A stretch of 64,000 bases of DNA, from NCBI RefSeq assembly GCF_001529295.1, contig NZ_LLWK01000038.1:186001-250000 (forward strand), written 5' to 3'. A program made the translations under genes and the position numbers. This DNA comes from Flavobacterium sp. TAB 87. Lineage in GTDB: Bacteria; Bacteroidota; Bacteroidia; Flavobacteriales; Flavobacteriaceae. Positions 1-64,000 of the stretch are shown piece after piece (the first letter of the stretch is position 1; each line of letters opens with the position of its first letter). The notes below the pieces were generated by a model. It saw only the letters and a list, made by a program, of their open reading frames with translations. It did not search any database and was not told the DNA's origin.

Positions 1-177
1 AGTAACAGCAAATTGGCTGAGATCTATGACGAAATTAATAAATTAGAAACGACAGAAATCGAGGAATTAAAGTTTTACGATTACGACGAAAAGTATAGAC
101 CATTTGTTTTGTTAGCAGGAATTTTGCTGCTCTTAGAAATTGGTTTACGAAATACCGTTTATAGAAGTTTTATTTAA
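1..177 (+). CDS. batA: BatA-type protein, C-terminal fragment
   Basis: The reading frame is open from the window edge to a TAA at 175-177, giving 58 residues. It ends in one hydrophobic segment (FVLLAGILLLLEIGLR) and a short basic tail, as in the C-terminal membrane anchor of VWA-domain BatA proteins. The identity rests mainly on position: batB, batC, batD and batE follow on the same strand. Bat proteins are inner-membrane or periplasm-facing proteins linked to aerotolerance and stress in Bacteroidota and spirochaetes; their biochemical role is unsettled. The VWA domain lies outside the window and cannot be checked. Confidence 0.75.
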   Translation, partial: SNSKLAEIYDEINKLETTEIEELKFYDYDEKYRPFVLLAGILLLLEIGLRNTVYRSFI

Positions 178-279
178 ATCTAAATTCATCAACGCAATGT
201 AGTTGATAAGAGATTGGAATTTACAATTTTATTTTTGGACTTGAGTGTCGACGTAAAGACGACGCAATTTAAAAACACT

Positions 280-1314
280 ATGGAATTAGACGAAAAAAAA
301 TATTTATATCTATTGCTAATCATCCCGATTGTGGTGTTGATTTACTTTTACAATTTATATTGGAAAAGAAAAAAACAACGTGAATTTGGTGATTTAGAAT
401 TGGTAAAGCAACTGGCTCCAAATCGCTCTAGTTTTAAACCAGTTTTTAAATTGACACTAATGCTATTGGCTTTCACGGCTTTGATTGTCGGACTTATTAA
501 TCCGAAGATTGGAACTAAAATGGAAACTGTAAAACGCGAAGGAATAGATATTGTTTTTGCAATGGACGTTTCTAAAAGTATGCTTGCCGAAGATGTTGCA
601 CCAAACCGATTAGAAAAAAGCAAACAAATCATTTCGCAAATCATCAATCAATTGGGCAGTGATCGAATCGGAATTGTGGCTTACGCCGGAAGTGCTTTTC
701 CACTGTTACCAATTACAAGTGATTATAGTGTTGCCAAAATGTTTTTACAAACGATGAGTCCAGACATTGTTTCATCTCAAGGAACTTCTTTGGATGAGGC
801 GATTAAATTGTCTACCAATTATTTTGACGAAAAAAGTAAAACGAGTAAGTTATTGATATTGATTTCTGATGGAGAAGATCACTCAGATGGTGCAGAAGTT
901 GCAGCGGAAGAAGCCAAAAAAATCGGAATGAAAATTATAACCATTGGTATTGGAACTGAAAAAGGAGCAACAATTCCACTGAAAGTAAACGGTGTCGTAC
1001 AAAGTTTTCAAAGAGACAATAATAATGAAATCGTTATTACTAAAATGAGTGAAGATGGCTTAAAAGCGATTGCAAAAGCTACGAATGGCGGTTATGTAAA
1101 TGGAAACAACACGAAAGTAGTCATTGATTACATAAAAAGTGCTTTAGATAATATTCAGAAAACAGAATTTGAATCGACACAAATGGCCGAGTTTCAATCG
1201 CAGTTTCAATGGTTCCTCGGATTTGCTTTCTTTTTACTATTATTAGATGTTTTTTTATTAGAAAGAAAAACTAAATGGGTTTCTTCTTTAAACTTATTCA
1301 ACGAAAAAAAATAA
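280..1314 (+). CDS. batB: BatB, VWA-domain membrane protein of the aerotolerance operon
   Basis: This 344-residue protein has two N-terminal membrane segments (about 6-27 and 56-76), a von Willebrand factor A domain and a C-terminal membrane segment (about 308-327). The metal-ion-dependent adhesion site is intact at D96-x-S98-x-S100. The frame is open 66 bases further upstream, but ATG 280 gives the usual short N-terminus before the first membrane segment, so it is preferred. The gene lies between the batA tail and the TPR gene batC, the standard Bat order. VWA domains normally bind protein partners through the metal site; the partner here is presumably another Bat protein (inference). Confidence 0.9.
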   Translation: MELDEKKYLYLLLIIPIVVLIYFYNLYWKRKKQREFGDLELVKQLAPNRSSFKPVFKLTLMLLAFTALIVGLINPKIGTKMETVKREGIDIVFAMDVSKSMLAEDVAPNRLEKSKQIISQIINQLGSDRIGIVAYAGSAFPLLPITSDYSVAKMFLQTMSPDIVSSQGTSLDEAIKLSTNYFDEKSKTSKLLILISDGEDHSDGAEVAAEEAKKIGMKIITIGIGTEKGATIPLKVNGVVQSFQRDNNNEIVITKMSEDGLKAIAKATNGGYVNGNNTKVVIDYIKSALDNIQKTEFESTQMAEFQSQFQWFLGFAFFLLLLDVFLLERKTKWVSSLNLFNEKK

Positions 1315-1349
1315 ACTTATAGATCTAATTTATAAGCAAAAAATATATA

Positions 1350-2111
1350 ATGAGACATTTTATACTGACATTTCTACTTTGTGTTTCTGCCTTTCTTTCG
1401 GCTCAAGAAAAAGATAAAGCTTTGCCTACTGCCAACGAAGAATATGCGCAAAAAAACTACGTTGATGCCGAAGCCAACTACCGTATCTCACAATCAAGAT
1501 TTCCAAATCGCAGCGTTGCAGCTTACAATATGGGGAATACGATTTACAAACAAAAGCAGGCTGGCGAAGCGAAGTTTGCGTATGCAAATGCTATAAAAAA
1601 TGCGAAAACAAAGCCGCAAAAACATAAAGCTTTCCACAATTTAGGGAATGCCTTTATGTTAGAGAAAGATTATACACAAGCAGTGGAAGCCTATAAAAAT
1701 GCGCTGCGCAACAATCCTACTGATGATGAAACGCGGTATAATTATGCTTTGGCTAAAAAACTGCTAAAAGAAAATCCACCGAAAAAAGATCAAAACAAGG
1801 ATAAAGATAAAGATAAAGACAAAGACAAAAAAGACGATCAAAAAGACAAGGATAAAAAAGATCAAGATAAAAAAGACGGAAAAGACGACAAGGATAAGGA
1901 TAAAAAGGATAAAGATGATCCAAATAAAGAACCTAAAAAAGACGATCCTTCCGATAAAGACAAAGAGCCAAAACCACAACCTGGCGGGATTTCTAAGCAA
2001 AGAGTCGAAAATTTATTAGACGCTGTGAACAATGAAGAAAAGAAAATTCAGGATAAAATAAATGCACAAAAAGCAAAAGCAACTCCTAGAAAAGCAGAGA
2101 AGGATTGGTAA
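1350..2111 (+). CDS. batC: BatC-like TPR protein with Lys/Asp-rich tail
   Basis: The 253-residue product begins with a signal peptide (about 1-18, ending SAFLSAQ), followed by TPR repeats over roughly residues 25-140 (for example NLGNAFMLEKDYTQAVEAYK). Residues about 142-208 are almost entirely Lys and Asp with a few Gln, Pro and Glu, a highly charged segment that is probably disordered. It starts 35 bases after batB and precedes batD, so it is most likely cotranscribed. TPRs suggest a scaffold role in the Bat complex. The charged tail may bind a partner or cell-wall polymer, but nothing in the sequence proves that. Confidence 0.85.
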   Translation: MRHFILTFLLCVSAFLSAQEKDKALPTANEEYAQKNYVDAEANYRISQSRFPNRSVAAYNMGNTIYKQKQAGEAKFAYANAIKNAKTKPQKHKAFHNLGNAFMLEKDYTQAVEAYKNALRNNPTDDETRYNYALAKKLLKENPPKKDQNKDKDKDKDKDKKDDQKDKDKKDQDKKDGKDDKDKDKKDKDDPNKEPKKDDPSDKDKEPKPQPGGISKQRVENLLDAVNNEEKKIQDKINAQKAKATPRKAEKDW

Positions 2112-2168
2112 CAATTTATTCTGAAAAATTAAAAAAATAAAGCAAAGTTTCGATTGAGAAAAATCTAA

Positions 2169-3929
2169 ATGAAAAAATATATTTTTATACTATTACTAAG
2201 TTTTCAAAGTCTATTGGCTCAAGTTCAATTTGAAGCCAGAGTCAGCAAAACTACGCTTGGATTAAACGAAAGATTGCGCATCGACTTTGCGATGAACGTG
2301 GATGGCGATAACTTTATGCAGCCTTCATTTGATGGCTTTAGAGTAATTGCTGGCCCAAGTCAACAAGTAAGCCAATCGTGGATCAATGGTAAAAGTTCAT
2401 TCGAAAAAATATACTCTTATTTCCTAGTTCCCAATCAAAAAGGGAGCTTAGTGATTAAACAAGCAGCAATTGAATACAACGGGCAGATTTACAAAACTTC
2501 GCCCATAAAGATCAATGTAACCGATGCCGTTGCCCAAGAAAGAGACCCGAATGATCCTCAACAACCTTCAGCCGACAATAATTTATACTTAGTTGCCGAA
2601 ATTTCCAAAACGAATCCGTACGTAAACGAGCCAATTACAGTAGTTTATAAGCTGTATTTTAGCTACAACATCGGGATTACCAATTGGAGAGAATTGGATA
2701 AGCCAAAATACAATGATTTTTGGAGCCAGAACATCGACATCAAACAACTCGTTGCAGAAGAAGGCACGTATAAAGGCGAAAAGTACCGTTATGTAGTACT
2801 CAGAAAAACAGTGCTATATCCGCAAAAATCAGGAAAACTAGAAATTGAACCTCTGGCTTTGGACATTGATGTGCAATTACCAACCAACAGACGCAGTATG
2901 TTTGGACAAGTTGTTGTAACAGATGGACACAAACGCGTATCTGCAGGATCAAAAACAATTCGTGTTAAAGCATTGCCAGAAGCCAATAAACCAGAAGATT
3001 TTAGTGGTGCTGTTGGTAAATTTGATTTTAAAGTAGTGCCTTCTAAAACCTCTTTAAAAAATGGCGAAAGTTTAGATTTACTAGTTTCTGTGTCTGGAAC
3101 TGGAAACATGAAATTGTTTACCTTACCCAAACCCGTAGTTCCAAATGCGCTCGAAATGTACGACCCAGTACACGACGAAAAAGTAAACACCACTTTGGCT
3201 GGAATGAATGGAAAAATTTCAGACAGTTATACTATCGTACCGCAATACAAAGGGAATTATGCCATAAAACCATTGTCATTTTCGTATTTTGACATCGGTT
3301 CGAATAGTTATAAAACCATTACTGCGCCAGAAATAATGGTCAATGTGTTGGATGGACCAATGCCGGCAGCTGCGAACGCTGCTTCAACTGCGAACTTAGA
3401 CAAAAATCAAATTGCTGCGGCAGAACAATTCAAATACATTGCTTTAAAAACAGATTTAAAACCAATCAATCAGAAAGATTTTTATGGCTCCAAATTTTTC
3501 TATGCCTTATTACTCTTGCCCTTTCTACTGTTACCAATTATCATTGTAGCGAAGAAAAAGAAAGAAGCTATTGATGGTGATGTTACTGGAAACCGAATTA
3601 AAAGAAACAATAAATTGGCCAAAAAATATCTATCTGAAGCCAAGAAACAACTAAATAACAAAGAAGCTTTTTACATTGCTTTAGAGAAAGCCATGCATAA
3701 TTTCTTAAAGGCAAAATTGCACATCGAGACTTCTGAAATGAGTAAAGACAACATTCAAGAACTGTTATTGTCGCAGAATGCAAAGCCAGAATCGGTACAG
3801 AATTTCATTAATTTGACTGAAAATTGCGAGTTTGCGAGATACGCTCCGGCTTCTAGCGCAACCATTCAAGATGATTTTGATAAAGCAGTTGTGATTATTT
3901 CCGAATTAGAAAAGCAATTAAAAGCGTAA
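2169..3929 (+). CDS. batD: BatD, exported Ig-like domain protein
   Basis: This 586-residue protein has a signal peptide (about 1-17, ending QSLLAQ), a long extracytoplasmic region rich in beta strands, and one membrane segment near 440-462 followed by a basic stop-transfer run. A helical cytoplasmic tail of about 120 residues follows. Length, topology and position between batC and batE match the BatD family. The large periplasmic region suggests interaction with envelope partners. Spacing to batC is 57 bases and to batE 36 bases, consistent with one transcript. Confidence 0.88.
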   Translation: MKKYIFILLLSFQSLLAQVQFEARVSKTTLGLNERLRIDFAMNVDGDNFMQPSFDGFRVIAGPSQQVSQSWINGKSSFEKIYSYFLVPNQKGSLVIKQAAIEYNGQIYKTSPIKINVTDAVAQERDPNDPQQPSADNNLYLVAEISKTNPYVNEPITVVYKLYFSYNIGITNWRELDKPKYNDFWSQNIDIKQLVAEEGTYKGEKYRYVVLRKTVLYPQKSGKLEIEPLALDIDVQLPTNRRSMFGQVVVTDGHKRVSAGSKTIRVKALPEANKPEDFSGAVGKFDFKVVPSKTSLKNGESLDLLVSVSGTGNMKLFTLPKPVVPNALEMYDPVHDEKVNTTLAGMNGKISDSYTIVPQYKGNYAIKPLSFSYFDIGSNSYKTITAPEIMVNVLDGPMPAAANAASTANLDKNQIAAAEQFKYIALKTDLKPINQKDFYGSKFFYALLLLPFLLLPIIIVAKKKKEAIDGDVTGNRIKRNNKLAKKYLSEAKKQLNNKEAFYIALEKAMHNFLKAKLHIETSEMSKDNIQELLLSQNAKPESVQNFINLTENCEFARYAPASSATIQDDFDKAVVIISELEKQLKA

Positions 3930-3965
3930 ACAAAACGTTGCTCGTTACCAAATAAATAGCATCAA

Positions 3966-4718
3966 ATGAAAAATATACTGTTTCTCTTTTTATTCATTAC
4001 GCAAGTTCTTTTTGCACAATCGAGTTTCGAAAAAGCGAACGATTTATACACCAATTTAAAATATCAAGAAGCGGCCTCTGCTTATGAAGATATTTTAAAG
4101 ACGGAAAAATTACAATCGGCAGACTTGTATTTCAATTTAGGAAACTGTTATTACAAGCTGAATCAAGTTGCGCCGTCGATCTACAATTATGAGAAAGCAC
4201 TCTTTTTAAGACCAAATGATGCCGCTGCACTAAACAACTTAAAATTTGCAAAAAAACTAACTATTGACGAGATTAAAGACGTTCCTAAAGTTGGTTTTGC
4301 CAAATTGGTTCAGAATTTCACTGGAATTTTTACTTACAATACCTGGGCATGGATCTGCGTTGCGCTTTCATTCTGCTTTTTATTCTGCTTTATTGGCTAC
4401 TATCTTTCTCAATTAACACTTGCAAAACGACTCTATTTTACGGGAATGTTTTTGCTGATCTTCGTATTACTTTTAAGTTTTTCGGCTGCAATTTCAGAAA
4501 AACACTTTTTTAATAACAATCGACCAGCTATTGTTTTTGCCGAAATTACCGAAATACACAGTGAACCTCAAAAAGGAGCTTCAGTTATTGTCGTTTTACA
4601 CGAAGGTGCAAAATTGTATGTGAAAGAAACTTTAAATTCTTGGAAAAAAATTGAATTGACCGACGGTACAGAAGGTTGGATTGAAGCCAGTGCAATTATA
4701 GAAGTGAAGCGAGAATAG
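3966..4718 (+). CDS. batE: BatE, TPR and SH3-like membrane protein
   Basis: The 250-residue product has a signal peptide (about 1-17), TPR repeats (about 20-100), two membrane segments (about 123-145 and 157-178) and a C-terminal SH3b-like domain (about 190-250, with the HSEPQKGASVIVVLHEG pattern and a terminal EGWI). This is the normal BatE arrangement. It closes the bat operon; the next gene is convergent, with 32 bases between stop codons. SH3b domains often bind peptidoglycan or peptides, which fits an envelope location. No clear hairpin terminator is seen in the short gap. Confidence 0.87.
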   Translation: MKNILFLFLFITQVLFAQSSFEKANDLYTNLKYQEAASAYEDILKTEKLQSADLYFNLGNCYYKLNQVAPSIYNYEKALFLRPNDAAALNNLKFAKKLTIDEIKDVPKVGFAKLVQNFTGIFTYNTWAWICVALSFCFLFCFIGYYLSQLTLAKRLYFTGMFLLIFVLLLSFSAAISEKHFFNNNRPAIVFAEITEIHSEPQKGASVIVVLHEGAKLYVKETLNSWKKIELTDGTEGWIEASAIIEVKRE

Positions 4719-4750
4719 GTACTAATGACTATTTATTAATAGTTGAGTAA

Positions 4751-5329
4751 CTAATTCCCTTCAAATCGGTACACTTTTTCTGGAGTTACGCAATAATCCA
4801 AACGAACATCGGTCTCAAAAACATCTTCAATTTGATCTTCGGCTTCAAAAAATGAAAGTCCAATTTTGAGTGTTTCAGGCTTGCACTCAGATAGAAATTT
4901 ATCGTAAAAACCTTTTCCGTAACCAACTCTATTCCCTTTTATATCAAAAGCCAAAAGCGGTACAAAAACCACTTCAATTTTAGAATTGGGCACTTCTATT
5001 CCATCAACTGGTTCTGGAATATCGTATTGGTTTGTTTTTATTGTAGTGTTATCTGTGAGTAGAAAATGCGTCATTGTTCTCGAGTCGAACTCACTTTTAG
5101 AAATAACGACTTCCTTGTCTTTTCCTGCTAAAACATGCAAGATTAATTCGGTATCGACTTCATGGTGTTTTACAATGGGCAGAAAAATATGGTAATAGGT
5201 GCGGCTCCATATATCCATTTGGATTAATTGGTTAGAAATTGCCATACTTTTCTCTTCCAAGTCGTGTTCGGACATTAAAGATCGTAGTGCTTTATACTTA
5301 ATTCGAAGTTCTTTTTTAGTCCAGCTCAT
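4751..5329 (-). CDS. 5-formyltetrahydrofolate cyclo-ligase
   Basis: This 192-residue protein matches the MTHFS family, which converts 5-formyl-THF to 5,10-methenyl-THF using ATP in one-carbon metabolism. The diagnostic glycine-rich motif GNRVGYGKGFYDKFL lies at about 131-145, and the N-terminal Lys/Arg-rich start (KKELRIKYKALRS) is typical. Its start overlaps the end of the upstream zinc hydrolase gene by 14 bases, so the two are probably translated from one mRNA. Length is normal for the family. Confidence 0.92.
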   Translation of the reverse strand: MSWTKKELRIKYKALRSLMSEHDLEEKSMAISNQLIQMDIWSRTYYHIFLPIVKHHEVDTELILHVLAGKDKEVVISKSEFDSRTMTHFLLTDNTTIKTNQYDIPEPVDGIEVPNSKIEVVFVPLLAFDIKGNRVGYGKGFYDKFLSECKPETLKIGLSFFEAEDQIEDVFETDVRLDYCVTPEKVYRFEGN

Positions 5330-6296
5330 CTTCTAATCCAGCTTTTGAAATGTGATAAATAGCATCACCTTGATAAACAATTGGTGAATGATTGGCATTA
5401 ATAACGTAACCTTCATGCGGCGCTTTTACCTTCCGTTCAAATTTCCCGAAGGGATCAGTAATTGTTGCTAAAATAGTTCCTTTGGTTACAAAATGTCCAA
5501 CCATATTAAAATCATGCAGCAAACCTGAACATTTAGCGCGCATCCAAACCGAATTTTTAATATAAATTGTGGGATGTAGTGCAGTTTCATCCAGTTGCTT
5601 TTCATCCAACATATTAAGGTATTTCAACAATCGTTTCACACCTCTAACCCCTTCATTGGCAATATCTTGATTGATATCTAACGATTTTCCGCCTTCAAAA
5701 AGCAGCATTTTGACATTAGATTTAGAACAAGCATTGCGAAATGAGCCTGCTATGTTTTTAGAAAACAAAGTAAAAGGCGCATTAAAGATATCCGCTAAAA
5801 CTTTCAATTCAGCATCATCATCGGTCAATCGAATTTGAGCCGCATTAAAACGACTCGCTCCACCAGCATGAAAATCTACTGCGTAGTCAAGCAAGGGCAA
5901 AACATCCTCTACTAAATGAAAGGCAAACCGACTGGCCAACGAACCTCTTCGACTTCCAGGAAAAACACGGTTCAAATCACGTCCATCGGGAAATTCCCGA
6001 TTTCTATTTATAAAGCCATATACATTAATGACCGGAATACAAATAATTGTACCGCGTGCGGGTTTATTAATTTTTTTATAGATCAATTGTCGAACTATTT
6101 CCACGCCATTAATTTCGTCACCATGTATTCCAGCCGAAAAAAGCACGGTCGGGCCCGCAATTTTTGAACGTCGAATAATAACCGGAATATTGAGTTTGGT
6201 AGTCGTGTGCAAACGAGCTATTTCAACATTTATCGTTCTACTTTCTCCTGGCAAAACGGTTTCGCCAAAAATAATCATAGGTTTCAATTCTCTCAT
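5316..6296 (-). CDS. Succinylglutamate desuccinylase/aspartoacylase-family zinc hydrolase
   Basis: The 326-residue protein carries the M14-like AstE/AspA zinc site: H58 and E61 in AGIHGDEING, with a third ligand likely H143 in DFHAGG. The RNREFPDGRDLNRVFPG segment is typical of this family. Such enzymes remove acyl or amino-acid groups from small amide substrates, but the substrate cannot be read from the sequence. Some relatives sit beside RimK-type glutamate ligases; none is present here. It is cotranscribed with the downstream cyclo-ligase through a 14-base overlap. A second in-frame ATG lies 18 bases inside. Confidence 0.85.
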   Translation of the reverse strand: MRELKPMIIFGETVLPGESRTINVEIARLHTTTKLNIPVIIRRSKIAGPTVLFSAGIHGDEINGVEIVRQLIYKKINKPARGTIICIPVINVYGFINRNREFPDGRDLNRVFPGSRRGSLASRFAFHLVEDVLPLLDYAVDFHAGGASRFNAAQIRLTDDDAELKVLADIFNAPFTLFSKNIAGSFRNACSKSNVKMLLFEGGKSLDINQDIANEGVRGVKRLLKYLNMLDEKQLDETALHPTIYIKNSVWMRAKCSGLLHDFNMVGHFVTKGTILATITDPFGKFERKVKAPHEGYVINANHSPIVYQGDAIYHISKAGLEDELD

Positions 6297-6429
6297 AACT
6301 AAAATAAAGCCTAAATATAGAAATTATTATTTGTAATTTGTAAATTTGATTCGAATTCCAGATTAAGAAAATAATTGAAGCAAAACCTTCTTAGTCGCAC
6401 AAAATACTCGCTTTTCAGTACAAAATACC

Positions 6430-8226
6430 ATGCAAAATCCATCTCTTGAACTTCAAATACAAACCTTACCCGACAATCCTGGCGTATACCAATATTACGA
6501 CAAAGACGGAAAAATACTGTATGTTGGAAAAGCCAAGAACCTAAAAAAAAGAGTCTCTTCTTATTTCAATAAAGTACACGATACAGCCAAAACAAATGTA
6601 TTGGTTCGTAAAATAGTAACGATAAAACACATTGTCGTTCCTACAGAAACGGACGCTTTACTACTCGAAAACAACTTAATTAAAACCTTGCAACCACGGT
6701 ACAACGTGTTGCTTCGTGATGATAAAAGCTACCCTTGGATTTGCATTAAAAACGAACCGTTCTCGCGCATATTTTCTACCCGAAGAATGGTCAAAGATGG
6801 CTCTGAATATTTTGGGCCATATACCAGTTTCAAAACCGTACATACCATTTTAGATTTAATAAAAGAATTGTACCCGCTGCGAACGTGCAACTATGATTTG
6901 AGCAAATCAAATATAGAAAGCGGAAAATTTAAAGTCTGTTTAGAATACCATATTGGCAATTGCAAAGGACCGTGTGAAGGATTTGAAACGTTACAAAACT
7001 ATCAAAATCACGTCGATAAAATTCGAGAAATTCTAAAAGGAAATTTCAAAGAAAGTTTGAAAGATTTCAAAAAATTAATGGTGACTTTAGCGCAAGATTT
7101 GCGTTTTGAAGAAGCACAAAAGATTAAAGAAAAAATAGAAGTGCTCGAAAATTATCAATCGCGTTCTACTATCGTCAATCCAAAAATTACCAATATCGAT
7201 GTCTTTTCAATTGTTTCAGACGAAAGCGCAGCCTACGTTAACTTTTTACAAATAGCGCACGGTTCGATTATTCGTTCGCATACTTTAGAAATGAAAAAAA
7301 AGCTGGACGAAACCGACGAAGAATTGCTCGAGCTTGCCGTAGTAGAACTTCGGGAGCGCTTTAATTTACTCTCGAGAGAAATCATTGTGCCTTTTGAAAT
7401 GAATCTAGGCGACAAAATAAAAGTCACCGTTCCGCAATTGGGCGACAAGAAACAGATATTAGATTTGTCCATTCGTAACGCTAAGTTTTACCGAATCGAA
7501 CAACTCAAGCAACTGCAAATCGTCGATCCAGATCGCCACACCAAACGCATCATGGCACAAATGCAAAAAGATTTACGCTTACCTGTCGAGCCGCGCCATA
7601 TTGAATGTTTTGACAACTCTAACATACAAGGAACTAATCCTGTGGCGGCTTGTGTGGTCTTTAAAGATGGTAAACCAAGCAAAAAAGACTACCGCCATTT
7701 CAACATTAAAACCGTTGTAGGTCCAGACGATTTTGCGTCAATGGAAGAAGTGGTGTACCGCCGCTACAAACGATTGCTGGACGAAAATGAGCCGTTGCCA
7801 CAGCTAATTATTATTGACGGAGGTAAAGGCCAATTGTCTTCTGCCTTAAAAAGTTTAGACGCACTCGAATTACGTGGTAAAATTGCCATTATTGGTATCG
7901 CCAAAAGACTCGAAGAACTCTTTTATCCCGGAGATTCAATCCCGCTGTATTTGGATAAAAAATCAGAAACCTTGAAAATTATTCAGCAATTGCGAAACGA
8001 AGCCCACCGCTTCGGAATCACTTTTCATCGCGATAAACGAAGCAAAGCTGCACTCAATTCTTCGATGGAAAGTATACCTGGAATTGGAGAGAAAACTATG
8101 GAAACACTCATCCGAAATTTTAAAAGTGTTAAAAGATTGAAACTTGCCACCGAAAAAGAAATATCTGAGGTCATTGGTGTATCTAAAGCCAAAAAAATTG
8201 TCGACTTTTACAAAACCAATGCCTAA
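6430..8226 (+). CDS. uvrC: UvrC, excinuclease ABC subunit C
   Basis: This 598-residue protein makes the 3' and 5' incisions in nucleotide excision repair. It has the N-terminal GIY-YIG nuclease (GVYQYY with Y20, YVG at 31-33, R41), a Cys-rich linker (CNYDLS, CLEYHIGNCKGPCEG), a UVR helix pair near 204-240 for UvrB contact, the RNase H-like C-terminal nuclease (IECFDNSNIQG, LIIIDGGKGQLSSA) and tandem helix-hairpin-helix motifs at the end (SIPGIGEKTMETLI). All domains appear intact and the length is standard. The patatin gene begins 4 bases after its stop. Confidence 0.97.
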   Translation: MQNPSLELQIQTLPDNPGVYQYYDKDGKILYVGKAKNLKKRVSSYFNKVHDTAKTNVLVRKIVTIKHIVVPTETDALLLENNLIKTLQPRYNVLLRDDKSYPWICIKNEPFSRIFSTRRMVKDGSEYFGPYTSFKTVHTILDLIKELYPLRTCNYDLSKSNIESGKFKVCLEYHIGNCKGPCEGFETLQNYQNHVDKIREILKGNFKESLKDFKKLMVTLAQDLRFEEAQKIKEKIEVLENYQSRSTIVNPKITNIDVFSIVSDESAAYVNFLQIAHGSIIRSHTLEMKKKLDETDEELLELAVVELRERFNLLSREIIVPFEMNLGDKIKVTVPQLGDKKQILDLSIRNAKFYRIEQLKQLQIVDPDRHTKRIMAQMQKDLRLPVEPRHIECFDNSNIQGTNPVAACVVFKDGKPSKKDYRHFNIKTVVGPDDFASMEEVVYRRYKRLLDENEPLPQLIIIDGGKGQLSSALKSLDALELRGKIAIIGIAKRLEELFYPGDSIPLYLDKKSETLKIIQQLRNEAHRFGITFHRDKRSKAALNSSMESIPGIGEKTMETLIRNFKSVKRLKLATEKEISEVIGVSKAKKIVDFYKTNA

Positions 8227-8229
8227 TTT

Positions 8230-10581
8230 ATGCGCCTAATCCAGCTGTCCATTCCAACTGCTTTCTTTCAATCCTTTTTTTATATTGCCCCAAAAGGAGC
8301 TTCCAAGGTCGCTCTTTTAGCGCCACAAAAAATAGGCTTCAAACGGCAGCAGGTTTCCTCTTCCATCTGGGGCGTGGCTATCATTCTCGTGTTCTTCTGT
8401 TCAATTCAATCTTCATTTGCTCAAAAAACACCGCAATCAAATACCCAAAGACCAAAAGTAGGTCTTGTTTTAAGTGGTGGTGGCGCCAAAGGCTTTGCTC
8501 ATGTTGGTGTCTTAAAAGTCATTGAAGAAGCAGGAATAAAAATAGATTACATTGGCGGAACTAGTATGGGTGCCATAATTGGCGGACTTTATGCTTCGGG
8601 TTACAACGCCGCACAAATTGATTCTATTTTTCAAAAAACGAATTTCGATAATTTAATAAACGACTTCATACCCAGAGCTTCCAAAAATTTCTACGAAAAA
8701 AGAAATGATGCTTTATATGCAATCACTTTGCCTTTTAGTAATTTAAAAATTGGTATTCCACAAGCACTTTCCAAAGGGGTTTATAATTATAATTTACTAA
8801 GTAGCTTGACTCGAAATGTGAGACACGTTCATGATTTTAACAATCTACCTATTCCTTTTTTGTGTATTGGTACCGATATTGAAACGGGCGAAGAAATTGT
8901 TTTAAACAAAGGAAACTTAGCCTTAGCCATGACAGCAAGTGCTTCCTTCCCTTCTTTGTTTGCCCCTGTTGAGATCGACGGCAGATTGTTGGTCGATGGC
9001 GGTGTGGTAAACAATTATCCGTTAGAAGAAATTAAAAAATTAGGTGCAGACATTATTATAGGTGTCGATGTACAAGATGATTTACTGACTCGCAAAAACC
9101 TAAAAGATGCGACCAAAATTTTGGTTCAAATCACCAATTTGCAGTCCATTGATAAAATGAAACGCAAAATTTCTGAAACCGATATTTACATCAAACCCGA
9201 CATTCGCGATTACGGTGTAATTTCGTTTGACAAAGGTGCGGAAATTATTCGTAAAGGAGAAGAAGCTTCGTTTGCGGTCTATGAGCAATTAAAATCATTA
9301 GGAAAAACAGAACATTTTTACAAAAAACCACCTTTAAAAGTAGAGTCAGATACTTTGCAAATTAAAAATATCAACTACAATTCGATCGAAAATTACACCA
9401 GACAATATGTTACTAGTAAACTTCGTTTCAAACCAAATTCTACCATAACGTATCAAGATTTAGAAACTGGAATTAATAATTTAAATGCTACCGAGAACTT
9501 CAGTACCATCTCCTATGCTTTAGAACAGCAAAAAGAGAAAGATAACTTAAATTTGACGTTGATAGAAAACCCGACCAAAACGTTTTTAAAGTTCGGACTG
9601 CATTACGACGGCTTGTATAAAAGTGGTGTGCTTATTAATTTAACGCGTAAAAAAACATTCATCAAAAATGATAATGCATCACTAGACGTTGTGTTAGGGG
9701 ATAATTTTAGATATAATTTTAATTATTTTATCGAAAATGGCTTTAACATCAGTTGGGGATTCAGTTCCAAATTGCAACAATTCAACCGAAACATCTCTAC
9801 AAGCATAAGCAGTTCTTTCGATAATGGAAAAAATGCTAATTTGATAAATACCGATTATTTCGACATTACCAATAAAGCCTATTTTCAATCACTATTTTTA
9901 AATAAAATATTAATTGGTGGTGGTGCCGAATACAAATTTTTACGAATAAGTTCGCAAACCATAAATGCTGACGACTCTAATATTGATAAAAGTAATTACA
10001 TTAGCTTGTTTGGTTACGCCATTTTTGATTCGTACAACAAAAAGAATTTCCCCTCCAAGGGTTACTATTTCTCAGGAGATTTTCAGACCTATCTGGCCTC
10101 TTCCGATTACACCAATAACTTTAATCCCTTTTCTATAGCTAAAGGAAAAATTGGTACTGCTTTTACCATAGTTCGTAAATTATCAGTGAATGTTGAATCT
10201 GAAGCTGGTTTTTCTTTGGGTCAAGATAGTGTACCCTTTTTTAATTTTGCCTTGGGAGGTTATGGTTACGACAAAATTAACAACTCTAATTATTTTTATG
10301 GTTATGATTTTTTGAGTTTCGCTGCAAACAGTTTTATAAAAGCTGCAGTGACGGTAGATTATGAGTTCATCAAAAAAAATCACGTAAATTTCTCTGCGAA
10401 TTACGCCAATGTCGAAGACAACCTTTTTGAATCTGTCGATTGGATATCTGTACCAAAATATTCAGGATATGCACTTGGTTACGGAATAGAATCTAGAATT
10501 GGGCCGATCGAATTAAAATACTCTTGGTCACCTGAAAATGCAAAAGGTTTCACTTGGTTCAAAATTGGATTTGAATTTTAA
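8230..10581 (+). CDS. Patatin-like phospholipase with C-terminal outer-membrane barrel
   Basis: The patatin domain has the oxyanion glycine loop (VLSGGGAKGFAHVG, about 79-92), the nucleophile motif GTSMG near residue 112 and the catalytic DGG at about 256. The last roughly 430 residues look like a POTRA-like segment and a BamA/Omp85-type beta barrel ending in Phe, the PlpD-like type V architecture. It is predicted to hydrolyse lipids at the cell surface. The start is uncertain. Residues 1-48 are encoded by a GC-richer stretch resembling a dispersed repeat and do not look like patatin sequence. A hydrophobic, signal-like segment ending SSFAQ begins at GTG 8374, an alternative start. Confidence 0.85.
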   Translation: MRLIQLSIPTAFFQSFFYIAPKGASKVALLAPQKIGFKRQQVSSSIWGVAIILVFFCSIQSSFAQKTPQSNTQRPKVGLVLSGGGAKGFAHVGVLKVIEEAGIKIDYIGGTSMGAIIGGLYASGYNAAQIDSIFQKTNFDNLINDFIPRASKNFYEKRNDALYAITLPFSNLKIGIPQALSKGVYNYNLLSSLTRNVRHVHDFNNLPIPFLCIGTDIETGEEIVLNKGNLALAMTASASFPSLFAPVEIDGRLLVDGGVVNNYPLEEIKKLGADIIIGVDVQDDLLTRKNLKDATKILVQITNLQSIDKMKRKISETDIYIKPDIRDYGVISFDKGAEIIRKGEEASFAVYEQLKSLGKTEHFYKKPPLKVESDTLQIKNINYNSIENYTRQYVTSKLRFKPNSTITYQDLETGINNLNATENFSTISYALEQQKEKDNLNLTLIENPTKTFLKFGLHYDGLYKSGVLINLTRKKTFIKNDNASLDVVLGDNFRYNFNYFIENGFNISWGFSSKLQQFNRNISTSISSSFDNGKNANLINTDYFDITNKAYFQSLFLNKILIGGGAEYKFLRISSQTINADDSNIDKSNYISLFGYAIFDSYNKKNFPSKGYYFSGDFQTYLASSDYTNNFNPFSIAKGKIGTAFTIVRKLSVNVESEAGFSLGQDSVPFFNFALGGYGYDKINNSNYFYGYDFLSFAANSFIKAAVTVDYEFIKKNHVNFSANYANVEDNLFESVDWISVPKYSGYALGYGIESRIGPIELKYSWSPENAKGFTWFKIGFEF
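8241..8373. repeat. Dispersed intergenic repeat-like segment fused to patatin 5' end
   Basis: This stretch is richer in G and C than its surroundings and includes a small hairpin (CGCT, loop, AGCG). Its AGCTGTCC beginning and TTCCATCTGGGGC end recall a family of interspersed elements I associate with Flavobacterium intergenic regions. The family link is from memory, not a search. It lies between uvrC and the first recognisable signal sequence of the patatin gene. Confidence 0.4.
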
Positions 10582-10622
10582 ATTAGTAATTTTTTTAAAT
10601 AAAATTTACGATATTTGTTATA

Positions 10623-10688
10623 ATGAAAACAAAATGGCTCGGTTTATTATCGTATTTACAATTTCTCATCAAGAGAAATCCAGAGTAA
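10623..10688 (+). CDS. Possible 21-codon small ORF upstream of homogentisate dioxygenase
   Basis: ATG 10623 opens a 21-codon frame ending in TAA at 10686-10688. The product is hydrophobic in the middle (WLGLLSYLQFLI) with a basic end. A GATATTTG sequence just upstream resembles the -7 promoter element. It sits in the 201-base gap between the patatin gene and hmgA, so it could be a leader peptide or a small membrane protein. I do not recognise it, and an ORF this short can arise by chance. Confidence 0.25.
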   Translation: MKTKWLGLLSYLQFLIKRNPE

Positions 10689-10782
10689 TTATCTAATCAG
10701 TGAAGTAGAAACAGCGCTGATTATAATAAGTCAGTCACCTCTTCCATTTATCTGATTGTTTAATTTTCTAATTAATAAGATC

Positions 10783-11940
10783 ATGCCATTATACCATAAA
10801 CTCGGGAATATTCCTCAAAAGAGACACGTTCAGTTCGAAAAACCAGACGGTGGTTTATATTACGAACAACTATTTGGGACTGAAGGTTTTCACGGAAACT
10901 CAGCCTTATTATACCACACGCATCGACCAACTCAAATTAAAGAAATACTAAAATCGTACTCGGTTGAGCCCAAAATTGCCATTGGCAAAAATATCAAATC
11001 GTTATTATTAAAGGGATTTGAACTACAACCACAAAAAGACTTTTTAGACAGCCGAAAAGCAATGTTAGTCAATAAAGATTGCATCATTGGTTTAGCGGCT
11101 CCGCAAGAATCGTTGAGTACCTATTTTTATAAAAATGCCGACGCCGATGAAATGATTTTCATTCACAAAGGAACAGGAAAGTTGCGCACCATGATGGGCA
11201 ATATTTTGTTTGAATACGGTGATTATCTCATTATTCCGCGAGGAATGATTTACCAAATCGAATTTGATTCATCAGAAAACAGACTATTTTACGTCGAAAG
11301 CTACGCTCCATTTTACACACCAAAGCGTTATAAAAACGAATCTGGACAACATTTAGAACATTCTCCTTTTTGTGAGCGAGACTTTAAATTACCTACAGAA
11401 CTAGAAACCCACGACGAAAAAGGTGACTTTTTAATAAAAGTCAAAAAAGAGGGAATGATGCATGAAATTGTTTATGCCACACATCCTTTTGATGTTATTG
11501 GCTGGGATGGTTATAATTTTCCGTACGGTTTTTCGATTCATAATTTCGAACCTATAACTGGACGCGTGCACCAACCGCCGCCAGTGCATCAAACTTTTGA
11601 AACCGCAACTTTTGTCGTTTGCTCCTTCTGCCCGCGATTGTACGATTACCATCCAAAAGCAATTCCTGCACCCTACAATCACAGTAATATCGACAGTGAT
11701 GAAGTGCTCTATTATGTAGACGGAGATTTTATGAGTCGCAACAATATCGAGCAAGGACATATTACTTTACATCCAAAAGGAATTCCGCACGGTCCAGCAC
11801 CTGGAGCAATGGAGCGAAGCATTGGTCACACCGAAACGCATGAATTGGCCGTAATGGTTGATACTTTCAGACCACTTATGGTGACCGAAGAAGCAATGGG
11901 ATTGGATGACGGAAAGTACTATAAATCATGGATGGAATAA
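10783..11940 (+). CDS. hmgA: Homogentisate 1,2-dioxygenase
   Basis: This 385-residue cupin-fold enzyme opens the ring of homogentisate to maleylacetoacetate in tyrosine and phenylalanine degradation. Family signatures are present: GRVHQPPPVHQTFE near 260-273, then YVDGDFMSRNNIEQGHITLH and the HGPAPG segment from about residue 310, which supply the Fe(II) His/Glu ligands, and GHTETHELAVMVDTF near the end. ATG 10783 gives the normal MPLYHKLG start; an upstream in-frame start would add nine residues. HPPD, which makes its substrate, follows 188 bases downstream, so both form one catabolic unit. Confidence 0.95.
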   Translation: MPLYHKLGNIPQKRHVQFEKPDGGLYYEQLFGTEGFHGNSALLYHTHRPTQIKEILKSYSVEPKIAIGKNIKSLLLKGFELQPQKDFLDSRKAMLVNKDCIIGLAAPQESLSTYFYKNADADEMIFIHKGTGKLRTMMGNILFEYGDYLIIPRGMIYQIEFDSSENRLFYVESYAPFYTPKRYKNESGQHLEHSPFCERDFKLPTELETHDEKGDFLIKVKKEGMMHEIVYATHPFDVIGWDGYNFPYGFSIHNFEPITGRVHQPPPVHQTFETATFVVCSFCPRLYDYHPKAIPAPYNHSNIDSDEVLYYVDGDFMSRNNIEQGHITLHPKGIPHGPAPGAMERSIGHTETHELAVMVDTFRPLMVTEEAMGLDDGKYYKSWME

Positions 11941-11977
11941 TCTAATCTAGCATTATTTCACTCCAATATTAATTAGA

Positions 11978-12053
11978 AGCTATTTCCTGCTATCCACTAG
12001 ATCTTTTGCATCTGCCGCGGCAGACACAAAAGGATGCCGCTGCTATCAGGGCT
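11978..12053. repeat. Dispersed palindromic repeat between hmgA and hppD
   Basis: The segment holds a strong palindrome: CTTTTG at 12003-12008 pairs with CAAAAG at 12027-12032, and inside it CTGCCGCGGCAG (12012-12023) is self-complementary. Flanks AGCTATTTCCTGCTATCC and CCGCTGCTATCAGGGCT resemble an interspersed element I recall from Flavobacterium intergenic regions. It is much richer in G and C than its neighbours and encodes no protein. It could weaken transcription from hmgA into hppD, but lacks a following T-run. Confidence 0.55.
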
Positions 12054-12128
12054 AAAAATCAAATTTCAAAAACAACATTTTTCGGTTTCTCAAATAAACG
12101 CCTAACCGATTAAAAAAAATAAAACATC

Positions 12129-13289
12129 ATGTCAAAAGAAATTAAATCAGTAGAATACGGCTTAGAAAAAATATTCGAAGGCGCACAAGACTTTCTTCCA
12201 TTAATGGGAACAGATTACATTGAATTTTATGTAGGAAATGCAAAACAGGCGGCTCATTTTTACAAAACAGCTTTTGGTTTTCAGTCGCACGCTTACGCCG
12301 GACTAGAAACTGGAATGCGAGATCGTGCCTCCTATGTTTTAAAACAAGATAAAATTCGTTTGGTTTTAACAACCGCATTAAATAGCGATTCTCCAATTGG
12401 AGAACACGTAAAAAAACATGGTGATGGTGTCAAAATAATTGCTTTATGGGTAGAAGATGCTCGTTCGGCTTTTGAGGAAACAACCAAACGTGGTGCCAAA
12501 GTTTTTATGGAACCAACGGTCGAAAAAGACGAGCATGGCGAAGTAGTTCGTGCCGGAATTTATACCTACGGAGAAACCGTTCATCTATTTGTAGAGCGCA
12601 AAAATTACAACGGTGCATTTTTACCGGGTTACAAAGAATGGAAAACAGATTACAATCCAACTTCAGTTGGTCTGAAATACGTTGACCACATGGTTGGAAA
12701 CGTGGGCTGGAATGAAATGAACACTTGGGTAAAATGGTACGAAGATGTGATGGGATTTGTAAATTTTCTTTCTTTTGATGACAAACAAATTACTACCGAT
12801 TATTCGGCATTAATGTCTAAAGTGATGAGTAATGGAAACGGGAGAATTAAATTTCCTATCAACGAACCAGCAGAAGGTAAAAAACGCTCACAAATTGAAG
12901 AATATCTAGATTTTTACGAAGGTTCTGGCGTGCAACACATTGCGGTTGCTACTGATGACATCATTAGTACAGTAGCCGAGATGCGCGCTCGCGGAATTGA
13001 TTTTTTAAGTACTCCACCACAGGCCTATTACGATGGAATTCCAGAAAGATTAAAAGATCATATGCATAAATTTAAGGAAGACATTACCGAACTTCAAAAA
13101 TTAGGAATTATGATTGATGCTGATGAAGAAGGATACCTTTTGCAAATTTTTACCAAACCAGTAGAAGACCGTCCTACCTTATTTTTCGAAATTATACAGA
13201 GAATGGGAGCCAAAGGCTTTGGTGCAGGTAACTTTAAAGCCCTTTTTGAGTCGATCGAAAGAGAACAAGAATTGCGAGGAACTTTATAA
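12129..13289 (+). CDS. hppD: 4-hydroxyphenylpyruvate dioxygenase
   Basis: The 386-residue protein converts 4-hydroxyphenylpyruvate to homogentisate. It has two vicinal-oxygen-chelate domains (about 20-160 and 178-345). The Fe(II) triad is visible as His in KYVDHMVGNVG (about 186), His in GVQHIAVATDD (about 270) and Glu in LFFEIIQRMG (about 353). The C-terminal helix GAGNFKALFESIEREQELRGTL is characteristic. It follows hmgA, which uses its product. The gap after it contains a separately promoted candidate small RNA. Confidence 0.96.
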   Translation: MSKEIKSVEYGLEKIFEGAQDFLPLMGTDYIEFYVGNAKQAAHFYKTAFGFQSHAYAGLETGMRDRASYVLKQDKIRLVLTTALNSDSPIGEHVKKHGDGVKIIALWVEDARSAFEETTKRGAKVFMEPTVEKDEHGEVVRAGIYTYGETVHLFVERKNYNGAFLPGYKEWKTDYNPTSVGLKYVDHMVGNVGWNEMNTWVKWYEDVMGFVNFLSFDDKQITTDYSALMSKVMSNGNGRIKFPINEPAEGKKRSQIEEYLDFYEGSGVQHIAVATDDIISTVAEMRARGIDFLSTPPQAYYDGIPERLKDHMHKFKEDITELQKLGIMIDADEEGYLLQIFTKPVEDRPTLFFEIIQRMGAKGFGAGNFKALFESIEREQELRGTL

Positions 13290-13398
13290 ATTTGCATAAT
13301 TTTTTCATTTCCTCAAAAAATAACCCATATAGCAGCCAATTAATTGCAAATCTTTTGTTAAACTAGATTTTTATTGAATTATTTCTTTTCTTTCTAAC

Positions 13399-13406
13399 TA
13401 TCTTTG
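13399..13406 (+). promoter_or_regulatory. Promoter -7 element for candidate small RNA
   Basis: TATCTTTG matches the Bacteroidota TAnnTTTG -7 consensus exactly. A weak TTG (13374-13376) lies 22 bases upstream as a possible -33 element. Transcription would start near 13412, just before a compact structured segment ending in a perfect terminator. Confidence 0.6.
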
Positions 13407-13411
13407 CACTC

Positions 13412-13523
13412 GCAAAACAGGAAGGGGTGGTTTCCTTCCAGATTTGATATAAATTTCATAATTTATAGTTTTTTGGTTAGTTAATAGCATAAAAACTCAG
13501 TCATTACTTGACTGAGTTTTTTT
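13412..13523 (+). ncRNA. Candidate structured small RNA (about 110 nt)
   Basis: Between a consensus -7 element and an intrinsic terminator lie three hairpins and no credible ORF. The first is GGAAGG (13420-13425) with CCTTCC (13434-13439). The second is TATAAATT (13448-13455) with AATTTATA (13460-13467), loop TCAT. The third is the terminator at 13491-13523. This is the layout of an independent small RNA rather than an mRNA leader, because transcription should stop about 60 bases before the next start codon. A terminator-based leader controlling the downstream DUF3108 gene is the alternative. A 6S-like RNA of flavobacteria is one possible class, but I cannot assign it by sequence. Confidence 0.5.
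13491..13523 (+). terminator. Intrinsic terminator
   Basis: AAACTCAGTCA (13493-13503) pairs perfectly with TGACTGAGTTT (13509-13519) around a 5-base loop, followed by a run of seven T. It ends the candidate small RNA. Confidence 0.9.
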
Positions 13524-13584
13524 GTTTTGGTACATTTGGAACAGAATTTGCATTTCTTGTTACTAAATGTCAAATCTAAAAACT

Positions 13585-14355
13585 ATGAAAAAAATATTTT
13601 TACTTATATTATTTCTCCCGCTATTTAGTTTTCAACCAAAAACAGACACTGCTTTTGACACCGGCGAATGGTTCAAATTCAGAATTCATTACGGCATTGT
13701 AAATGCTGGCTATGCTACGATACAAATTACAGACGCTACAATAAATAATAAAAAAGTGTACCATGCCGTGGGTAAAGGTTACACAACTGGAATGTCTCGT
13801 TTTTTCTTTAAAGTCGAAGATTTGTATGAAAGTTACTTTGATAAGATTACAGGTAAACCCTATCGTTATGTTCGTAAAATTGATGAAGGTGGCTACACTA
13901 AAGATCAAGAAGGTTTTTTTAACCAAGAGCAGAACCGAATTGTAGTTAAGGATTACAAACGCAAATCTGAAAAAACAATTCTCGTAACCGAAAATGTACA
14001 AGACATTGTGTCTTCTTTTTATTACTTGCGCAACCATCCCGATATCGATAATTTAAAAGTCGGAGAATCGATTGCAATCGATATGTTCTTTGACGACGAA
14101 ATCACAAAATTTAAGTTAAAATTTGCGGGTCGTGAAGATATTACAACTAAATTTGGAACCGTGTCTACCATGATCTTCAAACCTTTAGTGCAAAAAGGTC
14201 GTGTTTTTAAAGAAAAGGAAAGCTTAACGCTTTGGATAACAGACGACAAGAATAAATTACCTGTACGCATAAAAGCAGATTTAGCGGTTGGATCTTTGAA
14301 AGCCGATATCGATGGTTTTAGAGGATTACAAAGCCCCTTAAAAATAAAAAAATAA
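13585..14355 (+). CDS. DUF3108 domain-containing exported protein
   Basis: The 256-residue protein has a signal peptide (MKKIFLLILFLPLFSFQP) and a single DUF3108-type domain rich in beta strands, with the characteristic GEWFKFRIHYGIVNAGYATI opening and TKFGTVSTMIFKPLVQKGR core. The family is exported and of unknown function. ATG 13585 is preferred over an in-frame ATG 18 bases upstream because it starts the signal peptide directly. Its stop codon overlaps the next start by one base (TAATG), so tryptophan dioxygenase is translationally coupled to it. Confidence 0.85.
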   Translation: MKKIFLLILFLPLFSFQPKTDTAFDTGEWFKFRIHYGIVNAGYATIQITDATINNKKVYHAVGKGYTTGMSRFFFKVEDLYESYFDKITGKPYRYVRKIDEGGYTKDQEGFFNQEQNRIVVKDYKRKSEKTILVTENVQDIVSSFYYLRNHPDIDNLKVGESIAIDMFFDDEITKFKLKFAGREDITTKFGTVSTMIFKPLVQKGRVFKEKESLTLWITDDKNKLPVRIKADLAVGSLKADIDGFRGLQSPLKIKK

Positions 14356-15290
14356 TGAACATCAGCGAGCAATCGGAATCAATTTTAAAAGAAATTGATT
14401 TAAAGTATCAAGCCATCAATCAAAAGACCGAAGTGCAGCTTGAAGGACTTTTATGGTCGAAACCAATTACGTATTGGGACTATATACAAACTGATGCTCT
14501 CTTAAATCTTCAAGTGCAACGCACCACACTTCCTGACGAAAATGTATTTATCATGTACCATCAGGTCAATGAATTAATTTTTAAAATGATTTTGTGGGAA
14601 GTGGAGCAAATTGCAGACAAAGAAACAATTGACACCGCTTTCTTTAGTGATCGATTGTCGCGAATTAGCCGTTACTTTGAAATGCTTACTACTTCTTTTG
14701 ACGTCATGAAAGACGGAATGGACGTCGATCAATATATGAAATTCAGAAATACCTTGACGCCAGCCAGTGGTTTTCAAAGTGCACAATACCGTTTAATCGA
14801 GTTTTCTTCGACTGACCTTATTAACCTTACTGACCATCGCTACAAATCTGTTATAAATTCGGACAGCTCTTTAGAAGATAATTTTGAACATTTGTATTGG
14901 CAAGCAGCCGGAAAAGACTACAAAACAGGTAACAAATCCTATTTGTTACAGCAATTCGAAAAGAAATATAAAGCACAATTTCTAGTTCGAATGCAAGCGT
15001 ATAAGTCCAAAAACATTTGGCAAAAATTCAAACAACTTCCAACCGAAGATCAAAACAATCCGCAATTAGTTTCTGCAATGCGTCATTATGACTATACTGT
15101 AAACATTACGTGGGTGATGCAGCATTTAAAAACTGCCATAAAATATATTGTCGAAAGTGGTCAAGGATCTGGTGAAGCAACCGGAGGAAGTGATTGGCAA
15201 AAATACATGCATCCAAAATACCAACGTCGCATCTTCTTTCCTGAACTTTGGAGCGCAGAAGAGTTGGCTAGTTGGGGACACGAAAAATAA
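14355..15290 (+). CDS. Tryptophan 2,3-dioxygenase
   Basis: This 311-residue haem enzyme opens the indole ring of L-tryptophan to N-formylkynurenine. The N-terminal helix region FIMYHQVNELIFKMILWEV holds the distal His, followed by SRYFEMLTTSFDVM and the ASGFQSAQYRLIE segment that contacts substrate. The MRHYDYTVNITWVMQHL region supplies the proximal haem side. Length fits the TDO family. It overlaps the DUF3108 gene by one base and lies with hmgA and hppD, making this an aromatic amino-acid catabolic region. No kynureninase or kynurenine monooxygenase is present in the window. Confidence 0.93.
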   Translation: MNISEQSESILKEIDLKYQAINQKTEVQLEGLLWSKPITYWDYIQTDALLNLQVQRTTLPDENVFIMYHQVNELIFKMILWEVEQIADKETIDTAFFSDRLSRISRYFEMLTTSFDVMKDGMDVDQYMKFRNTLTPASGFQSAQYRLIEFSSTDLINLTDHRYKSVINSDSSLEDNFEHLYWQAAGKDYKTGNKSYLLQQFEKKYKAQFLVRMQAYKSKNIWQKFKQLPTEDQNNPQLVSAMRHYDYTVNITWVMQHLKTAIKYIVESGQGSGEATGGSDWQKYMHPKYQRRIFFPELWSAEELASWGHEK

Positions 15291-15318
15291 AGGAATAAAT
15301 ACTTTAAAAAGAATTGAT

Positions 15319-16542
15319 TTGAAAAGAATAGGTGTAATTATATTAGTATTACTTTCAATACTCTCGTGCGATAAAAAAGCAGATAAAGTTGAAACTAAGA
15401 TTGTGAAACCAAAAAAAGCTGATAAAGTTGAATTTGGCTTTAATTACGCTGATTATAATGTCATCAAAGACACGATCAAAAAAGGAGATACTTTTGGAAC
15501 CATTATACAGAGTCAAAATATTGGTGATCAAAAAATATTTGATATTGTTAATAATGTTCGCGACACATTTAATGTCAGAACAATGCGCTATCACAAAGTG
15601 TACACCTTATTTAGGACCAAAGACAAAACTAATAAACTGCAATATTTCGTTTACCAACCCGATGCACTTAACTATTATGTGATCGATTTACGAGACAGTA
15701 TTCCCGTAGCATACAAAAAAACAAAACCAGTAACCTATAAAAGAAAGGTCTTGGGCGGAGTATTAAAAGGATCATTATCTGAAACCTTAGGCAACCAAAA
15801 AGTAGATGTAGGTTTAGCATCTCAAATCACAAAAATATTTGCTTGGTCAGTCGATTTCTTTAAATTAAAAAAAGGAGATCGCTACGGTTTAATATTCAAC
15901 GAACGCTTTATTAACGATACCGTTTATGACGGTGCCGAAGATATAGAGGCTGCCTTTTTTGAATACAAAGGGAAGATTGTGTACGCTTTTCCATTCATAC
16001 AAGACACGGCATCGGGAAAAGTTGCTTATTATGATGAGGACGGTAAAACATTAAGGAATTTTTTCTTAAAGACACCCATTAAATTCAGCCGCATAAGTTC
16101 TCGCTTTACCTCTAATCGCTTTCATCCGGTACAAAAAACATGGAAAGCACACAAAGGAACGGATTACGCTGCACCGAGCGGAACACCAATATCGAGTACT
16201 GCAAGTGGTGTGATCGAGCGAACAGGTTATACTGCCGGAAACGGTAATTACGTAAAAGTAAAACACAACGGTACCTACTCTACTCAATATTTACACATGT
16301 CGAGAATCTTGGTTCGTAAAGGCCAACAAGTTTCTCAAGGTCAAACCATCGGCTTAGTAGGAAGTACTGGTTTAGCTACTGGCCCTCATGTATGTTACCG
16401 GTTTTGGAAAAATGGCGTGCAGGTTGATGCCTTAAAACTTAATTTACCTTCGGGCGAACCTATGGTTGGTAAAAACAAAGAACGTTTTTTAAGAGAAATC
16501 GAACCCCTTAAAAGAGAGTTAGACAGCATTGGAAATTTATAA
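15319..16542 (+). CDS. M23 family metallopeptidase lipoprotein
   Basis: The likely start is TTG 15319, giving MKRIGVIILVLLSILSC, a lipoprotein signal with Cys at about 17, only 28 bases after the dioxygenase stop. The frame is open further upstream inside the dioxygenase gene, but that portion reads as noise. Residues about 270-385 form a LytM/M23 domain: H278-x3-D282 and H326 are present. The usual HxH near GPH is H357-V-C359, with Cys replacing the second His. Flavobacterial relatives often read GPHVCFRFW, so this may be a lineage variant that is active or a regulator of amidases. It probably acts on peptidoglycan in the periplasm. Confidence 0.85.
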   Translation: MKRIGVIILVLLSILSCDKKADKVETKIVKPKKADKVEFGFNYADYNVIKDTIKKGDTFGTIIQSQNIGDQKIFDIVNNVRDTFNVRTMRYHKVYTLFRTKDKTNKLQYFVYQPDALNYYVIDLRDSIPVAYKKTKPVTYKRKVLGGVLKGSLSETLGNQKVDVGLASQITKIFAWSVDFFKLKKGDRYGLIFNERFINDTVYDGAEDIEAAFFEYKGKIVYAFPFIQDTASGKVAYYDEDGKTLRNFFLKTPIKFSRISSRFTSNRFHPVQKTWKAHKGTDYAAPSGTPISSTASGVIERTGYTAGNGNYVKVKHNGTYSTQYLHMSRILVRKGQQVSQGQTIGLVGSTGLATGPHVCYRFWKNGVQVDALKLNLPSGEPMVGKNKERFLREIEPLKRELDSIGNL

Positions 16543-16624
16543 ATCAATCTTTTAAAAAAACATTTAAAAGTTAAAGCATTTGTTATAAAAAAGTAAAGAA
16601 TCTAAATTTCATACAAGAATTCAG

Positions 16625-16632
16625 TATTTTTG
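16625..16632 (+). promoter_or_regulatory. Promoter -7 element upstream of pgi
   Basis: TATTTTTG matches TAnnTTTG. Transcription would start near 16639, upstream of ATG 16663. An in-frame TTG at 16630 lies inside this element, which argues against that TTG being the pgi start. Confidence 0.5.
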
Positions 16633-16662
16633 AATAAAATAACCACTCAAGATACTTTACAG

Positions 16663-18306
16663 ATGGCACTACGCACTACAAATCCAACAGAAAGCGCTGC
16701 TTGGAAAAATCTCCAAGAACACTATAACAAAACATATAGTACGAACATGCAGGAACTATTTGCTGCAGACCATTTACGTACAGATAAATTTCACATTACT
16801 TGGAATGATTTTTTAATTGATTATTCTAAAAATAATATTACCGAAGAAACAATTTCGCTATTACTAAATCTTGCTAACGAAGTCGGATTGAAAAGTGCGA
16901 TTTCTGATTATTTTGGTGGAGCAATTATCAATCAAACAGAAAACAGAGCTGTCTTACACACCGCATTACGCGCCCCTGAATCGGCTGATATAAAAGTAGA
17001 CGGCGTAAATGTGATTCCCGAAGTGTATCAAGTTAAAAACAAAATTAAGAACTTCACCAACGAAATTACTTCTGGACATAGAAAAGGATACACGGGAAAA
17101 CCTTTTACCGACATTGTTAATATCGGAATTGGTGGGTCAGACTTAGGACCCGATATGGCGGTAGAAGCGTTACAGTATTATAAAAACCATCTGACTACTC
17201 ATTTTGTTTCGAATGTCGATGGCGATCATGTTACCGAAATTATTAAAAAATTAAATCCAGAAACCACTTTATTTGTTATTGTTTCTAAAACATTCACAAC
17301 TCAAGAAACCCTAACTAATTCAGTTACTCTTAAAAAATGGTTTTTAAAATCTGCAAAACAAGAAGATATTGCCAATCATTTTGTAGCAGTTTCTACCAAT
17401 ATTGAAAAAGTGACCGAATTCGGAATTAATCCAGACAACATATTCCCAATGTGGGATTGGGTTGGAGGTCGTTTTTCTTTATGGAGCGCAGTGGGTCTAA
17501 GCATTAGTTTATCTGTAGGTTTTGATAATTACAACGATTTACTACTCGGGGCATACGAAATGGACGAGCACTTTAAGTCTGCAGAATTTGATGGCAATAT
17601 TCCTGTTATTCTTGCTTTATTAAGTATTTGGTACAATAATTTTTATGGTGCAGAGAGCGAAGCAATAATTCCATATACCCAATATCTAAAAAAATTAGCT
17701 CCTTATTTGCAACAAGCAACCATGGAGAGTAACGGAAAAAGCGTAGGTCGCGACGGAAAACCTGTAAACTACCAAACCGGAACAATTATTTGGGGAGAAC
17801 CAGGAACCAATTCACAACATGCTTTTTTTCAACTAATTCATCAAGGAACTAAATTGATTCCGACCGATTTTATCGGCTTCGTTCATTCGTTGTACGGAAA
17901 TAAAGACCACCACGACAAATTAATGTCGAACTTCTTTGCACAAACAGAAGCGTTGCTTAACGGTAAGACGGCAGAAGAAGTTCAAGCTGAATTTGACAAA
18001 CAAGGACTAGCTGCTGATAAAGCTTCGTATTTAGTACCTTTTAAAGTCTTTACTGGCAACAAACCTACAAACACTATTTTAGTAAACAAATTGACTCCAA
18101 AAACATTGGGTTCATTAATTGCGATGTACGAGCACAAAATCTTTGTACAAGGAATCATTTGGAACATCTTTAGTTACGATCAATGGGGCGTAGAACTAGG
18201 TAAGCAATTAGCGAATTCTATTTTAAACGAAATCGAATCAGCCACCGTACAAAAGCACGACTGCTCTACTTCTTTTTTATTAAACTACTTTATTTCAAAT
18301 AAGTAA
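16663..18306 (+). CDS. pgi: Glucose-6-phosphate isomerase
   Basis: The 547-residue enzyme interconverts glucose-6-phosphate and fructose-6-phosphate. Signatures include the phosphate-binding SKTFTTQET, the GIGGSDLGP loop, [16 protein letters not shown] and the C-terminal GVELGKQLA motif. The catalytic Glu and His are seen in MESNGKSV and [17 protein letters not shown]. Start ATG 16663 gives the [12 protein letters not shown]-terminus. A TTG 33 bases upstream is rejected because it falls in the promoter element. A hairpin terminator follows, so the gene is probably monocistronic. Confidence 0.96.
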
Positions 18307-18327
18307 ATAGCCTATTATAATACAATC

Positions 18328-18366
18328 AAAAGCCACCGCATTTTAGCTAATGCGTTGGCTTTTTTG
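18328..18366 (+). terminator. Intrinsic terminator of pgi
   Basis: AAAAGCCACCGCATT pairs with AATGCGTTGGCT (one mismatch) around TTAGCT, followed by a T-run. Confidence 0.85.
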
Positions 18367-18607
18367 CGTTTAGCCATAAAATAATAAATTTGCAAATAAG
18401 CATTACAGCGTTAATAAAATTGAAAATATTAATAATTTAACAAAAAATAGCTAATAAAATGCACTTAAAGTGTGTAATATTTATTACTAATTAAAAAAAC
18501 ACCTTTAATATGCAAAGAATTACACAAAACAACCATTTATTAACGTTTCGATAACATTATCTCATAATTTTGTTATAATTTTGCCCAAAACAATTAACGA
18601 TCAAAAA
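18367..18607. other. AT-rich intergenic promoter region for the TonB receptor
   Basis: The gap between the pgi terminator and the receptor start is very AT-rich with no ORF. A TAATTTTG at 18576-18583 fits the -7 consensus, and a second copy lies a few bases upstream (ending near 18572). No operator or riboswitch was recognised. Confidence 0.5.
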
Positions 18608-21361
18608 ATGAAAACAATGAAAACCTGGTTACTCACCGGATTACTATTCATGGCTATTTCGGCAACCTATGCACAAGGTAAAATTACAGGAATTATTTCT
18701 GACGGCTCAGGACCTCTTCCGGGCGCAAATATCGTTGTGAAAGGAACTTCTGAAGCTACTTCTGTCGATTTTGACGGAAAATTTACTCTTACTACTACTA
18801 AGAATTCAGGAGAAGTAGTTGTTTCATTCATTGGAAATGAGAACAAAACCATAAAATTTAATTTCGTTAATGGATCAACAGTAGATTTAGGAACAATCGT
18901 TCTTTCTTCAAGCTCAAATGAATTAAATGAAATCGTTATTAAAAGTAGCGTAATTGATGTTGCAAAAGACAGAAAAACTCCTGTTGCAGTATCTACTATT
19001 AAAGCTGCTGAAATTCAAGAAAAATTAGGTTCTCAAGAATTTCCAGAAATTCTAGCAAACACTCCTTCTGTTTATGTAACTAAAGCAGGTGGTGGTTTTG
19101 GAGATTCTAGAGTTGTTATTAGAGGTTTCGACCAGAAGAACATCGCGGTTATGATTAACGGAGTTCCTGTTAATGATATGGAGAACAGTTCTGTATACTG
19201 GAGCAATTGGGCTGGAATTTCTGATGTAACTTCGGCTATGCAAGTACAAAGAGGTTTAGGTTCTTCTAAACTAGCTATTTCATCAGTTGGAGGTACAATT
19301 AACATTATTACTAGAACTGCAGACATGAAACAAGGAGGACTAGTTTCTCTTAGTGCAGGTAACGACGATTACTTTAAAAGTTTAGCGTCATACTCAACTG
19401 GTAAAATGGAAAATGGTCTATCTGCGTCTGTTTTGTTTAGCAACACAATTGGAAACGGATACGTGGACGGAACAAAATTCTCTGCACAAAACTATTTTAT
19501 TGGTTTAGGATATTCTTCAAAAAACGAAAAGCACGATATTCAATTTACTTTTACAGGAGCGCCTCAATGGCACCACCAAAGAAGTTTTGCTAACAAAATA
19601 TCAGAATACGTAAAATACGGAGATCCTACTTCAAACAAACCAAACATTAAATATAACTCTGATTGGGGTTATAAAGATGGTAAAGAATATTCTTGGGCAA
19701 GAAACTACTACAGCAAGCCTGTAGCGTCTATTAACTACGATTATAAAATTACAGAAAGCACTAAATTATCCAGTGTTCTTTACGGATCATGGGGTCGTGG
19801 TGGAGGAACTGGAAGTATTGGAAAAAGCGCATTTGCATTTAAAACTGCTGATGGTTTAGTTCCATTTGATGAATTCGTAAAATTCAATACAGGTCAAGCA
19901 AATACAGTTGGAGCACCTTTAGCACCTAGTGTTATAGCAGGGCACGAAGGAGAATACATCACCAACAACAAAACAGGATTTAGTAGAAGATCTTCTATAA
20001 ATTCTCACAACTGGTACGGTGCTGTAGTTAACTTAAATCAAAAATTATCAGAATCATTAACATTAGATTTTGGTTTTGATGTTAGAACCTACACTGGTTT
20101 TCACTTTAGAAACATCACTGATCGTTTAGGCGCAGACGTTTATTACGATAACACAGATGCCAACAGCAAAGCAACCGGAGGTCGTTACTTATACGAAACA
20201 AACTCTGCATCTGCTAGTTTTAATCCTTTTACAGACGTAAAAAATCAAGAAAAAATAGAATACAACAATAACGGTAACGTAAATTGGTACGGAGCTTTTA
20301 CTCAATTAGAGTACTCTAAAGACAACTTATCTGCTTTCTTGCAAGGAGCAATTTCTAATCAAGGATTTCAAAAAGAAGATACGTTTACATACTTAGAAGC
20401 AGATCCATTATACAAAACTGATTTTGAAAATATTTTAGGAGGAAACATTAAAGGGGGAGCAAACTACAACATTAACGATTTTCATAATGTTTTTGCTAAC
20501 GCAGGTTTTTACTCTAAACAACCTTTCTTTAATGCAGTTTATCCAAACAACTTATCGGTTGTAAATAAAAACTTAACAAACGAAAAAGTTTTAGGTTTAG
20601 AAGCTGGATACGGATTCCGTTCTGGTATCTTCAATGCTAATTTGAATGTTTATTACACGTCTTGGAAAGATCGTTACCAAAGAAATCGTGATTCTGCAGC
20701 TGATAATATTGATGGTTACTATGACTTTTCTGGAATTACAGAAATTCACTCTGGTGTAGAATTAGAATTGACTGCTAAACCAATGCCAAAACTAGACTTA
20801 AGTGCAATGTTTTCTCTTGGAAATTATGTGTATGAAGGGAATGTTGAAAGCAATCGTTACGATTCAAGCAACAACCCACTTGGAGGAGGAACAACTACCA
20901 CTTTATACTTAGATGGTGTTAAAGTTGGGGACGCTGCACAAACAACTTTAAGCTTAGGAGGTAAATACGAAATATTAGAGCGCTTTAGTGTAGATGCAAA
21001 CTACAGATTTGCTGACAAATTATTTGCTTCAATTGATCCTTCTAAATTCTCAAAAGAAGACAATAAAGGATCATTAGAATTACCTTCATACGGATTAATG
21101 GATGCTGGTTTATCTTATAAATTATTTCTTGGTAGCTCAAAGAAAACTTCTTTAAGCTTCAGATTAAACGTAAATAACGTATTAGATAAAGTTTACATCT
21201 CTGAGTCAAGAACTAATATTTTTGCTTCTGATTTCATAACAGGTAATAGCGGAGACACTTATGCATCTAAAGGTCAAACTTATGATGGAGTAGCTGACGC
21301 CAACCAAGTATTCTTTGGTTACGGAAGAACATGGAACTTTAGTACACGTTTCAACTTCTAA
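18608..21361 (+). CDS. TonB-dependent receptor with carboxypeptidase-like N-terminal domain
   Basis: The 917-residue product has a signal peptide (about 1-25, ending ATYAQ), a CarboxypepD_reg-like domain (about 26-105), a TonB plug with the VVIRGFDQKNIAVMINGVPVND pattern (roughly 130-235) and a 22-strand-type barrel ending in FSTRFNF. ATG 18608 is preferred; MKT repeats nine bases later as an alternative start. No SusD-like gene is adjacent, so a polysaccharide-utilisation role is less likely than uptake of a metal complex or other small ligand. Substrate is not identifiable. It has its own promoter and terminator. Confidence 0.9.
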   Translation: MKTMKTWLLTGLLFMAISATYAQGKITGIISDGSGPLPGANIVVKGTSEATSVDFDGKFTLTTTKNSGEVVVSFIGNENKTIKFNFVNGSTVDLGTIVLSSSSNELNEIVIKSSVIDVAKDRKTPVAVSTIKAAEIQEKLGSQEFPEILANTPSVYVTKAGGGFGDSRVVIRGFDQKNIAVMINGVPVNDMENSSVYWSNWAGISDVTSAMQVQRGLGSSKLAISSVGGTINIITRTADMKQGGLVSLSAGNDDYFKSLASYSTGKMENGLSASVLFSNTIGNGYVDGTKFSAQNYFIGLGYSSKNEKHDIQFTFTGAPQWHHQRSFANKISEYVKYGDPTSNKPNIKYNSDWGYKDGKEYSWARNYYSKPVASINYDYKITESTKLSSVLYGSWGRGGGTGSIGKSAFAFKTADGLVPFDEFVKFNTGQANTVGAPLAPSVIAGHEGEYITNNKTGFSRRSSINSHNWYGAVVNLNQKLSESLTLDFGFDVRTYTGFHFRNITDRLGADVYYDNTDANSKATGGRYLYETNSASASFNPFTDVKNQEKIEYNNNGNVNWYGAFTQLEYSKDNLSAFLQGAISNQGFQKEDTFTYLEADPLYKTDFENILGGNIKGGANYNINDFHNVFANAGFYSKQPFFNAVYPNNLSVVNKNLTNEKVLGLEAGYGFRSGIFNANLNVYYTSWKDRYQRNRDSAADNIDGYYDFSGITEIHSGVELELTAKPMPKLDLSAMFSLGNYVYEGNVESNRYDSSNNPLGGGTTTTLYLDGVKVGDAAQTTLSLGGKYEILERFSVDANYRFADKLFASIDPSKFSKEDNKGSLELPSYGLMDAGLSYKLFLGSSKKTSLSFRLNVNNVLDKVYISESRTNIFASDFITGNSGDTYASKGQTYDGVADANQVFFGYGRTWNFSTRFNF

Positions 21362-21382
21362 TTCAAAACCAATTTAAATATT

Positions 21383-21421
21383 AAAACGGCAAAGTGCAAT
21401 TCGCATTTTGCCGTTTTTTTT
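21383..21421 (+). terminator. Intrinsic terminator of the TonB receptor gene
   Basis: AAAACGGCAAA-TGC pairs with GCA-TTTGCCGTTTT around a short loop, followed by eight T. Confidence 0.9.
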
Positions 21422-21464
21422 ATGCCTTTTTTGTTTATATTTGTTAAAAACAAACATTTAATTT

Positions 21465-21887
21465 ATGTACGAATTCATTCAAAAAATGCACTCAGGTTGG
21501 GCTTACCTGGTGTTACTTTTATTAGTTGTAGCAGTAGTAAATGCTTTAATCGGATTTTTTTCTAAAAAAGAATTTACTGCAAAAGATCGCAAAATTGGTC
21601 TTTTCGGCCTTATCGTAACGCACATCCAATTACTTATCGGAATCGTTTTGTACTTTGTTTCTCCTTTTGGAAAAGCAGCTTTTGGACAAATGAGCGATGC
21701 AGCACTACGATTGACCTCATTAGAGCACCCATTAATTAATATTATTGGTATCGCTTTAATTACAATTGGTTGGTCGAAACATAAAAAATTATTAACTAGC
21801 GAAGCTAAATTTAAAACTTTCGCCATTTTCTACGGAATTGGTTTACTTTTAATTTTGAGCCGTTTGCCATGGAATCTATGGTTATAG
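21465..21887 (+). CDS. Four-helix membrane protein (cytochrome b-like annotation in relatives)
   Basis: The 140-residue protein has four predicted membrane helices (about 12-33, 46-66, 88-104 and 117-136). His residues occur near helix ends (HSGW, THIQ, EHPL, KHKK). Relatives in flavobacteria are often labelled cytochrome b, and paired His residues could bind haem, but I cannot show this. It stands alone between two terminators, with a TATATTTG element about 30 bases upstream of the start. Confidence 0.75.
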   Translation: MYEFIQKMHSGWAYLVLLLLVVAVVNALIGFFSKKEFTAKDRKIGLFGLIVTHIQLLIGIVLYFVSPFGKAAFGQMSDAALRLTSLEHPLINIIGIALITIGWSKHKKLLTSEAKFKTFAIFYGIGLLLILSRLPWNLWL

Positions 21888-21896
21888 AAAACAAAT

Positions 21897-21923
21897 AAGC
21901 CCGTTCCTACCGGGCTTTTTTTT
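21897..21923 (+). terminator. Intrinsic terminator
   Basis: AGCCCG (21898-21903) pairs with CGGGCT (21911-21916), followed by eight T. It ends the small membrane-protein gene. Confidence 0.85.
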
Positions 21924-21974
21924 CTCGGCATATTATTTGAACATACTCCCCAAGTTTGAACGAAAAAAAATATT

Positions 21975-22469
21975 ATGAAGAACAAAACAAACCTATTTCT
22001 TTTGCTCACCAGCTTGACTTTTGCCATACTAAGTGTGTCTTATGTATACAGCCAAGCAAAACCAAAAACGATTCCGATTGCACAAGACTCGCTAAAACTG
22101 GCTAAAATAAAAGCAGCCATTTTTGACAAAGACACGACAGTCGTACTCGAAAAACCATTGAAATTAAAACTACACAAAAAATCAGCACATGCCTCTTACT
22201 ACGCTGATCGTTTTAATGGTCGAAAAACCGCCAGCGGCGCCAAATTTGACAACAACAAATACACCGCGGCACATAAAAAACTACCTTTTGGCACCAAAGT
22301 AAAAGTAACAAACGAGTTGAATGGCGAATTTGTAATTGTAGAAATTACAGATCGTGGTCCTTTTGTTAAAACACGCGATATCGACTTATCAAAACGCGCT
22401 TTTATGGACATTGTAAAGCGCAGTGGTGCTGGTATTATGACAGTAACACTTGAGGTGGTTGAAAACTAA
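21975..22469 (+). CDS. RlpA-like double-psi beta-barrel protein
   Basis: The 164-residue protein has an N-terminal hydrophobic export signal (about 6-25) and a C-terminal double-psi beta-barrel (about 72-162). Key features are the ASYYADRFNGRKTASG opening, the LPFGTKVKVTN strand and ITDRGPF with the conserved Asp, followed by DIDLSKRAF. These match RlpA-family septal or envelope proteins, some of which are lytic transglycosylases acting on denuded glycan. It lacks a SPOR domain. Substrate activity is inferred from the family only. Confidence 0.88.
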   Translation: MKNKTNLFLLLTSLTFAILSVSYVYSQAKPKTIPIAQDSLKLAKIKAAIFDKDTTVVLEKPLKLKLHKKSAHASYYADRFNGRKTASGAKFDNNKYTAAHKKLPFGTKVKVTNELNGEFVIVEITDRGPFVKTRDIDLSKRAFMDIVKRSGAGIMTVTLEVVEN

Positions 22470-22720
22470 AACTTCAAAAGAAACGTGTTACTGTTAATTA
22501 AAACGCAAACTATTTCTCTCAAAAAAAAATTGCCGCATTAATTTCAACTTAAGAATAATATTCTTTCTTTTATTATTTATCAGAACTTATAGACAACACT
22601 TTTCATCTGACTTTCGTTTAAAAAATTAAAGCCATCATTGAGAAACGAACTTTTAAAATTGTTTTGCGACTAATTGGTACTATTGTCTAAAGTGACTAAT
22701 AAAATAAAAAACACCAACAA

Positions 22721-23071
22721 ATGAATAAAATATACTACCTCGCTTCTTGTGATACCTGTCGTAAAATCATTAAAAACTTACCACAAGGAATTGAATTAGA
22801 ATACCATGATATTAAACAAGATCCTATCTCTGAAAAAGAATTAGAAGAATTACATCAACTTGCTGGCAGCTACGAAGCATTATTCAGTAAAAAAGCACAG
22901 TTGTACAAGTCAATGGATTTAAAAAATAAAACGCTAACTGAATCAGATTACAAAAAATACATCTTAGAACATTATACCTTTATTAGTCGTCCCGTTTTTA
23001 TAATCGACGGTAAAATTTACATTGGCAACAGCAAAAAAAATATTATAGAAGTAATGAAAGCTTTTAGCTAA
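22721..23071 (+). CDS. ArsC/Spx-like thioredoxin-fold protein
   Basis: The 116-residue protein has the ArsC-family fold with C10-x-x-C13 (SCDTCRK), the LEYHDIKQDPISEKEL region and the cis-Pro segment SRPVFIIDGKIYIG. Family members include glutaredoxin-dependent arsenate reductases and Spx-type regulators. It lies about 23 kb from the arsR-acr3 operon and has no arsenic gene beside it, so its role as the arsenate reductase is unproven. Length fits the family. Confidence 0.8.
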   Translation: MNKIYYLASCDTCRKIIKNLPQGIELEYHDIKQDPISEKELEELHQLAGSYEALFSKKAQLYKSMDLKNKTLTESDYKKYILEHYTFISRPVFIIDGKIYIGNSKKNIIEVMKAFS

Positions 23072-23123
23072 TACTAAAATATTTTGTCTTCAAACAACAA
23101 ATAAACAACCTAAACTGCCGCAG

Positions 23124-23152
23124 TTGAGACTGAATTGTTTTTAGTACCTTTG
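23124..23152 (+). promoter_or_regulatory. Promoter of the yicC-gmk-nadD block
   Basis: TTG at 23124-23126 and TACCTTTG at 23145-23152 are 18 bases apart, a good Bacteroidota -33/-7 pair. The yicC ATG is 20 bases downstream. Confidence 0.6.
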
Positions 23153-23171
23153 CCTCTTTATATCCAATTAT

Positions 23172-24032
23172 ATGATACAATCGATGACGGGCTTTGGTAA
23201 AGCAACTTTGCAATTACCAACAAAAAAAATTACAGTTGAAGTAAAATCGCTAAATAGCAAAGGGCTCGATTTGAACGTAAGAATGCCTTCGGTATATCGC
23301 GAAATGGAATTGGGGTTGCGCAACCAAATTGCATTGCAATTGGAGCGCGGAAAAGTTGATTTTGCAATTTATATTGAAAGTACTGCAGAGCAAACGTCTA
23401 CTAAAGTAAATGTTCCTGTAGTTAAAAATTACATAGCGCAACTAAAGGAAGTGTATCCCGACGCAGATGAAACAGAATTAATGAAGATGGCAGTTCGTAT
23501 GCCCGATACTTTAAAAACAGAGCGCGAAGAGATTGACGAAAATGATTGGCAACAAATTCAGACGATAATTACTGAAGCTTTACAAAACATCAAAAATTTC
23601 AGAAACGACGAAGGTCAATCACTAGAAAAAGAATTCAATTTACGAATTTCAAATATTCGTCAATACATGAATGATGCTTTGGCTTTAGATCCGGAGCGCG
23701 TGCAAGCCATAAAAGATCGTTTGCAAACTGCAATTTCCGAGTTGAAAGTGAATGTTGATGAAAATCGTTTCGAACAAGAGTTGATTTATTATTTAGAAAA
23801 ATTAGATATTACGGAGGAGAAAGTTCGCTTAACCAATCACTTGGATTACTTTTTAGAAACTATTGCAGGAACAGAAGCAAATGGTAGAAAATTGGGTTTC
23901 ATTACACAAGAAATGGGCCGTGAAATTAATACCATGGGTTCGAAATCTAACCACGCACAAATGCAGAAATTAGTGGTTATGATGAAAGATGAGTTGGAAA
24001 AAATAAAGGAACAAGTTTTGAACGTACTATAG
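23172..24032 (+). CDS. yicC: YicC family endoribonuclease-like protein
   Basis: The 286-residue protein begins with the diagnostic MIQSMTGFGKATL and contains the KSLNSKGLDLNVRMP segment of the YicC N-domain. It ends with the DUF1732-type C-domain (NRKLGFITQEMGREINTMGSKSNHAQMQKLVVMMKDELEKIKEQVLNV). E. coli YicC is an RNase linked to small-RNA turnover. It is followed by gmk after 75 bases, a conserved arrangement. Confidence 0.93.
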   Translation: MIQSMTGFGKATLQLPTKKITVEVKSLNSKGLDLNVRMPSVYREMELGLRNQIALQLERGKVDFAIYIESTAEQTSTKVNVPVVKNYIAQLKEVYPDADETELMKMAVRMPDTLKTEREEIDENDWQQIQTIITEALQNIKNFRNDEGQSLEKEFNLRISNIRQYMNDALALDPERVQAIKDRLQTAISELKVNVDENRFEQELIYYLEKLDITEEKVRLTNHLDYFLETIAGTEANGRKLGFITQEMGREINTMGSKSNHAQMQKLVVMMKDELEKIKEQVLNVL

Positions 24033-24107
24033 CATAATTAGCAACTAGCGAAAAGCCTTAGCGTTTAAAACACAAGCACTATTGCTTTTTGCTACTGACT
24101 TATAAAG

Positions 24108-24680
24108 ATGAAAAAAGGAAAATTGATTGTATTCTCAGCTCCTTCAGGATCGGGAAAGACTACAATAGTGAAGCACTTGTTAGCGCAGAAAGAGTTAAAT
24201 TTAGATTTTTCAATCTCTGCAGCTTCTCGAGATGCTAGAGGAGAAGAAATAAACGGAAAAGATTATTACTTTATTTCGCTAGAAGAATTTAAGCAACACA
24301 TTAAAGCAGAAGATTTTTTAGAATGGGAAGAAGTATATCGTGACAATTTTTACGGTACTCTAAAATCAGAAATTGATCGCATTTGGGCTTTAGGTAAGAA
24401 TGTTATTTTTGATATTGACGTGGCCGGTGGGTTGCGCATTAAAAGTAAATATCCAGATGAAACTTTGGCTGTTTTTGTAAAACCACCAAGTATCGATGAG
24501 CTTAAAATTCGTTTAAAAAAGCGCTCGACAGAAAGTGATGATAAAATTAACATGCGCATTGCAAAAGCTTCGGTAGAATTAGCGACCGCACCGCAATTTG
24601 ATGTTGTTATAAAAAATTACGATTTAGCAGTAGCCTTGGAAGAAGCAACTGCTTTGGTAAAAGATTTTGTTTCACAATAA
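24108..24680 (+). CDS. gmk: Guanylate kinase
   Basis: The 190-residue enzyme phosphorylates GMP to GDP with ATP. It has the P-loop SAPSGSGKTTI (about 9-19), the SRDARGEEINGKDYYF segment that binds GMP, and the Walker B-like VIFDIDVAGGLRIK. Length and order are standard. It lies in the yicC-gmk-nadD block. A weak hairpin at 24713-24738 with a following T-run may attenuate transcription before nadD. Confidence 0.96.
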   Translation: MKKGKLIVFSAPSGSGKTTIVKHLLAQKELNLDFSISAASRDARGEEINGKDYYFISLEEFKQHIKAEDFLEWEEVYRDNFYGTLKSEIDRIWALGKNVIFDIDVAGGLRIKSKYPDETLAVFVKPPSIDELKIRLKKRSTESDDKINMRIAKASVELATAPQFDVVIKNYDLAVALEEATALVKDFVSQ

Positions 24681-24712
24681 TTGAAAATTAGGAAAAGTAA
24701 GAATAAGGAAGG

Positions 24713-24750
24713 TGCAGAATCAACTGAAAAGTTCTGCAAAATCCTTTTTT
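24713..24750 (+). terminator. Possible weak terminator after gmk
   Basis: TGCAGAA (24713-24719) pairs with TTCTGCA (24732-24738), and six T follow after a 5-base gap. The loop is 12 bases, so termination may be partial. Confidence 0.4.
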
Positions 24751-24848
24751 AGCCTTTTTGAAAGAAAATCAAATAAGCAAAAGAGAAGCAAACATTCAAA
24801 AAAATTTGTGAATCTCTCTGAAAATTTTGTGAACCTCTGCGAAACGAA

Positions 24849-25430
24849 ATGAAAATAGGACTCTACTTCGGCACCTTTAACCCCATACACGTAGGACATT
24901 TAATTATTGCCAATCATGTCGCGGAGTATTCTGACTTAGATGAAGTTTGGATGGTTGTAACGCCACACAATCCACTAAAGAAGAAAAACACCTTGCTTGA
25001 CGACTACCATCGTTTAGAAATGGTTCATCTAGCAACGGAGAACTATCCTAAAATTAAACCGTCCGATTTTGAGTTTAAATTACCTCAACCCAATTACACC
25101 GTAAATACCTTGGTTCACTTCGGAGAGAAATTTCCACAACATGAATTCTCATTGATTATGGGTGAAGATAATTTACGTACACTACCAAAGTGGAAAAACT
25201 ACGAGGTTATTTTAGAAAACAATTCAATTTACGTATATCCTCGTATTTCGACAGAAACGGAGAATATTGCTCTTAAAGAACATCATAATGTTCATATGAT
25301 CGATGCGCCAGTAGTTGAAATTTCATCTACTTTTATTCGAAATAATATAAAAATCGGTAAAAACATTCAGCCCTTGCTGTCTGAAAAAGTATGGAATTAC
25401 ATCGATCATAATTTATTCTACAAGAAATAA
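24849..25430 (+). CDS. nadD: Nicotinate-nucleotide adenylyltransferase
   Basis: The 193-residue protein makes deamido-NAD from nicotinate mononucleotide and ATP. It has the nucleotidyltransferase motif GTFNPIHVGHLIIA with the HxGH signature near residues 15-18, and the C-terminal ISSTFIRNNI motif. It follows gmk with a 168-base gap. It ends two bases before the convergent LysR gene. Confidence 0.95.
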   Translation: MKIGLYFGTFNPIHVGHLIIANHVAEYSDLDEVWMVVTPHNPLKKKNTLLDDYHRLEMVHLATENYPKIKPSDFEFKLPQPNYTVNTLVHFGEKFPQHEFSLIMGEDNLRTLPKWKNYEVILENNSIYVYPRISTETENIALKEHHNVHMIDAPVVEISSTFIRNNIKIGKNIQPLLSEKVWNYIDHNLFYKK

Positions 25431-25432
25431 TC

Positions 25433-26326
25433 TCACAATATCGTTTGCAGCTTATTTGCAATATTTTCAAAAACAGGCTGCAGTGCTTCATTTTTTCTTG
25501 AAATTAAAAACACTTCTTCTGCTGGCATTGTTGCCGCATCCCAAAGCAATTGCACTTTATTACTTTCGATCATTTCTTTTGCATTGCAGTTATAGGTTAC
25601 AGCCACGCCATTGTTTTCTGCAACTGCCGATAACATTTCATATTCATTTGGAATAATATAATTAGGGCTCATCGAAGGTCTTTTTTTATTAAAGACATGC
25701 AGCCAAAATAATTTAATATGCGGAATTCGCGCATCATGACTGAACCATTTGTACTGATTTAAATGTCCTTCGATTGTAAACAAATCCATTCGTTCAATGT
25801 GATTTCTAATACCACTAATTTCTAAATTAGGAGAAGCTACCATGATCAACTTTATAGTTCCGACCTTCTTTATGTTGGTGTCAAATGTATCGAATCGCTT
25901 GGTTACAATAGCAAAGTCTAATTTTTTTGCGTTGACCAATTCAAACAGCGCATCATTTTCCTGAAAAGTAAAATCGATAAAATCAAATTCAGCAATGAGC
26001 GCACTACCTAAACTAGAAAATAAATGTTCGGAAATACCAACTGAAATCAAGCGATTGGCATCCGAAGCCTTCGCGCGAAAACCTTGCTCTACATTTTCTA
26101 GTCGGTCAAGCGCATCTATAATCAAGTTATTCAGTAACTTAGCATATTCCGTTGCCTCTACTCCTTTCGATTTACGATTAAATAATTTATAACCTACATG
26201 CGCCTCTAGCATTACAATTTGTTGGCTCACTGCTGGCTGACTGATAAAAAGCTCTTTGGCAGCCAATGAGAAATTACCGTTTTTATAAACAGATTTAAAT
26301 GTTCTGTACCACTCTAGATTTACCAT
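25433..26326 (-). CDS. LysR-family transcriptional regulator
   Basis: The 297-residue regulator has an N-terminal winged helix-turn-helix (about 3-60: NFSLAAKELFISQPAVSQQI) and a substrate-binding domain (about 85-295). ATG 26326 gives the natural MVNLEWYRTFKSV start; the frame extends upstream but that part overlaps the divergent gene. It is divergent from a DJ-1/PfpI gene with 85 bases between starts. It is therefore likely to control that gene and the YqhD-like dehydrogenase after it, in the style of E. coli YqhC/YqhD (inference). Confidence 0.9.
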   Translation of the reverse strand: MVNLEWYRTFKSVYKNGNFSLAAKELFISQPAVSQQIVMLEAHVGYKLFNRKSKGVEATEYAKLLNNLIIDALDRLENVEQGFRAKASDANRLISVGISEHLFSSLGSALIAEFDFIDFTFQENDALFELVNAKKLDFAIVTKRFDTFDTNIKKVGTIKLIMVASPNLEISGIRNHIERMDLFTIEGHLNQYKWFSHDARIPHIKLFWLHVFNKKRPSMSPNYIIPNEYEMLSAVAENNGVAVTYNCNAKEMIESNKVQLLWDAATMPAEEVFLISRKNEALQPVFENIANKLQTIL

Positions 26327-26329
26327 GAT

Positions 26330-26343
26330 ATAAATATATTTAT
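26330..26343. promoter_or_regulatory. AT-rich palindrome in the LysR/DJ-1 divergent region
   Basis: ATAAATATATTTAT is a perfect 14-base palindrome four bases upstream of the LysR start. LysR regulators often bind AT-rich dyads in divergent promoters, but AT-rich palindromes are common by chance in this genome. Confidence 0.3.
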
Positions 26344-26387
26344 CACAAACATAATTTAATTTATTTTTACTAATATCATAATAAGCG

Positions 26388-26395
26388 TATTTTTG
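26388..26395 (+). promoter_or_regulatory. Promoter -7 element for the DJ-1/PfpI gene
   Basis: TATTTTTG matches TAnnTTTG and lies 16 bases before the ATG at 26412. Confidence 0.45.
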
Positions 26396-26411
26396 TATCA
26401 ACATATATAAA

Positions 26412-27182
26412 ATGAAACACACAAAACTTGTATTATTAATTGCTTTTACAGCGATAAGCTTTGCTGCAAATGCTCAAAAAAAACATACTAAAGAGATGAA
26501 AAAAGTATTATTTGTGCTTACGAGCCACGAAAAATTAGGAGACACGGGAGAAAAAACAGGATTTTGGATTGAAGAATTTGCTGCACCCTATTACGCTTTA
26601 ACAGATAAGGGATATGAAGTAACTGTTGCAAGTCCCTTAGGCGGACAACCACCAGTTGATCCCAAAAGTGATGATAAAAGTGCCGCTACCGAAGACACTA
26701 AAAGATATGATGCCGACACTGCGGTACAAAATAAAATAAAAAACACGCACAAATTAAGCGACATCGATCAAAAAGATTATGATGCAGTATTTTATCCAGG
26801 CGGACACGGACCAATGTGGGATTTGGCTACAGATAAAAATTCAATTGCATTGATTGAATCTTTTTATATGCATAATAAACCAGTAAGTTTTGTGTGCCAC
26901 GCACCAGCAGCATTGAAAAATGTAAAAGTGAACGGCGACTATTTAGTTAAAGGAAAGAAAGTAACTGGATTTTCAAATACTGAAGAAGAAGCAGTTGGTT
27001 TAACCAATGTGGTTCCGTTTTTGTTGGAAGATGTCTTGAAACAAAACGGCGGAGAATACTCAAAAGGAGAAGACTGGAGCGTGTATGCTGTAGAAGATGG
27101 CCTACTGATAACCGGTCAAAATCCAGCCTCTTCTAAACTAGTTGCTGAAAAATTAATGGCGCAATTGAGCGCTAAAAAATAG
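26412..27182 (+). CDS. Exported DJ-1/PfpI-family protein (class I glutamine amidotransferase-like)
   Basis: The 256-residue protein has a signal peptide (about 1-22, ending AANAQ) and a DJ-1/PfpI domain. The nucleophile elbow FVCHAPAAL places Cys at 162 and His at 163, and YPGGHGPMWDL is the upstream conserved loop. The size and insertions resemble the Hsp31-like glyoxalase III/chaperone group. Export to the periplasm is unusual for that group. It sits opposite a LysR regulator and before an aldehyde-type dehydrogenase, suggesting a role against reactive aldehydes such as methylglyoxal (inference). Confidence 0.85.
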   Translation: MKHTKLVLLIAFTAISFAANAQKKHTKEMKKVLFVLTSHEKLGDTGEKTGFWIEEFAAPYYALTDKGYEVTVASPLGGQPPVDPKSDDKSAATEDTKRYDADTAVQNKIKNTHKLSDIDQKDYDAVFYPGGHGPMWDLATDKNSIALIESFYMHNKPVSFVCHAPAALKNVKVNGDYLVKGKKVTGFSNTEEEAVGLTNVVPFLLEDVLKQNGGEYSKGEDWSVYAVEDGLLITGQNPASSKLVAEKLMAQLSAKK

Positions 27183-27195
27183 ATTCTAAGACATA

Positions 27196-27260
27196 AAGGT
27201 TCTAAGTTGTTCCGATTTTAAGTAAATTATTTTACTAGAAATTATAGCTCTTAGAACCTT
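27196..27260. repeat. Inverted repeat between DJ-1 and dehydrogenase genes
   Basis: AAGGTTCTAAG (27196-27206) is the exact reverse complement of CTTAGAACCTT (27250-27260), with 43 bases between. No T-run follows. It could be an mRNA structure or a remnant of an interspersed sequence. Confidence 0.5.
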
Positions 27261-27282
27261 CATAACTTTTAAACAAAATAGT

Positions 27283-28440
27283 ATGTTAAACTTCGAATTA
27301 TACAATCCGACTAACTTAGTTTTCGGAAAAGGACAAATAGAAAAATTAGGATCTTTAGTTCCTAAAAACGCAAAAATTTTATTGGCTTATGGAGGTGGAA
27401 GCATCTTTAAAAACGGTATTCACGAGCAAGTAATTAAAAACCTAGAAGGCTTTGAAATTATAGAATTTGGCGGTATTGAACCAAATCCACATTTTGAAAC
27501 TTTAATGAAGGCCGTTGCAGTAATTAAAGCTGAAAAAATAGATTTTATATTAGCTGTTGGTGGTGGTTCTGTAATTGACGGTGTAAAGTTCATTTCGGCA
27601 GCTGCTCATTTTGAAGGCAATCCGATGGATATTTTGCAAAAACGACTGTTAATTAAAGAAAATGCTGTTCAGTTTGGTTCGATTTTAACTTTACCTGCTA
27701 CAGGAAGTGAGATGAACTCTGGGGCAGTTGTTACCATTGCGTCTACACAAGAAAAATTAGCTTTCGGAGGTTCTGCATTATTTCCAAAATTTTCTATTTG
27801 CGATCCAACCGTAATTACATCTTTACCTAAAAGACAGTTGCAAAATGGTGTGGTCGATGCTTATACCCATGTTTTAGAGCAGTACTTAACTTATCCGCAC
27901 GACGGAATGTTGCAAGACCGAATTGCCGAAGGAATATTGCAAACATTAATTGAAGTTGGACCAGGAGTAGTTGAAAATCCTGCCGATTATAAGTTGGCTT
28001 CTAACTTTATGTGGAGTTGCACGATGGCCTTAAATGGTTTGATTCAGAAAGGTGTCCCTTCAGACTGGGCAACGCACATGATAGGACATGAACTGACTGC
28101 GCTGTACGGCATTGATCATGCAAGAACGTTGGCAGTAATTGCACCAAATTTATACCGTGTTATGTTTGAAACAAAAAAAGGGAAATTAGCGCAATACGGA
28201 AAACGCATTTTTAGATTATCAGGATCTGAAGACGAAATTGCAAATGCAGCTATTGAAGCAACTGTTTCATTTTTACACCAAATGGGAATGGAAACAAAAC
28301 TTTCTGATTACACTGACAAATACGACTCTACTGCCGATTTTATTGTAAAGCGATTTGAAGAAAGAGGTTGGATTGGTTTAGGCGAAAAACAGTTGGTTAC
28401 TTTGGATAAAGTGAAAAAAATTGTTGAAATGAGTTATTAA
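27283..28440 (+). CDS. Iron-containing alcohol dehydrogenase, YqhD-like
   Basis: The 385-residue protein begins with the family N-terminus NFELYNPTNLVFGKG and has the nucleotide-binding AVGGGSVIDGVKFISAA. The metal-binding region includes VVDAYTHVLEQYLTY and the HMIGHELTALYGIDHARTLAV segment with conserved His residues. It belongs to the group III alcohol dehydrogenases such as NADPH-dependent YqhD, which reduce toxic aldehydes. It follows the DJ-1 gene by 100 bases, probably under the divergent LysR regulator. A terminator closes the unit. Confidence 0.9.
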   Translation: MLNFELYNPTNLVFGKGQIEKLGSLVPKNAKILLAYGGGSIFKNGIHEQVIKNLEGFEIIEFGGIEPNPHFETLMKAVAVIKAEKIDFILAVGGGSVIDGVKFISAAAHFEGNPMDILQKRLLIKENAVQFGSILTLPATGSEMNSGAVVTIASTQEKLAFGGSALFPKFSICDPTVITSLPKRQLQNGVVDAYTHVLEQYLTYPHDGMLQDRIAEGILQTLIEVGPGVVENPADYKLASNFMWSCTMALNGLIQKGVPSDWATHMIGHELTALYGIDHARTLAVIAPNLYRVMFETKKGKLAQYGKRIFRLSGSEDEIANAAIEATVSFLHQMGMETKLSDYTDKYDSTADFIVKRFEERGWIGLGEKQLVTLDKVKKIVEMSY

Positions 28441-28464
28441 AAATCTTATCTCTTACAAAAACAG

Positions 28465-28498
28465 AAAGGGCGTTCACATTAAGTTGGGAACGCCTTTT
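28465..28498 (+). terminator. Intrinsic terminator of the dehydrogenase gene
   Basis: AAAGGGCGTTC (28465-28475) pairs with GAACGCCTTTT (28488-28498), with one bulge or mismatch. Confidence 0.7.
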
Positions 28499-28682
28499 CA
28501 AGTTACTAAAACAAAACTAACTAACTCAATTCGGATTTTATTCATTTAAGAAATTCATTTGTAATAAGTTACAACGTGATCATTGTTTTTTTATTGTGTG
28601 AAAAGTTAAAAAAATCTCGTTTTTATCAAAAATTTTCCTAAAACCTTGCAAATAGTCCTCTTTTACAAATTTCTTTACACTC

Positions 28683-28719
28683 TTTTTTTGCATGATTAGT
28701 ACTTTATTAAGTACTTTTG
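28683..28719 (+). promoter_or_regulatory. Promoter of gpsA
   Basis: TTTTTTTG (28683-28690) and TACTTTTG (28712-28719) form a Bacteroidota -33/-7 pair with a 21-base spacer, 19 bases before the ATG. The rest of the 28499-28738 gap is AT-rich and shows nothing else. Confidence 0.6.
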
Positions 28720-28738
28720 CTTCAAATTAATAAAATAA

Positions 28739-29734
28739 ATGAGCGAAAATTTAAAATTTGCGGTAATTGGTGGTGGAAGTTGGGCAACAGCTATTGCGAA
28801 AATGCTATGCGTTAATCTTTCTGAAATCGCGTGGTACATGCGTAATGATGCCGCAATCGAGCATTTAAAAACCCACAAACACAATCCAAATTATTTGAGT
28901 TCAGTAGAGTTTGATCCTGCTAAGCTTAAATTAACAAACAATATTAATGAAGCAGTCGCTTATGCAGATTACATAATTTTTGCAATTCCCTCGGCTTTCT
29001 TAAACGGAGAACTAGAAAAGTTAGAAGTGTCTTTGGAGAATAAAATTATTTTTTCGGCCATTAAAGGAATTGTTCCTGAAACGAGCTTAATTGTCGGCGA
29101 ACATTTTCATGTAAAATACAATATCCCATATTATAACATTGGTGTCATTACAGGACCTTGTCACGCAGAAGAAGTAGCCTTGGAACGTTTATCGTATTTA
29201 ACAATTGCATGTGGCGACGAAGAAAAGGCGAAAAATGTAGCGGAAAGGCTTTCTGGAAATTACATTAAAACAAAAATTACCGACGATATTATTGGTACTG
29301 AATATGCTGCCATGCTTAAAAACATTTACGCAGTTGCCGCTGGAATTGCGCACGGTTTAGGTTATGGCGATAATTTTCAATCGGTTTTGATGAGTAATGC
29401 CATTCGCGAGATGAAGCAGTTTATCAAAAAAGTGCATAAGATGAAACGAAACATTAACGACTCTGCTTATTTGGGCGATTTATTAGTTACGGGTTACTCT
29501 ATATTCTCTAGAAACAGAACTTTCGGAAATATGATTGGAAAGGGCTACACAGTAAAAAGTGCAATGATGGAAATGAGCATGGTTTCTGAAGGATACTACG
29601 CTACTAAAAGCGCCTATAACCTCAACAAAGGTTATGGAGCGGAAACGCCAATTATAGACGCTGTCTATGCCGTCTTGTATGAAGGAAAAGATCCTAAAAA
29701 AGTGTTCAAAAAATTAACTGATTTCTTGGATTAA
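28739..29734 (+). CDS. gpsA: NAD(P)-dependent glycerol-3-phosphate dehydrogenase
   Basis: The 331-residue enzyme reduces dihydroxyacetone phosphate to sn-glycerol-3-phosphate for phospholipid synthesis. It has the Rossmann motif VIGGGSWATAIAKML (about 9-23), IFAIPSAFL, the GPCHAEEV segment and the catalytic Lys region AMLKNIYAVAAGIAHGLGYGDN. Length is normal. It has its own promoter and terminator. Confidence 0.96.
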   Translation: MSENLKFAVIGGGSWATAIAKMLCVNLSEIAWYMRNDAAIEHLKTHKHNPNYLSSVEFDPAKLKLTNNINEAVAYADYIIFAIPSAFLNGELEKLEVSLENKIIFSAIKGIVPETSLIVGEHFHVKYNIPYYNIGVITGPCHAEEVALERLSYLTIACGDEEKAKNVAERLSGNYIKTKITDDIIGTEYAAMLKNIYAVAAGIAHGLGYGDNFQSVLMSNAIREMKQFIKKVHKMKRNINDSAYLGDLLVTGYSIFSRNRTFGNMIGKGYTVKSAMMEMSMVSEGYYATKSAYNLNKGYGAETPIIDAVYAVLYEGKDPKKVFKKLTDFLD

Positions 29735-29757
29735 CAAAATAACATAACAAGTATTAT

Positions 29758-29792
29758 AAAGCCGCTTCTTGATCAAGAATGCGGCTTTTTTA
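29758..29792 (+). terminator. Intrinsic terminator of gpsA
   Basis: AAAGCCGC with TTCTTG pairs to CAAGAA with GCGGCTTT, followed by T-run. It is a long, strong hairpin. Confidence 0.9.
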
Positions 29793-29933
29793 TTTTCTGT
29801 TAACCTATTGATTCATCTGTTCTTTATAAAAATTATAATTTTTAAGAGATATTTGGTTTTATCTAATTCAAATCTTAATCTAATCTTTAGATGACTAAGG
29901 CACAAAACTACTTACCTTTCTTATTTAAAAATT

Positions 29934-30677
29934 ATGGAAAATTTAAATAAAGTTACCAAAATCACAATGTTGTTCTGGATAATGAAAATCGTGGCAACAA
30001 CCCTGGGAGAAACATTGGGAGATTATCTCTCGATGACTTTAAATCTTGGTTATTTTGTTGGCATCTTAATTACTTTTCTGTTTTTTACTTTGGTGCTTGC
30101 CAATCAACTTCGAGCAAAAAAATTCATCCCTACTTCTTACTGGTTGGTCATTATTGCGACAACCACTCTCGGCACCGAAATATCTGATTTTCTAGATCGA
30201 AGTCTGCAATTGGGTTATGCTGTAGGTAGTTGTTTTTTATTAATGAGTTTAGTATTGGTTCTGTTTCTTTGGTTTAAAAAGTACAGCTCATTAGCAGTTT
30301 ATCCCATTTTTGACACCACCAAAGAATTATATTATTGGATTGCTATTTTATTTTCGAATAGTTTAGGAACTGCTTTTGGCGATTTTTTAAGCGATGTGCT
30401 TGGATTCTCCTATTTAACCGGTGCTCTTGTAACCGCAAGTATTATTGTGTTCGTTCTTCTTCTGCATTATTGCACAAAGATAAACGAGATACTACTTTTC
30501 TGGATTGCCTTTATTTTTACAAGACCATTCGGAGCTACTTTTGGAGACTTTTTAACCAAACCAATTGCAAAAGGAGGACTAAACTTAGGAACACTAAACG
30601 CTTCGCTCACCGCTCTATTTCTGATGGCGTGCTTGATATTGTTTTCGCACTGGCAATTAAAAAAGATACAAAAATAA
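29934..30677 (+). CDS. COG4705-type membrane protein with four internal repeats
   Basis: The 247-residue protein is almost wholly hydrophobic, with about eight membrane helices. A motif recurs four times: TLGETLGDYLS at 23-33, TLGTEISDFLD at 78-88, SLGTAFGDFLS at 143-153 and PFGATFGDFLT at 198-208. Each is followed by a Gly-rich helix start. Such four-unit repetition suggests duplication of a two-helix module. The family is described as an uncharacterised conserved membrane protein; no transport substrate can be proposed. Acidic residues inside each repeat could bind a cation. Confidence 0.8.
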   Translation: MENLNKVTKITMLFWIMKIVATTLGETLGDYLSMTLNLGYFVGILITFLFFTLVLANQLRAKKFIPTSYWLVIIATTTLGTEISDFLDRSLQLGYAVGSCFLLMSLVLVLFLWFKKYSSLAVYPIFDTTKELYYWIAILFSNSLGTAFGDFLSDVLGFSYLTGALVTASIIVFVLLLHYCTKINEILLFWIAFIFTRPFGATFGDFLTKPIAKGGLNLGTLNASLTALFLMACLILFSHWQLKKIQK

Positions 30678-30712
30678 AAAAAGGCATTTTCTCAATTTAG
30701 AAAATGCCTTGT
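30675..30712 (-). terminator. Intrinsic terminator for the minus-strand gene at 30.7-31.1 kb
   Basis: AAGGCATTTTCT (30681-30692) pairs with AGAAAATGCCTT (30699-30710). The A-run on the left gives a U-tract on the minus strand. It may also stop the convergent plus-strand gene. Confidence 0.85.
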
Positions 30713-30735
30713 ATAATTTACGCAACAGTATTGTA

Positions 30736-31143
30736 CTACCTTACAATCACTCCGTCTACAAAAAGAATAGGAACTTCTTCCATATTACCTTCAGAAATGG
30801 AGTTGGCCTTAAAAATAAATTTTTTATCGTAAAGTGTGTTTCCGATAAAAAAAGTGACCATAAACTCATTGTTTAATTGCAAGACACTTTTCTCAATCAT
30901 CTCAATTTTCACTACAGAAACTGCCGGAATTTCTGCAAATGCATGGCGCAAAAGAGAAGTTTTTTTCATTTCTCCATCCAAAGTTCCAAATGCTTTTGAA
31001 ACTACCATGACACCATCGATCTGAAAATCACTATCGTTTACTAAATAAGCAAACCAAACTTTTTCCATAAAATCGTCGCTCCATTCTTGAACAGTAGCAA
31101 TAAATACGTTTTCTACTTCCGGTATAACAATGTCTTTTTTCAT
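30736..31143 (-). CDS. Conserved-looking hypothetical protein, 135 residues
   Basis: I do not recognise this protein. It has no signal peptide or membrane segment. It has alternating hydrophobic strands throughout (VENVFIATVQEW, VWFAYLVNDSDFQIDGVMVVS, FMVTFFIGNTLYDKKFIFKAN), which suggests a small beta-sandwich cytoplasmic protein. It lies downstream of pheS on the same strand, separated from it by a terminator, and has its own terminator. Codon use resembles its neighbours. Confidence 0.75.
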   Translation of the reverse strand: MKKDIVIPEVENVFIATVQEWSDDFMEKVWFAYLVNDSDFQIDGVMVVSKAFGTLDGEMKKTSLLRHAFAEIPAVSVVKIEMIEKSVLQLNNEFMVTFFIGNTLYDKKFIFKANSISEGNMEEVPILFVDGVIVR

Positions 31144-31159
31144 ATGGTAATGGATGCTA

Positions 31160-31203
31160 AAAAAAATAGTGATTAGCAGAAAAAGTATCCACTAATCACT
31201 ATT
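31160..31203 (-). terminator. Intrinsic terminator of pheS
   Basis: AATAGTGATTAG (31165-31176) pairs exactly with CTAATCACTATT (31192-31203). On the minus strand it is followed by a U-run. Confidence 0.88.
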
Positions 31204-31220
31204 TAGCTATAATTATATTT

Positions 31221-32240
31221 TTAAATACTTGCTTTAAACTGCTCTAAGAAACGAACGTCATTTTCGTAAAACATACGAATATCGCCAATTTGATACAGCA
31301 ACATGGCGATACGCTCTACTCCAACTCCAAAGGCGAAACCATTATATTCGTCTGGATTAATATCGCAATTTTTAAGAACGTTTGGATCTACCATACCGCA
31401 ACCACCAATTTCTAACCAACCGGTTCCTTTGGTAATTCGGTAATCCGTTTCTGTTTTCAATCCCCAATAGATATCAATTTCGGCACTTGGTTCTGTAAAT
31501 GGAAAATACGAAGGGCGCAAACGAATCTTTGATTTCCCAAACATCTCTTTCGTAAAATAAAGTAACGTTTGTTTTAAATCTGCAAACGATACGTCTTTGT
31601 CAATGTACAAGCCTTCCACTTGATGGAAAATACAGTGCGAACGAGACGAAATTGCTTCATTACGAAACACGCGACCTGGCGAAATAGTACGTATGGGTGG
31701 TTTATTATTTTCCATATATCGCACTTGAACCGATGAAGTATGCGTGCGCAAGAGTACATCGGGATTTGTTTGAATGAAAAAGGTATCTTGCATGTCACGT
31801 GCCGGATGGTATTCTGGCAAGTTCAATGCGGTAAAATTATGCCAATCGTCTTCAATTTCTGGACCTTCAGAAACATTGAAACCAATGTTGGCAAAAATAT
31901 CTATAATTTGATTTTTAACAATCGAAATCGGATGACGAGAGCCAATGATTACTGGTTCTGCTGAACGCGTTAAATCGCCAAAAACACCTTTGGCTTCTTC
32001 TCTGCTTTCCAACAGTTCAACAATTCCTTTTACTTTATCTTCGGCAGCCGTTTTTAAAGCGTTAATTACTTGACCAAATTCTTTTTTCTGATCGTTAGGA
32101 ACGCTTTTAAACTCAGCAAAAAATTCATTTAAAATTCCTTTTTTACTTAAGAATTTGATGCGAAAAGCTTCTAATTCTTCTTTATTCTCTGTCGTAAAAG
32201 CTTCTGCTTCGCCAATATATTCTTTAATCTTGTCTATCAT
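31221..32240 (-). CDS. pheS: Phenylalanine--tRNA ligase alpha subunit
   Basis: The 339-residue protein is the catalytic subunit of class II PheRS. It has an N-terminal coiled-coil arm (about 1-90), motif 2 around [23 protein letters not shown], and motif 3 with the [10 protein letters not shown] and [22 protein letters not shown] segments. [19 protein letters not shown] marks the core start. Length is normal. The beta subunit gene is not adjacent, which is common in this phylum. It ends in a strong terminator. Confidence 0.96.
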
Positions 32241-32364
32241 TGTCGTTCCGTAATTGAGATTACAAATTTAATTTTTTTTAGTGAGTACTGAAAAGTTATT
32301 GGTAAATACTCCAAAAACTTTAACAATCATACCTACACCTCTTCTGAAAATCGTCAAATAAAAC

Positions 32365-32721
32365 TTAATCGATCACTTTTCTTTCTAAAAAATAATTTAC
32401 AATTGCTTCTTTCATTAAAACCGATTGCTCTCCAGCTTTTAATGGCGGTAATTCTTCCTTCACTGTATAATGCGGCCAACCTTCGTCATCAAAGAAGTCA
32501 AATTCATAAAAACCATACGGCTCTAATAAACGGCAAATAGCAATGTGCATTAAGTTTAGTTTTTCATCTTTCTTGAATTCTCTATGCAATTTACCTAATT
32601 CTTGAACTCCGACTAAATAAATAATTGCATCCAAATCTAAATCTTCACCTTGTGAAAATTGATTGGAAAGTATATCGACGAGCTTTTCCCAGCGCTCTTT
32701 TAATTGTGTATCTCTTGACAT
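32365..32721 (-). CDS. Hypothetical protein, 118 residues
   Basis: I do not recognise a named family. The protein is mostly helical and acidic (KERWEKLVDILSNQFSQGEDLDLDAIIYLVGVQELGK). Its C-terminal part is aromatic-rich (EPYGFYEFDFFDDEGWPHYTV). No signal or membrane segment is present. Its codon use matches its neighbours. A TATCTTTG on the minus strand (32794-32787) lies about 66 bases upstream of its start, so it probably has its own promoter. Confidence 0.75.
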   Translation of the reverse strand: MSRDTQLKERWEKLVDILSNQFSQGEDLDLDAIIYLVGVQELGKLHREFKKDEKLNLMHIAICRLLEPYGFYEFDFFDDEGWPHYTVKEELPPLKAGEQSVLMKEAIVNYFLERKVID

Positions 32722-32778
32722 TTTTATTGTAATTGTAAATTATGAGGTATAAAGCAAACGTTCAAAATCGTGGTTCTT

Positions 32779-32794
32779 TATCTTTGCAAAGATA
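32779..32794. promoter_or_regulatory. Palindromic double -7 element (overlapping divergent promoters)
   Basis: TATCTTTGCAAAGATA is a perfect 16-base palindrome. Each strand reads the -7 consensus TATCTTTG. It lies between the divergent 118-residue hypothetical gene and cvpA. A second plus-strand TATCTTTG at 32833-32840 lies nearer cvpA. Confidence 0.55.
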
Positions 32795-32865
32795 CGACCT
32801 TGAAAATTAGAATGAATCCTTGATAATTCTTTTATCTTTGTTTTTGAATTAAAAAAAGATTTCTA

Positions 32866-33402
32866 TTGACTACTTTCGATATGATTTTGGGTGTACTGTT
32901 GGTTTACGGATTGTATAAAGGAATCCGAAACGGTCTTTTTGTAGAATTGGCTTCTCTAATTTCTCTTTTGGCTGGAATTTATTTCGCCATAAAATTTTCA
33001 TCTTTTTTGAAAGACCTTATTAGCAAACAGGTTTCCTGGAATCCCAATACCATTCAGATTATTGCTTTTGTACTTACCTTTCTCGCAGTGGTTATTGGTA
33101 TTATGCTTTTGGCTAAAATATTTACCAAGCTGGCCGATTTTGCTTATTTAGGTTGGATTAATAAACTGGGCGGTGGCGTATTTAGACTACTGAAAATGAT
33201 TTTAATTTTGAGTGTCGTTTTTACACTTTTCGAAAAAGTAAATTTTGACAATGCCATTGCCAAGGAAGAAACCTTGGATGCTTCGCTCTTTTATCGTCCG
33301 ATTCAAAAAGTTTCTGGCTTTGTATATCCTTCTATTGATAAATTTTATGAAAAGCTGAAAGAAGAAAAAAATACAGACGTACGCAACGAACAATCGATTT
33401 GA
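32866..33402 (+). CDS. cvpA: CvpA family membrane protein
   Basis: The 178-residue protein has four membrane helices and the family opening TFDMILGVLLVYGLYKGIRNGLFVELASLISLLAGIYFAIKF. CvpA proteins are linked to colicin V export and envelope homeostasis. TTG 32866 is preferred because homologues usually have a few residues before the first D-I/M-I-L-G; the alternative ATG 32881 would remove them. The soluble tail (about 145-178) is polar. A -7 element (TATCTTTG, 32833-32840) lies 25 bases upstream of the TTG. Confidence 0.85.
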   Translation: MTTFDMILGVLLVYGLYKGIRNGLFVELASLISLLAGIYFAIKFSSFLKDLISKQVSWNPNTIQIIAFVLTFLAVVIGIMLLAKIFTKLADFAYLGWINKLGGGVFRLLKMILILSVVFTLFEKVNFDNAIAKEETLDASLFYRPIQKVSGFVYPSIDKFYEKLKEEKNTDVRNEQSI

Positions 33403-33480
33403 TTACTTTATAAAACAAGAAAGCAAAACCTTCTTTCATAAAAGGTCAATTTTTAAAATCGGTACTATTTGCAAAATCTA

Positions 33481-34470
33481 CTATTCTATTTTACCTAAAA
33501 TTTTATCCATCACCCAACTCACGTGCGCTCCCGAAGAACCTTTGGAAGGATGTTTACTTTTTTCTAATAAATCATCTCTCATGGCTTGAACGTGAAAAAA
33601 CTGCACGTTTTCGGGATTTCTAATATTCAAACTCATTTCTTTTTCTGTCGTTAGCAACGTAATGGGTTGCTCTTCAAAAACCGAAAAAGAAATTTTTCCT
33701 TTGCTGCCGTAAATCGTCACAAAATCTTCTCGAAAAGCAGTTCCAAAATTCCAACTTCCAGAACCTGTAACGCCCGATTTGTGCAACCAACTCGCGGTAA
33801 TAGCATCTTTGGCTGTATATAATTCTTGTTGATTGGTGCTTATTCCTTGCACTTCTTTAAAATCTCCTAATAAAAAAGCAAATAAGTCCAATCCATGACT
33901 TGCCAAATCATCAAAATAACCACCAGCTGCAACAGTCGCATCGGTTCTCCAATAATATTCTTTAGATTGGTCGATTTCTTCTGCTGGCTTACTCAAATGC
34001 CAACTGATGTGGCGCACAATACCGATTTTTTGATCATCCAGCCATTGTTTCACTTGTAAGAATCGAGGCAATGACCGTCGGTAATACGCGGTATAAAGTG
34101 GAATGTTTTTAGTTTCAAAAGCTGTTGTAATCGCTAAACACTCCGCATGAGTAGGTGCTAAAGGTTTTTCAATACAGCATGGTTTTCCTGCTTCAGCTAC
34201 TTTTAAAGCGTAATATTTATGAGAATCGGGCGGTGTTGCAATATAAACGGCATCCACTTCTGGATCATTGATCAGATCATCGGCGTCCGAATAGTATTTT
34301 TTAATTCCGTGCCTTTTGGCATAATCTGCAGCTTTTTCGGCGTCTCTACGCATTACTGCCACAATTTCAAAACCTTCCGTTTTTTGATATGCAGGTCCGC
34401 TCTTTTTTTCAGTTACCGCTCCACAGCCAATAATTCCCCAACGAATTGTCTTTGCTTTATAATCTGGCAT
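33481..34470 (-). CDS. Gfo/Idh/MocA family NAD(P)-dependent oxidoreductase
   Basis: The 329-residue protein has an N-terminal Rossmann fold (RWGIIGCGAVTEKKSGPAY, about 10-28) and the EKP motif in CCIEKPLAPTHAE near residue 98. The C-terminal alpha/beta domain contains GGYFDDLASHGLDLFAFLLG, with His in the usual catalytic area. The family oxidises or reduces sugars, inositols and related compounds; substrate is not readable here. It is monocistronic by context. Confidence 0.88.
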   Translation of the reverse strand: MPDYKAKTIRWGIIGCGAVTEKKSGPAYQKTEGFEIVAVMRRDAEKAADYAKRHGIKKYYSDADDLINDPEVDAVYIATPPDSHKYYALKVAEAGKPCCIEKPLAPTHAECLAITTAFETKNIPLYTAYYRRSLPRFLQVKQWLDDQKIGIVRHISWHLSKPAEEIDQSKEYYWRTDATVAAGGYFDDLASHGLDLFAFLLGDFKEVQGISTNQQELYTAKDAITASWLHKSGVTGSGSWNFGTAFREDFVTIYGSKGKISFSVFEEQPITLLTTEKEMSLNIRNPENVQFFHVQAMRDDLLEKSKHPSKGSSGAHVSWVMDKILGKIE

Positions 34471-34712
34471 TATCTTCTATTTTTAATCTTTTTTTTACTT
34501 GCTTCGGAATTTCAAAGATACCTTTTTTATAAAAATTTATTTGTGAAAATATCGCAATACTCGTGCATAAAGTTCTTTATTTTAACTTTAATTAATGATG
34601 CCTAATTCTTTTTGCAGCATAACTTTTTTTCGCGAAGTGGCCGAATATAACAAATTAACTTCCGATAAAAATTATTTATTCCAGTACAGTCCGATGATTT
34701 CAATTGGTAGTT
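34471..34712. other. Intergenic region without recognised features
   Basis: The 242 bases between the repair gene and the oxidoreductase gene are AT-rich. The only open frame here runs into the repair gene on the opposite strand and shows no family resemblance. No terminator, tRNA or repeat was found. Confidence 0.5.
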
Positions 34713-35480
34713 TCAAAAAGTCTTCTTCTCCGTCAGGTATTTCCAATAGCGCTTTGGAACGTGCTGCAAGTGCAACTTCATGTTTTTTCGCTCTTTAATA
34801 TTAGTATGGTCAAAATACTCCCACCATAATTTTTGATATTCAATCTCAGCATCAGAAAAAATACTACTGTCTTTGTTTTCAATCAACTTTAAGTCTAAAT
34901 CCAATGAGATAATCTCGACATTTTCTAAATCATAATAAATGCCATACTTTCGACGAAGGTCATAAATCAACCATTTCTGGTCTTGGTATCTCTTTTTAAA
35001 ATGTGTCATAATCAAAGTTAACACATCAAAGTCAGGATCAATTTTTGCAAAATAAATGCCGTCTTTCAGCAATTCAAAACGCACAAAAGCTTCCATACGG
35101 TGCTTTTCTCTTCCAACACTTTTAGTCAATTGTGAAATTTGCAATACCGCTTCGTTCGAATAATCTTTCATCACATTGCGGCTTTTATTAGCAACAGCAT
35201 AATTTATAACGGTAAATAAGACATCCTCTACTCCTGCTTTCTCCGATAAAAAAGCATAAATTAAACTTCGCACGCCGGCTCTTTCCAATTGCAGATTCAG
35301 TTTCTGAATCACCCGATCCGACTTGGTAGTATCTGTGATAATCTCAATGGGATTTGCGAACAAGTTTTGTTGCAGTTCTTCCTTTTTGATAATCTTTGGA
35401 TTAGAATACTTGAATTCAAAAATTTCAAAAACGGCCGTCAGAAAACCTTCAAAAGTACTATCGTATGAAAGTAGCGTCAT
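34713..35480 (-). CDS. TIGR03915-type putative DNA metabolism protein
   Basis: The 255-residue protein matches the family encoded next to SplB-like radical SAM proteins. It begins LSYDSTFEGFLTAVFEIFE and ends HLQHVPKRYWKYLTEK, both family hallmarks, with REKHRMEAFVRFELL in the middle. In other bacteria the domain is fused to a uracil-DNA-glycosylase-like domain; here that part is absent or separate. It overlaps the upstream radical SAM gene by 23 bases, so the two are cotranscribed and presumably act together in DNA repair or base modification. Confidence 0.85.
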   Translation of the reverse strand: MTLLSYDSTFEGFLTAVFEIFEFKYSNPKIIKKEELQQNLFANPIEIITDTTKSDRVIQKLNLQLERAGVRSLIYAFLSEKAGVEDVLFTVINYAVANKSRNVMKDYSNEAVLQISQLTKSVGREKHRMEAFVRFELLKDGIYFAKIDPDFDVLTLIMTHFKKRYQDQKWLIYDLRRKYGIYYDLENVEIISLDLDLKLIENKDSSIFSDAEIEYQKLWWEYFDHTNIKERKNMKLHLQHVPKRYWKYLTEKKTF

Positions 35481-36738
35481 TGAGTAATGATAATTGGTTA
35501 CTGAATGGATTTTCGAATTTAGACTTCATATCGTTCAAAATTATTTCTTTCAAATTCAAAGCATTCAAAAATTTAAGGTGCGTATTTTCATTGCTCACCG
35601 ATATAAAATAGCGCGCCCTGTTGGTTGAAACTCCAATTTTTTTGAGATGTTCTAAAGTAAGATTTTGAAATTTTCGGGCCTGAACAATTTTATAAGCCGA
35701 TTTTACTCCGATTCCAGGCACCCGAAGAATCATTTCCAAAGCTGCGTTCTGAATAATTACCGGAAAAAGCGTGATATTACGCAACGCCCAACCCATTTTG
35801 GGATCTACTTCTAAATCTAAAAAAGGATTGCTTTTGTCTAATATTTCATTGGCTTTAAAACCGTAAAAACGCATCAACCAGTCGGCTTGATACAATCTAT
35901 TTTCTCGAACTAGCGGAACTTGCGTACCAATTGCTGGCAATCTTGCATCGTTTGAAACTGGCACATAACCCGAATAATAAACCCGTTTTAAGTTAAAGTT
36001 TTTATAGAAATGGTCCGCAACATGAATAATTTGAAAATCGTTTTCTTGCGTTGCCCCAACAATTACTTGAGTACTCTGACCTGCTGGCGCAAATTTAGGC
36101 GTGTTTCTGAACTTCTTTTTATCTTCTTTATATTGAATTAATTCATTTTTGACAAATTCCATCGGTTTTATCATTTGCTCATGGTCTTTGTCTGGCGCCA
36201 AAAGTTTTAAGCCAGATTCAGTCGGAATCTCGAGGTTCATGCTCAATCGATCGGCATACAAACCAGCTTCTCGCATCAAATCATCTGAGGCACCCGGAAT
36301 ACTTTTGAGGTGAATATAGCCATTAAAATTATGCTCAAGTCGTAACTTTTTTGCCACACGAACCAAACGTTCCATCGTATAATCGGCATTTTTAAATATT
36401 CCTGAACTTAAAAATAAACCTTCAATATAATTTCTTCTGTAAAAATTAATCGTTAGATCAACCACTTCTTCTACTGTAAATGCTGCGCGTTCAATATCAT
36501 TGCTCTTTCGAGTCACACAATACGCACAATCATAAATACAAAAATTAGTAAGCAAAATTTTCAGCAAGGAGACACAACGTCCATCTTCGGTATAAGTGTG
36601 ACAAATTCCAGATGCGGATGAATCGCCCAAGCCTTTATTGGTGTTTTTGCGATTGCCGCCACTAGAAGAGCAAGACACATCATATTTTGCGGCATCAGCG
36701 AGAATTTCTAACTTATCTTTTAATTTTTCGTAGTTCAA
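35458..36738 (-). CDS. Putative DNA modification/repair radical SAM protein
   Basis: The 426-residue protein has the radical SAM cluster CIYDCAYC (CxxxCxxC, near residue 72) and an N-terminal Cys/Ser-rich segment (YDVSCSSSGGNRKN). The C-terminal helix-hairpin-helix pair (ILRVPGIGVKSAYKIVQARKF, VSTNRARYF) suggests DNA binding. It belongs to the SplB-related family found beside TIGR03915 proteins. The lesion or base it acts on is unknown. It is the first gene of a two-gene unit. Confidence 0.88.
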   Translation of the reverse strand: MNYEKLKDKLEILADAAKYDVSCSSSGGNRKNTNKGLGDSSASGICHTYTEDGRCVSLLKILLTNFCIYDCAYCVTRKSNDIERAAFTVEEVVDLTINFYRRNYIEGLFLSSGIFKNADYTMERLVRVAKKLRLEHNFNGYIHLKSIPGASDDLMREAGLYADRLSMNLEIPTESGLKLLAPDKDHEQMIKPMEFVKNELIQYKEDKKKFRNTPKFAPAGQSTQVIVGATQENDFQIIHVADHFYKNFNLKRVYYSGYVPVSNDARLPAIGTQVPLVRENRLYQADWLMRFYGFKANEILDKSNPFLDLEVDPKMGWALRNITLFPVIIQNAALEMILRVPGIGVKSAYKIVQARKFQNLTLEHLKKIGVSTNRARYFISVSNENTHLKFLNALNLKEIILNDMKSKFENPFSNQLSLLNDATFIR

Positions 36739-36879
36739 TAGGGCTCTTTTTTAAAAGTTTGAGGTTAACAAAGTTAAGTGTATTTTTATTTTAAAATTTC
36801 ATGATTTTTGTTAATTAACAGTGCCAAAAAGGAGAAAATATAATGAAAATCAAATACACAATTTGTTTAAACTTTACAT

Positions 36880-36887
36880 TATCTTTG
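36880..36887 (+). promoter_or_regulatory. Promoter -7 element of lepA
   Basis: TATCTTTG matches the -7 consensus and lies 49 bases before the lepA ATG. A TTTG at 36862-36865 is nearer than the usual -33 spacing. Confidence 0.5.
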
Positions 36888-36935
36888 CCGATTAAATGCA
36901 GTTGCGTTTAATCCTTAAAATTACAGATACAGAAC

Positions 36936-38732
36936 ATGAAAAAGATACGTAACTTTTGCATTATTGCACATATTGACCACGGAAAAAGCACACTAGCAGA
37001 CCGATTATTGGGCGCTACACAGACTGTAACCGCGCGTCAAGAAAAAGCGCAATTGCTTGATAGCATGGACTTGGAGCGCGAACGTGGCATTACCATAAAA
37101 AGTCACGCCATACAAATGGAGTATACGTACAAGGGCGAAGAATACATCTTGAACCTTATTGACACCCCGGGTCACGTAGATTTTTCATACGAAGTTTCTC
37201 GATCAATTGCTGCTTGCGAAGGCGCTTTATTAATTGTAGATGCCGCGCAAAGTATTCAGGCACAAACTATTTCTAACTTATACTTGGCTTTAGAAAATGA
37301 TCTAGAAATTATTCCAATTCTGAATAAAGTCGATCTTCCTAGTGCCAATCCTGAAGAAGTTAGTGATGACATTATTGATTTGCTAGGCTGTAAATTAGAA
37401 GATATTATTCATGCATCAGGTAAAACTGGTTTGGGTGTCGAAAATATTTTGGCAGCCATCATAGAAAAAATTCCACCGCCAACAGGAAATGTGGATGAAC
37501 CGTTGCAAGCTTTGATTTTTGACTCTCACTACAATCCATTTCGTGGAATCGAAGTTATTTTCCGTGTAAAAAATGGAGAAATAAAAAAAGGTCAAAAAAT
37601 TAAATTCATGGCTACTGGCAATGAATATTATGCCGACGAAATTGGTACTTTGAAACTGAATCAAGTTCCAAAAAATGTAATATCTGCTGGTGATGTTGGT
37701 TATTTGATTTCTGGAATTAAAGAAGCAAAAGAAGTAAAAGTTGGAGATACGTTGACTGATGCGAAAACGCCAACGCAAAATATAATTACTGGTTTCGAAG
37801 ATGTGAAACCAATGGTATTTGCTGGAATTTATCCTGTTGATACTGAAGATTACGAAGAATTGAGAAATTCAATGGAAAAATTACAACTGAACGATGCTTC
37901 GTTGGTATTTTTACCTGAAAGTTCTGCTGCTCTAGGTTTTGGTTTCCGTTGTGGATTCTTAGGAATGTTACACATGGAGATTATTCAGGAGCGATTAGAG
38001 CGTGAATTTAACATGACCGTTATTACAACAGTGCCTAACGTTTCCTACTTGGCTTATACCAAAAGAGAACCGACCACAGCGCTAATTGTGAACAATCCAT
38101 CTGATTTACCTGAACCATCAAAATTAGAACGTGTTGAGGAGCCTTTTATAAAAGCAACCATCATTACTAAAGCAGATTATGTAGGTAACGTAATGAGTTT
38201 GTGTATTGAAAAACGTGGCGTGATCACGAATCAAACTTATTTGACTACCGAACGTGTGGAGTTGAACTTTGATATGCCATTGGCAGAAATTGTATTCGAC
38301 TTTTATGACCGATTGAAAACAGTTTCTAAAGGTTATGCGTCATTTGATTATACACCAATTGGAATGCAAACTTCTAATTTGGTAAAAGTTGATATTTTAT
38401 TAAATGCAACAATTGTAGATGCTTTGTCATCTTTGATGCACGTTGACAATGCTTACACTATTGGTAAAAAAATGTGTGAAAAGTTGAAGGAATTAATTCC
38501 ACGTCAACAGTTTGACATTCCAATTCAAGCCGCAATTGGTGTAAAAGTAATTTCGCGTGAAACCATTAAAGCATTGCGTAAAGACGTCACCGCCAAATGT
38601 TACGGTGGAGATATTTCTCGTAAACGTAAATTATTGGAAAAACAGAAAAAAGGTAAAAAGAGAATGCGTTTAGTTGGAAACGTTGAGATTCCGCAAGAAG
38701 CATTTATGGCTGTTTTGAAATTGAATGATTAA
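36936..38732 (+). CDS. lepA: Elongation factor 4 (LepA)
   Basis: The 598-residue GTPase back-translocates or remodels stalled ribosomes. It has the G1 motif [10 protein letters not shown] (about 10-19), DTPGH (G3), NKVD (G4), the EF2-like domains and the LepA-specific C-terminal domain ([20 protein letters not shown]). Length and motifs are standard. It has its own promoter and a terminator at 38771-38804. Confidence 0.97.
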
Positions 38733-38770
38733 ATTTAGTATTAAGAGATAAGTACAAAGTATTAAGATAG

Positions 38771-38804
38771 AAACCTGATGATGTAAAATTGTCAGGTTTT
38801 TTTG
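38771..38804 (+). terminator. Intrinsic terminator of lepA
   Basis: AAACCTGA (38771-38778) pairs with TCAGGTTT (38792-38799), followed by more T. Confidence 0.8.
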
Positions 38805-38861
38805 TTTAAACACTTAACACAAGAACAATTGATCGCTTTGTAATTATAAAAATGAAATAGA

Positions 38862-39821
38862 ATGTCCGACGAAACTTTAAATAAATTTGACCGCATTGTT
38901 GCTATTTTAATTCAATTACAGTCCAAAAAAATTGTAAAAGCGCAAGAATTAGCGAATCGTTTTGAAGTAAGTTTACGAACTATTTATCGGGACATTCGAA
39001 CTTTGGAAGCTTCTGGAGTTCCAATCTACAGTGAAGCTGGAGTTGGCTATGCTTTAATGGATGGTTACCGCTTACCGCCAGTGATGTTTAGTCGAGAAGA
39101 AGCCAGCAGTTTTATTGCTGCGGAGAAATTGATGCAAAAATTCACTGATACAACCCTAGGAAATCATTACGCATCGGCTATGTACAAACTTAAAGCAGTA
39201 CTCCGAACGGATGATAAAGTCTGGGTTGAGCGTATAGAATCAAATGTTTTAATGCAATCTTCGGAAAAGCTTTTTAATGATAAATCTCCAAATACTTTAG
39301 CTCTTCTGTTTGAAAGCATTGCCCAAAAAACACAAGTTTTACTTTCTTATCAGACGTTTAATTCAGAGGAAATAACAGAACGGAAAATTGAACCTGTAGG
39401 TGTTTTTCATGATAATAACAATTGGTATGTTGTAGGCTATTGTCATTTGCGCAAGGATTACAGACAATTTCGAGCAGATCGCATTCATAAAATTATAAAA
39501 ACAGAAGCGGCATTTACAATAAAACATAATTCTTTAGAAACGTATTTAGATAAAGAAAAAACCATTTCGACAATCAAAATTCGCATTCTTGTAGAAAAAG
39601 AAATAGCGCATTATCTAGCATACGAACGAAAATATTACGGTTTTGTATCTGAAAAAGAAATAGGTGATAAAATAGAAATGACTTTTATAACTCGTGAAAT
39701 AGAAGAAGGTTTTCCGCGTTGGTATTTAATGTTTGGCGATTATGCAAAAATACTAGAACCTGAAAAATTAAAAACTAGAGTGCTAGAATTATTAGAACGG
39801 AACAAACAAAAACTTTTATAA
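38862..39821 (+). CDS. YafY-type WYL-domain transcriptional regulator
   Basis: The 319-residue protein has an N-terminal HTH_11-type winged helix (RFEVSLRTIYRDIRTLEASGVPIYSEAGVGYALM, about 28-62) and a WYL domain (about 140-225, with NNWYVVGYCHLRKDYRQFRADRI). WYL domains sense nucleotides or other ligands. It is convergent with a DinB-like gene, a pairing seen in other genomes for YafY/DinB (established tendency; the regulatory link is inference). Confidence 0.9.
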   Translation: MSDETLNKFDRIVAILIQLQSKKIVKAQELANRFEVSLRTIYRDIRTLEASGVPIYSEAGVGYALMDGYRLPPVMFSREEASSFIAAEKLMQKFTDTTLGNHYASAMYKLKAVLRTDDKVWVERIESNVLMQSSEKLFNDKSPNTLALLFESIAQKTQVLLSYQTFNSEEITERKIEPVGVFHDNNNWYVVGYCHLRKDYRQFRADRIHKIIKTEAAFTIKHNSLETYLDKEKTISTIKIRILVEKEIAHYLAYERKYYGFVSEKEIGDKIEMTFITREIEEGFPRWYLMFGDYAKILEPEKLKTRVLELLERNKQKLL

Positions 39822-39830
39822 AACAAAACA

Positions 39831-39867
39831 CCTAAAATGAAAATCATCTTAGGCATTTTATTTTTTT
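39831..39867. terminator. Terminator between the WYL regulator and the DinB gene
   Basis: CCTAAAATGA (39831-39840) pairs with TCATCTTAGG (39844-39853, one mismatch), followed by a T-run. It serves the plus-strand gene; a shorter A-rich left flank gives only weak function for the minus strand. Confidence 0.7.
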
Positions 39868-40345
39868 ATCTTTCCCAGAAAAATGGAGGGTCAATATTCA
39901 AGGCTCTTAAGTAAACATATCCTTGACCTCGATGATGGACTTCATTGTCTATAAAATATAGAATATTTTGAATGACAGGAAATTCATATTGTCCAAACAA
40001 ATTAAAAGTTTTACTAAAATCATCAGCTGATAATTTATGCCAGTAGGTATTAATTTTTAAGGTCGATTCGTCCCATTTTTCAAGATACTGCGCTTTAGAG
40101 ATTAAATTTTCTTCGCCTTCGCCAAAAGGCTTTACTTCTTGTTCGACAATAGCTTTAAGTGCAGGAAAAGCAATGGATAAAAGTTCATCAATTATTTTGG
40201 AAAAAGGACGCATTCCTGCAATTGAAAATTCAAAGAAATCTTTTTCAGGAAATAGTTCAATAACTTTGCGTGTTAATGCACGATGTCCTTGCCAGTGTTT
40301 CAATAAATCTTCAGATGTAATAATTTGCGCTTCAATTGTTTTCAT
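39866..40345 (-). CDS. DinB-like four-helix-bundle protein
   Basis: The 159-residue protein has the DinB/YfiT helix pattern: AQIITSEDLLKHWQGHRALTRKVIEL, then PFSKIIDELLSIAFPALKAI and EHHRGQG-like NEVHHRGQGYVYLRAL with the metal-binding His pair. The function of DinB domains in bacillithiol-type or other thiol chemistry is not provable here. ATG 40345 is preferred over a start 36 bases upstream because homologues begin near MKTIEAQ. It is convergent with the WYL regulator. Confidence 0.82.
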   Translation of the reverse strand: MKTIEAQIITSEDLLKHWQGHRALTRKVIELFPEKDFFEFSIAGMRPFSKIIDELLSIAFPALKAIVEQEVKPFGEGEENLISKAQYLEKWDESTLKINTYWHKLSADDFSKTFNLFGQYEFPVIQNILYFIDNEVHHRGQGYVYLRALNIDPPFFWER

Positions 40346-40498
40346 AATTTTATTTTTTAAGTACTTCAAAGGTAGATTCATCGAGTGACAACAGTTTGTC
40401 AGTAGTGAAAATTAAAAGTTATTCTAGAATTTACAGAACTATAAAAATTGGGCAAAAATGGATGCTTTTTTAAATTAGAGAAAACCTTCACAACTTTG

Positions 40499-40506
40499 TA
40501 TCTTTG
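40499..40506 (+). promoter_or_regulatory. Promoter -7 element of thiL
   Basis: TATCTTTG matches the -7 consensus, 31 bases before the thiL ATG. Confidence 0.5.
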
Positions 40507-40536
40507 CCTCTTAAAAATCACTGGAATTCATAAAAA

Positions 40537-41592
40537 ATGATAGAAGATAAAAATCCACAAAGAACGAGCATTGCACAATTGGGTGAATTTGGTTTGATTG
40601 AACATTTGACTAAAGATTTTGACATCAAACAAGAATCTACACTGAAAAGTATCGGCGATGATGCTGCGATCTTAGACTTTAAAGATAAGAAAGTAGTCGT
40701 TTCGACGGATTTACTGATTGAAGGTGTTCACTTTGATTTGGCTTACATGCCGTTGAAGCATTTGGGCTATAAAGCAGTGGTGGTAAATCTCTCTGATATT
40801 TGCGCAATGAATGCAAAACCGACACAAATCACGGTTTCAGTTGCCGTTTCTAATCGTTTCCCTTTAGAAGCTTTGGAGGAATTATACGTTGGAATCTCGT
40901 TGGCTGCCAAAGAATACAATATTGATGTTATTGGCGGCGATACGACCTCATCACAAACTGGTTTAATTATAAGTATTACCGCTCTTGGCGAAGCTGATGA
41001 AGCTGAAATTGCCTATAGAGATGGAGCCAAAAAAACAGATTTGTTAGTAGTTACCGGAGATTTGGGCGCCGCTTACATGGGCTTGCAAATTTTGGAGAGA
41101 GAAAAACAAGTTTTTCAAGTAAATCCAAACTCACAACCAGATTTAGATTTATATACTTATTTAATTGAACGTCAATTGAAACCAGAAGCACGTAAAGATG
41201 TTCGCACCTTGCTTCATGCTCTAGAAATAAAACCGACTTCGATGATCGATATTTCTGACGGATTATCTTCAGAAATCATGCATCTCTGCAAACAATCCAA
41301 AGTTGGTTGTAATTTATACGAAGATAAATTGCCTTTAGATCCTCAATTTATTTCGGCTTGCGAAGAATTCAATATTGACAGTACTACCGTGGCTATCAAT
41401 GGCGGTGAAGATTACGAGCTTTTATTTACTATTGACATTAATGATTTTGATAAAATAAAAGGAAATCCGAACTTCTCTGTGATCGGTCACATGTGCGACG
41501 AATCCGAAGGTATCCATTTAGTCACACGAGCAGATACCAAAATTGCTATAAAGGCAAGAGGCTGGAACGCTTTAAGCGAAGAAACAGAATAG
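40537..41592 (+). CDS. thiL: Thiamine-phosphate kinase
   Basis: The 351-residue enzyme phosphorylates thiamine monophosphate to thiamine pyrophosphate. Features include the N-terminal GIGDDAAIL-like KSIGDDAAILD, the VSTDLLIEGVHFDL motif, VNLSDICAMNAKP and GGDTTSS. The ATP-binding GDLG and the C-terminal ING GEDYELLFT region are also seen. Length is typical. It has its own promoter and ends in a bidirectional terminator. Confidence 0.94.
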   Translation: MIEDKNPQRTSIAQLGEFGLIEHLTKDFDIKQESTLKSIGDDAAILDFKDKKVVVSTDLLIEGVHFDLAYMPLKHLGYKAVVVNLSDICAMNAKPTQITVSVAVSNRFPLEALEELYVGISLAAKEYNIDVIGGDTTSSQTGLIISITALGEADEAEIAYRDGAKKTDLLVVTGDLGAAYMGLQILEREKQVFQVNPNSQPDLDLYTYLIERQLKPEARKDVRTLLHALEIKPTSMIDISDGLSSEIMHLCKQSKVGCNLYEDKLPLDPQFISACEEFNIDSTTVAINGGEDYELLFTIDINDFDKIKGNPNFSVIGHMCDESEGIHLVTRADTKIAIKARGWNALSEETE

Positions 41593-41596
41593 AACA

Positions 41597-41629
41597 AAAA
41601 AGCGACATTATTTAAATGTCGCTTTTTTT
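41597..41629. terminator. Bidirectional terminator between thiL and the response regulator
   Basis: AAAGCGACATT (41599-41609) pairs with AATGTCGCTTT (41615-41625). Flanking A-run and T-run allow termination in both directions. Confidence 0.85.
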
Positions 41630-42317
41630 ATATAAATCCTTTTAATTTGGCCTCTTTAATTAGCTCAGAATCTAATCCTGATTTGATCTTAAATAATTTC
41701 TTTAACTCTACTTTTCTGCGTTCAATTGCACTTAAGGTAATCGGAATGTATTTTGGGAATTCTTTGTCTTCTGTGCCTTTAGATAAATGAAATAAAATCT
41801 CTCTATCAAACTGATCCAATTCAATTGCATTATTCTTTGATTGTTGCAGCATTTTGAGAACCGATTTACTGTAATATTTCTCGTTGTTTATTACTTTATC
41901 AAAACCGAACAGCAACTCATCAAAGGTTAAATCATTTTTAATAATTAGTCCACTGGGATTAATCTTCTTTATAATGGTTTTTATCTTTAACATTTCAGTA
42001 AACATGGTTAACAAAATGACTTTGCAAGTCCCCATTTTAGCGTTTATCAATTTTGCTAAATCTTCTCCCGTAAAAATGTTTTTTTCTTCGTAAGCCGGCA
42101 TACTTATATCCAAAAAAGCGATGTCAAAAGGATTTACTGTTGAACCAGTGATAATGTTATACGCAGATTCGCAATCTTTAGCTTGAGTGATCGAAAACTC
42201 GTATTCATCTGACTTATATCTCGCGATTCCGTTTTTGTATCCTTCAATTATAAAAGGATGATCGTCAACTATTAAAATGCTTTGCTTAATTTTTTTCGAC
42301 TTGTTGGTATTAGACAT
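41628..42317 (-). CDS. LuxR/NarL-type response regulator
   Basis: The 229-residue protein has an N-terminal receiver (VDDH near 18-20, phosphoacceptor D70 in AFLDISMP, T in LLTMF, and K in LIIKND). The C-terminal region (about 160-229) is a divergent LuxR-like HTH (DREILFHLSKGTEDKE, ITLSAIERRKVELKKLF). It overlaps the TPR histidine kinase gene by 8 bases, so they form a cognate two-component pair. Target genes are unknown; the neighbouring repeat-peptide gene is a candidate. Confidence 0.88.
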   Translation of the reverse strand: MSNTNKSKKIKQSILIVDDHPFIIEGYKNGIARYKSDEYEFSITQAKDCESAYNIITGSTVNPFDIAFLDISMPAYEEKNIFTGEDLAKLINAKMGTCKVILLTMFTEMLKIKTIIKKINPSGLIIKNDLTFDELLFGFDKVINNEKYYSKSVLKMLQQSKNNAIELDQFDREILFHLSKGTEDKEFPKYIPITLSAIERRKVELKKLFKIKSGLDSELIKEAKLKGFI

Positions 42318-44364
42318 CGTAGTTTTTTAAATTATGTTTATTGGGTTTCATCGGGAAAATAATTGTGATCACAGTACCATTTGTGTCCGAGTTAATTTCA
42401 AATTTTCCATTACATTCTTTAATCCTATACTTTATATTTTGCAAACCAATTCCCTTTTTGGATTGTCTAATATTAAAACCAATTCCGTCGTCAATTATTG
42501 TTAAGACCAGTGTATTTTTTTGCTTTTTTAGAACGATATCTATTTTTTGAGCTTTGGCATATTTATTTGAATTTTGCAAAGCTTCTTGAATGATCCTGTA
42601 AATATTGATTTTTTTTGCATTTTCAATATTTTCCCATTTAATGGCCCTGTCAATAGCAACTGTTAAGCACGTTTCAAAATTTCGTTTTTGATCTTCTAAT
42701 AATTTATCAAGAATAGTAACGAAATTATTAATTAATTCTGACTTTTCTTTGCTCAAATCATGTGATATTTCTCGAATGTCTTGTTCGATATTTTTCAATT
42801 CATCCAAGTAAACAGTTCTTTTTTTCGAGGCATCGTCGTCATTTATTTGATTGATGCTATCTAGACTCATGCGCAATCCGAACATTCGACTTAAAACACC
42901 ATCATGTAATTCTTGCGCAACTCGTTTTTTCTCATTAATCCTAATGCCTTCAATTTGATTTTGCTGCTGAATCATTAAGTTATAAATATCCTCGTTTGCC
43001 AGTTGTTGCTGCTGTCTAAAGATCAACTCGCGGTGTTTAATATGTTGTGATTTGTAGCTATAAAAAAACAATCCAATCAAACATAAAATACTAAACACAT
43101 AAAACAAAGTTCGGTTTTGCATACTCAGCGCCTGATTTTCATTAATAACCTGATCTGTTTCATATTCTATACGGGTAAACTTATCTCCCATCTTGCGCTC
43201 TGCTTTTTGCAAACTATCATTGATACGAATATAACTTTTAGAGTAAACGGAGGCTTTTTGAGGCTCTAAAACCGAAAGTTGCTTTAGAGCAACGAGAACA
43301 TTACGAGCGTTTCCCGATGTTTTCGCAGTCGCCAAGGCTTCTTTTAAGTACTGAAGTCCTTTGGCCTTGTCATTATTAGCAATATAATATTCAGATAAGT
43401 GCAGTTTACTAGCAATAATTCCTGCAGTTAGTTGTAAACTATCTCGTATTTTTAATGATTTGTAGAATAGTTTTGGTAAACCGCTCGTATCTTTCATTTT
43501 GAATTTAGCATATCCCAAATTATCCAAAACTATAGCGTATAAGCCCGTTTTTTGTTGTTTTAATTTTTTTTGCCCCAAGGCTTCATTAAAATAAAACTCT
43601 GCTTTTTTATAATCTTTTAAGCTTAGAAAAACGTACCCTAAATTATTATATGAAGTGGCCTTTGGCTGAAATTCTTCAGGAATAAAATTTGTATTAATTA
43701 CAGAAAAAGCTTTTTTATGAAACTCTAGTGCTTTATTATAGTCTCCCAAATCGTTGTACAAAGCTCCTAAAAGATTATAGGAATCAAAAAGTACAGTAAT
43801 GCTTTTCTCATCCTTTAATGCTCGTAAGGCATTAAAAGTAGAAATTTCACTTCCTACATAATCACTAATTTCATACTGAAGCGTAGCCTTGTTTAAGAAT
43901 GTCTTAGCTAAGTTAAAATTGTCATTTCTTTTTCTGAAAATTTTCTCTGCTTGAAGGTAAAAGTAAAAAGCACTATCAGACTTTGACTGTGCAACGTAGT
44001 AATCTCCAAAATAAGTAAATGCCTTTGCTAATGAAGCAGAGTCTTTAATTTCTCTAGATTTATGTACAATTGTGCTTACTGTAGTTTTATAATCTGGCCA
44101 ACTTCCCATGTTATAAAATCGATTAGCAACCTTAAATAAGTTTATTCTACCAATAGAGTCATTGGGATGCTCCACAATAATATCAAAAGCTTTCTGATTA
44201 AAATTACGCTTGTGTTCAAAAGTCAAACTGTAATCATTTGCTAATAATAGATATTCTGGCAGGCTATCCTTATCATACTTGACTAGTTCTTTTGGATCGT
44301 CTCTATGCGTACAAGAAAGTAAGAATGAAATACAAATACATATTGCAAAAATTTTATTCTTCAA
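42310..44364 (-). CDS. TPR-containing sensor histidine kinase (NarL family)
   Basis: The 684-residue protein has a lipoprotein-like start (ISFLLSCTHRDD, Cys near 18), an extracytoplasmic TPR array (about 60-400) and one membrane segment (about 410-430, RTLFYVFSILCLIGLFFYSYK). Then come a HisKA_3 domain with the phosphoacceptor His in VAQELHDGVL near residue 480, and a HATPase domain with N-box IYRIIQEALQNSNKYA and DDGIGFN. TPR sensor domains usually bind peptides or protein partners. It overlaps its response regulator by 8 bases and follows a small repeat-peptide gene. Confidence 0.9.
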   Translation of the reverse strand: MKNKIFAICICISFLLSCTHRDDPKELVKYDKDSLPEYLLLANDYSLTFEHKRNFNQKAFDIIVEHPNDSIGRINLFKVANRFYNMGSWPDYKTTVSTIVHKSREIKDSASLAKAFTYFGDYYVAQSKSDSAFYFYLQAEKIFRKRNDNFNLAKTFLNKATLQYEISDYVGSEISTFNALRALKDEKSITVLFDSYNLLGALYNDLGDYNKALEFHKKAFSVINTNFIPEEFQPKATSYNNLGYVFLSLKDYKKAEFYFNEALGQKKLKQQKTGLYAIVLDNLGYAKFKMKDTSGLPKLFYKSLKIRDSLQLTAGIIASKLHLSEYYIANNDKAKGLQYLKEALATAKTSGNARNVLVALKQLSVLEPQKASVYSKSYIRINDSLQKAERKMGDKFTRIEYETDQVINENQALSMQNRTLFYVFSILCLIGLFFYSYKSQHIKHRELIFRQQQQLANEDIYNLMIQQQNQIEGIRINEKKRVAQELHDGVLSRMFGLRMSLDSINQINDDDASKKRTVYLDELKNIEQDIREISHDLSKEKSELINNFVTILDKLLEDQKRNFETCLTVAIDRAIKWENIENAKKINIYRIIQEALQNSNKYAKAQKIDIVLKKQKNTLVLTIIDDGIGFNIRQSKKGIGLQNIKYRIKECNGKFEINSDTNGTVITIIFPMKPNKHNLKNYDV

Positions 44365-44408
44365 ATTATTTTAATATTTATCAAAAATACTAAAAAGTAA
44401 GCATAAAA

Positions 44409-44437
44409 AAAGAGGTTATCAATACGATAACCTCTTT
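44409..44437 (-). terminator. Intrinsic terminator of the repeat-peptide gene
   Basis: AAAGAGGTTATC (44409-44420) pairs exactly with GATAACCTCTTT (44426-44437). The A-run to its left is the U-tract on the minus strand. The histidine kinase gene begins 45 bases further on, so it needs readthrough or its own promoter. Confidence 0.88.
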
Positions 44438-44455
44438 AAAAGACATTTTTTTTAT

Positions 44456-44656
44456 TTAATCTACTTTTCTATTTCCGCCAACTGAACTTCCGTTGATGTC
44501 TACTTTTCTATTTCCACCTACTGAACTTCCACCAATATCAATAGAGTTAGAAGTTATATTCATTGCAATATTTTCATTCGAAACTTCTGGAGAAAATGAA
44601 GAAGTTAATACCATTACTGAAGCTAAAAGACCGAATGTTAAGATAGATTTTTTCAT
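44456..44656 (-). CDS. Small exported peptide with two 13-residue repeats
   Basis: The 66-residue product has a classical signal peptide (MKKSILTFGLLASVMVLTSSFS). Two tandem copies of a 13-residue unit, DI(G/N)GSSVGGNRKV, end at the C-terminus followed by Asp. The coding repeats are 39 bases each (44461-44499 and 44500-44538), with seven mismatches, so they are not recent duplicates. No lipobox Cys is present. I do not recognise a family. It lies between a LytTR regulator and a TPR sensor kinase on the same strand, and has its own terminator. It could be a secreted signal peptide precursor or a small surface protein. Confidence 0.75.
   Translation of the reverse strand: MKKSILTFGLLASVMVLTSSFSPEVSNENIAMNITSNSIDIGGSSVGGNRKVDINGSSVGGNRKVD
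44461..44538. repeat. Tandem 39-base coding repeat, two copies
   Basis: Copies at 44461-44499 and 44500-44538 differ at 7 of 39 positions, with most changes silent or in the linker. They encode the repeat units of the small exported peptide. Confidence 0.8.
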
Positions 44657-44830
44657 GTTTTGTTGGTTTTATGTTTTTATATTTTTTACTACTTTTGGAC
44701 CTGCTTACTGCAAATCTTGGTGTAAAACTAAAACCTAAACCCCCATTTTTTGATGCATAAAAGCCTCTTTATGGTACAAGTAACTCGTACACTAGCGTGC
44801 GTATAGTCATACAAGGTAAATTACTAATTC

Positions 44831-45646
44831 TTAGACTTCTAAGTAATTGTCTTCTGAAAAATTATCAATAATTAACTCAATATTAGACCTATAAGACTTA
44901 GAAAACGGAATTTTTTTAACCGTATTTCGAAGCGTACATAACTTGCTACCAGTATGTATGCGCGCAATATAATTGCTGTTAATTAAATAGCTGTTGTGAA
45001 TTCTATAAAACGGATTCCGTAATAAACCTTCAAAATGCTTTAACGTTTTAAAAGCAGTGATCATCTCGCCAGTCTGCAAATAGATGTCCGTTGAATTATT
45101 ATCGGCTTTAAAATAAACGACTTCATTGGCCCGAATGTATCGGTAATCACCATATGATTTCACACACAATAACAATGATTTTTCGGAACTGATAACATTC
45201 GAAACAAAATTAGATTCAACATTACCATCTAATAATGAAAGCGCTTGCTGCTGCATTTGTTCTAATTTACTCGTTTTTGTAATAGCTAAAACCGCTTGAA
45301 AAAATTCATTTCTGTGAATCGGCTGCAATAAATATCCCGAAACCTGAAAATTAATCGCTTCAAAAGCCAATTCCTTAGACTTTGCTGTCACTATGACTTT
45401 CGGAACAACAGTCAAATATTTATGTAGTGCATTAATAAAATGCAGCGACAATTGACTCTCCTTAGCTTTAGGATCTATCGCAAGAAATATTATTTTAGGA
45501 GTATGTGCTAAGACTAAGTCTAAACCTTTTTGATACTCAGTGGCCGAAGCTACAAAGAGTAACTCTTGACAATCATCAGCATAATCCTTAAGCTGCGCAG
45601 TAGTTTCAAGACAATCATTAATAATAATATAGGTTAATGCACTCAT
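44831..45646 (-). CDS. LytTR-family regulator with degenerate receiver
   Basis: The 271-residue protein has an N-terminal receiver-like domain and a C-terminal LytTR DNA-binding domain (about 160-262, with GDYRYIRANEVVYFKADNNSTDIYLQTGEM and FYRIHNSYLINSNYI). The receiver lacks the phosphoacceptor: in IIFLAIDPK the expected Asp is A56. The conserved Lys is replaced in LLQPI by Q108. The T87 position is kept (VIVTAKS). It is therefore probably phosphorylation-independent, or it responds by binding another ligand. No cognate kinase is adjacent; the nearest is the TPR kinase, which has its own regulator. Confidence 0.88.
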   Translation of the reverse strand: MSALTYIIINDCLETTAQLKDYADDCQELLFVASATEYQKGLDLVLAHTPKIIFLAIDPKAKESQLSLHFINALHKYLTVVPKVIVTAKSKELAFEAINFQVSGYLLQPIHRNEFFQAVLAITKTSKLEQMQQQALSLLDGNVESNFVSNVISSEKSLLLCVKSYGDYRYIRANEVVYFKADNNSTDIYLQTGEMITAFKTLKHFEGLLRNPFYRIHNSYLINSNYIARIHTGSKLCTLRNTVKKIPFSKSYRSNIELIIDNFSEDNYLEV

Positions 45647-45810
45647 TCTATTTTTCTACTATTTAAATTGGCACCGCCAAATTTTACAAATATTAAATAA
45701 ACATAAAAAAAACTATCTATTTGAATCAAATTAATAAAAACAAAATTTATTGGCTAAAAGAAAACATTGCAATAAAAAAATGAAAAATAATATTTCCACA
45801 CAAAAAACAA

Positions 45811-45826
45811 ATCGTAATATTGCGAT
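45811..45826. promoter_or_regulatory. ArsR operator overlapping the ars -7 promoter element
   Basis: ATCGTAATATTGCGAT is an imperfect palindrome (ATCG-yAATATTr-CGAT) directly before the arsR ATG. It contains TAATATTG (45815-45822), one base from the -7 consensus, so bound repressor would block transcription. The match to ArsR-type operators is from general knowledge of that family. Confidence 0.7.
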
Positions 45827-46156
45827 ATGGGAATCACAAAAACAATTGGCTTTGACATGGAGACCAACGAAATGGCCGAAATTCTAAAAGCATTAGGGCA
45901 TCCCGCGCGCTTGGCCATTGTCAAGCACTTAATACAAACACCATCTTGCATTTGTGGCGACATTGTAGCCGTACTGCCATTGGCGCAATCTACCATTTCC
46001 AAGCATTTATCTGAACTAAAAAAAGTAGGGTTAATACAAGGCAACATTAGCGGAAACAACAGCTGCTATTGCTTAAACCCTGAGACTTTTAACCGAATCA
46101 AATTATTTTTAAATACACTTACAGCTTTTTCTATTACTGAAAACAAATGCTGTTAA
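45827..46156 (+). CDS. arsR: ArsR-family arsenite-responsive repressor
   Basis: The 109-residue winged-helix protein has KALGHPARLAIVKHL, then C41-I-C43 in SCICGDI as the arsenic-sensing Cys motif, and LPLAQSTISKHLSELKKVGLI as the recognition helix region. A terminal CC (NKCC) may add ligands. Start ATG 45827 is preferred on homologue N-termini (MGITKT). A second start at 45857 would leave a normal leader after the operator. The next gene's frame overlaps its end by ten bases if read from its first possible start. Confidence 0.93.
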   Translation: MGITKTIGFDMETNEMAEILKALGHPARLAIVKHLIQTPSCICGDIVAVLPLAQSTISKHLSELKKVGLIQGNISGNNSCYCLNPETFNRIKLFLNTLTAFSITENKCC

Positions 46157-46173
46157 CATCAAAAACTCACACT

Positions 46174-46677
46174 ATGAAATGGTCCGAATTTAAATCGCAA
46201 TTAAGTCAATTTCCATCACATCATTTGCAATTCGAAATAACGAAAGACACTTTTGTACATCCTTCTTTTCACATCACCGAGATCAAGCAAGCCAACATTA
46301 CGTCGGTAGATTGTGGCGGAAAAAAGAACGAATGGACAGAGATTATCGTGCAACTTTGGGAGCCGGAAGTGCTAGAGAATAATCGCTCCATGCAAGTTAC
46401 CAAAGCACTTTCTATAATCGAATTGGTCGAAAAATCAGTTGCTCTAGATTATAATGCCGCAGTAAAAATTGAATTTGGAAATGCTGTTTTTGAGACCAAA
46501 CAAATGCTTCCGCAGGAATTCGAAATCAAAAATGACGAACTTATCCTAAAATTGCAAACAGATGCCACGCAATGCAAAGCCATCGATCGCGGAGAAGCTT
46601 GCGGCACTCCAAAACCAAAACTTAAAATCACCAATGCATCAGAGAATGTTTGCACACCAGATTCAGGTTGCTGCTAA
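46174..46677 (+). CDS. DUF6428-type Cys-tailed protein in ars operon
   Basis: The 167-residue cytosolic protein has a compact alpha/beta N-terminal domain (MKWSEFKSQLSQFPSHHLQF, HITEIKQANITSVDCGGK). It ends in a Cys-rich tail (RGEACGTPK and CTPDSGCC). Such proteins are found between arsR and acr3 in flavobacteria. Function is unknown; the paired Cys residues at the tail could bind As(III) or a metal and hand it to the pump (inference). ATG 46174 gives the compact start; an earlier ATG at 46147 overlaps arsR. Confidence 0.82.
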   Translation: MKWSEFKSQLSQFPSHHLQFEITKDTFVHPSFHITEIKQANITSVDCGGKKNEWTEIIVQLWEPEVLENNRSMQVTKALSIIELVEKSVALDYNAAVKIEFGNAVFETKQMLPQEFEIKNDELILKLQTDATQCKAIDRGEACGTPKPKLKITNASENVCTPDSGCC

Positions 46678-46687
46678 AGTGTAATCC

Positions 46688-47713
46688 ATGAAAAAACTAT
46701 CTTTTTTAGACAATTACCTCACACTTTGGATATTCATTGCCATGTTTATTGGCGTGGCTTTAGGCTATTTTTATCCCGCAATATCCACGCACATCAACAG
46801 CCTCAGCTCAGGAACTACCAACATTCCTATCGCCATTGGCTTAATCTTAATGATGTATCCGCCACTGGCAAAAGTCAATTATAAATTACTCCCAAAGGTT
46901 TTCAAAAACACAAAAATCGTATCCATTTCGCTCGTACTAAATTGGATAATCGGACCTTTTTTGATGTTTTTTCTAGCCATCATTTTCCTAAAAGAATATC
47001 CAGAGTACATGATCGGACTAATCCTCATCGGCTTAGCGCGCTGCATCGCCATGGTTTTAGTCTGGAACGATCTCGCACAAGGAAATTCCGAATATGCCGC
47101 AGGTTTAGTAGCCCTAAATAGTATTTTTCAGGTTTTTTTCTATAGTTTTTATGTCTGGATTTTCATCACCATTCTACCGCCTTATTTTGGTTTCGACGGC
47201 GCGATCGTCGATATTTCCATCGCAACCATCGCTCAAAGTGTGGCCATCTACCTTGGCATTCCTTTTATTTTAGGGTTTTTGAGCCGCGCTATTTTAGTCC
47301 GCAGCAAAGGCGAAAACTGGTACAATACCGTATTTATCCCAACCATTTCGCCACTTACTTTAATCGCATTATTGGCCACAATTGTTGTGATGTTCAGTCT
47401 AAAAGGAGAACTGATCTTGCAAATCCCAAAAGACATCATCATCATCGCCATTCCCATGCTGATTTATTTCCTACTCATGTTCCTTATTAGTTTCTTCACC
47501 ACCAAAGCCGTTGGAGCAACCTATGACAAAAATACCGCCGTTTCTTTCACCGCCGCTGGAAACAATTTCGAGCTCGCCATCGCCGTTGCCATTGCGGTGT
47601 TTGGCATCAACTCTGGCCAAGCATTTACGGGTGTTATCGGCCCTCTGGTCGAAGTTCCCGCGCTTATCCTCTTGGTAAAAGTCTCCTTTTGGCTCAAGAA
47701 AAAGTATTACTAG
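46688..47713 (+). CDS. acr3: Arsenite efflux transporter, ACR3 family
   Basis: The 341-residue protein has ten membrane helices and exports As(OH)3-type arsenite by proton exchange. The functionally required Cys is C119 in [16 protein letters not shown], and the conserved Glu lies in [15 protein letters not shown] near residue 296. N-terminal [23 protein letters not shown] is typical. It is the last gene of the ars operon, 10 bases after the Cys-tailed protein. No arsC gene lies in the operon. Confidence 0.95.
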
Positions 47714-47800
47714 TTGGGCGTGCCGCCTCCCACGGGGTCGGCGTCGGGCTTTCGGGTCTACACGGTAGCCACCTCTATCCCTCACGCGGCCGCGATTTTC
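47714..47800. repeat. GC-rich intergenic segment resembling a dispersed repeat
   Basis: From about 47716 the sequence changes abruptly to G+C-rich (GGGCGTGCC, GGGGTCGGCGTCGGGC, CTCTATCCCTCACGC). It lies immediately after acr3 and has no plausible coding. The GGGCGT start and TCTATCCCTCACGC end recall a Flavobacterium interspersed element (from memory). It may also act as a structured 3' end for the acr3 mRNA. Confidence 0.5.
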
Positions 47801-48017
47801 AAAATCACATTTAGATTTTAATTACAACATTATTTTTAGGATCGACCACCATTTTTTGCACTTGTAGTTCGTCCCAAATTTTACTAATTCACACAAATTA
47901 TTTAGGGGAAATCTCCGCTGGAAAAACAACGAATAAAGTTTCTAACTCTGATTTCACTTATTTAAAAACAAGCAAAATCTCCGCGATTACTTTTTCAAAA
48001 ATCGTACAACGTATAAA

Positions 48018-48054
48018 CATACCTACAAGGTTAAAAAAAACCTTGCAGGAGATC
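48018..48054. repeat. 37-base direct repeat, copy 1
   Basis: Identical to 48181-48217. It holds CCTACAAGG, an A-rich loop and CCTTGCAGG, a near-perfect hairpin (one mismatch). Confidence 0.85.
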
Positions 48055-48180
48055 TTACTTAGCTTTAAAATCATAATTATCGAGAATTTGTGGAATTTGT
48101 GGTTAAAAAAAGCTCGCTATTTCCTAGGAAACTTTTGAGCATTCTGATCTTAAAAATAAAAAAAATACACTTAAGGAAAT

Positions 48181-48217
48181 CATACCTACAAGGTTAAAAA
48201 AAACCTTGCAGGAGATC
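48181..48217. repeat. 37-base direct repeat, copy 2
   Basis: Identical to 48018-48054. Flanking sequence (ACTTTAAAATCA and GAATTTGTGGAATT) is also partly shared, so the duplicated unit is about 80-90 bases. Confidence 0.85.
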
Positions 48218-48288
48218 GTACGCAACTTTAAAATCAAATAATTAGCAAGAATTTGTGGAATTGTAGTTAACATATTATGAGATAATTT

Positions 48289-48326
48289 AAAAAAAATCCC
48301 AAACTCCAGTGTTAGGAATTTGGGAC
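48289..48326 (-). terminator. Intrinsic terminator of glyS
   Basis: TCCCAAA (48297-48303) pairs with TTTGGGA (48319-48325). On the minus strand the hairpin is followed by a run of U. Confidence 0.85.
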
Positions 48327-48352
48327 TTTAAATATTTAAAATCTAACGAAAA

Positions 48353-49894
48353 TTACATCTTCATCAACCAGTTTTTCATCGAAACTTCGTTTTCAATAAT
48401 TCCAGCCAATTCAGTAATTTTTACGCGATCTTGTTTCATCGTATCTCTGTGACGAATCGTAACCGTTTGGTCTTCGATCGTTTGGTGGTCTACCGTAATA
48501 CAAAACGGAGTTCCCAATGCATCTTGTCTTCTGTAACGACGACCAACCGCATCTTTCTCATCATAGGCCACATTGAAATCCCATTTTAAATCAGCAATGA
48601 TTTTATGTGCAATTTCAGGCAATCCATCTTTTTTAACCAATGGCAAAACAGCCGCTTTTGTTGGAGCCAAAACCGATGGTAATTTCAATACAGTTCTAGA
48701 TGAACCATCTTCTAAAACCTCTTCTTGCAATGAAGTTGCAAAAACAGCCAAGAACATTCTATCCAAACCAACTGAAGTTTCTACCACATAAGGCACATAA
48801 TTCTGATTCAGTTCTGCATCAAAATACTGTAATTTTCTGCCTGAATGTTGTTCGTGTGCTTTCAAGTCAAAGTCAGTACGCGAGTGAATTCCTTCCAATT
48901 CTTTAAATCCAAATGGGAAATTAAATTCGATATCAGTCGCTGCATTAGCATAATGCGCTAACTTTTCGTGATCGTGAAAACGGTAATTTTTTTCTCCTAA
49001 ACCAAGTGACAAATGCCATTTTAAACGCGTTGTTTTCCAATGTTCGTACCATTTCATTTCGTCGCCTGGACGTACAAAAAATTGCATTTCCATTTGTTCA
49101 AATTCACGCATTCTAAAAATAAATTGTCTTGCAACAATTTCATTTCTAAATGCTTTACCTGTTTGGGCAATTCCAAAAGGAATTTTCATACGACCTGATT
49201 TTTGTACGTTTGCAAAATTCACAAAAATACCTTGAGCTGTTTCAGGACGCAAAAACAAATCCATTGCTGAATCTGCCGAAGCGCCCAATTTGGTACCAAA
49301 CATCAAGTTGAATTGACGTACTTCAGTCCAATTTTTTGAACCAGAGTCTGGACAAGCAATTTCTAATTCTTCAATTAAAGATTTAACATCACCCAAATCT
49401 TCATTGCCAAGAGAACGACCCATTCTTTCTAGAATTTCGCGTTCTTTCGCTTTGTATTCCATCACACGAGCATTCGTCGTAACAAATTCTTGTTCGTTAA
49501 ACGCATCGCCAAAACGAGTTCTCGCTTTTTCGATTTCTTTGATCGCTTTTTGATTCAGCTTTTCAGCATAATCTTCAATCAATACGTCAGCTCTATATCT
49601 TTTTTTAGAATCTTTATTGTCAATCAATGGGTCGTTGAAAGCGTCAATGTGACCCGAAGCTTTCCAAGTGGTCGGATGCATCAATATTGCAGCATCTAAG
49701 CCGACAATATTTTCGTTCATCTGTACCATCGATTTCCACCAATATTCACGGATGTTCTTTTTTAATTCTACTCCATTTTGTGCATAATCATAAACCGCAC
49801 TTAAACCATCGTAGACTTCGCTCGACGGAAAAATAAATCCGTACTCTTTTGCGTGCGAAACTACATTCTTAAATATATCTTCTTGTTTTGCCAT
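48353..49894 (-). CDS. glyS: Glycyl-tRNA synthetase (single-chain type)
   Basis: The 513-residue class II enzyme charges tRNA-Gly. It is the alpha2-type found in Bacteroidota, not the alpha2beta2 form. Motifs include FRNEIVARQFIFRMREFEQMEMQFF (motif 2), the GLDRMFLAVF segment (motif 3), and a C-terminal anticodon-binding domain (about 415-513, VAYDEKDAVGRRYRRQDALGTPFCITVD). It ends in a strong terminator. Confidence 0.97.
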   Translation of the reverse strand: MAKQEDIFKNVVSHAKEYGFIFPSSEVYDGLSAVYDYAQNGVELKKNIREYWWKSMVQMNENIVGLDAAILMHPTTWKASGHIDAFNDPLIDNKDSKKRYRADVLIEDYAEKLNQKAIKEIEKARTRFGDAFNEQEFVTTNARVMEYKAKEREILERMGRSLGNEDLGDVKSLIEELEIACPDSGSKNWTEVRQFNLMFGTKLGASADSAMDLFLRPETAQGIFVNFANVQKSGRMKIPFGIAQTGKAFRNEIVARQFIFRMREFEQMEMQFFVRPGDEMKWYEHWKTTRLKWHLSLGLGEKNYRFHDHEKLAHYANAATDIEFNFPFGFKELEGIHSRTDFDLKAHEQHSGRKLQYFDAELNQNYVPYVVETSVGLDRMFLAVFATSLQEEVLEDGSSRTVLKLPSVLAPTKAAVLPLVKKDGLPEIAHKIIADLKWDFNVAYDEKDAVGRRYRRQDALGTPFCITVDHQTIEDQTVTIRHRDTMKQDRVKITELAGIIENEVSMKNWLMKM

Positions 49895-49992
49895 AGTACT
49901 GCAAAAATATAAAAAGAACCCTTAAAAAAAAGGAAATAGGCAAAGATTGCTGCGTTGAATTTTATATTTTTATAAATAAATTCTTCCTAAGT

Positions 49993-50673
49993 ATGTGGAA
50001 ACATCTTTTAAATCTATTTTTTCCGAAAGTTTGCTCCGGTTGTCATGCTTTTTTGATTGCCAACGAAACTGTAATTTGCACCAAATGCAGACACGAAGTT
50101 CCACTTACGCAGCATCATCTTCATTCAAAAAATGAAGCTTTTCAAAAGTTTTATGGCAAAATTGATGTTATTCATGCTTCTGCTTTTCTATCTTTTCATA
50201 AAAATGGAATCGCACAAGAATTAATTCACCATTTAAAATATAAAAAACAAGAAGAAATTGGCTCTATTTTAGGCAACTGGTATGCCGAAGATTTAAAAGA
50301 AATTAAACCTGAAATTCCTTTTGACATTGTAATTCCGGTACCTCTGCATCCAAAAAAACAAAGGGAAAGAGGCTACAATCAAACCACTACTTTTGGAAAA
50401 GCGGTAGCCGCAAACTTATCCTTACAGTTTAACGAACAAATTCTTCTTCGCAAAACCTATTCTAAAACACAATCCAAAAAGAATCGTTTGGGTCGAGCCG
50501 AAGGAATCGAGAAAGCTTTTGACGTCGTATTTACCGATCAAGATCACAACAAGCACTTTGTCTTAGTAGACGATGTGTTAACTACTGGCGCCACACTAGA
50601 AGCTTGTTCGCGCGCTTTGCTTAAAATTCCAGGGGCCAAAATTAGCATCATTTGTATGGCAATGGCCAATTGA
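49993..50673 (+). CDS. comF: ComF family phosphoribosyltransferase-like protein
   Basis: The 226-residue protein has an N-terminal zinc ribbon (C14-x-x-C17 and C29-x-x-C32) and a phosphoribosyltransferase domain with the PRPP loop VLVDDVLTTGATLEA (about 192-206). The middle segment VIPVPLHPKKQRERGYNQ and RLGRAEGIEKAF are ComF hallmarks. ComF proteins support DNA uptake and transformation in other bacteria; their exact reaction is unclear. The gene ends two bases before the convergent metalloprotease gene. Confidence 0.92.
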   Translation: MWKHLLNLFFPKVCSGCHAFLIANETVICTKCRHEVPLTQHHLHSKNEAFQKFYGKIDVIHASAFLSFHKNGIAQELIHHLKYKKQEEIGSILGNWYAEDLKEIKPEIPFDIVIPVPLHPKKQRERGYNQTTTFGKAVAANLSLQFNEQILLRKTYSKTQSKKNRLGRAEGIEKAFDVVFTDQDHNKHFVLVDDVLTTGATLEACSRALLKIPGAKISIICMAMAN

Positions 50674-50674
50674 A

Positions 50675-53359
50675 CTACCGAATTATTATTTTTCGTACGG
50701 TTTTGGAATCTCCATCGATAACGGTTACCAGATAAACTCCAGCCATCTTACGGTTCATCTGTATACTTTCAATAAAATTTGCTCTCCCTTCAAAACGTTG
50801 CTCGTACACTTTTCGTCCCAACAAATCATGAATTAAAATTTGAATCTTATTTTCTAAACTGCTTTTAAGTTCTACAGTAAAATTTCCATTGTTCGGATTT
50901 GGATATATCGCAAAATCGGCAGTCTCAAACTCTGGATTATCTAAGATAAAATGTTTAGTTGTAATCGTTAAAGAAGCCGAATTTAAAGTTCCTGCATCAG
51001 TCGCAAATTGATCCCTAATTCCGAAAGTCCAAATTCCTTGCGCTTCTTTTTCATTAAAGATATTTAAATAATCTGATGGCAATACTTTTTGAAAAACCGC
51101 AGATCCACAAGAAATTGCAGCTCCCGAATCGTCATAAATTAAATCTAAAGTAGTAGATGCGCTCGAACAATTTCGATTAAACAATCGCACCACAGTTCCT
51201 TGTGGATGCTGAATATACGAATCAACATCAGCAGCATACGAGTGTGTAAAATTCATCTTAACATCTACATCCGCAATTTTATCATTAGCTGCCAAATCGT
51301 TTTGAGTATTCGAAGTTGGCGGAACTACAAAGGTCAATTTCGTGTAATTTTTATCTCCATCTGGAATTTGTACTGGTGCTTGAAAGACATAAGTGTTAGT
51401 ACTAAAAGTTACCGAATAGCCAACAGCAATTGGTTTACTATTTATCGCATAATAAATATTTGCGGTCGGTTCAATCAAAATACGACAATCTGTTCCCTTT
51501 ATAGTTTGAGGAACTGTAATTACTTGCGAGCCATCGTTTGGCGTATTGGACGCTAAGGTAGTATCATATGTTACGCCGCCATCTGTAGATAACTTAATAT
51601 TTACGTTAGTTGATCCTGCTAAATTTGTTGTGTTATTAACTGACCAAGTTATGGTTTGCTGGCTCCCATTTTGCCAAGCAATATTCTCTGTGTCTTGAGA
51701 CGTTATTACAAAAGGTCCCGTATTCGCATTTACGGTAACAACCATGGCATCGGTATTGGTTTGAGCCAAACCTTGCGCAGCATTATCTCTAGCGGTTAAA
51801 GTGAAATTTAATGTTCGACCGACCGATGCAACCGATTCCCAAGTAGAGGTCAAAGCTCCAGCGAGCACTTTACTTTGTTCGGGCATATAGCGAATCGCGG
51901 TATTTTTAGGTAAAAAAGAACGAAACAAAGGTCCGTCAACTTTTGAAGGAATCGCTTTACTTTGAGCGCCAACCGAAGCGCCAACTGAATCATTTTGTTC
52001 CCAACAGTATGTTAGCGAATTCCCATCCGTAGCGGAACCTATTCCTTTTAAAACAAAAGCAGTAGTGATCGGAATCACATAATTGAGACCCGCATCTACA
52101 ACCGGAGGATCACTAGCAATTGGAGTACTTATAGCACATGATTTTGAGGCTAATTTATTCTGAATTTGTAAAATGCTCACATAAGTAAAATATCCATCAG
52201 AAATTTGTTGCACATCATAATCAGAAACACCCGCATAGCCCATTATCGTCGAGCCGCTTCCTGGTTCTACATTTACACCCGTTCCTTCACTTTCAAAAGA
52301 AAAAGTATGATTTGCTCCTAATTGGTGTCCCATTTCGTGTGCTACATAATCAATATCAAAACTATCTCCTTCGGGTTTACTATCAGACGGCGAGGTATAC
52401 GCACTTCCTTTTGCATTCGCATCGGTCGCAAATTTCGGATTTTCGCAAACACAACCAATGCAACCAGCATCACCACCACCGCCCGATCCGCCAAACAAAT
52501 GACCTATGTCGTAATTCGCATTGCCAATTGTTACCGTTAAGTTTTGTTGCAATTCCAAATTCCAAGCGCCGTCCACTCCAGCACTTGCGTTTGAGTATGG
52601 ATCCGTAGTTGGATCGGTGTATATTATTTGGTCATTAGTAGCAATTAAAACCAACTTTACAGACAAATCGGTATTAAAAATAGCATTAACTCGTGTCATA
52701 GTTGCGTTCATACCCGCGAGAGCACCTTGTTTGGTTCCTCCAAAATAAGCGGTATATTCTGCAGTACTTGAAAGTGCCAAACGCAATGTCTTGAAATTTT
52801 TTGTATTAGAAACCGGTTTTGCCGAAGTCTGTAATTTAGAATTTAATGCAACATCCTGCGTTGTACACAGCCAATTGGATTTTTGATTTTTGTTTGAAAA
52901 AACTTCGTATTTCTTGGTATTGCGATCTACAGCTTCTATAAAATCGCGTTTGCCGTTGCTTTTAAGGGTCATACTTTGAACACCTATTGGTGAAATGCTA
53001 AAATAAATTCGATTCGATTGCTCTTGTAAACTAACACCTTCATACGACTGTATTTCCGGATATTTCGCTTGTAATTCAGGTTCAAAATTAGATGTTTTCC
53101 AAACAGAAAAAGATTCTAAAACTCCTTCCGAATTTGGGAACGAAAGTGTAGTCATTTGTTTTTTAGAACTGGTGTTTTTCAATGCGTTCAATCGTTGTTG
53201 CAGCAAAACCTCATCCAATTGATAATATATTGACTCACTTGCAGTCAGTCCACGACTGGTTAAAGCCGGAGTAGCTTCTTTTTTCCAAATTAAATCATTC
53301 TGGGCATACAATTGTAAACCAGTACAAACAAAAAAAAGGAATAGTAATACTCTTTTCAT
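50675..53359 (-). CDS. T9SS-secreted reprolysin-like metalloprotease
   Basis: The 894-residue protein has a signal peptide (about 1-19, ending GLQLYAQ) and a metzincin catalytic domain with HEMGHQLGANH (HExxHxxGxxH) near residue 341. A C-terminal jelly-roll proprotein-convertase-like (P) domain (about 665-800, with HPQGTVVRLFNRNC and GIWTFGIRD) follows. It ends in a type A T9SS sorting domain (about 815-894: FAIYPNPNNGNFTVEL, DLLGRKVYEQRF, GVYLVTV). It is predicted to be secreted and processed by the Por system. Many Gly, Asn and Thr residues fit an extracellular enzyme. Confidence 0.92.
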   Translation of the reverse strand: MKRVLLFLFFVCTGLQLYAQNDLIWKKEATPALTSRGLTASESIYYQLDEVLLQQRLNALKNTSSKKQMTTLSFPNSEGVLESFSVWKTSNFEPELQAKYPEIQSYEGVSLQEQSNRIYFSISPIGVQSMTLKSNGKRDFIEAVDRNTKKYEVFSNKNQKSNWLCTTQDVALNSKLQTSAKPVSNTKNFKTLRLALSSTAEYTAYFGGTKQGALAGMNATMTRVNAIFNTDLSVKLVLIATNDQIIYTDPTTDPYSNASAGVDGAWNLELQQNLTVTIGNANYDIGHLFGGSGGGGDAGCIGCVCENPKFATDANAKGSAYTSPSDSKPEGDSFDIDYVAHEMGHQLGANHTFSFESEGTGVNVEPGSGSTIMGYAGVSDYDVQQISDGYFTYVSILQIQNKLASKSCAISTPIASDPPVVDAGLNYVIPITTAFVLKGIGSATDGNSLTYCWEQNDSVGASVGAQSKAIPSKVDGPLFRSFLPKNTAIRYMPEQSKVLAGALTSTWESVASVGRTLNFTLTARDNAAQGLAQTNTDAMVVTVNANTGPFVITSQDTENIAWQNGSQQTITWSVNNTTNLAGSTNVNIKLSTDGGVTYDTTLASNTPNDGSQVITVPQTIKGTDCRILIEPTANIYYAINSKPIAVGYSVTFSTNTYVFQAPVQIPDGDKNYTKLTFVVPPTSNTQNDLAANDKIADVDVKMNFTHSYAADVDSYIQHPQGTVVRLFNRNCSSASTTLDLIYDDSGAAISCGSAVFQKVLPSDYLNIFNEKEAQGIWTFGIRDQFATDAGTLNSASLTITTKHFILDNPEFETADFAIYPNPNNGNFTVELKSSLENKIQILIHDLLGRKVYEQRFEGRANFIESIQMNRKMAGVYLVTVIDGDSKTVRKIIIR

Positions 53360-53499
53360 ACAAAATCAATTTCCGTCAAAATTACTTTTATTTTCTTAAA
53401 AACACGCGATTTACTAGTTTGCCAAAAAGATTAACAGCTTAATATGCTTAGTATTTACTCCTTTTAACGCTTTTCTTTGCAAAAAATCAATTCGGCTTC

Positions 53500-53531
53500 T
53501 TGCTAAATTTGAATTAGATACCCTAAATTTG
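53500..53531 (+). promoter_or_regulatory. Promoter of ribF
   Basis: TTG (53500-53502) and TAAATTTG (53524-53531) are 21 bases apart, a plausible -33/-7 pair. A TTG start at 53529 would overlap the -7 element, which argues for the later start at 53553. Confidence 0.55.
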
Positions 53532-53552
53532 CCGCATCTTAAAATAATTGCT

Positions 53553-54491
53553 TTGAAGATTTTTCATTCTATTAACGATTTTCAGTGTACTAAAAAAACA
53601 ATACTTACGCTCGGCACTTTTGACGGCGTACATGTTGGGCATAAAACGATTTTAGAAAAACTGACTCAAAGCACCGAAAATGGTTTGTACGAAAGTTTAG
53701 TTCTTACTTTTTTTCCGCATCCACGAATGGTGCTTCAAGAAAAATCTGAAATTAAACTGCTCAACACTATTTCTGAAAAAACAGAACTTTTAGCTCAAAT
53801 TGGTATTCAAAATTTAGTCATTCATCCCTTTGATGAAACTTTTTCGAGATTGACTGCCGAAGAATTTGTAAAAACAATTTTAGTCGATCGTTTTCAAATT
53901 CACAAAATTATTATTGGTTACGACCATCGTTTCGGTCGAAATCGAACGGCTAATATTGATGACTTAATAATTTTTGGAGAAGAGTATGGTTTTGAAGTCG
54001 AACAAATTTCAGCGCAAGAAATTCATGCTGTTTCAGTAAGTTCAACCAAAATTAGAACGGCTTTGTTGGACGGGAAAATGGAATTGGCTAATGAGTATTT
54101 GGGCTATACCTACTTTATTACAGGAAAGGTTGTACAGGGCAAGCAATTGGGCAGAACCATTGGTTTCCCTACTGCAAACATTTTTGTTCCCGAAGATTAC
54201 AAACTGATTCCAAAAAATGGCGTCTATGTAGTTCAAGCAATTATCGATGAAAAAGTCGTTTATGGAATGATGAATATTGGGTTTAATCCCACGATCGAAG
54301 ATCAAAATCAGCAAAAAATAGAGGTTCATTTTCTTGATTTTGAAGGTGATTTATATAATGCTACACTGCAAATTTCGATAGTACATTACATACGAGATGA
54401 GCAAAAATTCGATTCGATCGAACTATTAACAAAGCAACTACAAAGTGACAAAAAAACTGCAGTAGATTTTCTGCAGCAAATTAATTTGTAA
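53553..54491 (+). CDS. ribF: Bifunctional riboflavin kinase/FAD synthetase
   Basis: The 312-residue enzyme makes FMN and FAD from riboflavin. The N-terminal nucleotidyltransferase domain has TLGTFDGVHVGHKTI (about 20-34) and the ISAQEIHAVSVSSTKIRTAL motif. The C-terminal flavokinase domain begins with GKVVQGKQLGRTIGFPTANI. TTG 53553 gives MKIFHSINDFQ, the usual N-terminus. The frame extends upstream, but its first TTG lies in the promoter element. Confidence 0.95.
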   Translation: MKIFHSINDFQCTKKTILTLGTFDGVHVGHKTILEKLTQSTENGLYESLVLTFFPHPRMVLQEKSEIKLLNTISEKTELLAQIGIQNLVIHPFDETFSRLTAEEFVKTILVDRFQIHKIIIGYDHRFGRNRTANIDDLIIFGEEYGFEVEQISAQEIHAVSVSSTKIRTALLDGKMELANEYLGYTYFITGKVVQGKQLGRTIGFPTANIFVPEDYKLIPKNGVYVVQAIIDEKVVYGMMNIGFNPTIEDQNQQKIEVHFLDFEGDLYNATLQISIVHYIRDEQKFDSIELLTKQLQSDKKTAVDFLQQINL

Positions 54492-54592
54492 TTTTAAAAT
54501 CGCAGTCCGAGATCTTCCTACTTGTTTTTTTTGTAAATTTATAGCTATCATTCTGTTTATTAATAGAATACAACTATTTAAAAAAGATAATT

Positions 54593-55030
54593 ATGAAACT
54601 ACCAAAAGAACTTTCCAACGGATTTTTAATATTTCTGGGTATCGCTGTTTATTTTTTAGTACTATCTATTTTAGGTCTCAGTAACTTATTTTACTTGCGA
54701 TTACTGAATGTTATTTTCATTTTTTATGGTGTGAACCGAACCATACAAATGAACACAAAAAATGGACAAAATGATTTTGTATCCAATGGCGTTTCTGCTA
54801 TGGCAACGGCGGTCGTTGGAGTATCTTTAAGCGTTTTGGGATTATTAATTTATATCTATGCCAGGGGCGGCGATGCTTTTGTGCCTTTGTTAGCCGAAAG
54901 TTTTCTTTTTGGCGGAGATCCTTCTGTTCCTGCCTATTGTATTTCTTTATTGTTTGAAGGACTAGCTTCGGCGGTAATTGTAACTTTAGTGCTGATGTTA
55001 TATACCAATAATAAATATGCAGTCGACTAA
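54593..55030 (+). CDS. Hypothetical four-helix membrane protein
   Basis: The 145-residue protein has four hydrophobic helices (about 10-30, 31-46, 72-92 and 112-138), with polar loops NRTIQMNTKNGQNDF and AESFLFGGDPSVPAYC. I do not recognise a family. It is cytosol-start, without a cleavable signal. It has 101 bases to ribF and 99 to bioB, so its transcription unit is unclear. Codon use matches its neighbours. Confidence 0.72.
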   Translation: MKLPKELSNGFLIFLGIAVYFLVLSILGLSNLFYLRLLNVIFIFYGVNRTIQMNTKNGQNDFVSNGVSAMATAVVGVSLSVLGLLIYIYARGGDAFVPLLAESFLFGGDPSVPAYCISLLFEGLASAVIVTLVLMLYTNNKYAVD

Positions 55031-55129
55031 TTTCTTTATCTAAAAAACATTCCGTTTGTTTTTTAAGAAAGAGTCCATTGGTACATAAGAACTATTTAAC
55101 TACTTTTGGAACATCAAAAATAAACGTCG

Positions 55130-56212
55130 ATGAATATCACCAAACATAACTGGACTAAGGAAGAAATTATTGCTATTTACAACAAACCTTTAATGGATTT
55201 GCTTTATGAAGCTGCTACAATTCACAGAGCCAACCATGATCCAAATATTGTACAAGTTTCGACTTTACTGTCTATAAAAACTGGAGGTTGTCCCGAAGAT
55301 TGCGGTTATTGCCCCCAAGCTGCTCGTTATCATACCAAAGTAGAAGGAAACGATTTAATGTCGGTGAGTCAAGTAAAAGCGCAAGCTTTACGGGCTAAAG
55401 AAAGTGGCTCCTCTCGTGTTTGTATGGGAGCGGCTTGGAGAAACGTAAAAGATGGAGCAGAATTTGACGATGTTCTAGAAATGGTTCGTACCATTAATAA
55501 ACTAGACATGGAAGTGTGCTGCACACTGGGAATGTTAACCGAAAATCAAGCACATCGTCTAGCAGAAGCTGGACTATATGCCTACAATCATAATTTAGAT
55601 ACTTCTGAAGAATATTATAAAGAAGTAATTTCGACTCGTGGATTTGAAGATCGTTTAGAAACCATTAATAACGTTCGTAAAACCAATGTTACTGTTTGTA
55701 GCGGAGGAATTATTGGAATGGGAGAAAGTATCGAAGACAGAGCAGGAATGTTAGTGGCTTTGGCTACTTTGAATCCGCAGCCAGAATCGGTGCCAATTAA
55801 TGCTTTGGTTCCGGTGGAAGGAACGCCAATGGAAGATGAAAAGCCGGTTGAAATCTGGGAAATGATTCGCATGGTTGCTACCACTCGAATTATTATGCCC
55901 GATACACAAGTGCGTTTGTCTGCTGGAAGAACAAACATGAGTCGCGAAGGACAAGCCATGTGCTTTTTTGCTGGAGCGAATTCTATTTTTGCTGGTGATA
56001 AATTACTAACCACACCAAACCCTGACGTAAACGAAGACATGAAAATGTTTGAAATGTTAGGTTTGATTCCGCAAAAACCATTTACAAAAGTAACACAACC
56101 TAAAACAGTCGAAGCAGAGAATTCTCAGTTTGCTCCTCTTGGTGAGAAACCAAAATGGTCTCGTCCTGGACATACGATCGAAAGAAATCTAGAAGCTTCT
56201 GGAAAGAAATAA
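55130..56212 (+). CDS. bioB: Biotin synthase
   Basis: The 360-residue radical SAM enzyme inserts sulfur into dethiobiotin. The [4Fe-4S] motif is C54-x3-C58-x2-C61 (GGCPEDCGYCPQA). Other hallmarks are YAYNHNLDTSEEYYK, VCSGGIIGMGES and the [2Fe-2S] site region. It ends in a strong terminator. No other bio gene is in the window. Confidence 0.96.
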   Translation: MNITKHNWTKEEIIAIYNKPLMDLLYEAATIHRANHDPNIVQVSTLLSIKTGGCPEDCGYCPQAARYHTKVEGNDLMSVSQVKAQALRAKESGSSRVCMGAAWRNVKDGAEFDDVLEMVRTINKLDMEVCCTLGMLTENQAHRLAEAGLYAYNHNLDTSEEYYKEVISTRGFEDRLETINNVRKTNVTVCSGGIIGMGESIEDRAGMLVALATLNPQPESVPINALVPVEGTPMEDEKPVEIWEMIRMVATTRIIMPDTQVRLSAGRTNMSREGQAMCFFAGANSIFAGDKLLTTPNPDVNEDMKMFEMLGLIPQKPFTKVTQPKTVEAENSQFAPLGEKPKWSRPGHTIERNLEASGKK

Positions 56213-56223
56213 AAAGCAAAATT

Positions 56224-56263
56224 AAAAATTCCCGAGAGTCAAATCTTCGGGAATTTTTTTTTA
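56224..56263 (+). terminator. Intrinsic terminator of bioB
   Basis: AAAAATTCCCGA pairs with TCGGGAATTTTT around 11 bases, with T-run. The LysR remnant follows with almost no gap. Confidence 0.88.
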
Positions 56264-56264
56264 C

Positions 56265-56501
56265 TTGATTCCGCCAAAAGTGGTGCACGAGTCCAATACT
56301 ATTTCATCGATTATACAGTTGGTAAAAAATGGATTAGGAATTTCGATTGTACTGACCAATGTGATTAAAAGTTACGAAAATGCTGAACTAGAACTTGTCG
56401 AACTGAAACAATCCAATTTATTCACTGACATTTTAATAGCAACATCAAAAAATCGAAACTCAGAAATTGCAGATGCTGCTACCGCTTTCTTGCTAAAGTA
56501 A
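56265..56501 (+). pseudogene. LysR-family regulator remnant (C-terminal part)
   Basis: About 78 codons match the end of a LysR substrate-binding domain: ESNTISSIIQLVKNGLGISIVL, then ELVELKQSNLFTDILIATS and a final helix. The N-terminal winged helix and most of the effector domain are missing, and the frame begins directly after the bioB terminator with only a TTG as start. This looks like a deletion remnant. No frameshift is visible in the remaining part. A short functional peptide is unlikely. Confidence 0.7.
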
Positions 56502-56543
56502 ATAATATTGACAGTAAAAAGCCTGATTAATAACTATAAAGAA

Positions 56544-57023
56544 ATGCAAATGATAGTATCGACCAACATACAAACGCCATTAGGAATTGCTCAAATCACT
56601 GGAGATGCATTTGGCATTAGCGAAATAAAAATCTCGCAAGATGGCGAAATTTCAACATTAATTCCGCGAGAAATTCAACAAGCTGTGAAGCAAATTCAAG
56701 AATATTTTAAAGGTATTCGCACTGAATTTGATTTTAAGATGAATCCGAAAGGCACTGAATTTCAACAAAAAGTTTGGAAGGGCTTACTTGAAATTCCATT
56801 TGGCAAAACGATGAGTTACCTCCAACTATCAAAAAAATTAGGTGATCCCAAAGCGATTCGTGCTATTGCGACGGCGAACGGAAAAAATCCGCTTTGGATT
56901 GTTGTTCCTTGCCACCGCGTTATTGGCTCCGATGGTTCTTTGACCGGCTATGCTGGCGGTTTGTGGCGTAAACAGTGGCTTTTACAACATGAAAGCTCAA
57001 GTAAACAACAAAGTTTATTCTAG
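56544..57023 (+). CDS. ogt: Methylated-DNA--protein-cysteine methyltransferase
   Basis: The 159-residue suicide enzyme removes O6-alkyl groups from guanine. The active site PCHRV places Cys at 123, preceded by the RAIATANGKNPLWIVV helix and followed by GYAGGLWRKQWLLQHE. The N-terminal domain is short, as in Ogt. Start ATG 56544 is chosen; ATG 56550 is possible and an upstream TTG (56508) is not needed. It follows the LysR remnant closely. Confidence 0.92.
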   Translation: MQMIVSTNIQTPLGIAQITGDAFGISEIKISQDGEISTLIPREIQQAVKQIQEYFKGIRTEFDFKMNPKGTEFQQKVWKGLLEIPFGKTMSYLQLSKKLGDPKAIRAIATANGKNPLWIVVPCHRVIGSDGSLTGYAGGLWRKQWLLQHESSSKQQSLF

Positions 57024-57131
57024 CAAAACAAATTCTAATTATCATAAATTTATTTATATTCGTAACGAATTACTTATAATTTCAGCACCAAATACATTCG
57101 TTTTAATCTTCATAATCTGCTTTTCCTAAAT

Positions 57132-57845
57132 ATGATTGAAAAAATAAACCTCAACCACATTCTTTTCTTGGATATTGAAACTGTTCCAGAAACAGCCGAT
57201 TTCAATACTTTGGATGCCGAAATGAAATTACTTTGGGAACAAAAAACACAATACCAGCGCAAAGACGAATTTACGCCCGACGAATTTTACAATCGTGCAG
57301 GAATCTGGGCCGAATTTGGAAAAATAATTTGTATTTCTGTGGGTTATTTTATCAACAAAGGAGACATTCGAAACTTTAGAGTCACGTCTTTTTTTGGTGA
57401 AGAAAAAAAAATATTACATGATTTCTCCAACTTACTGCACAATCATTTCAACCAACCGCAACATGTACTTTGTGGACACAATGCCAAAGAATTCGATATT
57501 CCGTTTATTGCCAGACGAATGATTATCAATCAACTTCCTATTCCAAACAAACTAAATTTATTTGGTAAAAAACCTTGGGAGATTCCGCATCTCGATACGT
57601 TAGAATTATGGAAATTTGGCGATTACAAACATTATACTTCGCTTAAATTATTGACCAAAATTTTGAATATTCCTTCGCCGAAAGACGATATCGATGGTAG
57701 CGAAGTGGCGCACGTTTATTATGTCGAGAAGGATATTGATAGAATTGTTACCTATTGCGAAAAAGACACGATTGCCGTAGCCCAGATTTTCCTTCGATTG
57801 AGAAGAGAAGATCTATTGATTGATGCTGAGATAATTCACGTTTAA
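57132..57845 (+). CDS. 3'-5' exonuclease, PolB-like (DNA_pol_B_exo2 type)
   Basis: The 237-residue protein has the DEDD-type exonuclease motifs: D14-x-E16 in LFLDIETVPE, CGHNAKEFDIPFIARRM, and YCEKDTIAVAQIFLRL near the end. It resembles the predicted exonuclease domain of family B polymerases, not a full polymerase. It may trim DNA or RNA ends. It lies between the alkyltransferase and a membrane protein without clear operon linkage. Confidence 0.85.
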   Translation: MIEKINLNHILFLDIETVPETADFNTLDAEMKLLWEQKTQYQRKDEFTPDEFYNRAGIWAEFGKIICISVGYFINKGDIRNFRVTSFFGEEKKILHDFSNLLHNHFNQPQHVLCGHNAKEFDIPFIARRMIINQLPIPNKLNLFGKKPWEIPHLDTLELWKFGDYKHYTSLKLLTKILNIPSPKDDIDGSEVAHVYYVEKDIDRIVTYCEKDTIAVAQIFLRLRREDLLIDAEIIHV

Positions 57846-57992
57846 GAAACGCAATTTTATATTCGAATGTATTCTGTCTTTAAAAAATGAACCAATCGCC
57901 GTTCTATTTTTTACAAATATGATTGCTATATCCATTGATTTTTTGATATTGCAATTGTTCTTGATTGCTTACATTTACAAAAATTATAAATT

Positions 57993-59432
57993 ATGGTATT
58001 AAGTAGATTTTGGCTTGTAATTTTTATATCGTCAATTTTATTTGTGGTGGTTAGTTTGTTTTCGGGCAGCACGTATACCATTGATTATGTTTTAAATGGC
58101 GAAAAAGGCGATCCTATTTTAATATCTGAACAATACATAGACCAAGTTCCCGCTTTTGTTCGCGACAGCATTCAACTGAAGGAGAACAAAACCATGATCG
58201 TCAATCGTGATCTATCCAATGTTGACACTACTTACGTTTATAAGAACAAAACGGTACAAATTTACAGCGGCGTTCAAAAATCAGATGGTTTGTTGGCAAC
58301 TTGTAAAAGCAGTTTGGTCGATATCATTATTCCGCTTATCGCCTACTTGGCCTTCTTTTGTGGCTTGATGGAGTTACTAATTATTTCTGGCGTGTCTGGC
58401 AAATTAGCCAAAGTATTGAGTCCCGTTTTTATAAAAGTTTTCCCTAGCATTCCTAAAAATCACCCTTCGATTTCCTATATGACGCTAAATTTTGCCGCTA
58501 ACTTTTTAGGTTTAGATTCTGCCGCAACTCCTTTTGGTTTGAAAGCCATGGAAAGTTTGCAAGAACTGAATCCAGACAAAGATCGGGCAAGTGATGCCCA
58601 AATTATGTTTATGTGTTTGCATGCCTCGGGTTTAACTTTAATTGCAACTTCTATTATTGGTTACCGCGCTGCAGCGGGTTCTAGCAACCCTGCTGATGTA
58701 ATGTTGCCTTGTATCATTACTTCGTTTATTGGTACCATTGCTGCTTTTATTATTGTGGGAATCAAACAAAAAATCAACTTTAAAAGTGCCTCTTTGGTTA
58801 TTGGTTTAATGACTCTAATTGGTGCCATCATCGGTTTGTTGATGTATGTAAACCATTTGGATTTAATCGGAAAAAACTATTTTACTTCTAATTTATCTGG
58901 CTTAATTTTGCTTGCTATTATTGGATTTACTTTGATTTTCGCGTTTCGCCATGAGAAAAAATTTGCCGATGCAAATACGACCGTTTTTGATTCATTTGTA
59001 GTAGGCGCAAATAATGGGGTAAAAACAGGAGTGACTATTTTTCCTTATGTTTTGGGAATGTTGGTAGCGATTTCTCTTTTTAGAAATAGTGGTTTATTCG
59101 ATATCATCAGTAACGGATTGGCTTTTGTTTTCTCCAATTTAGGGGTCAACAAACAAATTATCGATGCGTTGCCAGTGGCGTTGTTACGACCATTTAGTTC
59201 AGCAGGATCAAGAGGATTTTTGATTGATTCAATGAATACTTTCGGTGCAGATTCAATGACAGGAAGGTTAAGCAGTATTTTTCAATGTAGTGCTGAAAGT
59301 ACCTTTTATGTGATTGCTGTTTATTTTGGTTCCATAAATATTAAAAATACGCGTTATGCTCTAACTACAATGCTATTAGTGGATTTAATCTGTGTAATCA
59401 CTGCTATTTTTGTAGCGAGTTGGTTTTTTTAA
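57993..59432 (+). CDS. Fused SpmA/SpmB-like nucleoside-recognition membrane protein
   Basis: The 479-residue protein has about ten membrane helices in two similar halves that each look like a Gate/nucleoside-recognition domain. SpmA-like features (NHPSISYMTLNFAANFLGLDSAATPFGLKAMESLQELNP) and SpmB-like features (FRNSGLFDIISNGL, LPVALLRPFSSAGSRGF, QCSAESTFYVIAVYFG) occur in one chain. In Bacillus SpmA and SpmB are separate and needed for spore dehydration; here there is no sporulation, so the role is different, perhaps transport. Confidence 0.87.
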   Translation: MVLSRFWLVIFISSILFVVVSLFSGSTYTIDYVLNGEKGDPILISEQYIDQVPAFVRDSIQLKENKTMIVNRDLSNVDTTYVYKNKTVQIYSGVQKSDGLLATCKSSLVDIIIPLIAYLAFFCGLMELLIISGVSGKLAKVLSPVFIKVFPSIPKNHPSISYMTLNFAANFLGLDSAATPFGLKAMESLQELNPDKDRASDAQIMFMCLHASGLTLIATSIIGYRAAAGSSNPADVMLPCIITSFIGTIAAFIIVGIKQKINFKSASLVIGLMTLIGAIIGLLMYVNHLDLIGKNYFTSNLSGLILLAIIGFTLIFAFRHEKKFADANTTVFDSFVVGANNGVKTGVTIFPYVLGMLVAISLFRNSGLFDIISNGLAFVFSNLGVNKQIIDALPVALLRPFSSAGSRGFLIDSMNTFGADSMTGRLSSIFQCSAESTFYVIAVYFGSINIKNTRYALTTMLLVDLICVITAIFVASWFF

Positions 59433-59480
59433 AATCATCTTAAAACGCTATATTTGCCAACCAATAACAAATTAAAAATT

Positions 59481-59948
59481 ATGAAATATTCATTCTTAGC
59501 TTTAGTTGCTGTACTGTTTTTTTCTTGCAAAAATAAAGAAGCTGATACTACTTTTGATGGCGTTGATTACGCTGCTAAAAACGAAGTTGAAATCGTCAAA
59601 TACATTGCTGACAATAATTTAGAAGCAACACGCAGCGATTCTGGTTTATATTATGTAATTAATGAAGAAGGAACAGGCAAGAAACCAAGTGCTTCTAGTA
59701 ACGTAACTGTGGCTTATAAAGGTTATTTTACAGATAAAAAAGTATTTGATGAAAGTCAACCCGAAGGGATTTCTTTTGGATTGAACCAAGTTATTAAAGG
59801 ATGGACCGAAGGTATTCCGTATTTTAAAGAAGGTGGAAATGGTATTTTATTAGTACCTTCTCAATTAGGTTATGGAAGTGCAGATCGTGGGCCAATTCCT
59901 GGAGGATCAGTTCTTGTTTTTGAAGTAAAACTATTGTCGGTTAAGTAA
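59481..59948 (+). CDS. FKBP-type peptidyl-prolyl isomerase lipoprotein
   Basis: The 155-residue protein has a lipoprotein signal with Cys at 16 (VLFFSC) and an FKBP domain (about 60-155): NVTVAYKGYF, FGLNQVIKGWTEGIPYFKEGG and LVPSQLGYGSADRGPIPGGSVLVFEVKLL. It probably assists folding of envelope proteins. ATG 59481 gives the signal; an upstream in-frame start would add noise. It ends in a strong terminator. Confidence 0.93.
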   Translation: MKYSFLALVAVLFFSCKNKEADTTFDGVDYAAKNEVEIVKYIADNNLEATRSDSGLYYVINEEGTGKKPSASSNVTVAYKGYFTDKKVFDESQPEGISFGLNQVIKGWTEGIPYFKEGGNGILLVPSQLGYGSADRGPIPGGSVLVFEVKLLSVK

Positions 59949-59969
59949 CCGATTTGAAATAAAAATAAG

Positions 59970-60007
59970 AAAAGCTACAGCAACCTTTGGTCTCTGTAGC
60001 TTTTTTT
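59970..60007 (+). terminator. Intrinsic terminator of the FKBP gene
   Basis: AAAGCTACAG (59971-59980) pairs with CTGTAGCTTT (59994-60003), followed by T-run. Confidence 0.88.
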
Positions 60008-60034
60008 AGTGCTTACTACGAAAGTTAAATCGCT

Positions 60035-62503
60035 TTAAAACTTAAACTCTACTGTGGTATAAAACCCAATTGGATCTGACGGTATAATTCCGGGACCAGG
60101 ATAACCAGTCGCTCTTCTTGTAAAATAACTGTTGTCGGTAAAATTGGTTACTCCTGCTTCAAGCTTAAAACGATTCCATTTGTAAGAAGCCGAAATGTCT
60201 GCTACGTAATACGCTGGTATTTGACCCGAAGTTCCATTGCTAATTGCATTTGCTCCCACTTTTGAATTGGTCGCATCAGTAAATTGAGATGAAACGTAAG
60301 AACACTGAATACTTGCCATAAAGTTTTTATAGCCAATTCCAGTTCCCACTTTCAAATTCACTAACGGCACAAATTCCACTTCTTTCCCTTTTATAGTAGC
60401 CTCTTTCGATTTTAAATAATCCGAGCCCGTAAAAGCAACGTTAGTAAAAACATTCCACAAGAAATCATCTGAATTAGGAACCAAAGTTTCGGCAATGTTC
60501 CAATTTAATAACGTTTCAAAACCGTACGTCAAAGCAGTACCAATGTTGTCGCGGTAACGAAAAAATATTCCGCCAATTTCTGTATTGTACTCGCCGATTT
60601 TATCGTTGTAGTATAACGCATAAACACTCGAGTCGAAACTCAATTGATTGCCTATTTTTCCACGAATACCAACATCCGAGGTGTACCCTTTCTCATCAGA
60701 GATATCGGGTGCAATTGCTTGATTAGAGTTTACAGTTCGAATATCGTTAAAAGTGACCGAACGGTAATTTTGAGAAATATTTCCATACACCTCTAAACCA
60801 TTTTTAGGTTTGTAACTCAATCCAACTCCTAACAAAATAAATTTACGATCTTTGATATTATCTTCATAAATGGTTTCGTCTAAAATAATATTTCCTGCAA
60901 AATCACGATTTATTTTTCGGTACGAACCATCGGCCTCTGTTTTTATTTTTTCGATTCTAAAGCCCGGAGTTACCGAAAATTTTGAACTGAGTTTAAATAT
61001 ATTTTCTCCAAATACTGAAAAGTTTAAATTCGGATAACGATAATCGGATTGATTTTCATAAAATGGAAATTCATTCGTAGCTAAATTAAAATTAGCATCA
61101 CTGCCCGAACTTCCCGGTCCTTGAATTCCGCTATTATTGGATTGGTAATATTTTGCTCCAATTAAAAAAGCGCTTGAATTCCCATGGATCGTATATTTTT
61201 TAAGATAACGTGCTTCGGCTCCCCAATTAACAAAATCTCCTGTGATTAAATCTCGAACTGTTCCATCAGTATCGGCAGTGGTCACCCGATTAGGACGAAA
61301 ACCAACCGTTTTTCGGCTCGCATCTAAACCAAATAATTGCAATGAAAAATCGGCGTCGTGTTCAAAATGATGTTTGAAACGCAAAGCAAATAAATTCCAA
61401 TCGACTGCAAACCAGTTGCGAGCGCGATTGCTTTGCTTAGGATTTTCAGCAAACATTTCATCCGTTAAACCACCGGCTTGCTGCGCCAAATAATTAAAAT
61501 AAGTATAATCAAAATGTAACGACGTGTTTTTGGTAAACTGGTAATTTAAGTTCGCAAAATAATTCTTGCTTTCAAATTCAGAATTCGGTCTAAAACCATC
61601 TCCTTTTTTATAATTGAAAAAAGTGTAATAACTGAATTTTCGCGTCGTTCCACTCAAACTCGTGAAATTGGTAAACAATCCATTGGAACCAACTGTATTT
61701 CTAGTTAAAAGCTGAATCGGTTGCTCTACTGGTTTTTTAATTTTAAAATTAACCAAACCCCCAAATTGTGTTCCGTATTGTAATGAAGCGGCACCGCGAA
61801 TTACCTGAATTTCTTCTAATGCTTCGGTTGGAGTCGCATAATAGCTTTCGGGATAACCCAAAACATCGGCACTAATATCATAATCATTTTGACGCGTATT
61901 GAAGTTAGAAGTACGATTGGGATTTAGTCCACGACCACCAATACTCAATTGTAAACCGCCGTCTGAGCTTTCGTTGATCGTTAAACCAACGACTTGCGCA
62001 TAAATTTGTCTGGCATTATTGGTCGCTTTATTTGCTGTAAGATTAGCAACTGCAATGACCTCGGTCTTTTTTCCCGCGTAAATTGCAGTTTCTTCGATGT
62101 CTTTGAGTTTGTGCAAGGTAAAGACTTTCGAGCGCTCTTTACTAATAACCACTTCTGAAAGTGAATTCATGGCGCGCAACGTGACCGTGACATTGGTCGC
62201 CGGTGCTTCTATAATTTCATCAGAAATCGCATAATTATCTTTGTAAAAAGCAAAAGAATAGCTGCCGCTTTGCGGAACTAGCATTTCAAAAAAACCATTC
62301 GCATCAGTTAGTACTTTTTGCTGAGCGCTTGTGTTAATTACCTCAACGAAAGCAATTGTTTTTCCTAAATCATCTTTTACAACACCGGAAATTGTGGCTT
62401 GTGAAAAAACGTTTGCAGAAAGTAACAGCAGAGCAAAGAAACTAAAACCCTTTGATAGTGTCGTTAAATGGAAGAATCCATGTTTTGTGTTGAAACGATT
62501 CAT
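60035..62503 (-). CDS. TonB-dependent receptor of the imelysin-HTTM operon
   Basis: The 822-residue protein has a signal peptide (about 14-35, ending ANVFSQ), a CarboxypepD_reg-like domain (about 36-110, ATISGVVKDD), a TonB plug (SIGGRGLNPNRTSNFNTRQNDYDI, IQVIRGAASLQYGTQFGGLVNF) and a barrel ending TVEFKF. Its first 62 bases overlap the end of the upstream HTTM gene. It has no other early Met, so the overlap is likely real and translation is coupled. Placement beside imelysin and HTTM suggests metal or haem-type uptake (inference). Confidence 0.9.
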   Translation of the reverse strand: MNRFNTKHGFFHLTTLSKGFSFFALLLLSANVFSQATISGVVKDDLGKTIAFVEVINTSAQQKVLTDANGFFEMLVPQSGSYSFAFYKDNYAISDEIIEAPATNVTVTLRAMNSLSEVVISKERSKVFTLHKLKDIEETAIYAGKKTEVIAVANLTANKATNNARQIYAQVVGLTINESSDGGLQLSIGGRGLNPNRTSNFNTRQNDYDISADVLGYPESYYATPTEALEEIQVIRGAASLQYGTQFGGLVNFKIKKPVEQPIQLLTRNTVGSNGLFTNFTSLSGTTRKFSYYTFFNYKKGDGFRPNSEFESKNYFANLNYQFTKNTSLHFDYTYFNYLAQQAGGLTDEMFAENPKQSNRARNWFAVDWNLFALRFKHHFEHDADFSLQLFGLDASRKTVGFRPNRVTTADTDGTVRDLITGDFVNWGAEARYLKKYTIHGNSSAFLIGAKYYQSNNSGIQGPGSSGSDANFNLATNEFPFYENQSDYRYPNLNFSVFGENIFKLSSKFSVTPGFRIEKIKTEADGSYRKINRDFAGNIILDETIYEDNIKDRKFILLGVGLSYKPKNGLEVYGNISQNYRSVTFNDIRTVNSNQAIAPDISDEKGYTSDVGIRGKIGNQLSFDSSVYALYYNDKIGEYNTEIGGIFFRYRDNIGTALTYGFETLLNWNIAETLVPNSDDFLWNVFTNVAFTGSDYLKSKEATIKGKEVEFVPLVNLKVGTGIGYKNFMASIQCSYVSSQFTDATNSKVGANAISNGTSGQIPAYYVADISASYKWNRFKLEAGVTNFTDNSYFTRRATGYPGPGIIPSDPIGFYTTVEFKF

Positions 62504-63809
62504 GTTCTTTGGCTAAATTTATATTTGAATCAATGTAGGGTTTACTCAATCTTCCGTTTAAAGCGACATAACTGTCTACGTAAACTTCGGGATCTGTAAC
62601 TCCTGTTTTTTTATAATAATCGTGTAAGAAATGTGCGTATTCTAAAATAAAATCGGGCTGAAAACCCATTTGTTTTTCCTGAAAAGTATTGAGAAATTGG
62701 CTGTTACTTACAAAAAACTCTTCTTTCGTTTTGGCATCAACGACTCTAAACTGGGAGTAACCCGCTTTCTCCATCAGCATGACGCGCCATGAAAATCGAA
62801 AACCCTCTTCTGTCCAAAATAATTCGTCTGGATAGGTCATGTATCGAAAGGGAAAGACTATTTGAAAAAGTAAAAAAAGACTTAAAAAAGACCATTTGAC
62901 TTGATTGACAAAAGTTGATTGTTGCACTAAAGTTTTCCCGTTTTCGAAAATAGACCAATTCAGCTGAAACCATTTTGACAGTCGTTCTAGTATTTTTTGA
63001 TGAAAATTAGAATCAAAAAACACTAAAGTGCTCACGATCATGATGTACGGAAAAACGCCAATTGGAAATAATACTTTGGTTAAAACATGAAAAATAACAA
63101 CTAGAATAAAAGCAAACCAGCGCGTGCGCTTATATAGTAATAAAAACGGAATGCATAAATCATAAATCATCCCGCTCCAGCTAAAAGCAAAATGCACCCA
63201 ATTCTCATTGAGTAAACTTCCTAAAAATGGCAAGTTCGGATTTGTTGGAAGCCAAATTTTTAACGGCATTGCACGAAACAACCAATCGGAATTGATCTTT
63301 GCCAAACCAGCATAAAAATAAACGATTCCTAATAAAAGCTTTAAGATATCAGTGGTCCACCGCGGAATAAATTGGTATGCTTTTGTCGGGTTTCGATACG
63401 CATCAATCGAAAAAAAAGCATTCGCAGGCAAAAATATAAGTATGAAACTTACAATCGAAATAAAATAATAATGATTTAGGTAGGTCGTTTTATCCATCAA
63501 TTCGATGTAGGTAAAACTCAGAAAAAAAAGAACCGCTGACAATCGATATCTGTAACCAACCGCAACGCCTAAAGCCGAAATAAATGCAAGTGCAAAAATA
63601 CCGTACGTATACATTCCGATTGGTTTGACCCATTCAAAACCGTAATATGAAAAATGAAATAATGGTTGAATATAAAATCTATCGATCCAGCCATAACTCA
63701 TAAAACGCAACAAACTCAAACACATCATTAAACCAAACGCTAGCCTAAAAAAAGCTAGCGTTGTGGCAGATGTACTTTGGGTACAATATATTTGAATTTT
63801 TTTAAACAT
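62442..63809 (-). CDS. HTTM domain (vitamin K-dependent carboxylase-like) membrane protein
   Basis: The 455-residue protein has an N-terminal HTTM domain with several membrane helices (about 20-310): SATTLAFFRLAFGLMMCLSLLRF, TYLNHYYFISIVSFILIFLPANAFFSIDA and a KINSDWL segment typical of the family. The C-terminal half is soluble (about 330-455). Family members resemble gamma-glutamyl carboxylase, but most bacterial ones have unknown substrates. It lies after an imelysin gene and before a TonB receptor, overlapping the latter by 62 bases. Confidence 0.85.
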   Translation of the reverse strand: MFKKIQIYCTQSTSATTLAFFRLAFGLMMCLSLLRFMSYGWIDRFYIQPLFHFSYYGFEWVKPIGMYTYGIFALAFISALGVAVGYRYRLSAVLFFLSFTYIELMDKTTYLNHYYFISIVSFILIFLPANAFFSIDAYRNPTKAYQFIPRWTTDILKLLLGIVYFYAGLAKINSDWLFRAMPLKIWLPTNPNLPFLGSLLNENWVHFAFSWSGMIYDLCIPFLLLYKRTRWFAFILVVIFHVLTKVLFPIGVFPYIMIVSTLVFFDSNFHQKILERLSKWFQLNWSIFENGKTLVQQSTFVNQVKWSFLSLFLLFQIVFPFRYMTYPDELFWTEEGFRFSWRVMLMEKAGYSQFRVVDAKTKEEFFVSNSQFLNTFQEKQMGFQPDFILEYAHFLHDYYKKTGVTDPEVYVDSYVALNGRLSKPYIDSNINLAKEHESFQHKTWILPFNDTIKGF

Positions 63810-63811
63810 AA

Positions 63812-64000
63812 CTAATCTCCGTCGCCATCTACATAATCAATCGTAATATTTAGCGCTTGCGTCATATCTAATTTAGTGTAAATCACTTGTTTTTGCATAA
63901 CATCGTAAGCCATTAACATTTTAGAATTATCGGTAGTAACTTGATTTGAAAAGCTATCTGATAATGCTGAATTGCTGCTAAAAATAGCATCGTATTGCTT
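63812..64000 (-). CDS. Imelysin-family (M75) protein, C-terminal fragment
   Basis: The frame is open from the window edge to TAG at 63812-63814, giving 62 residues. The end, KLDMTQALNITIDYVDGDGD, fits the C-terminus of flavobacterial imelysin-like proteins found before HTTM and TonB genes. Imelysins are periplasmic or surface iron-related proteins. The GxHxxE iron motif lies outside the window. The gene stops two bases before the HTTM start codon, indicating one operon. Confidence 0.75.
   Translation of the reverse strand, partial: KQYDAIFSSNSALSDSFSNQVTTDNSKMLMAYDVMQKQVIYTKLDMTQALNITIDYVDGDGD

Follow-up and report, generated by a model that had tools for sequence, protein, structure and literature searches.

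A candidate multi-copy peptide pheromone precursor beside a sensor kinase with a predicted periplasmic TPR domain in Flavobacterium

In the yeast alpha-factor precursor, a signal sequence is followed by multiple copies of the same pheromone. In bacteria, the variable block of the agr system comprises the peptide together with the sensor portion of its kinase, and a LytTR protein is likewise found in agr; the sensors of agr and ComP are of the multi-pass membrane type. RRNPP systems are described as adjacent genes for a Sec-secreted propeptide of 10-100 aa and an intracellular TPR receptor of 250-500 aa (passages of PMC10075063). Phr genes often hold repeated autoinducer units, and Rap-Phr pairs diversify and spread horizontally (passages of PMC5199041 and PMC10075063), while intragenic duplication of pheromone units is reported from fungi (a passage of PMC5199041). 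ComQXPA unites an exported peptide, a receptor histidine kinase and a regulator in one cassette that has diversified into pherotypes (a passage of PMC4408185). FimS-FimR of Porphyromonas gingivalis has a periplasmic TPR sensor kinase, the signal of which is stated to be unknown and for which a polypeptide ligand is thought possible (a passage of PMC11053733). Our full-text search of open-licence papers found no description of a peptide system such as the one reported here. To our knowledge, no peptide pheromone system has been described in Bacteroidota.

Here, we analysed a 64,000-nt stretch of Flavobacterium sp. TAB 87 (contig NZ_LLWK01000038.1, positions 186,001 to 250,000 of the forward strand), referred to as the window. 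It encodes a small exported protein that probably acts as precursor for a peptide signal by which these bacteria recognise their kin. The respective gene is part of a cassette of fixed order, i.e., LytTR regulator, peptide, TPR histidine kinase and NarL-type regulator (Table 1).

Table 1. Features of the cassette in the window (positions of the window; all on the minus strand).
Feature	Position	Strand	Basis or remark
NarL-type response regulator	41628..42317	(-)	domain/family matches
TPR sensor histidine kinase (HisKA_3, HATPase_c), proposed receptor	42310..44364	(-)	TTG start, lipobox Cys18
Predicted periplasmic TPR superhelix, kinase residues 32-366	43267..44271	(-)	AlphaFold2, pLDDT in blocks of ten 71-96
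Intrinsic terminator, 13-pair hairpin and T-run	44405..44437	(-)	similar hairpin in 86/102 relatives
Peptide precursor gene, 66 aa, ATG start	44456..44656	(-)	ORF and relatives
Unit 2, INGSSVGGNRKVD, residues 54-66	44459..44497	(-)	repeat analysis
Unit 1, IGGSSVGGNRKVD, residues 41-53	44498..44536	(-)	repeat analysis
Signal-peptide-like N-terminus, about residues 1-22	44591..44656	(-)	sequence and invariant residues
Promoter-like element, TAGTTTTAC-type, upstream of peptide genes	44719..44731	(-)	loose pattern, 98/102 relatives
Upstream region, direct repeats at 21-bp spacing in relatives	44768..44821	(-)	weakly kept in window
LytTR-domain regulator, upstream neighbour	44831..45646	(-)	Pfam LytTR 2e-15

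The first-pass annotation had proposed an exported 66-residue peptide that ends in two 13-residue repeats, with the array closing exactly at a repeat boundary. Both parts hold: a signal-peptide-like N-terminus and a linker are followed by IGGSSVGGNRKVD and INGSSVGGNRKVD, which agree in 12 of 13 residues, and the array stops exactly at the unit boundary in the I...KVD register. When the sequence behind the signal region was shuffled 300 times, the repeat score never exceeded 6, compared to 12 for the actual array. Tandem Repeats Finder reports no DNA-level array in the window's peptide gene, probably because the array is short and 7/39 bases differ between the units. Signal peptides were called by a simple rule on charge and hydrophobicity; the window peptide's N-terminus is signal-like by this rule, i.e., Sec export is a prediction. 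Among 33 aligned relatives, M1, K2, K3, T18 and S19 are invariant. The window peptide has no Pfam, NCBIfam, PHROG or PADLOC match above the curated cut-off (or at E<0.1 where there is none), and phage records gave no match to it at E<=0.01.

We then compared gene neighbourhoods for 141 loci, i.e., the window, 60 larger loci and the best 80 of 129 relatives, which hold 102 distinct peptides; two loci (L180, L196) yielded no peptide under the extraction pattern. A LytTR gene precedes the peptide gene in the same orientation in 102/102 loci, and the kinase follows downstream on the same strand in 97/102 and the NarL-type regulator in 95/102. The five loci without kinase are four contig ends and L089, which has unrelated genes after the peptide; by eye, these look mobile, and neither a kinase nor a regulator is found within 16 kb. 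Two kinase-regulator pairs follow the peptide gene at L098, L198 and L207 and two regulators at L111, which are possibly duplicated receptors. Within the window, an ArsR regulator, a DUF6428 protein and an SBF-family transporter, which we take to be of the arsenite type, lie between the LytTR gene and glyS (45827-47713).

This neighbourhood bears on a further reading, namely a bacteriocin-like or modified (RiPP) antimicrobial peptide, the production of which would be under two-component control. The peptide is indeed small and exported, and some RiPPs have several core units in one precursor. Nevertheless, we consider this the least probable of all readings, since genes for maturation, peptide transport or immunity are absent from seven cassette neighbours in the window that were scanned with Pfam. 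Furthermore, among the annotated genes those that recur across loci are glyS (58/60 of the larger loci), LytTR, kinase, regulator and thiL (50/60), the window peptide has no named match in NCBIfam or PADLOC, and the units co-vary with the sensor domain (see below).

The kinase of the window has 684 residues and a Pfam TPR_12 match of 5.9e-17. It combines a lipobox-type start with a later membrane helix, such that the TPR part is predicted to lie between them in the periplasm. By our own rule, 54/60 kinases of named relatives start with a lipoprotein-type signal; the 55 kinases aligned for the AlphaFold2 model were chosen for this signal. The start codon of the window kinase is TTG, and this weak start is strikingly conserved: in 54/54 named relatives with a lipobox, the earliest start codon available 12-27 codons ahead of the Cys is always TTG and never ATG or GTG. 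The TPR model aligns with LGN (6hc2; Z 27.9, rmsd 6.7 A, 341 aligned residues), with NprR (5dbk; Z 25.8, 6.5 A, 344) and with Rap in complex with a peptide (4gyo; Z 25.2, 6.0 A, 337). These matches of a predicted fold are compatible with peptide binding and no proof of it. That LGN scores above NprR and Rap, and that TPR folds resemble many unrelated TPR proteins, counts against the pheromone reading.

With regard to Rap-Phr and the other RRNPP systems of Firmicutes, the cassette shares a small, putatively Sec-exported propeptide (66 aa) adjoining a TPR-bearing receptor, with adjacent genes in the window and in 97/102 loci, and the predicted fold aligns with NprR and Rap. Repeated units and an apparent horizontal exchange are further traits in common with Rap-Phr. 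In contrast, the putative receptor is a 684-aa kinase with a TPR part predicted in the periplasm instead of an intracellular protein of 250-500 aa, the units are mostly 13-15 residues long and the organisms are Flavobacteriaceae. Given the predicted periplasmic location of the TPR domain, no re-import of the peptide would be needed, unlike for intracellular RRNPP receptors. With agr and ComQXPA, the cassette has in common an exported peptide, a histidine kinase as (here putative) receptor and a regulator as well as the division into pherotypes; it differs by its TPR sensor and its tandem peptide units. Among the scanned window genes (39866 to 50673), we found neither an AgrB-like processing peptidase nor a ComQ-like gene. 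The window peptide contains no Cys, while a ring through Ser stays compatible with its sequence, and it lacks the Trp that is modified in ComQXPA peptides. The large kinase with its predicted periplasmic TPR domain and the lack of AgrB- or ComQ-like neighbours in the window thus place the cassette outside of Rap-Phr, agr and ComQXPA.

FimS is likewise a periplasmic TPR sensor kinase, but the window kinase matches the NCBIfam FimS model only weakly (1.3e-8, 33.6 bits), i.e., far below the family cut-off of 600, and the passages on FimS-FimR in PMC11053733 mention no peptide precursor, unlike the cassette here. The resemblance to the yeast alpha-factor precursor comes without homology. Furthermore, the cleavage signal and receptor type of the alpha-factor differ from those proposed for the cassette. 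Taken together, the cassette appears to share the logic of known peptide pheromone systems.

To collect relatives, we searched 398 Flavobacterium genomes with the single peptide sequence, which already found strong relatives; a family profile built on 33 relatives matches 239/398 of these sampled genomes at E<=0.001. Against named genomes, the single-sequence query found nothing, while the alignment query returned 129 relatives. We kept the best 80 of these; most carry the label Flavobacterium, and one F. johnsoniae strain is among them. The cassette is present with a single-unit peptide in F. johnsoniae CI04 (L205). When the family-wide search was done with the single peptide, small E-values occurred only within the genus, and we took the weak tail as chance. 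The profile search of 299 family genomes gave 20 matches at E<=0.01, 18 of them outside the genus; one of the latter was inspected (L136/L288) and adjoins a LytTR gene. From metagenome-assembled genomes, one contig assigned to Bifidobacterium breve (L185) and one assigned to Lentimicrobium (L180) also match the Flavobacterium peptide, the former with an adjoining LytTR gene; these assignments are probably binning errors.

The number of units varies strongly among the 102 distinct peptides. According to an automatic count, one unit is present in 20 peptides, two in 21, three in 16, four in 32, five in 9, six in 3 and seven in 1, i.e., 82/102 peptides have two or more units within a range of 1-7. 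An invariant repeat number, named by the first-pass annotation as an argument against a precursor cut into several peptides, is therefore not what relatives show. The C-terminal residue is Asp in 90/102 peptides, and 77 of these 90 end in KVD, KLD or KID. Some peptides hold two identical units split by an unrelated spacer of 7-17 residues. The single-unit peptides (20/102; e.g., L112, L192, L218, L219) have a different C-terminal tail, which is in several cases near SVNQSIGTDKKVD and ends in K-x-D; we count them against the reading as a pheromone precursor.

Next, we compared units within and between genes. Units of the same gene show 97.4% amino-acid identity (351 unit pairs from 57 tandem arrays), and 75% of the pairs are perfectly identical, while only 71% of the codons are identical at matching residues. 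Within arrays, dS is 0.56 and dN/dS 0.031; 30/57 arrays are without any amino-acid change, and all 30 contain synonymous changes. That is, codons have drifted while amino acids were kept, such that the identity of units within a gene is held by selection and does not merely reflect recent duplication. Between species, the picture is reversed: 45 arrays of 14-mers have 45 distinct last units with a mean identity of 53% and a dN/dS of 0.37, where 3/45 arrays (L098, L181, L201) are in another register or end differently and blur the letter counts. From these sequence comparisons, purifying selection keeps the units of a gene alike while species diverge. The annotation's proposal of a precursor of several identical peptides gains support here, given units that are identical within a gene, different between species and variable in copy number.

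The same data can be related to a structural reading, in which the units form an adhesive or structural repeat polymer (curli-like or beta-solenoid) and the kinase merely regulates its expression. Short tandem repeats rich in Gly, Asn and Ser on an exported protein would suit such a polymer, as would stray weak matches of single relatives to repeat or baseplate families (e.g., BppL_N with 1.2e-5 in 1/33 relatives, Gp5_C with 0.0043 as the best of two). We regard it as very improbable, since some genes have a single unit or interrupt two identical units with the unrelated spacer, units are identical within a gene yet change between species, the kinase sensor co-evolves with the units and the window peptide has no Pfam match above the cut-off.

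The peptide gene seems to be a transcription unit of its own. A terminator had been proposed in the first-pass annotation and is confirmed as a pattern: a hairpin occurs at most 110 nt after the peptide gene in 86/102 relatives, and for 2/16 misses less than 40 nt of sequence was present there. Upstream, the TAGTTTTAC-type element lies mostly 68-79 nt ahead of the peptide start. A TAnnTTTG promoter at fixed distance was also looked for and not found. The TAGTTTTAC-type element is preceded by direct repeats, the three-copy match score of which peaks at a spacing of 21 bp (3.98), compared to 1.98-3.13 for other spacings and 2.75 for simple shuffles. Since LytTR proteins bind repeats about two helical turns apart, control of the peptide gene by the upstream LytTR protein is plausible and the repeat region a possible LytTR operator. 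In sum, the conserved terminator and the conserved promoter-like element with its upstream repeats favour the separate expression that the annotation had suggested.

To relate the peptide to its putative receptor, we used 35 close species pairs drawn from 87 species, none of which includes the window. The number of unit differences correlates strongly with dN of the TPR domain (rho 0.84) in contrast to cytoplasmic dN (0.16), LytTR dS (0.25) and glyS dS (-0.13); for disjoint pairs only (20-21 per draw), the values are 0.85 for the TPR domain vs. 0.15 for the cytoplasmic part. This is also reflected in synonymous distances, where saturated values were set to 3.0: the median dS of TPR/cytoplasmic part is 0.75/0.61 in 7 pairs with 0-1 unit differences, 1.19/0.45 in 12 pairs with 2-3 and 2.69/0.75 in 16 pairs with more than 3. 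The dS of the regulator is not similarly raised in the seven pairs examined. Pairs involving L074, for which a linker stretch was assigned as core, were left in, as were pairs with units of unequal length (e.g., L074/L214), which look more different than they are. The fit is not complete: L085/L167 differ in two unit positions without raised sensor dS, and L094/L096 differ in one position with raised dS.

Partial Mantel tests given glyS were performed on the 36/45 arrays of 14-mers with all four partner genes and on the 33 that remain when L098, L181 and L201 are dropped; the window is absent because its units are 13-mers. For n=36, the correlation with unit distance is 0.486 for the TPR domain, 0.112 (p 0.17) for the cytoplasmic part and 0.04 and -0.13 for LytTR, and for n=33 it is 0.296 (p 0.001), 0.011 and about 0, respectively, where all such values may be inflated by phylogeny. 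The NarL-type regulator also tracks unit distance (0.525 for n=36; 0.22 with p 0.014 for n=33), which counts against an exclusive link between unit and sensor. Neither the set with n=36 nor the disjoint pairs changed our overall reading. Two sets of TPR helices correlate equally with the units (0.294 and 0.288), so that no binding groove is pinpointed.

Finally, we profiled DNA identity in sliding windows along the cassette for five pairs. For L068/L069, a block that begins at about +100 of the peptide gene and reaches to about +1600, i.e., the end of the sensor domain, has an identity of 0.65-0.79, compared to 0.89-1.00 outside of it, apart from the two final windows (0.84, 0.75). The same shape is found for L066/L070 (0.51-0.75 inside, 0.83-0.99 outside) and in milder form for L071/L076 (0.76-0.85 from +100 to about +1300). 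The pair L109/L110, which shares one unit, shows the reverse (0.94-0.99 inside vs. 0.67-0.93 outside), and L119/L177, also with a shared unit, has no step before the last window. That is, the stretch that begins with the units and closes with the TPR domain is diverged in 3/3 profiled pairs with different units and in 0/2 pairs with the same unit. Given these profiles, peptide and sensor domain appear to be exchanged as one piece.

Based on the repeated, species-specific peptide, which co-evolves with the outer region of the adjacent kinase, we propose that the small protein is a multi-copy peptide pheromone precursor that is read by the predicted periplasmic TPR domain of this kinase, a reading to which we assign a probability of about 0.78 from sequence data. 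The precursor would be exported through the inner membrane, as its signal sequence suggests, and cleaved at each unit boundary, directly behind the Asp of ...KVD or nearby, which would give peptides of 13 to 14 residues. The adjacent kinase would sense these with its TPR domain, which is predicted to sit in the periplasm between lipid anchor and transmembrane helix with the kinase domain inside, and would pass the signal on to the NarL-type regulator. The peptide promoter is probably under the control of the upstream LytTR protein. With peptide and sensor domain co-evolving and apparently swapped together, species would fall into different pherotypes.

We also asked how far such an arrangement extends beyond clear family members. 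For 40 genomes of the genus, chosen as 20 without and 20 with a weak match to the single peptide, a LytTR relative at E<=1e-20 was found in 14. Ten of these 14 have a small exported ORF downstream of the LytTR gene; two more have such an ORF without a clear LytTR start, and in the other 2 no small exported ORF was seen. Some of the peptides (e.g., L221, L222) are clear family members. Others differ, with five copies of EIGGRSQVPSF, the last altered (L225), or repeated units similar to SGGKKPVVGE[YF]T (L226); L223, L230 and L234 have lipoprotein-like single peptides.

In the family sample, 66/199 genomes hold a LytTR relative at E<=1e-18. The best 28 loci from other genera, which were picked by their LytTR match alone, have an exported small ORF at most 600 nt downstream on the same strand in 25/28 cases. 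The respective peptides are unrelated to the Flavobacterium family, and some (L280, L281, L282) have repeats of their own. Nine larger loci picked among these all show LytTR gene, small peptide and kinase (9/9), and 8/9 the NarL-type regulator. Applied to 80 sources (the window, 60 peptide loci and 19 further loci, i.e., mostly picked for their peptide), the rule of an exported small ORF holds for 70/71 LytTR genes vs. 19/311 other genes; the respective controls are 11/55 for thiL, 7/75 for NarL-type regulators, 2/61 for glyS, 1/52 for ComF and 1/80 for kinases. Outside of the family, a single LytTR query of 198 genomes of the class revealed no convincing exported peptide beside LytTR genes: the detector reported 4/15 loci, of which L289 belongs to the same family and the other three are unlike the cassette by eye.

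By eye, 23/25 of the peptides from other genera are lipoprotein-like and may stay attached to the membrane, which would suit another reading of the cassette: the peptide could be a periplasmic or surface ligand that a cell uses on itself, e.g., as a modulator or checkpoint reporting the state of export or envelope to the kinase. It would then be cleaved or bound where it is, without any signal between cells. A signal sequence next to a sensor kinase suits this as well, and co-evolution fits any kind of ligand-receptor pair. We nevertheless hold a self-directed ligand to be unlikely, since species-specific, multiplied units and the exchange of unit-sensor blocks recall socially selected signals such as Rap-Phr (a passage of PMC5199041), and a purely internal ligand would have no obvious cause for such fast diversification.

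Returning to the pheromone reading, the loci of other genera may reflect peptide communication of a so far undescribed kind throughout the Flavobacteriaceae, in which periplasmic TPR kinases would receive hypervariable exported or lipid-anchored peptides, repeats would have been multiplied several times and peptide and sensor would be swapped as pherotype cassettes. We give this wider view slightly better than even odds. If it is true, orphan TPR kinases of Bacteroidota, such as FimS, would be candidate peptide receptors. Bacteroidota form a major phylum in soil, water and the gut. The cassette offers a testable candidate for a peptide pheromone system in this phylum, and it supplies candidate ligands that can be read from genomes, a candidate receptor domain and natural variants of specificity. 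It may also provide a class of ligands for periplasmic TPR kinases, among them FimS, whose signal its authors describe as unknown (a passage of PMC11053733).
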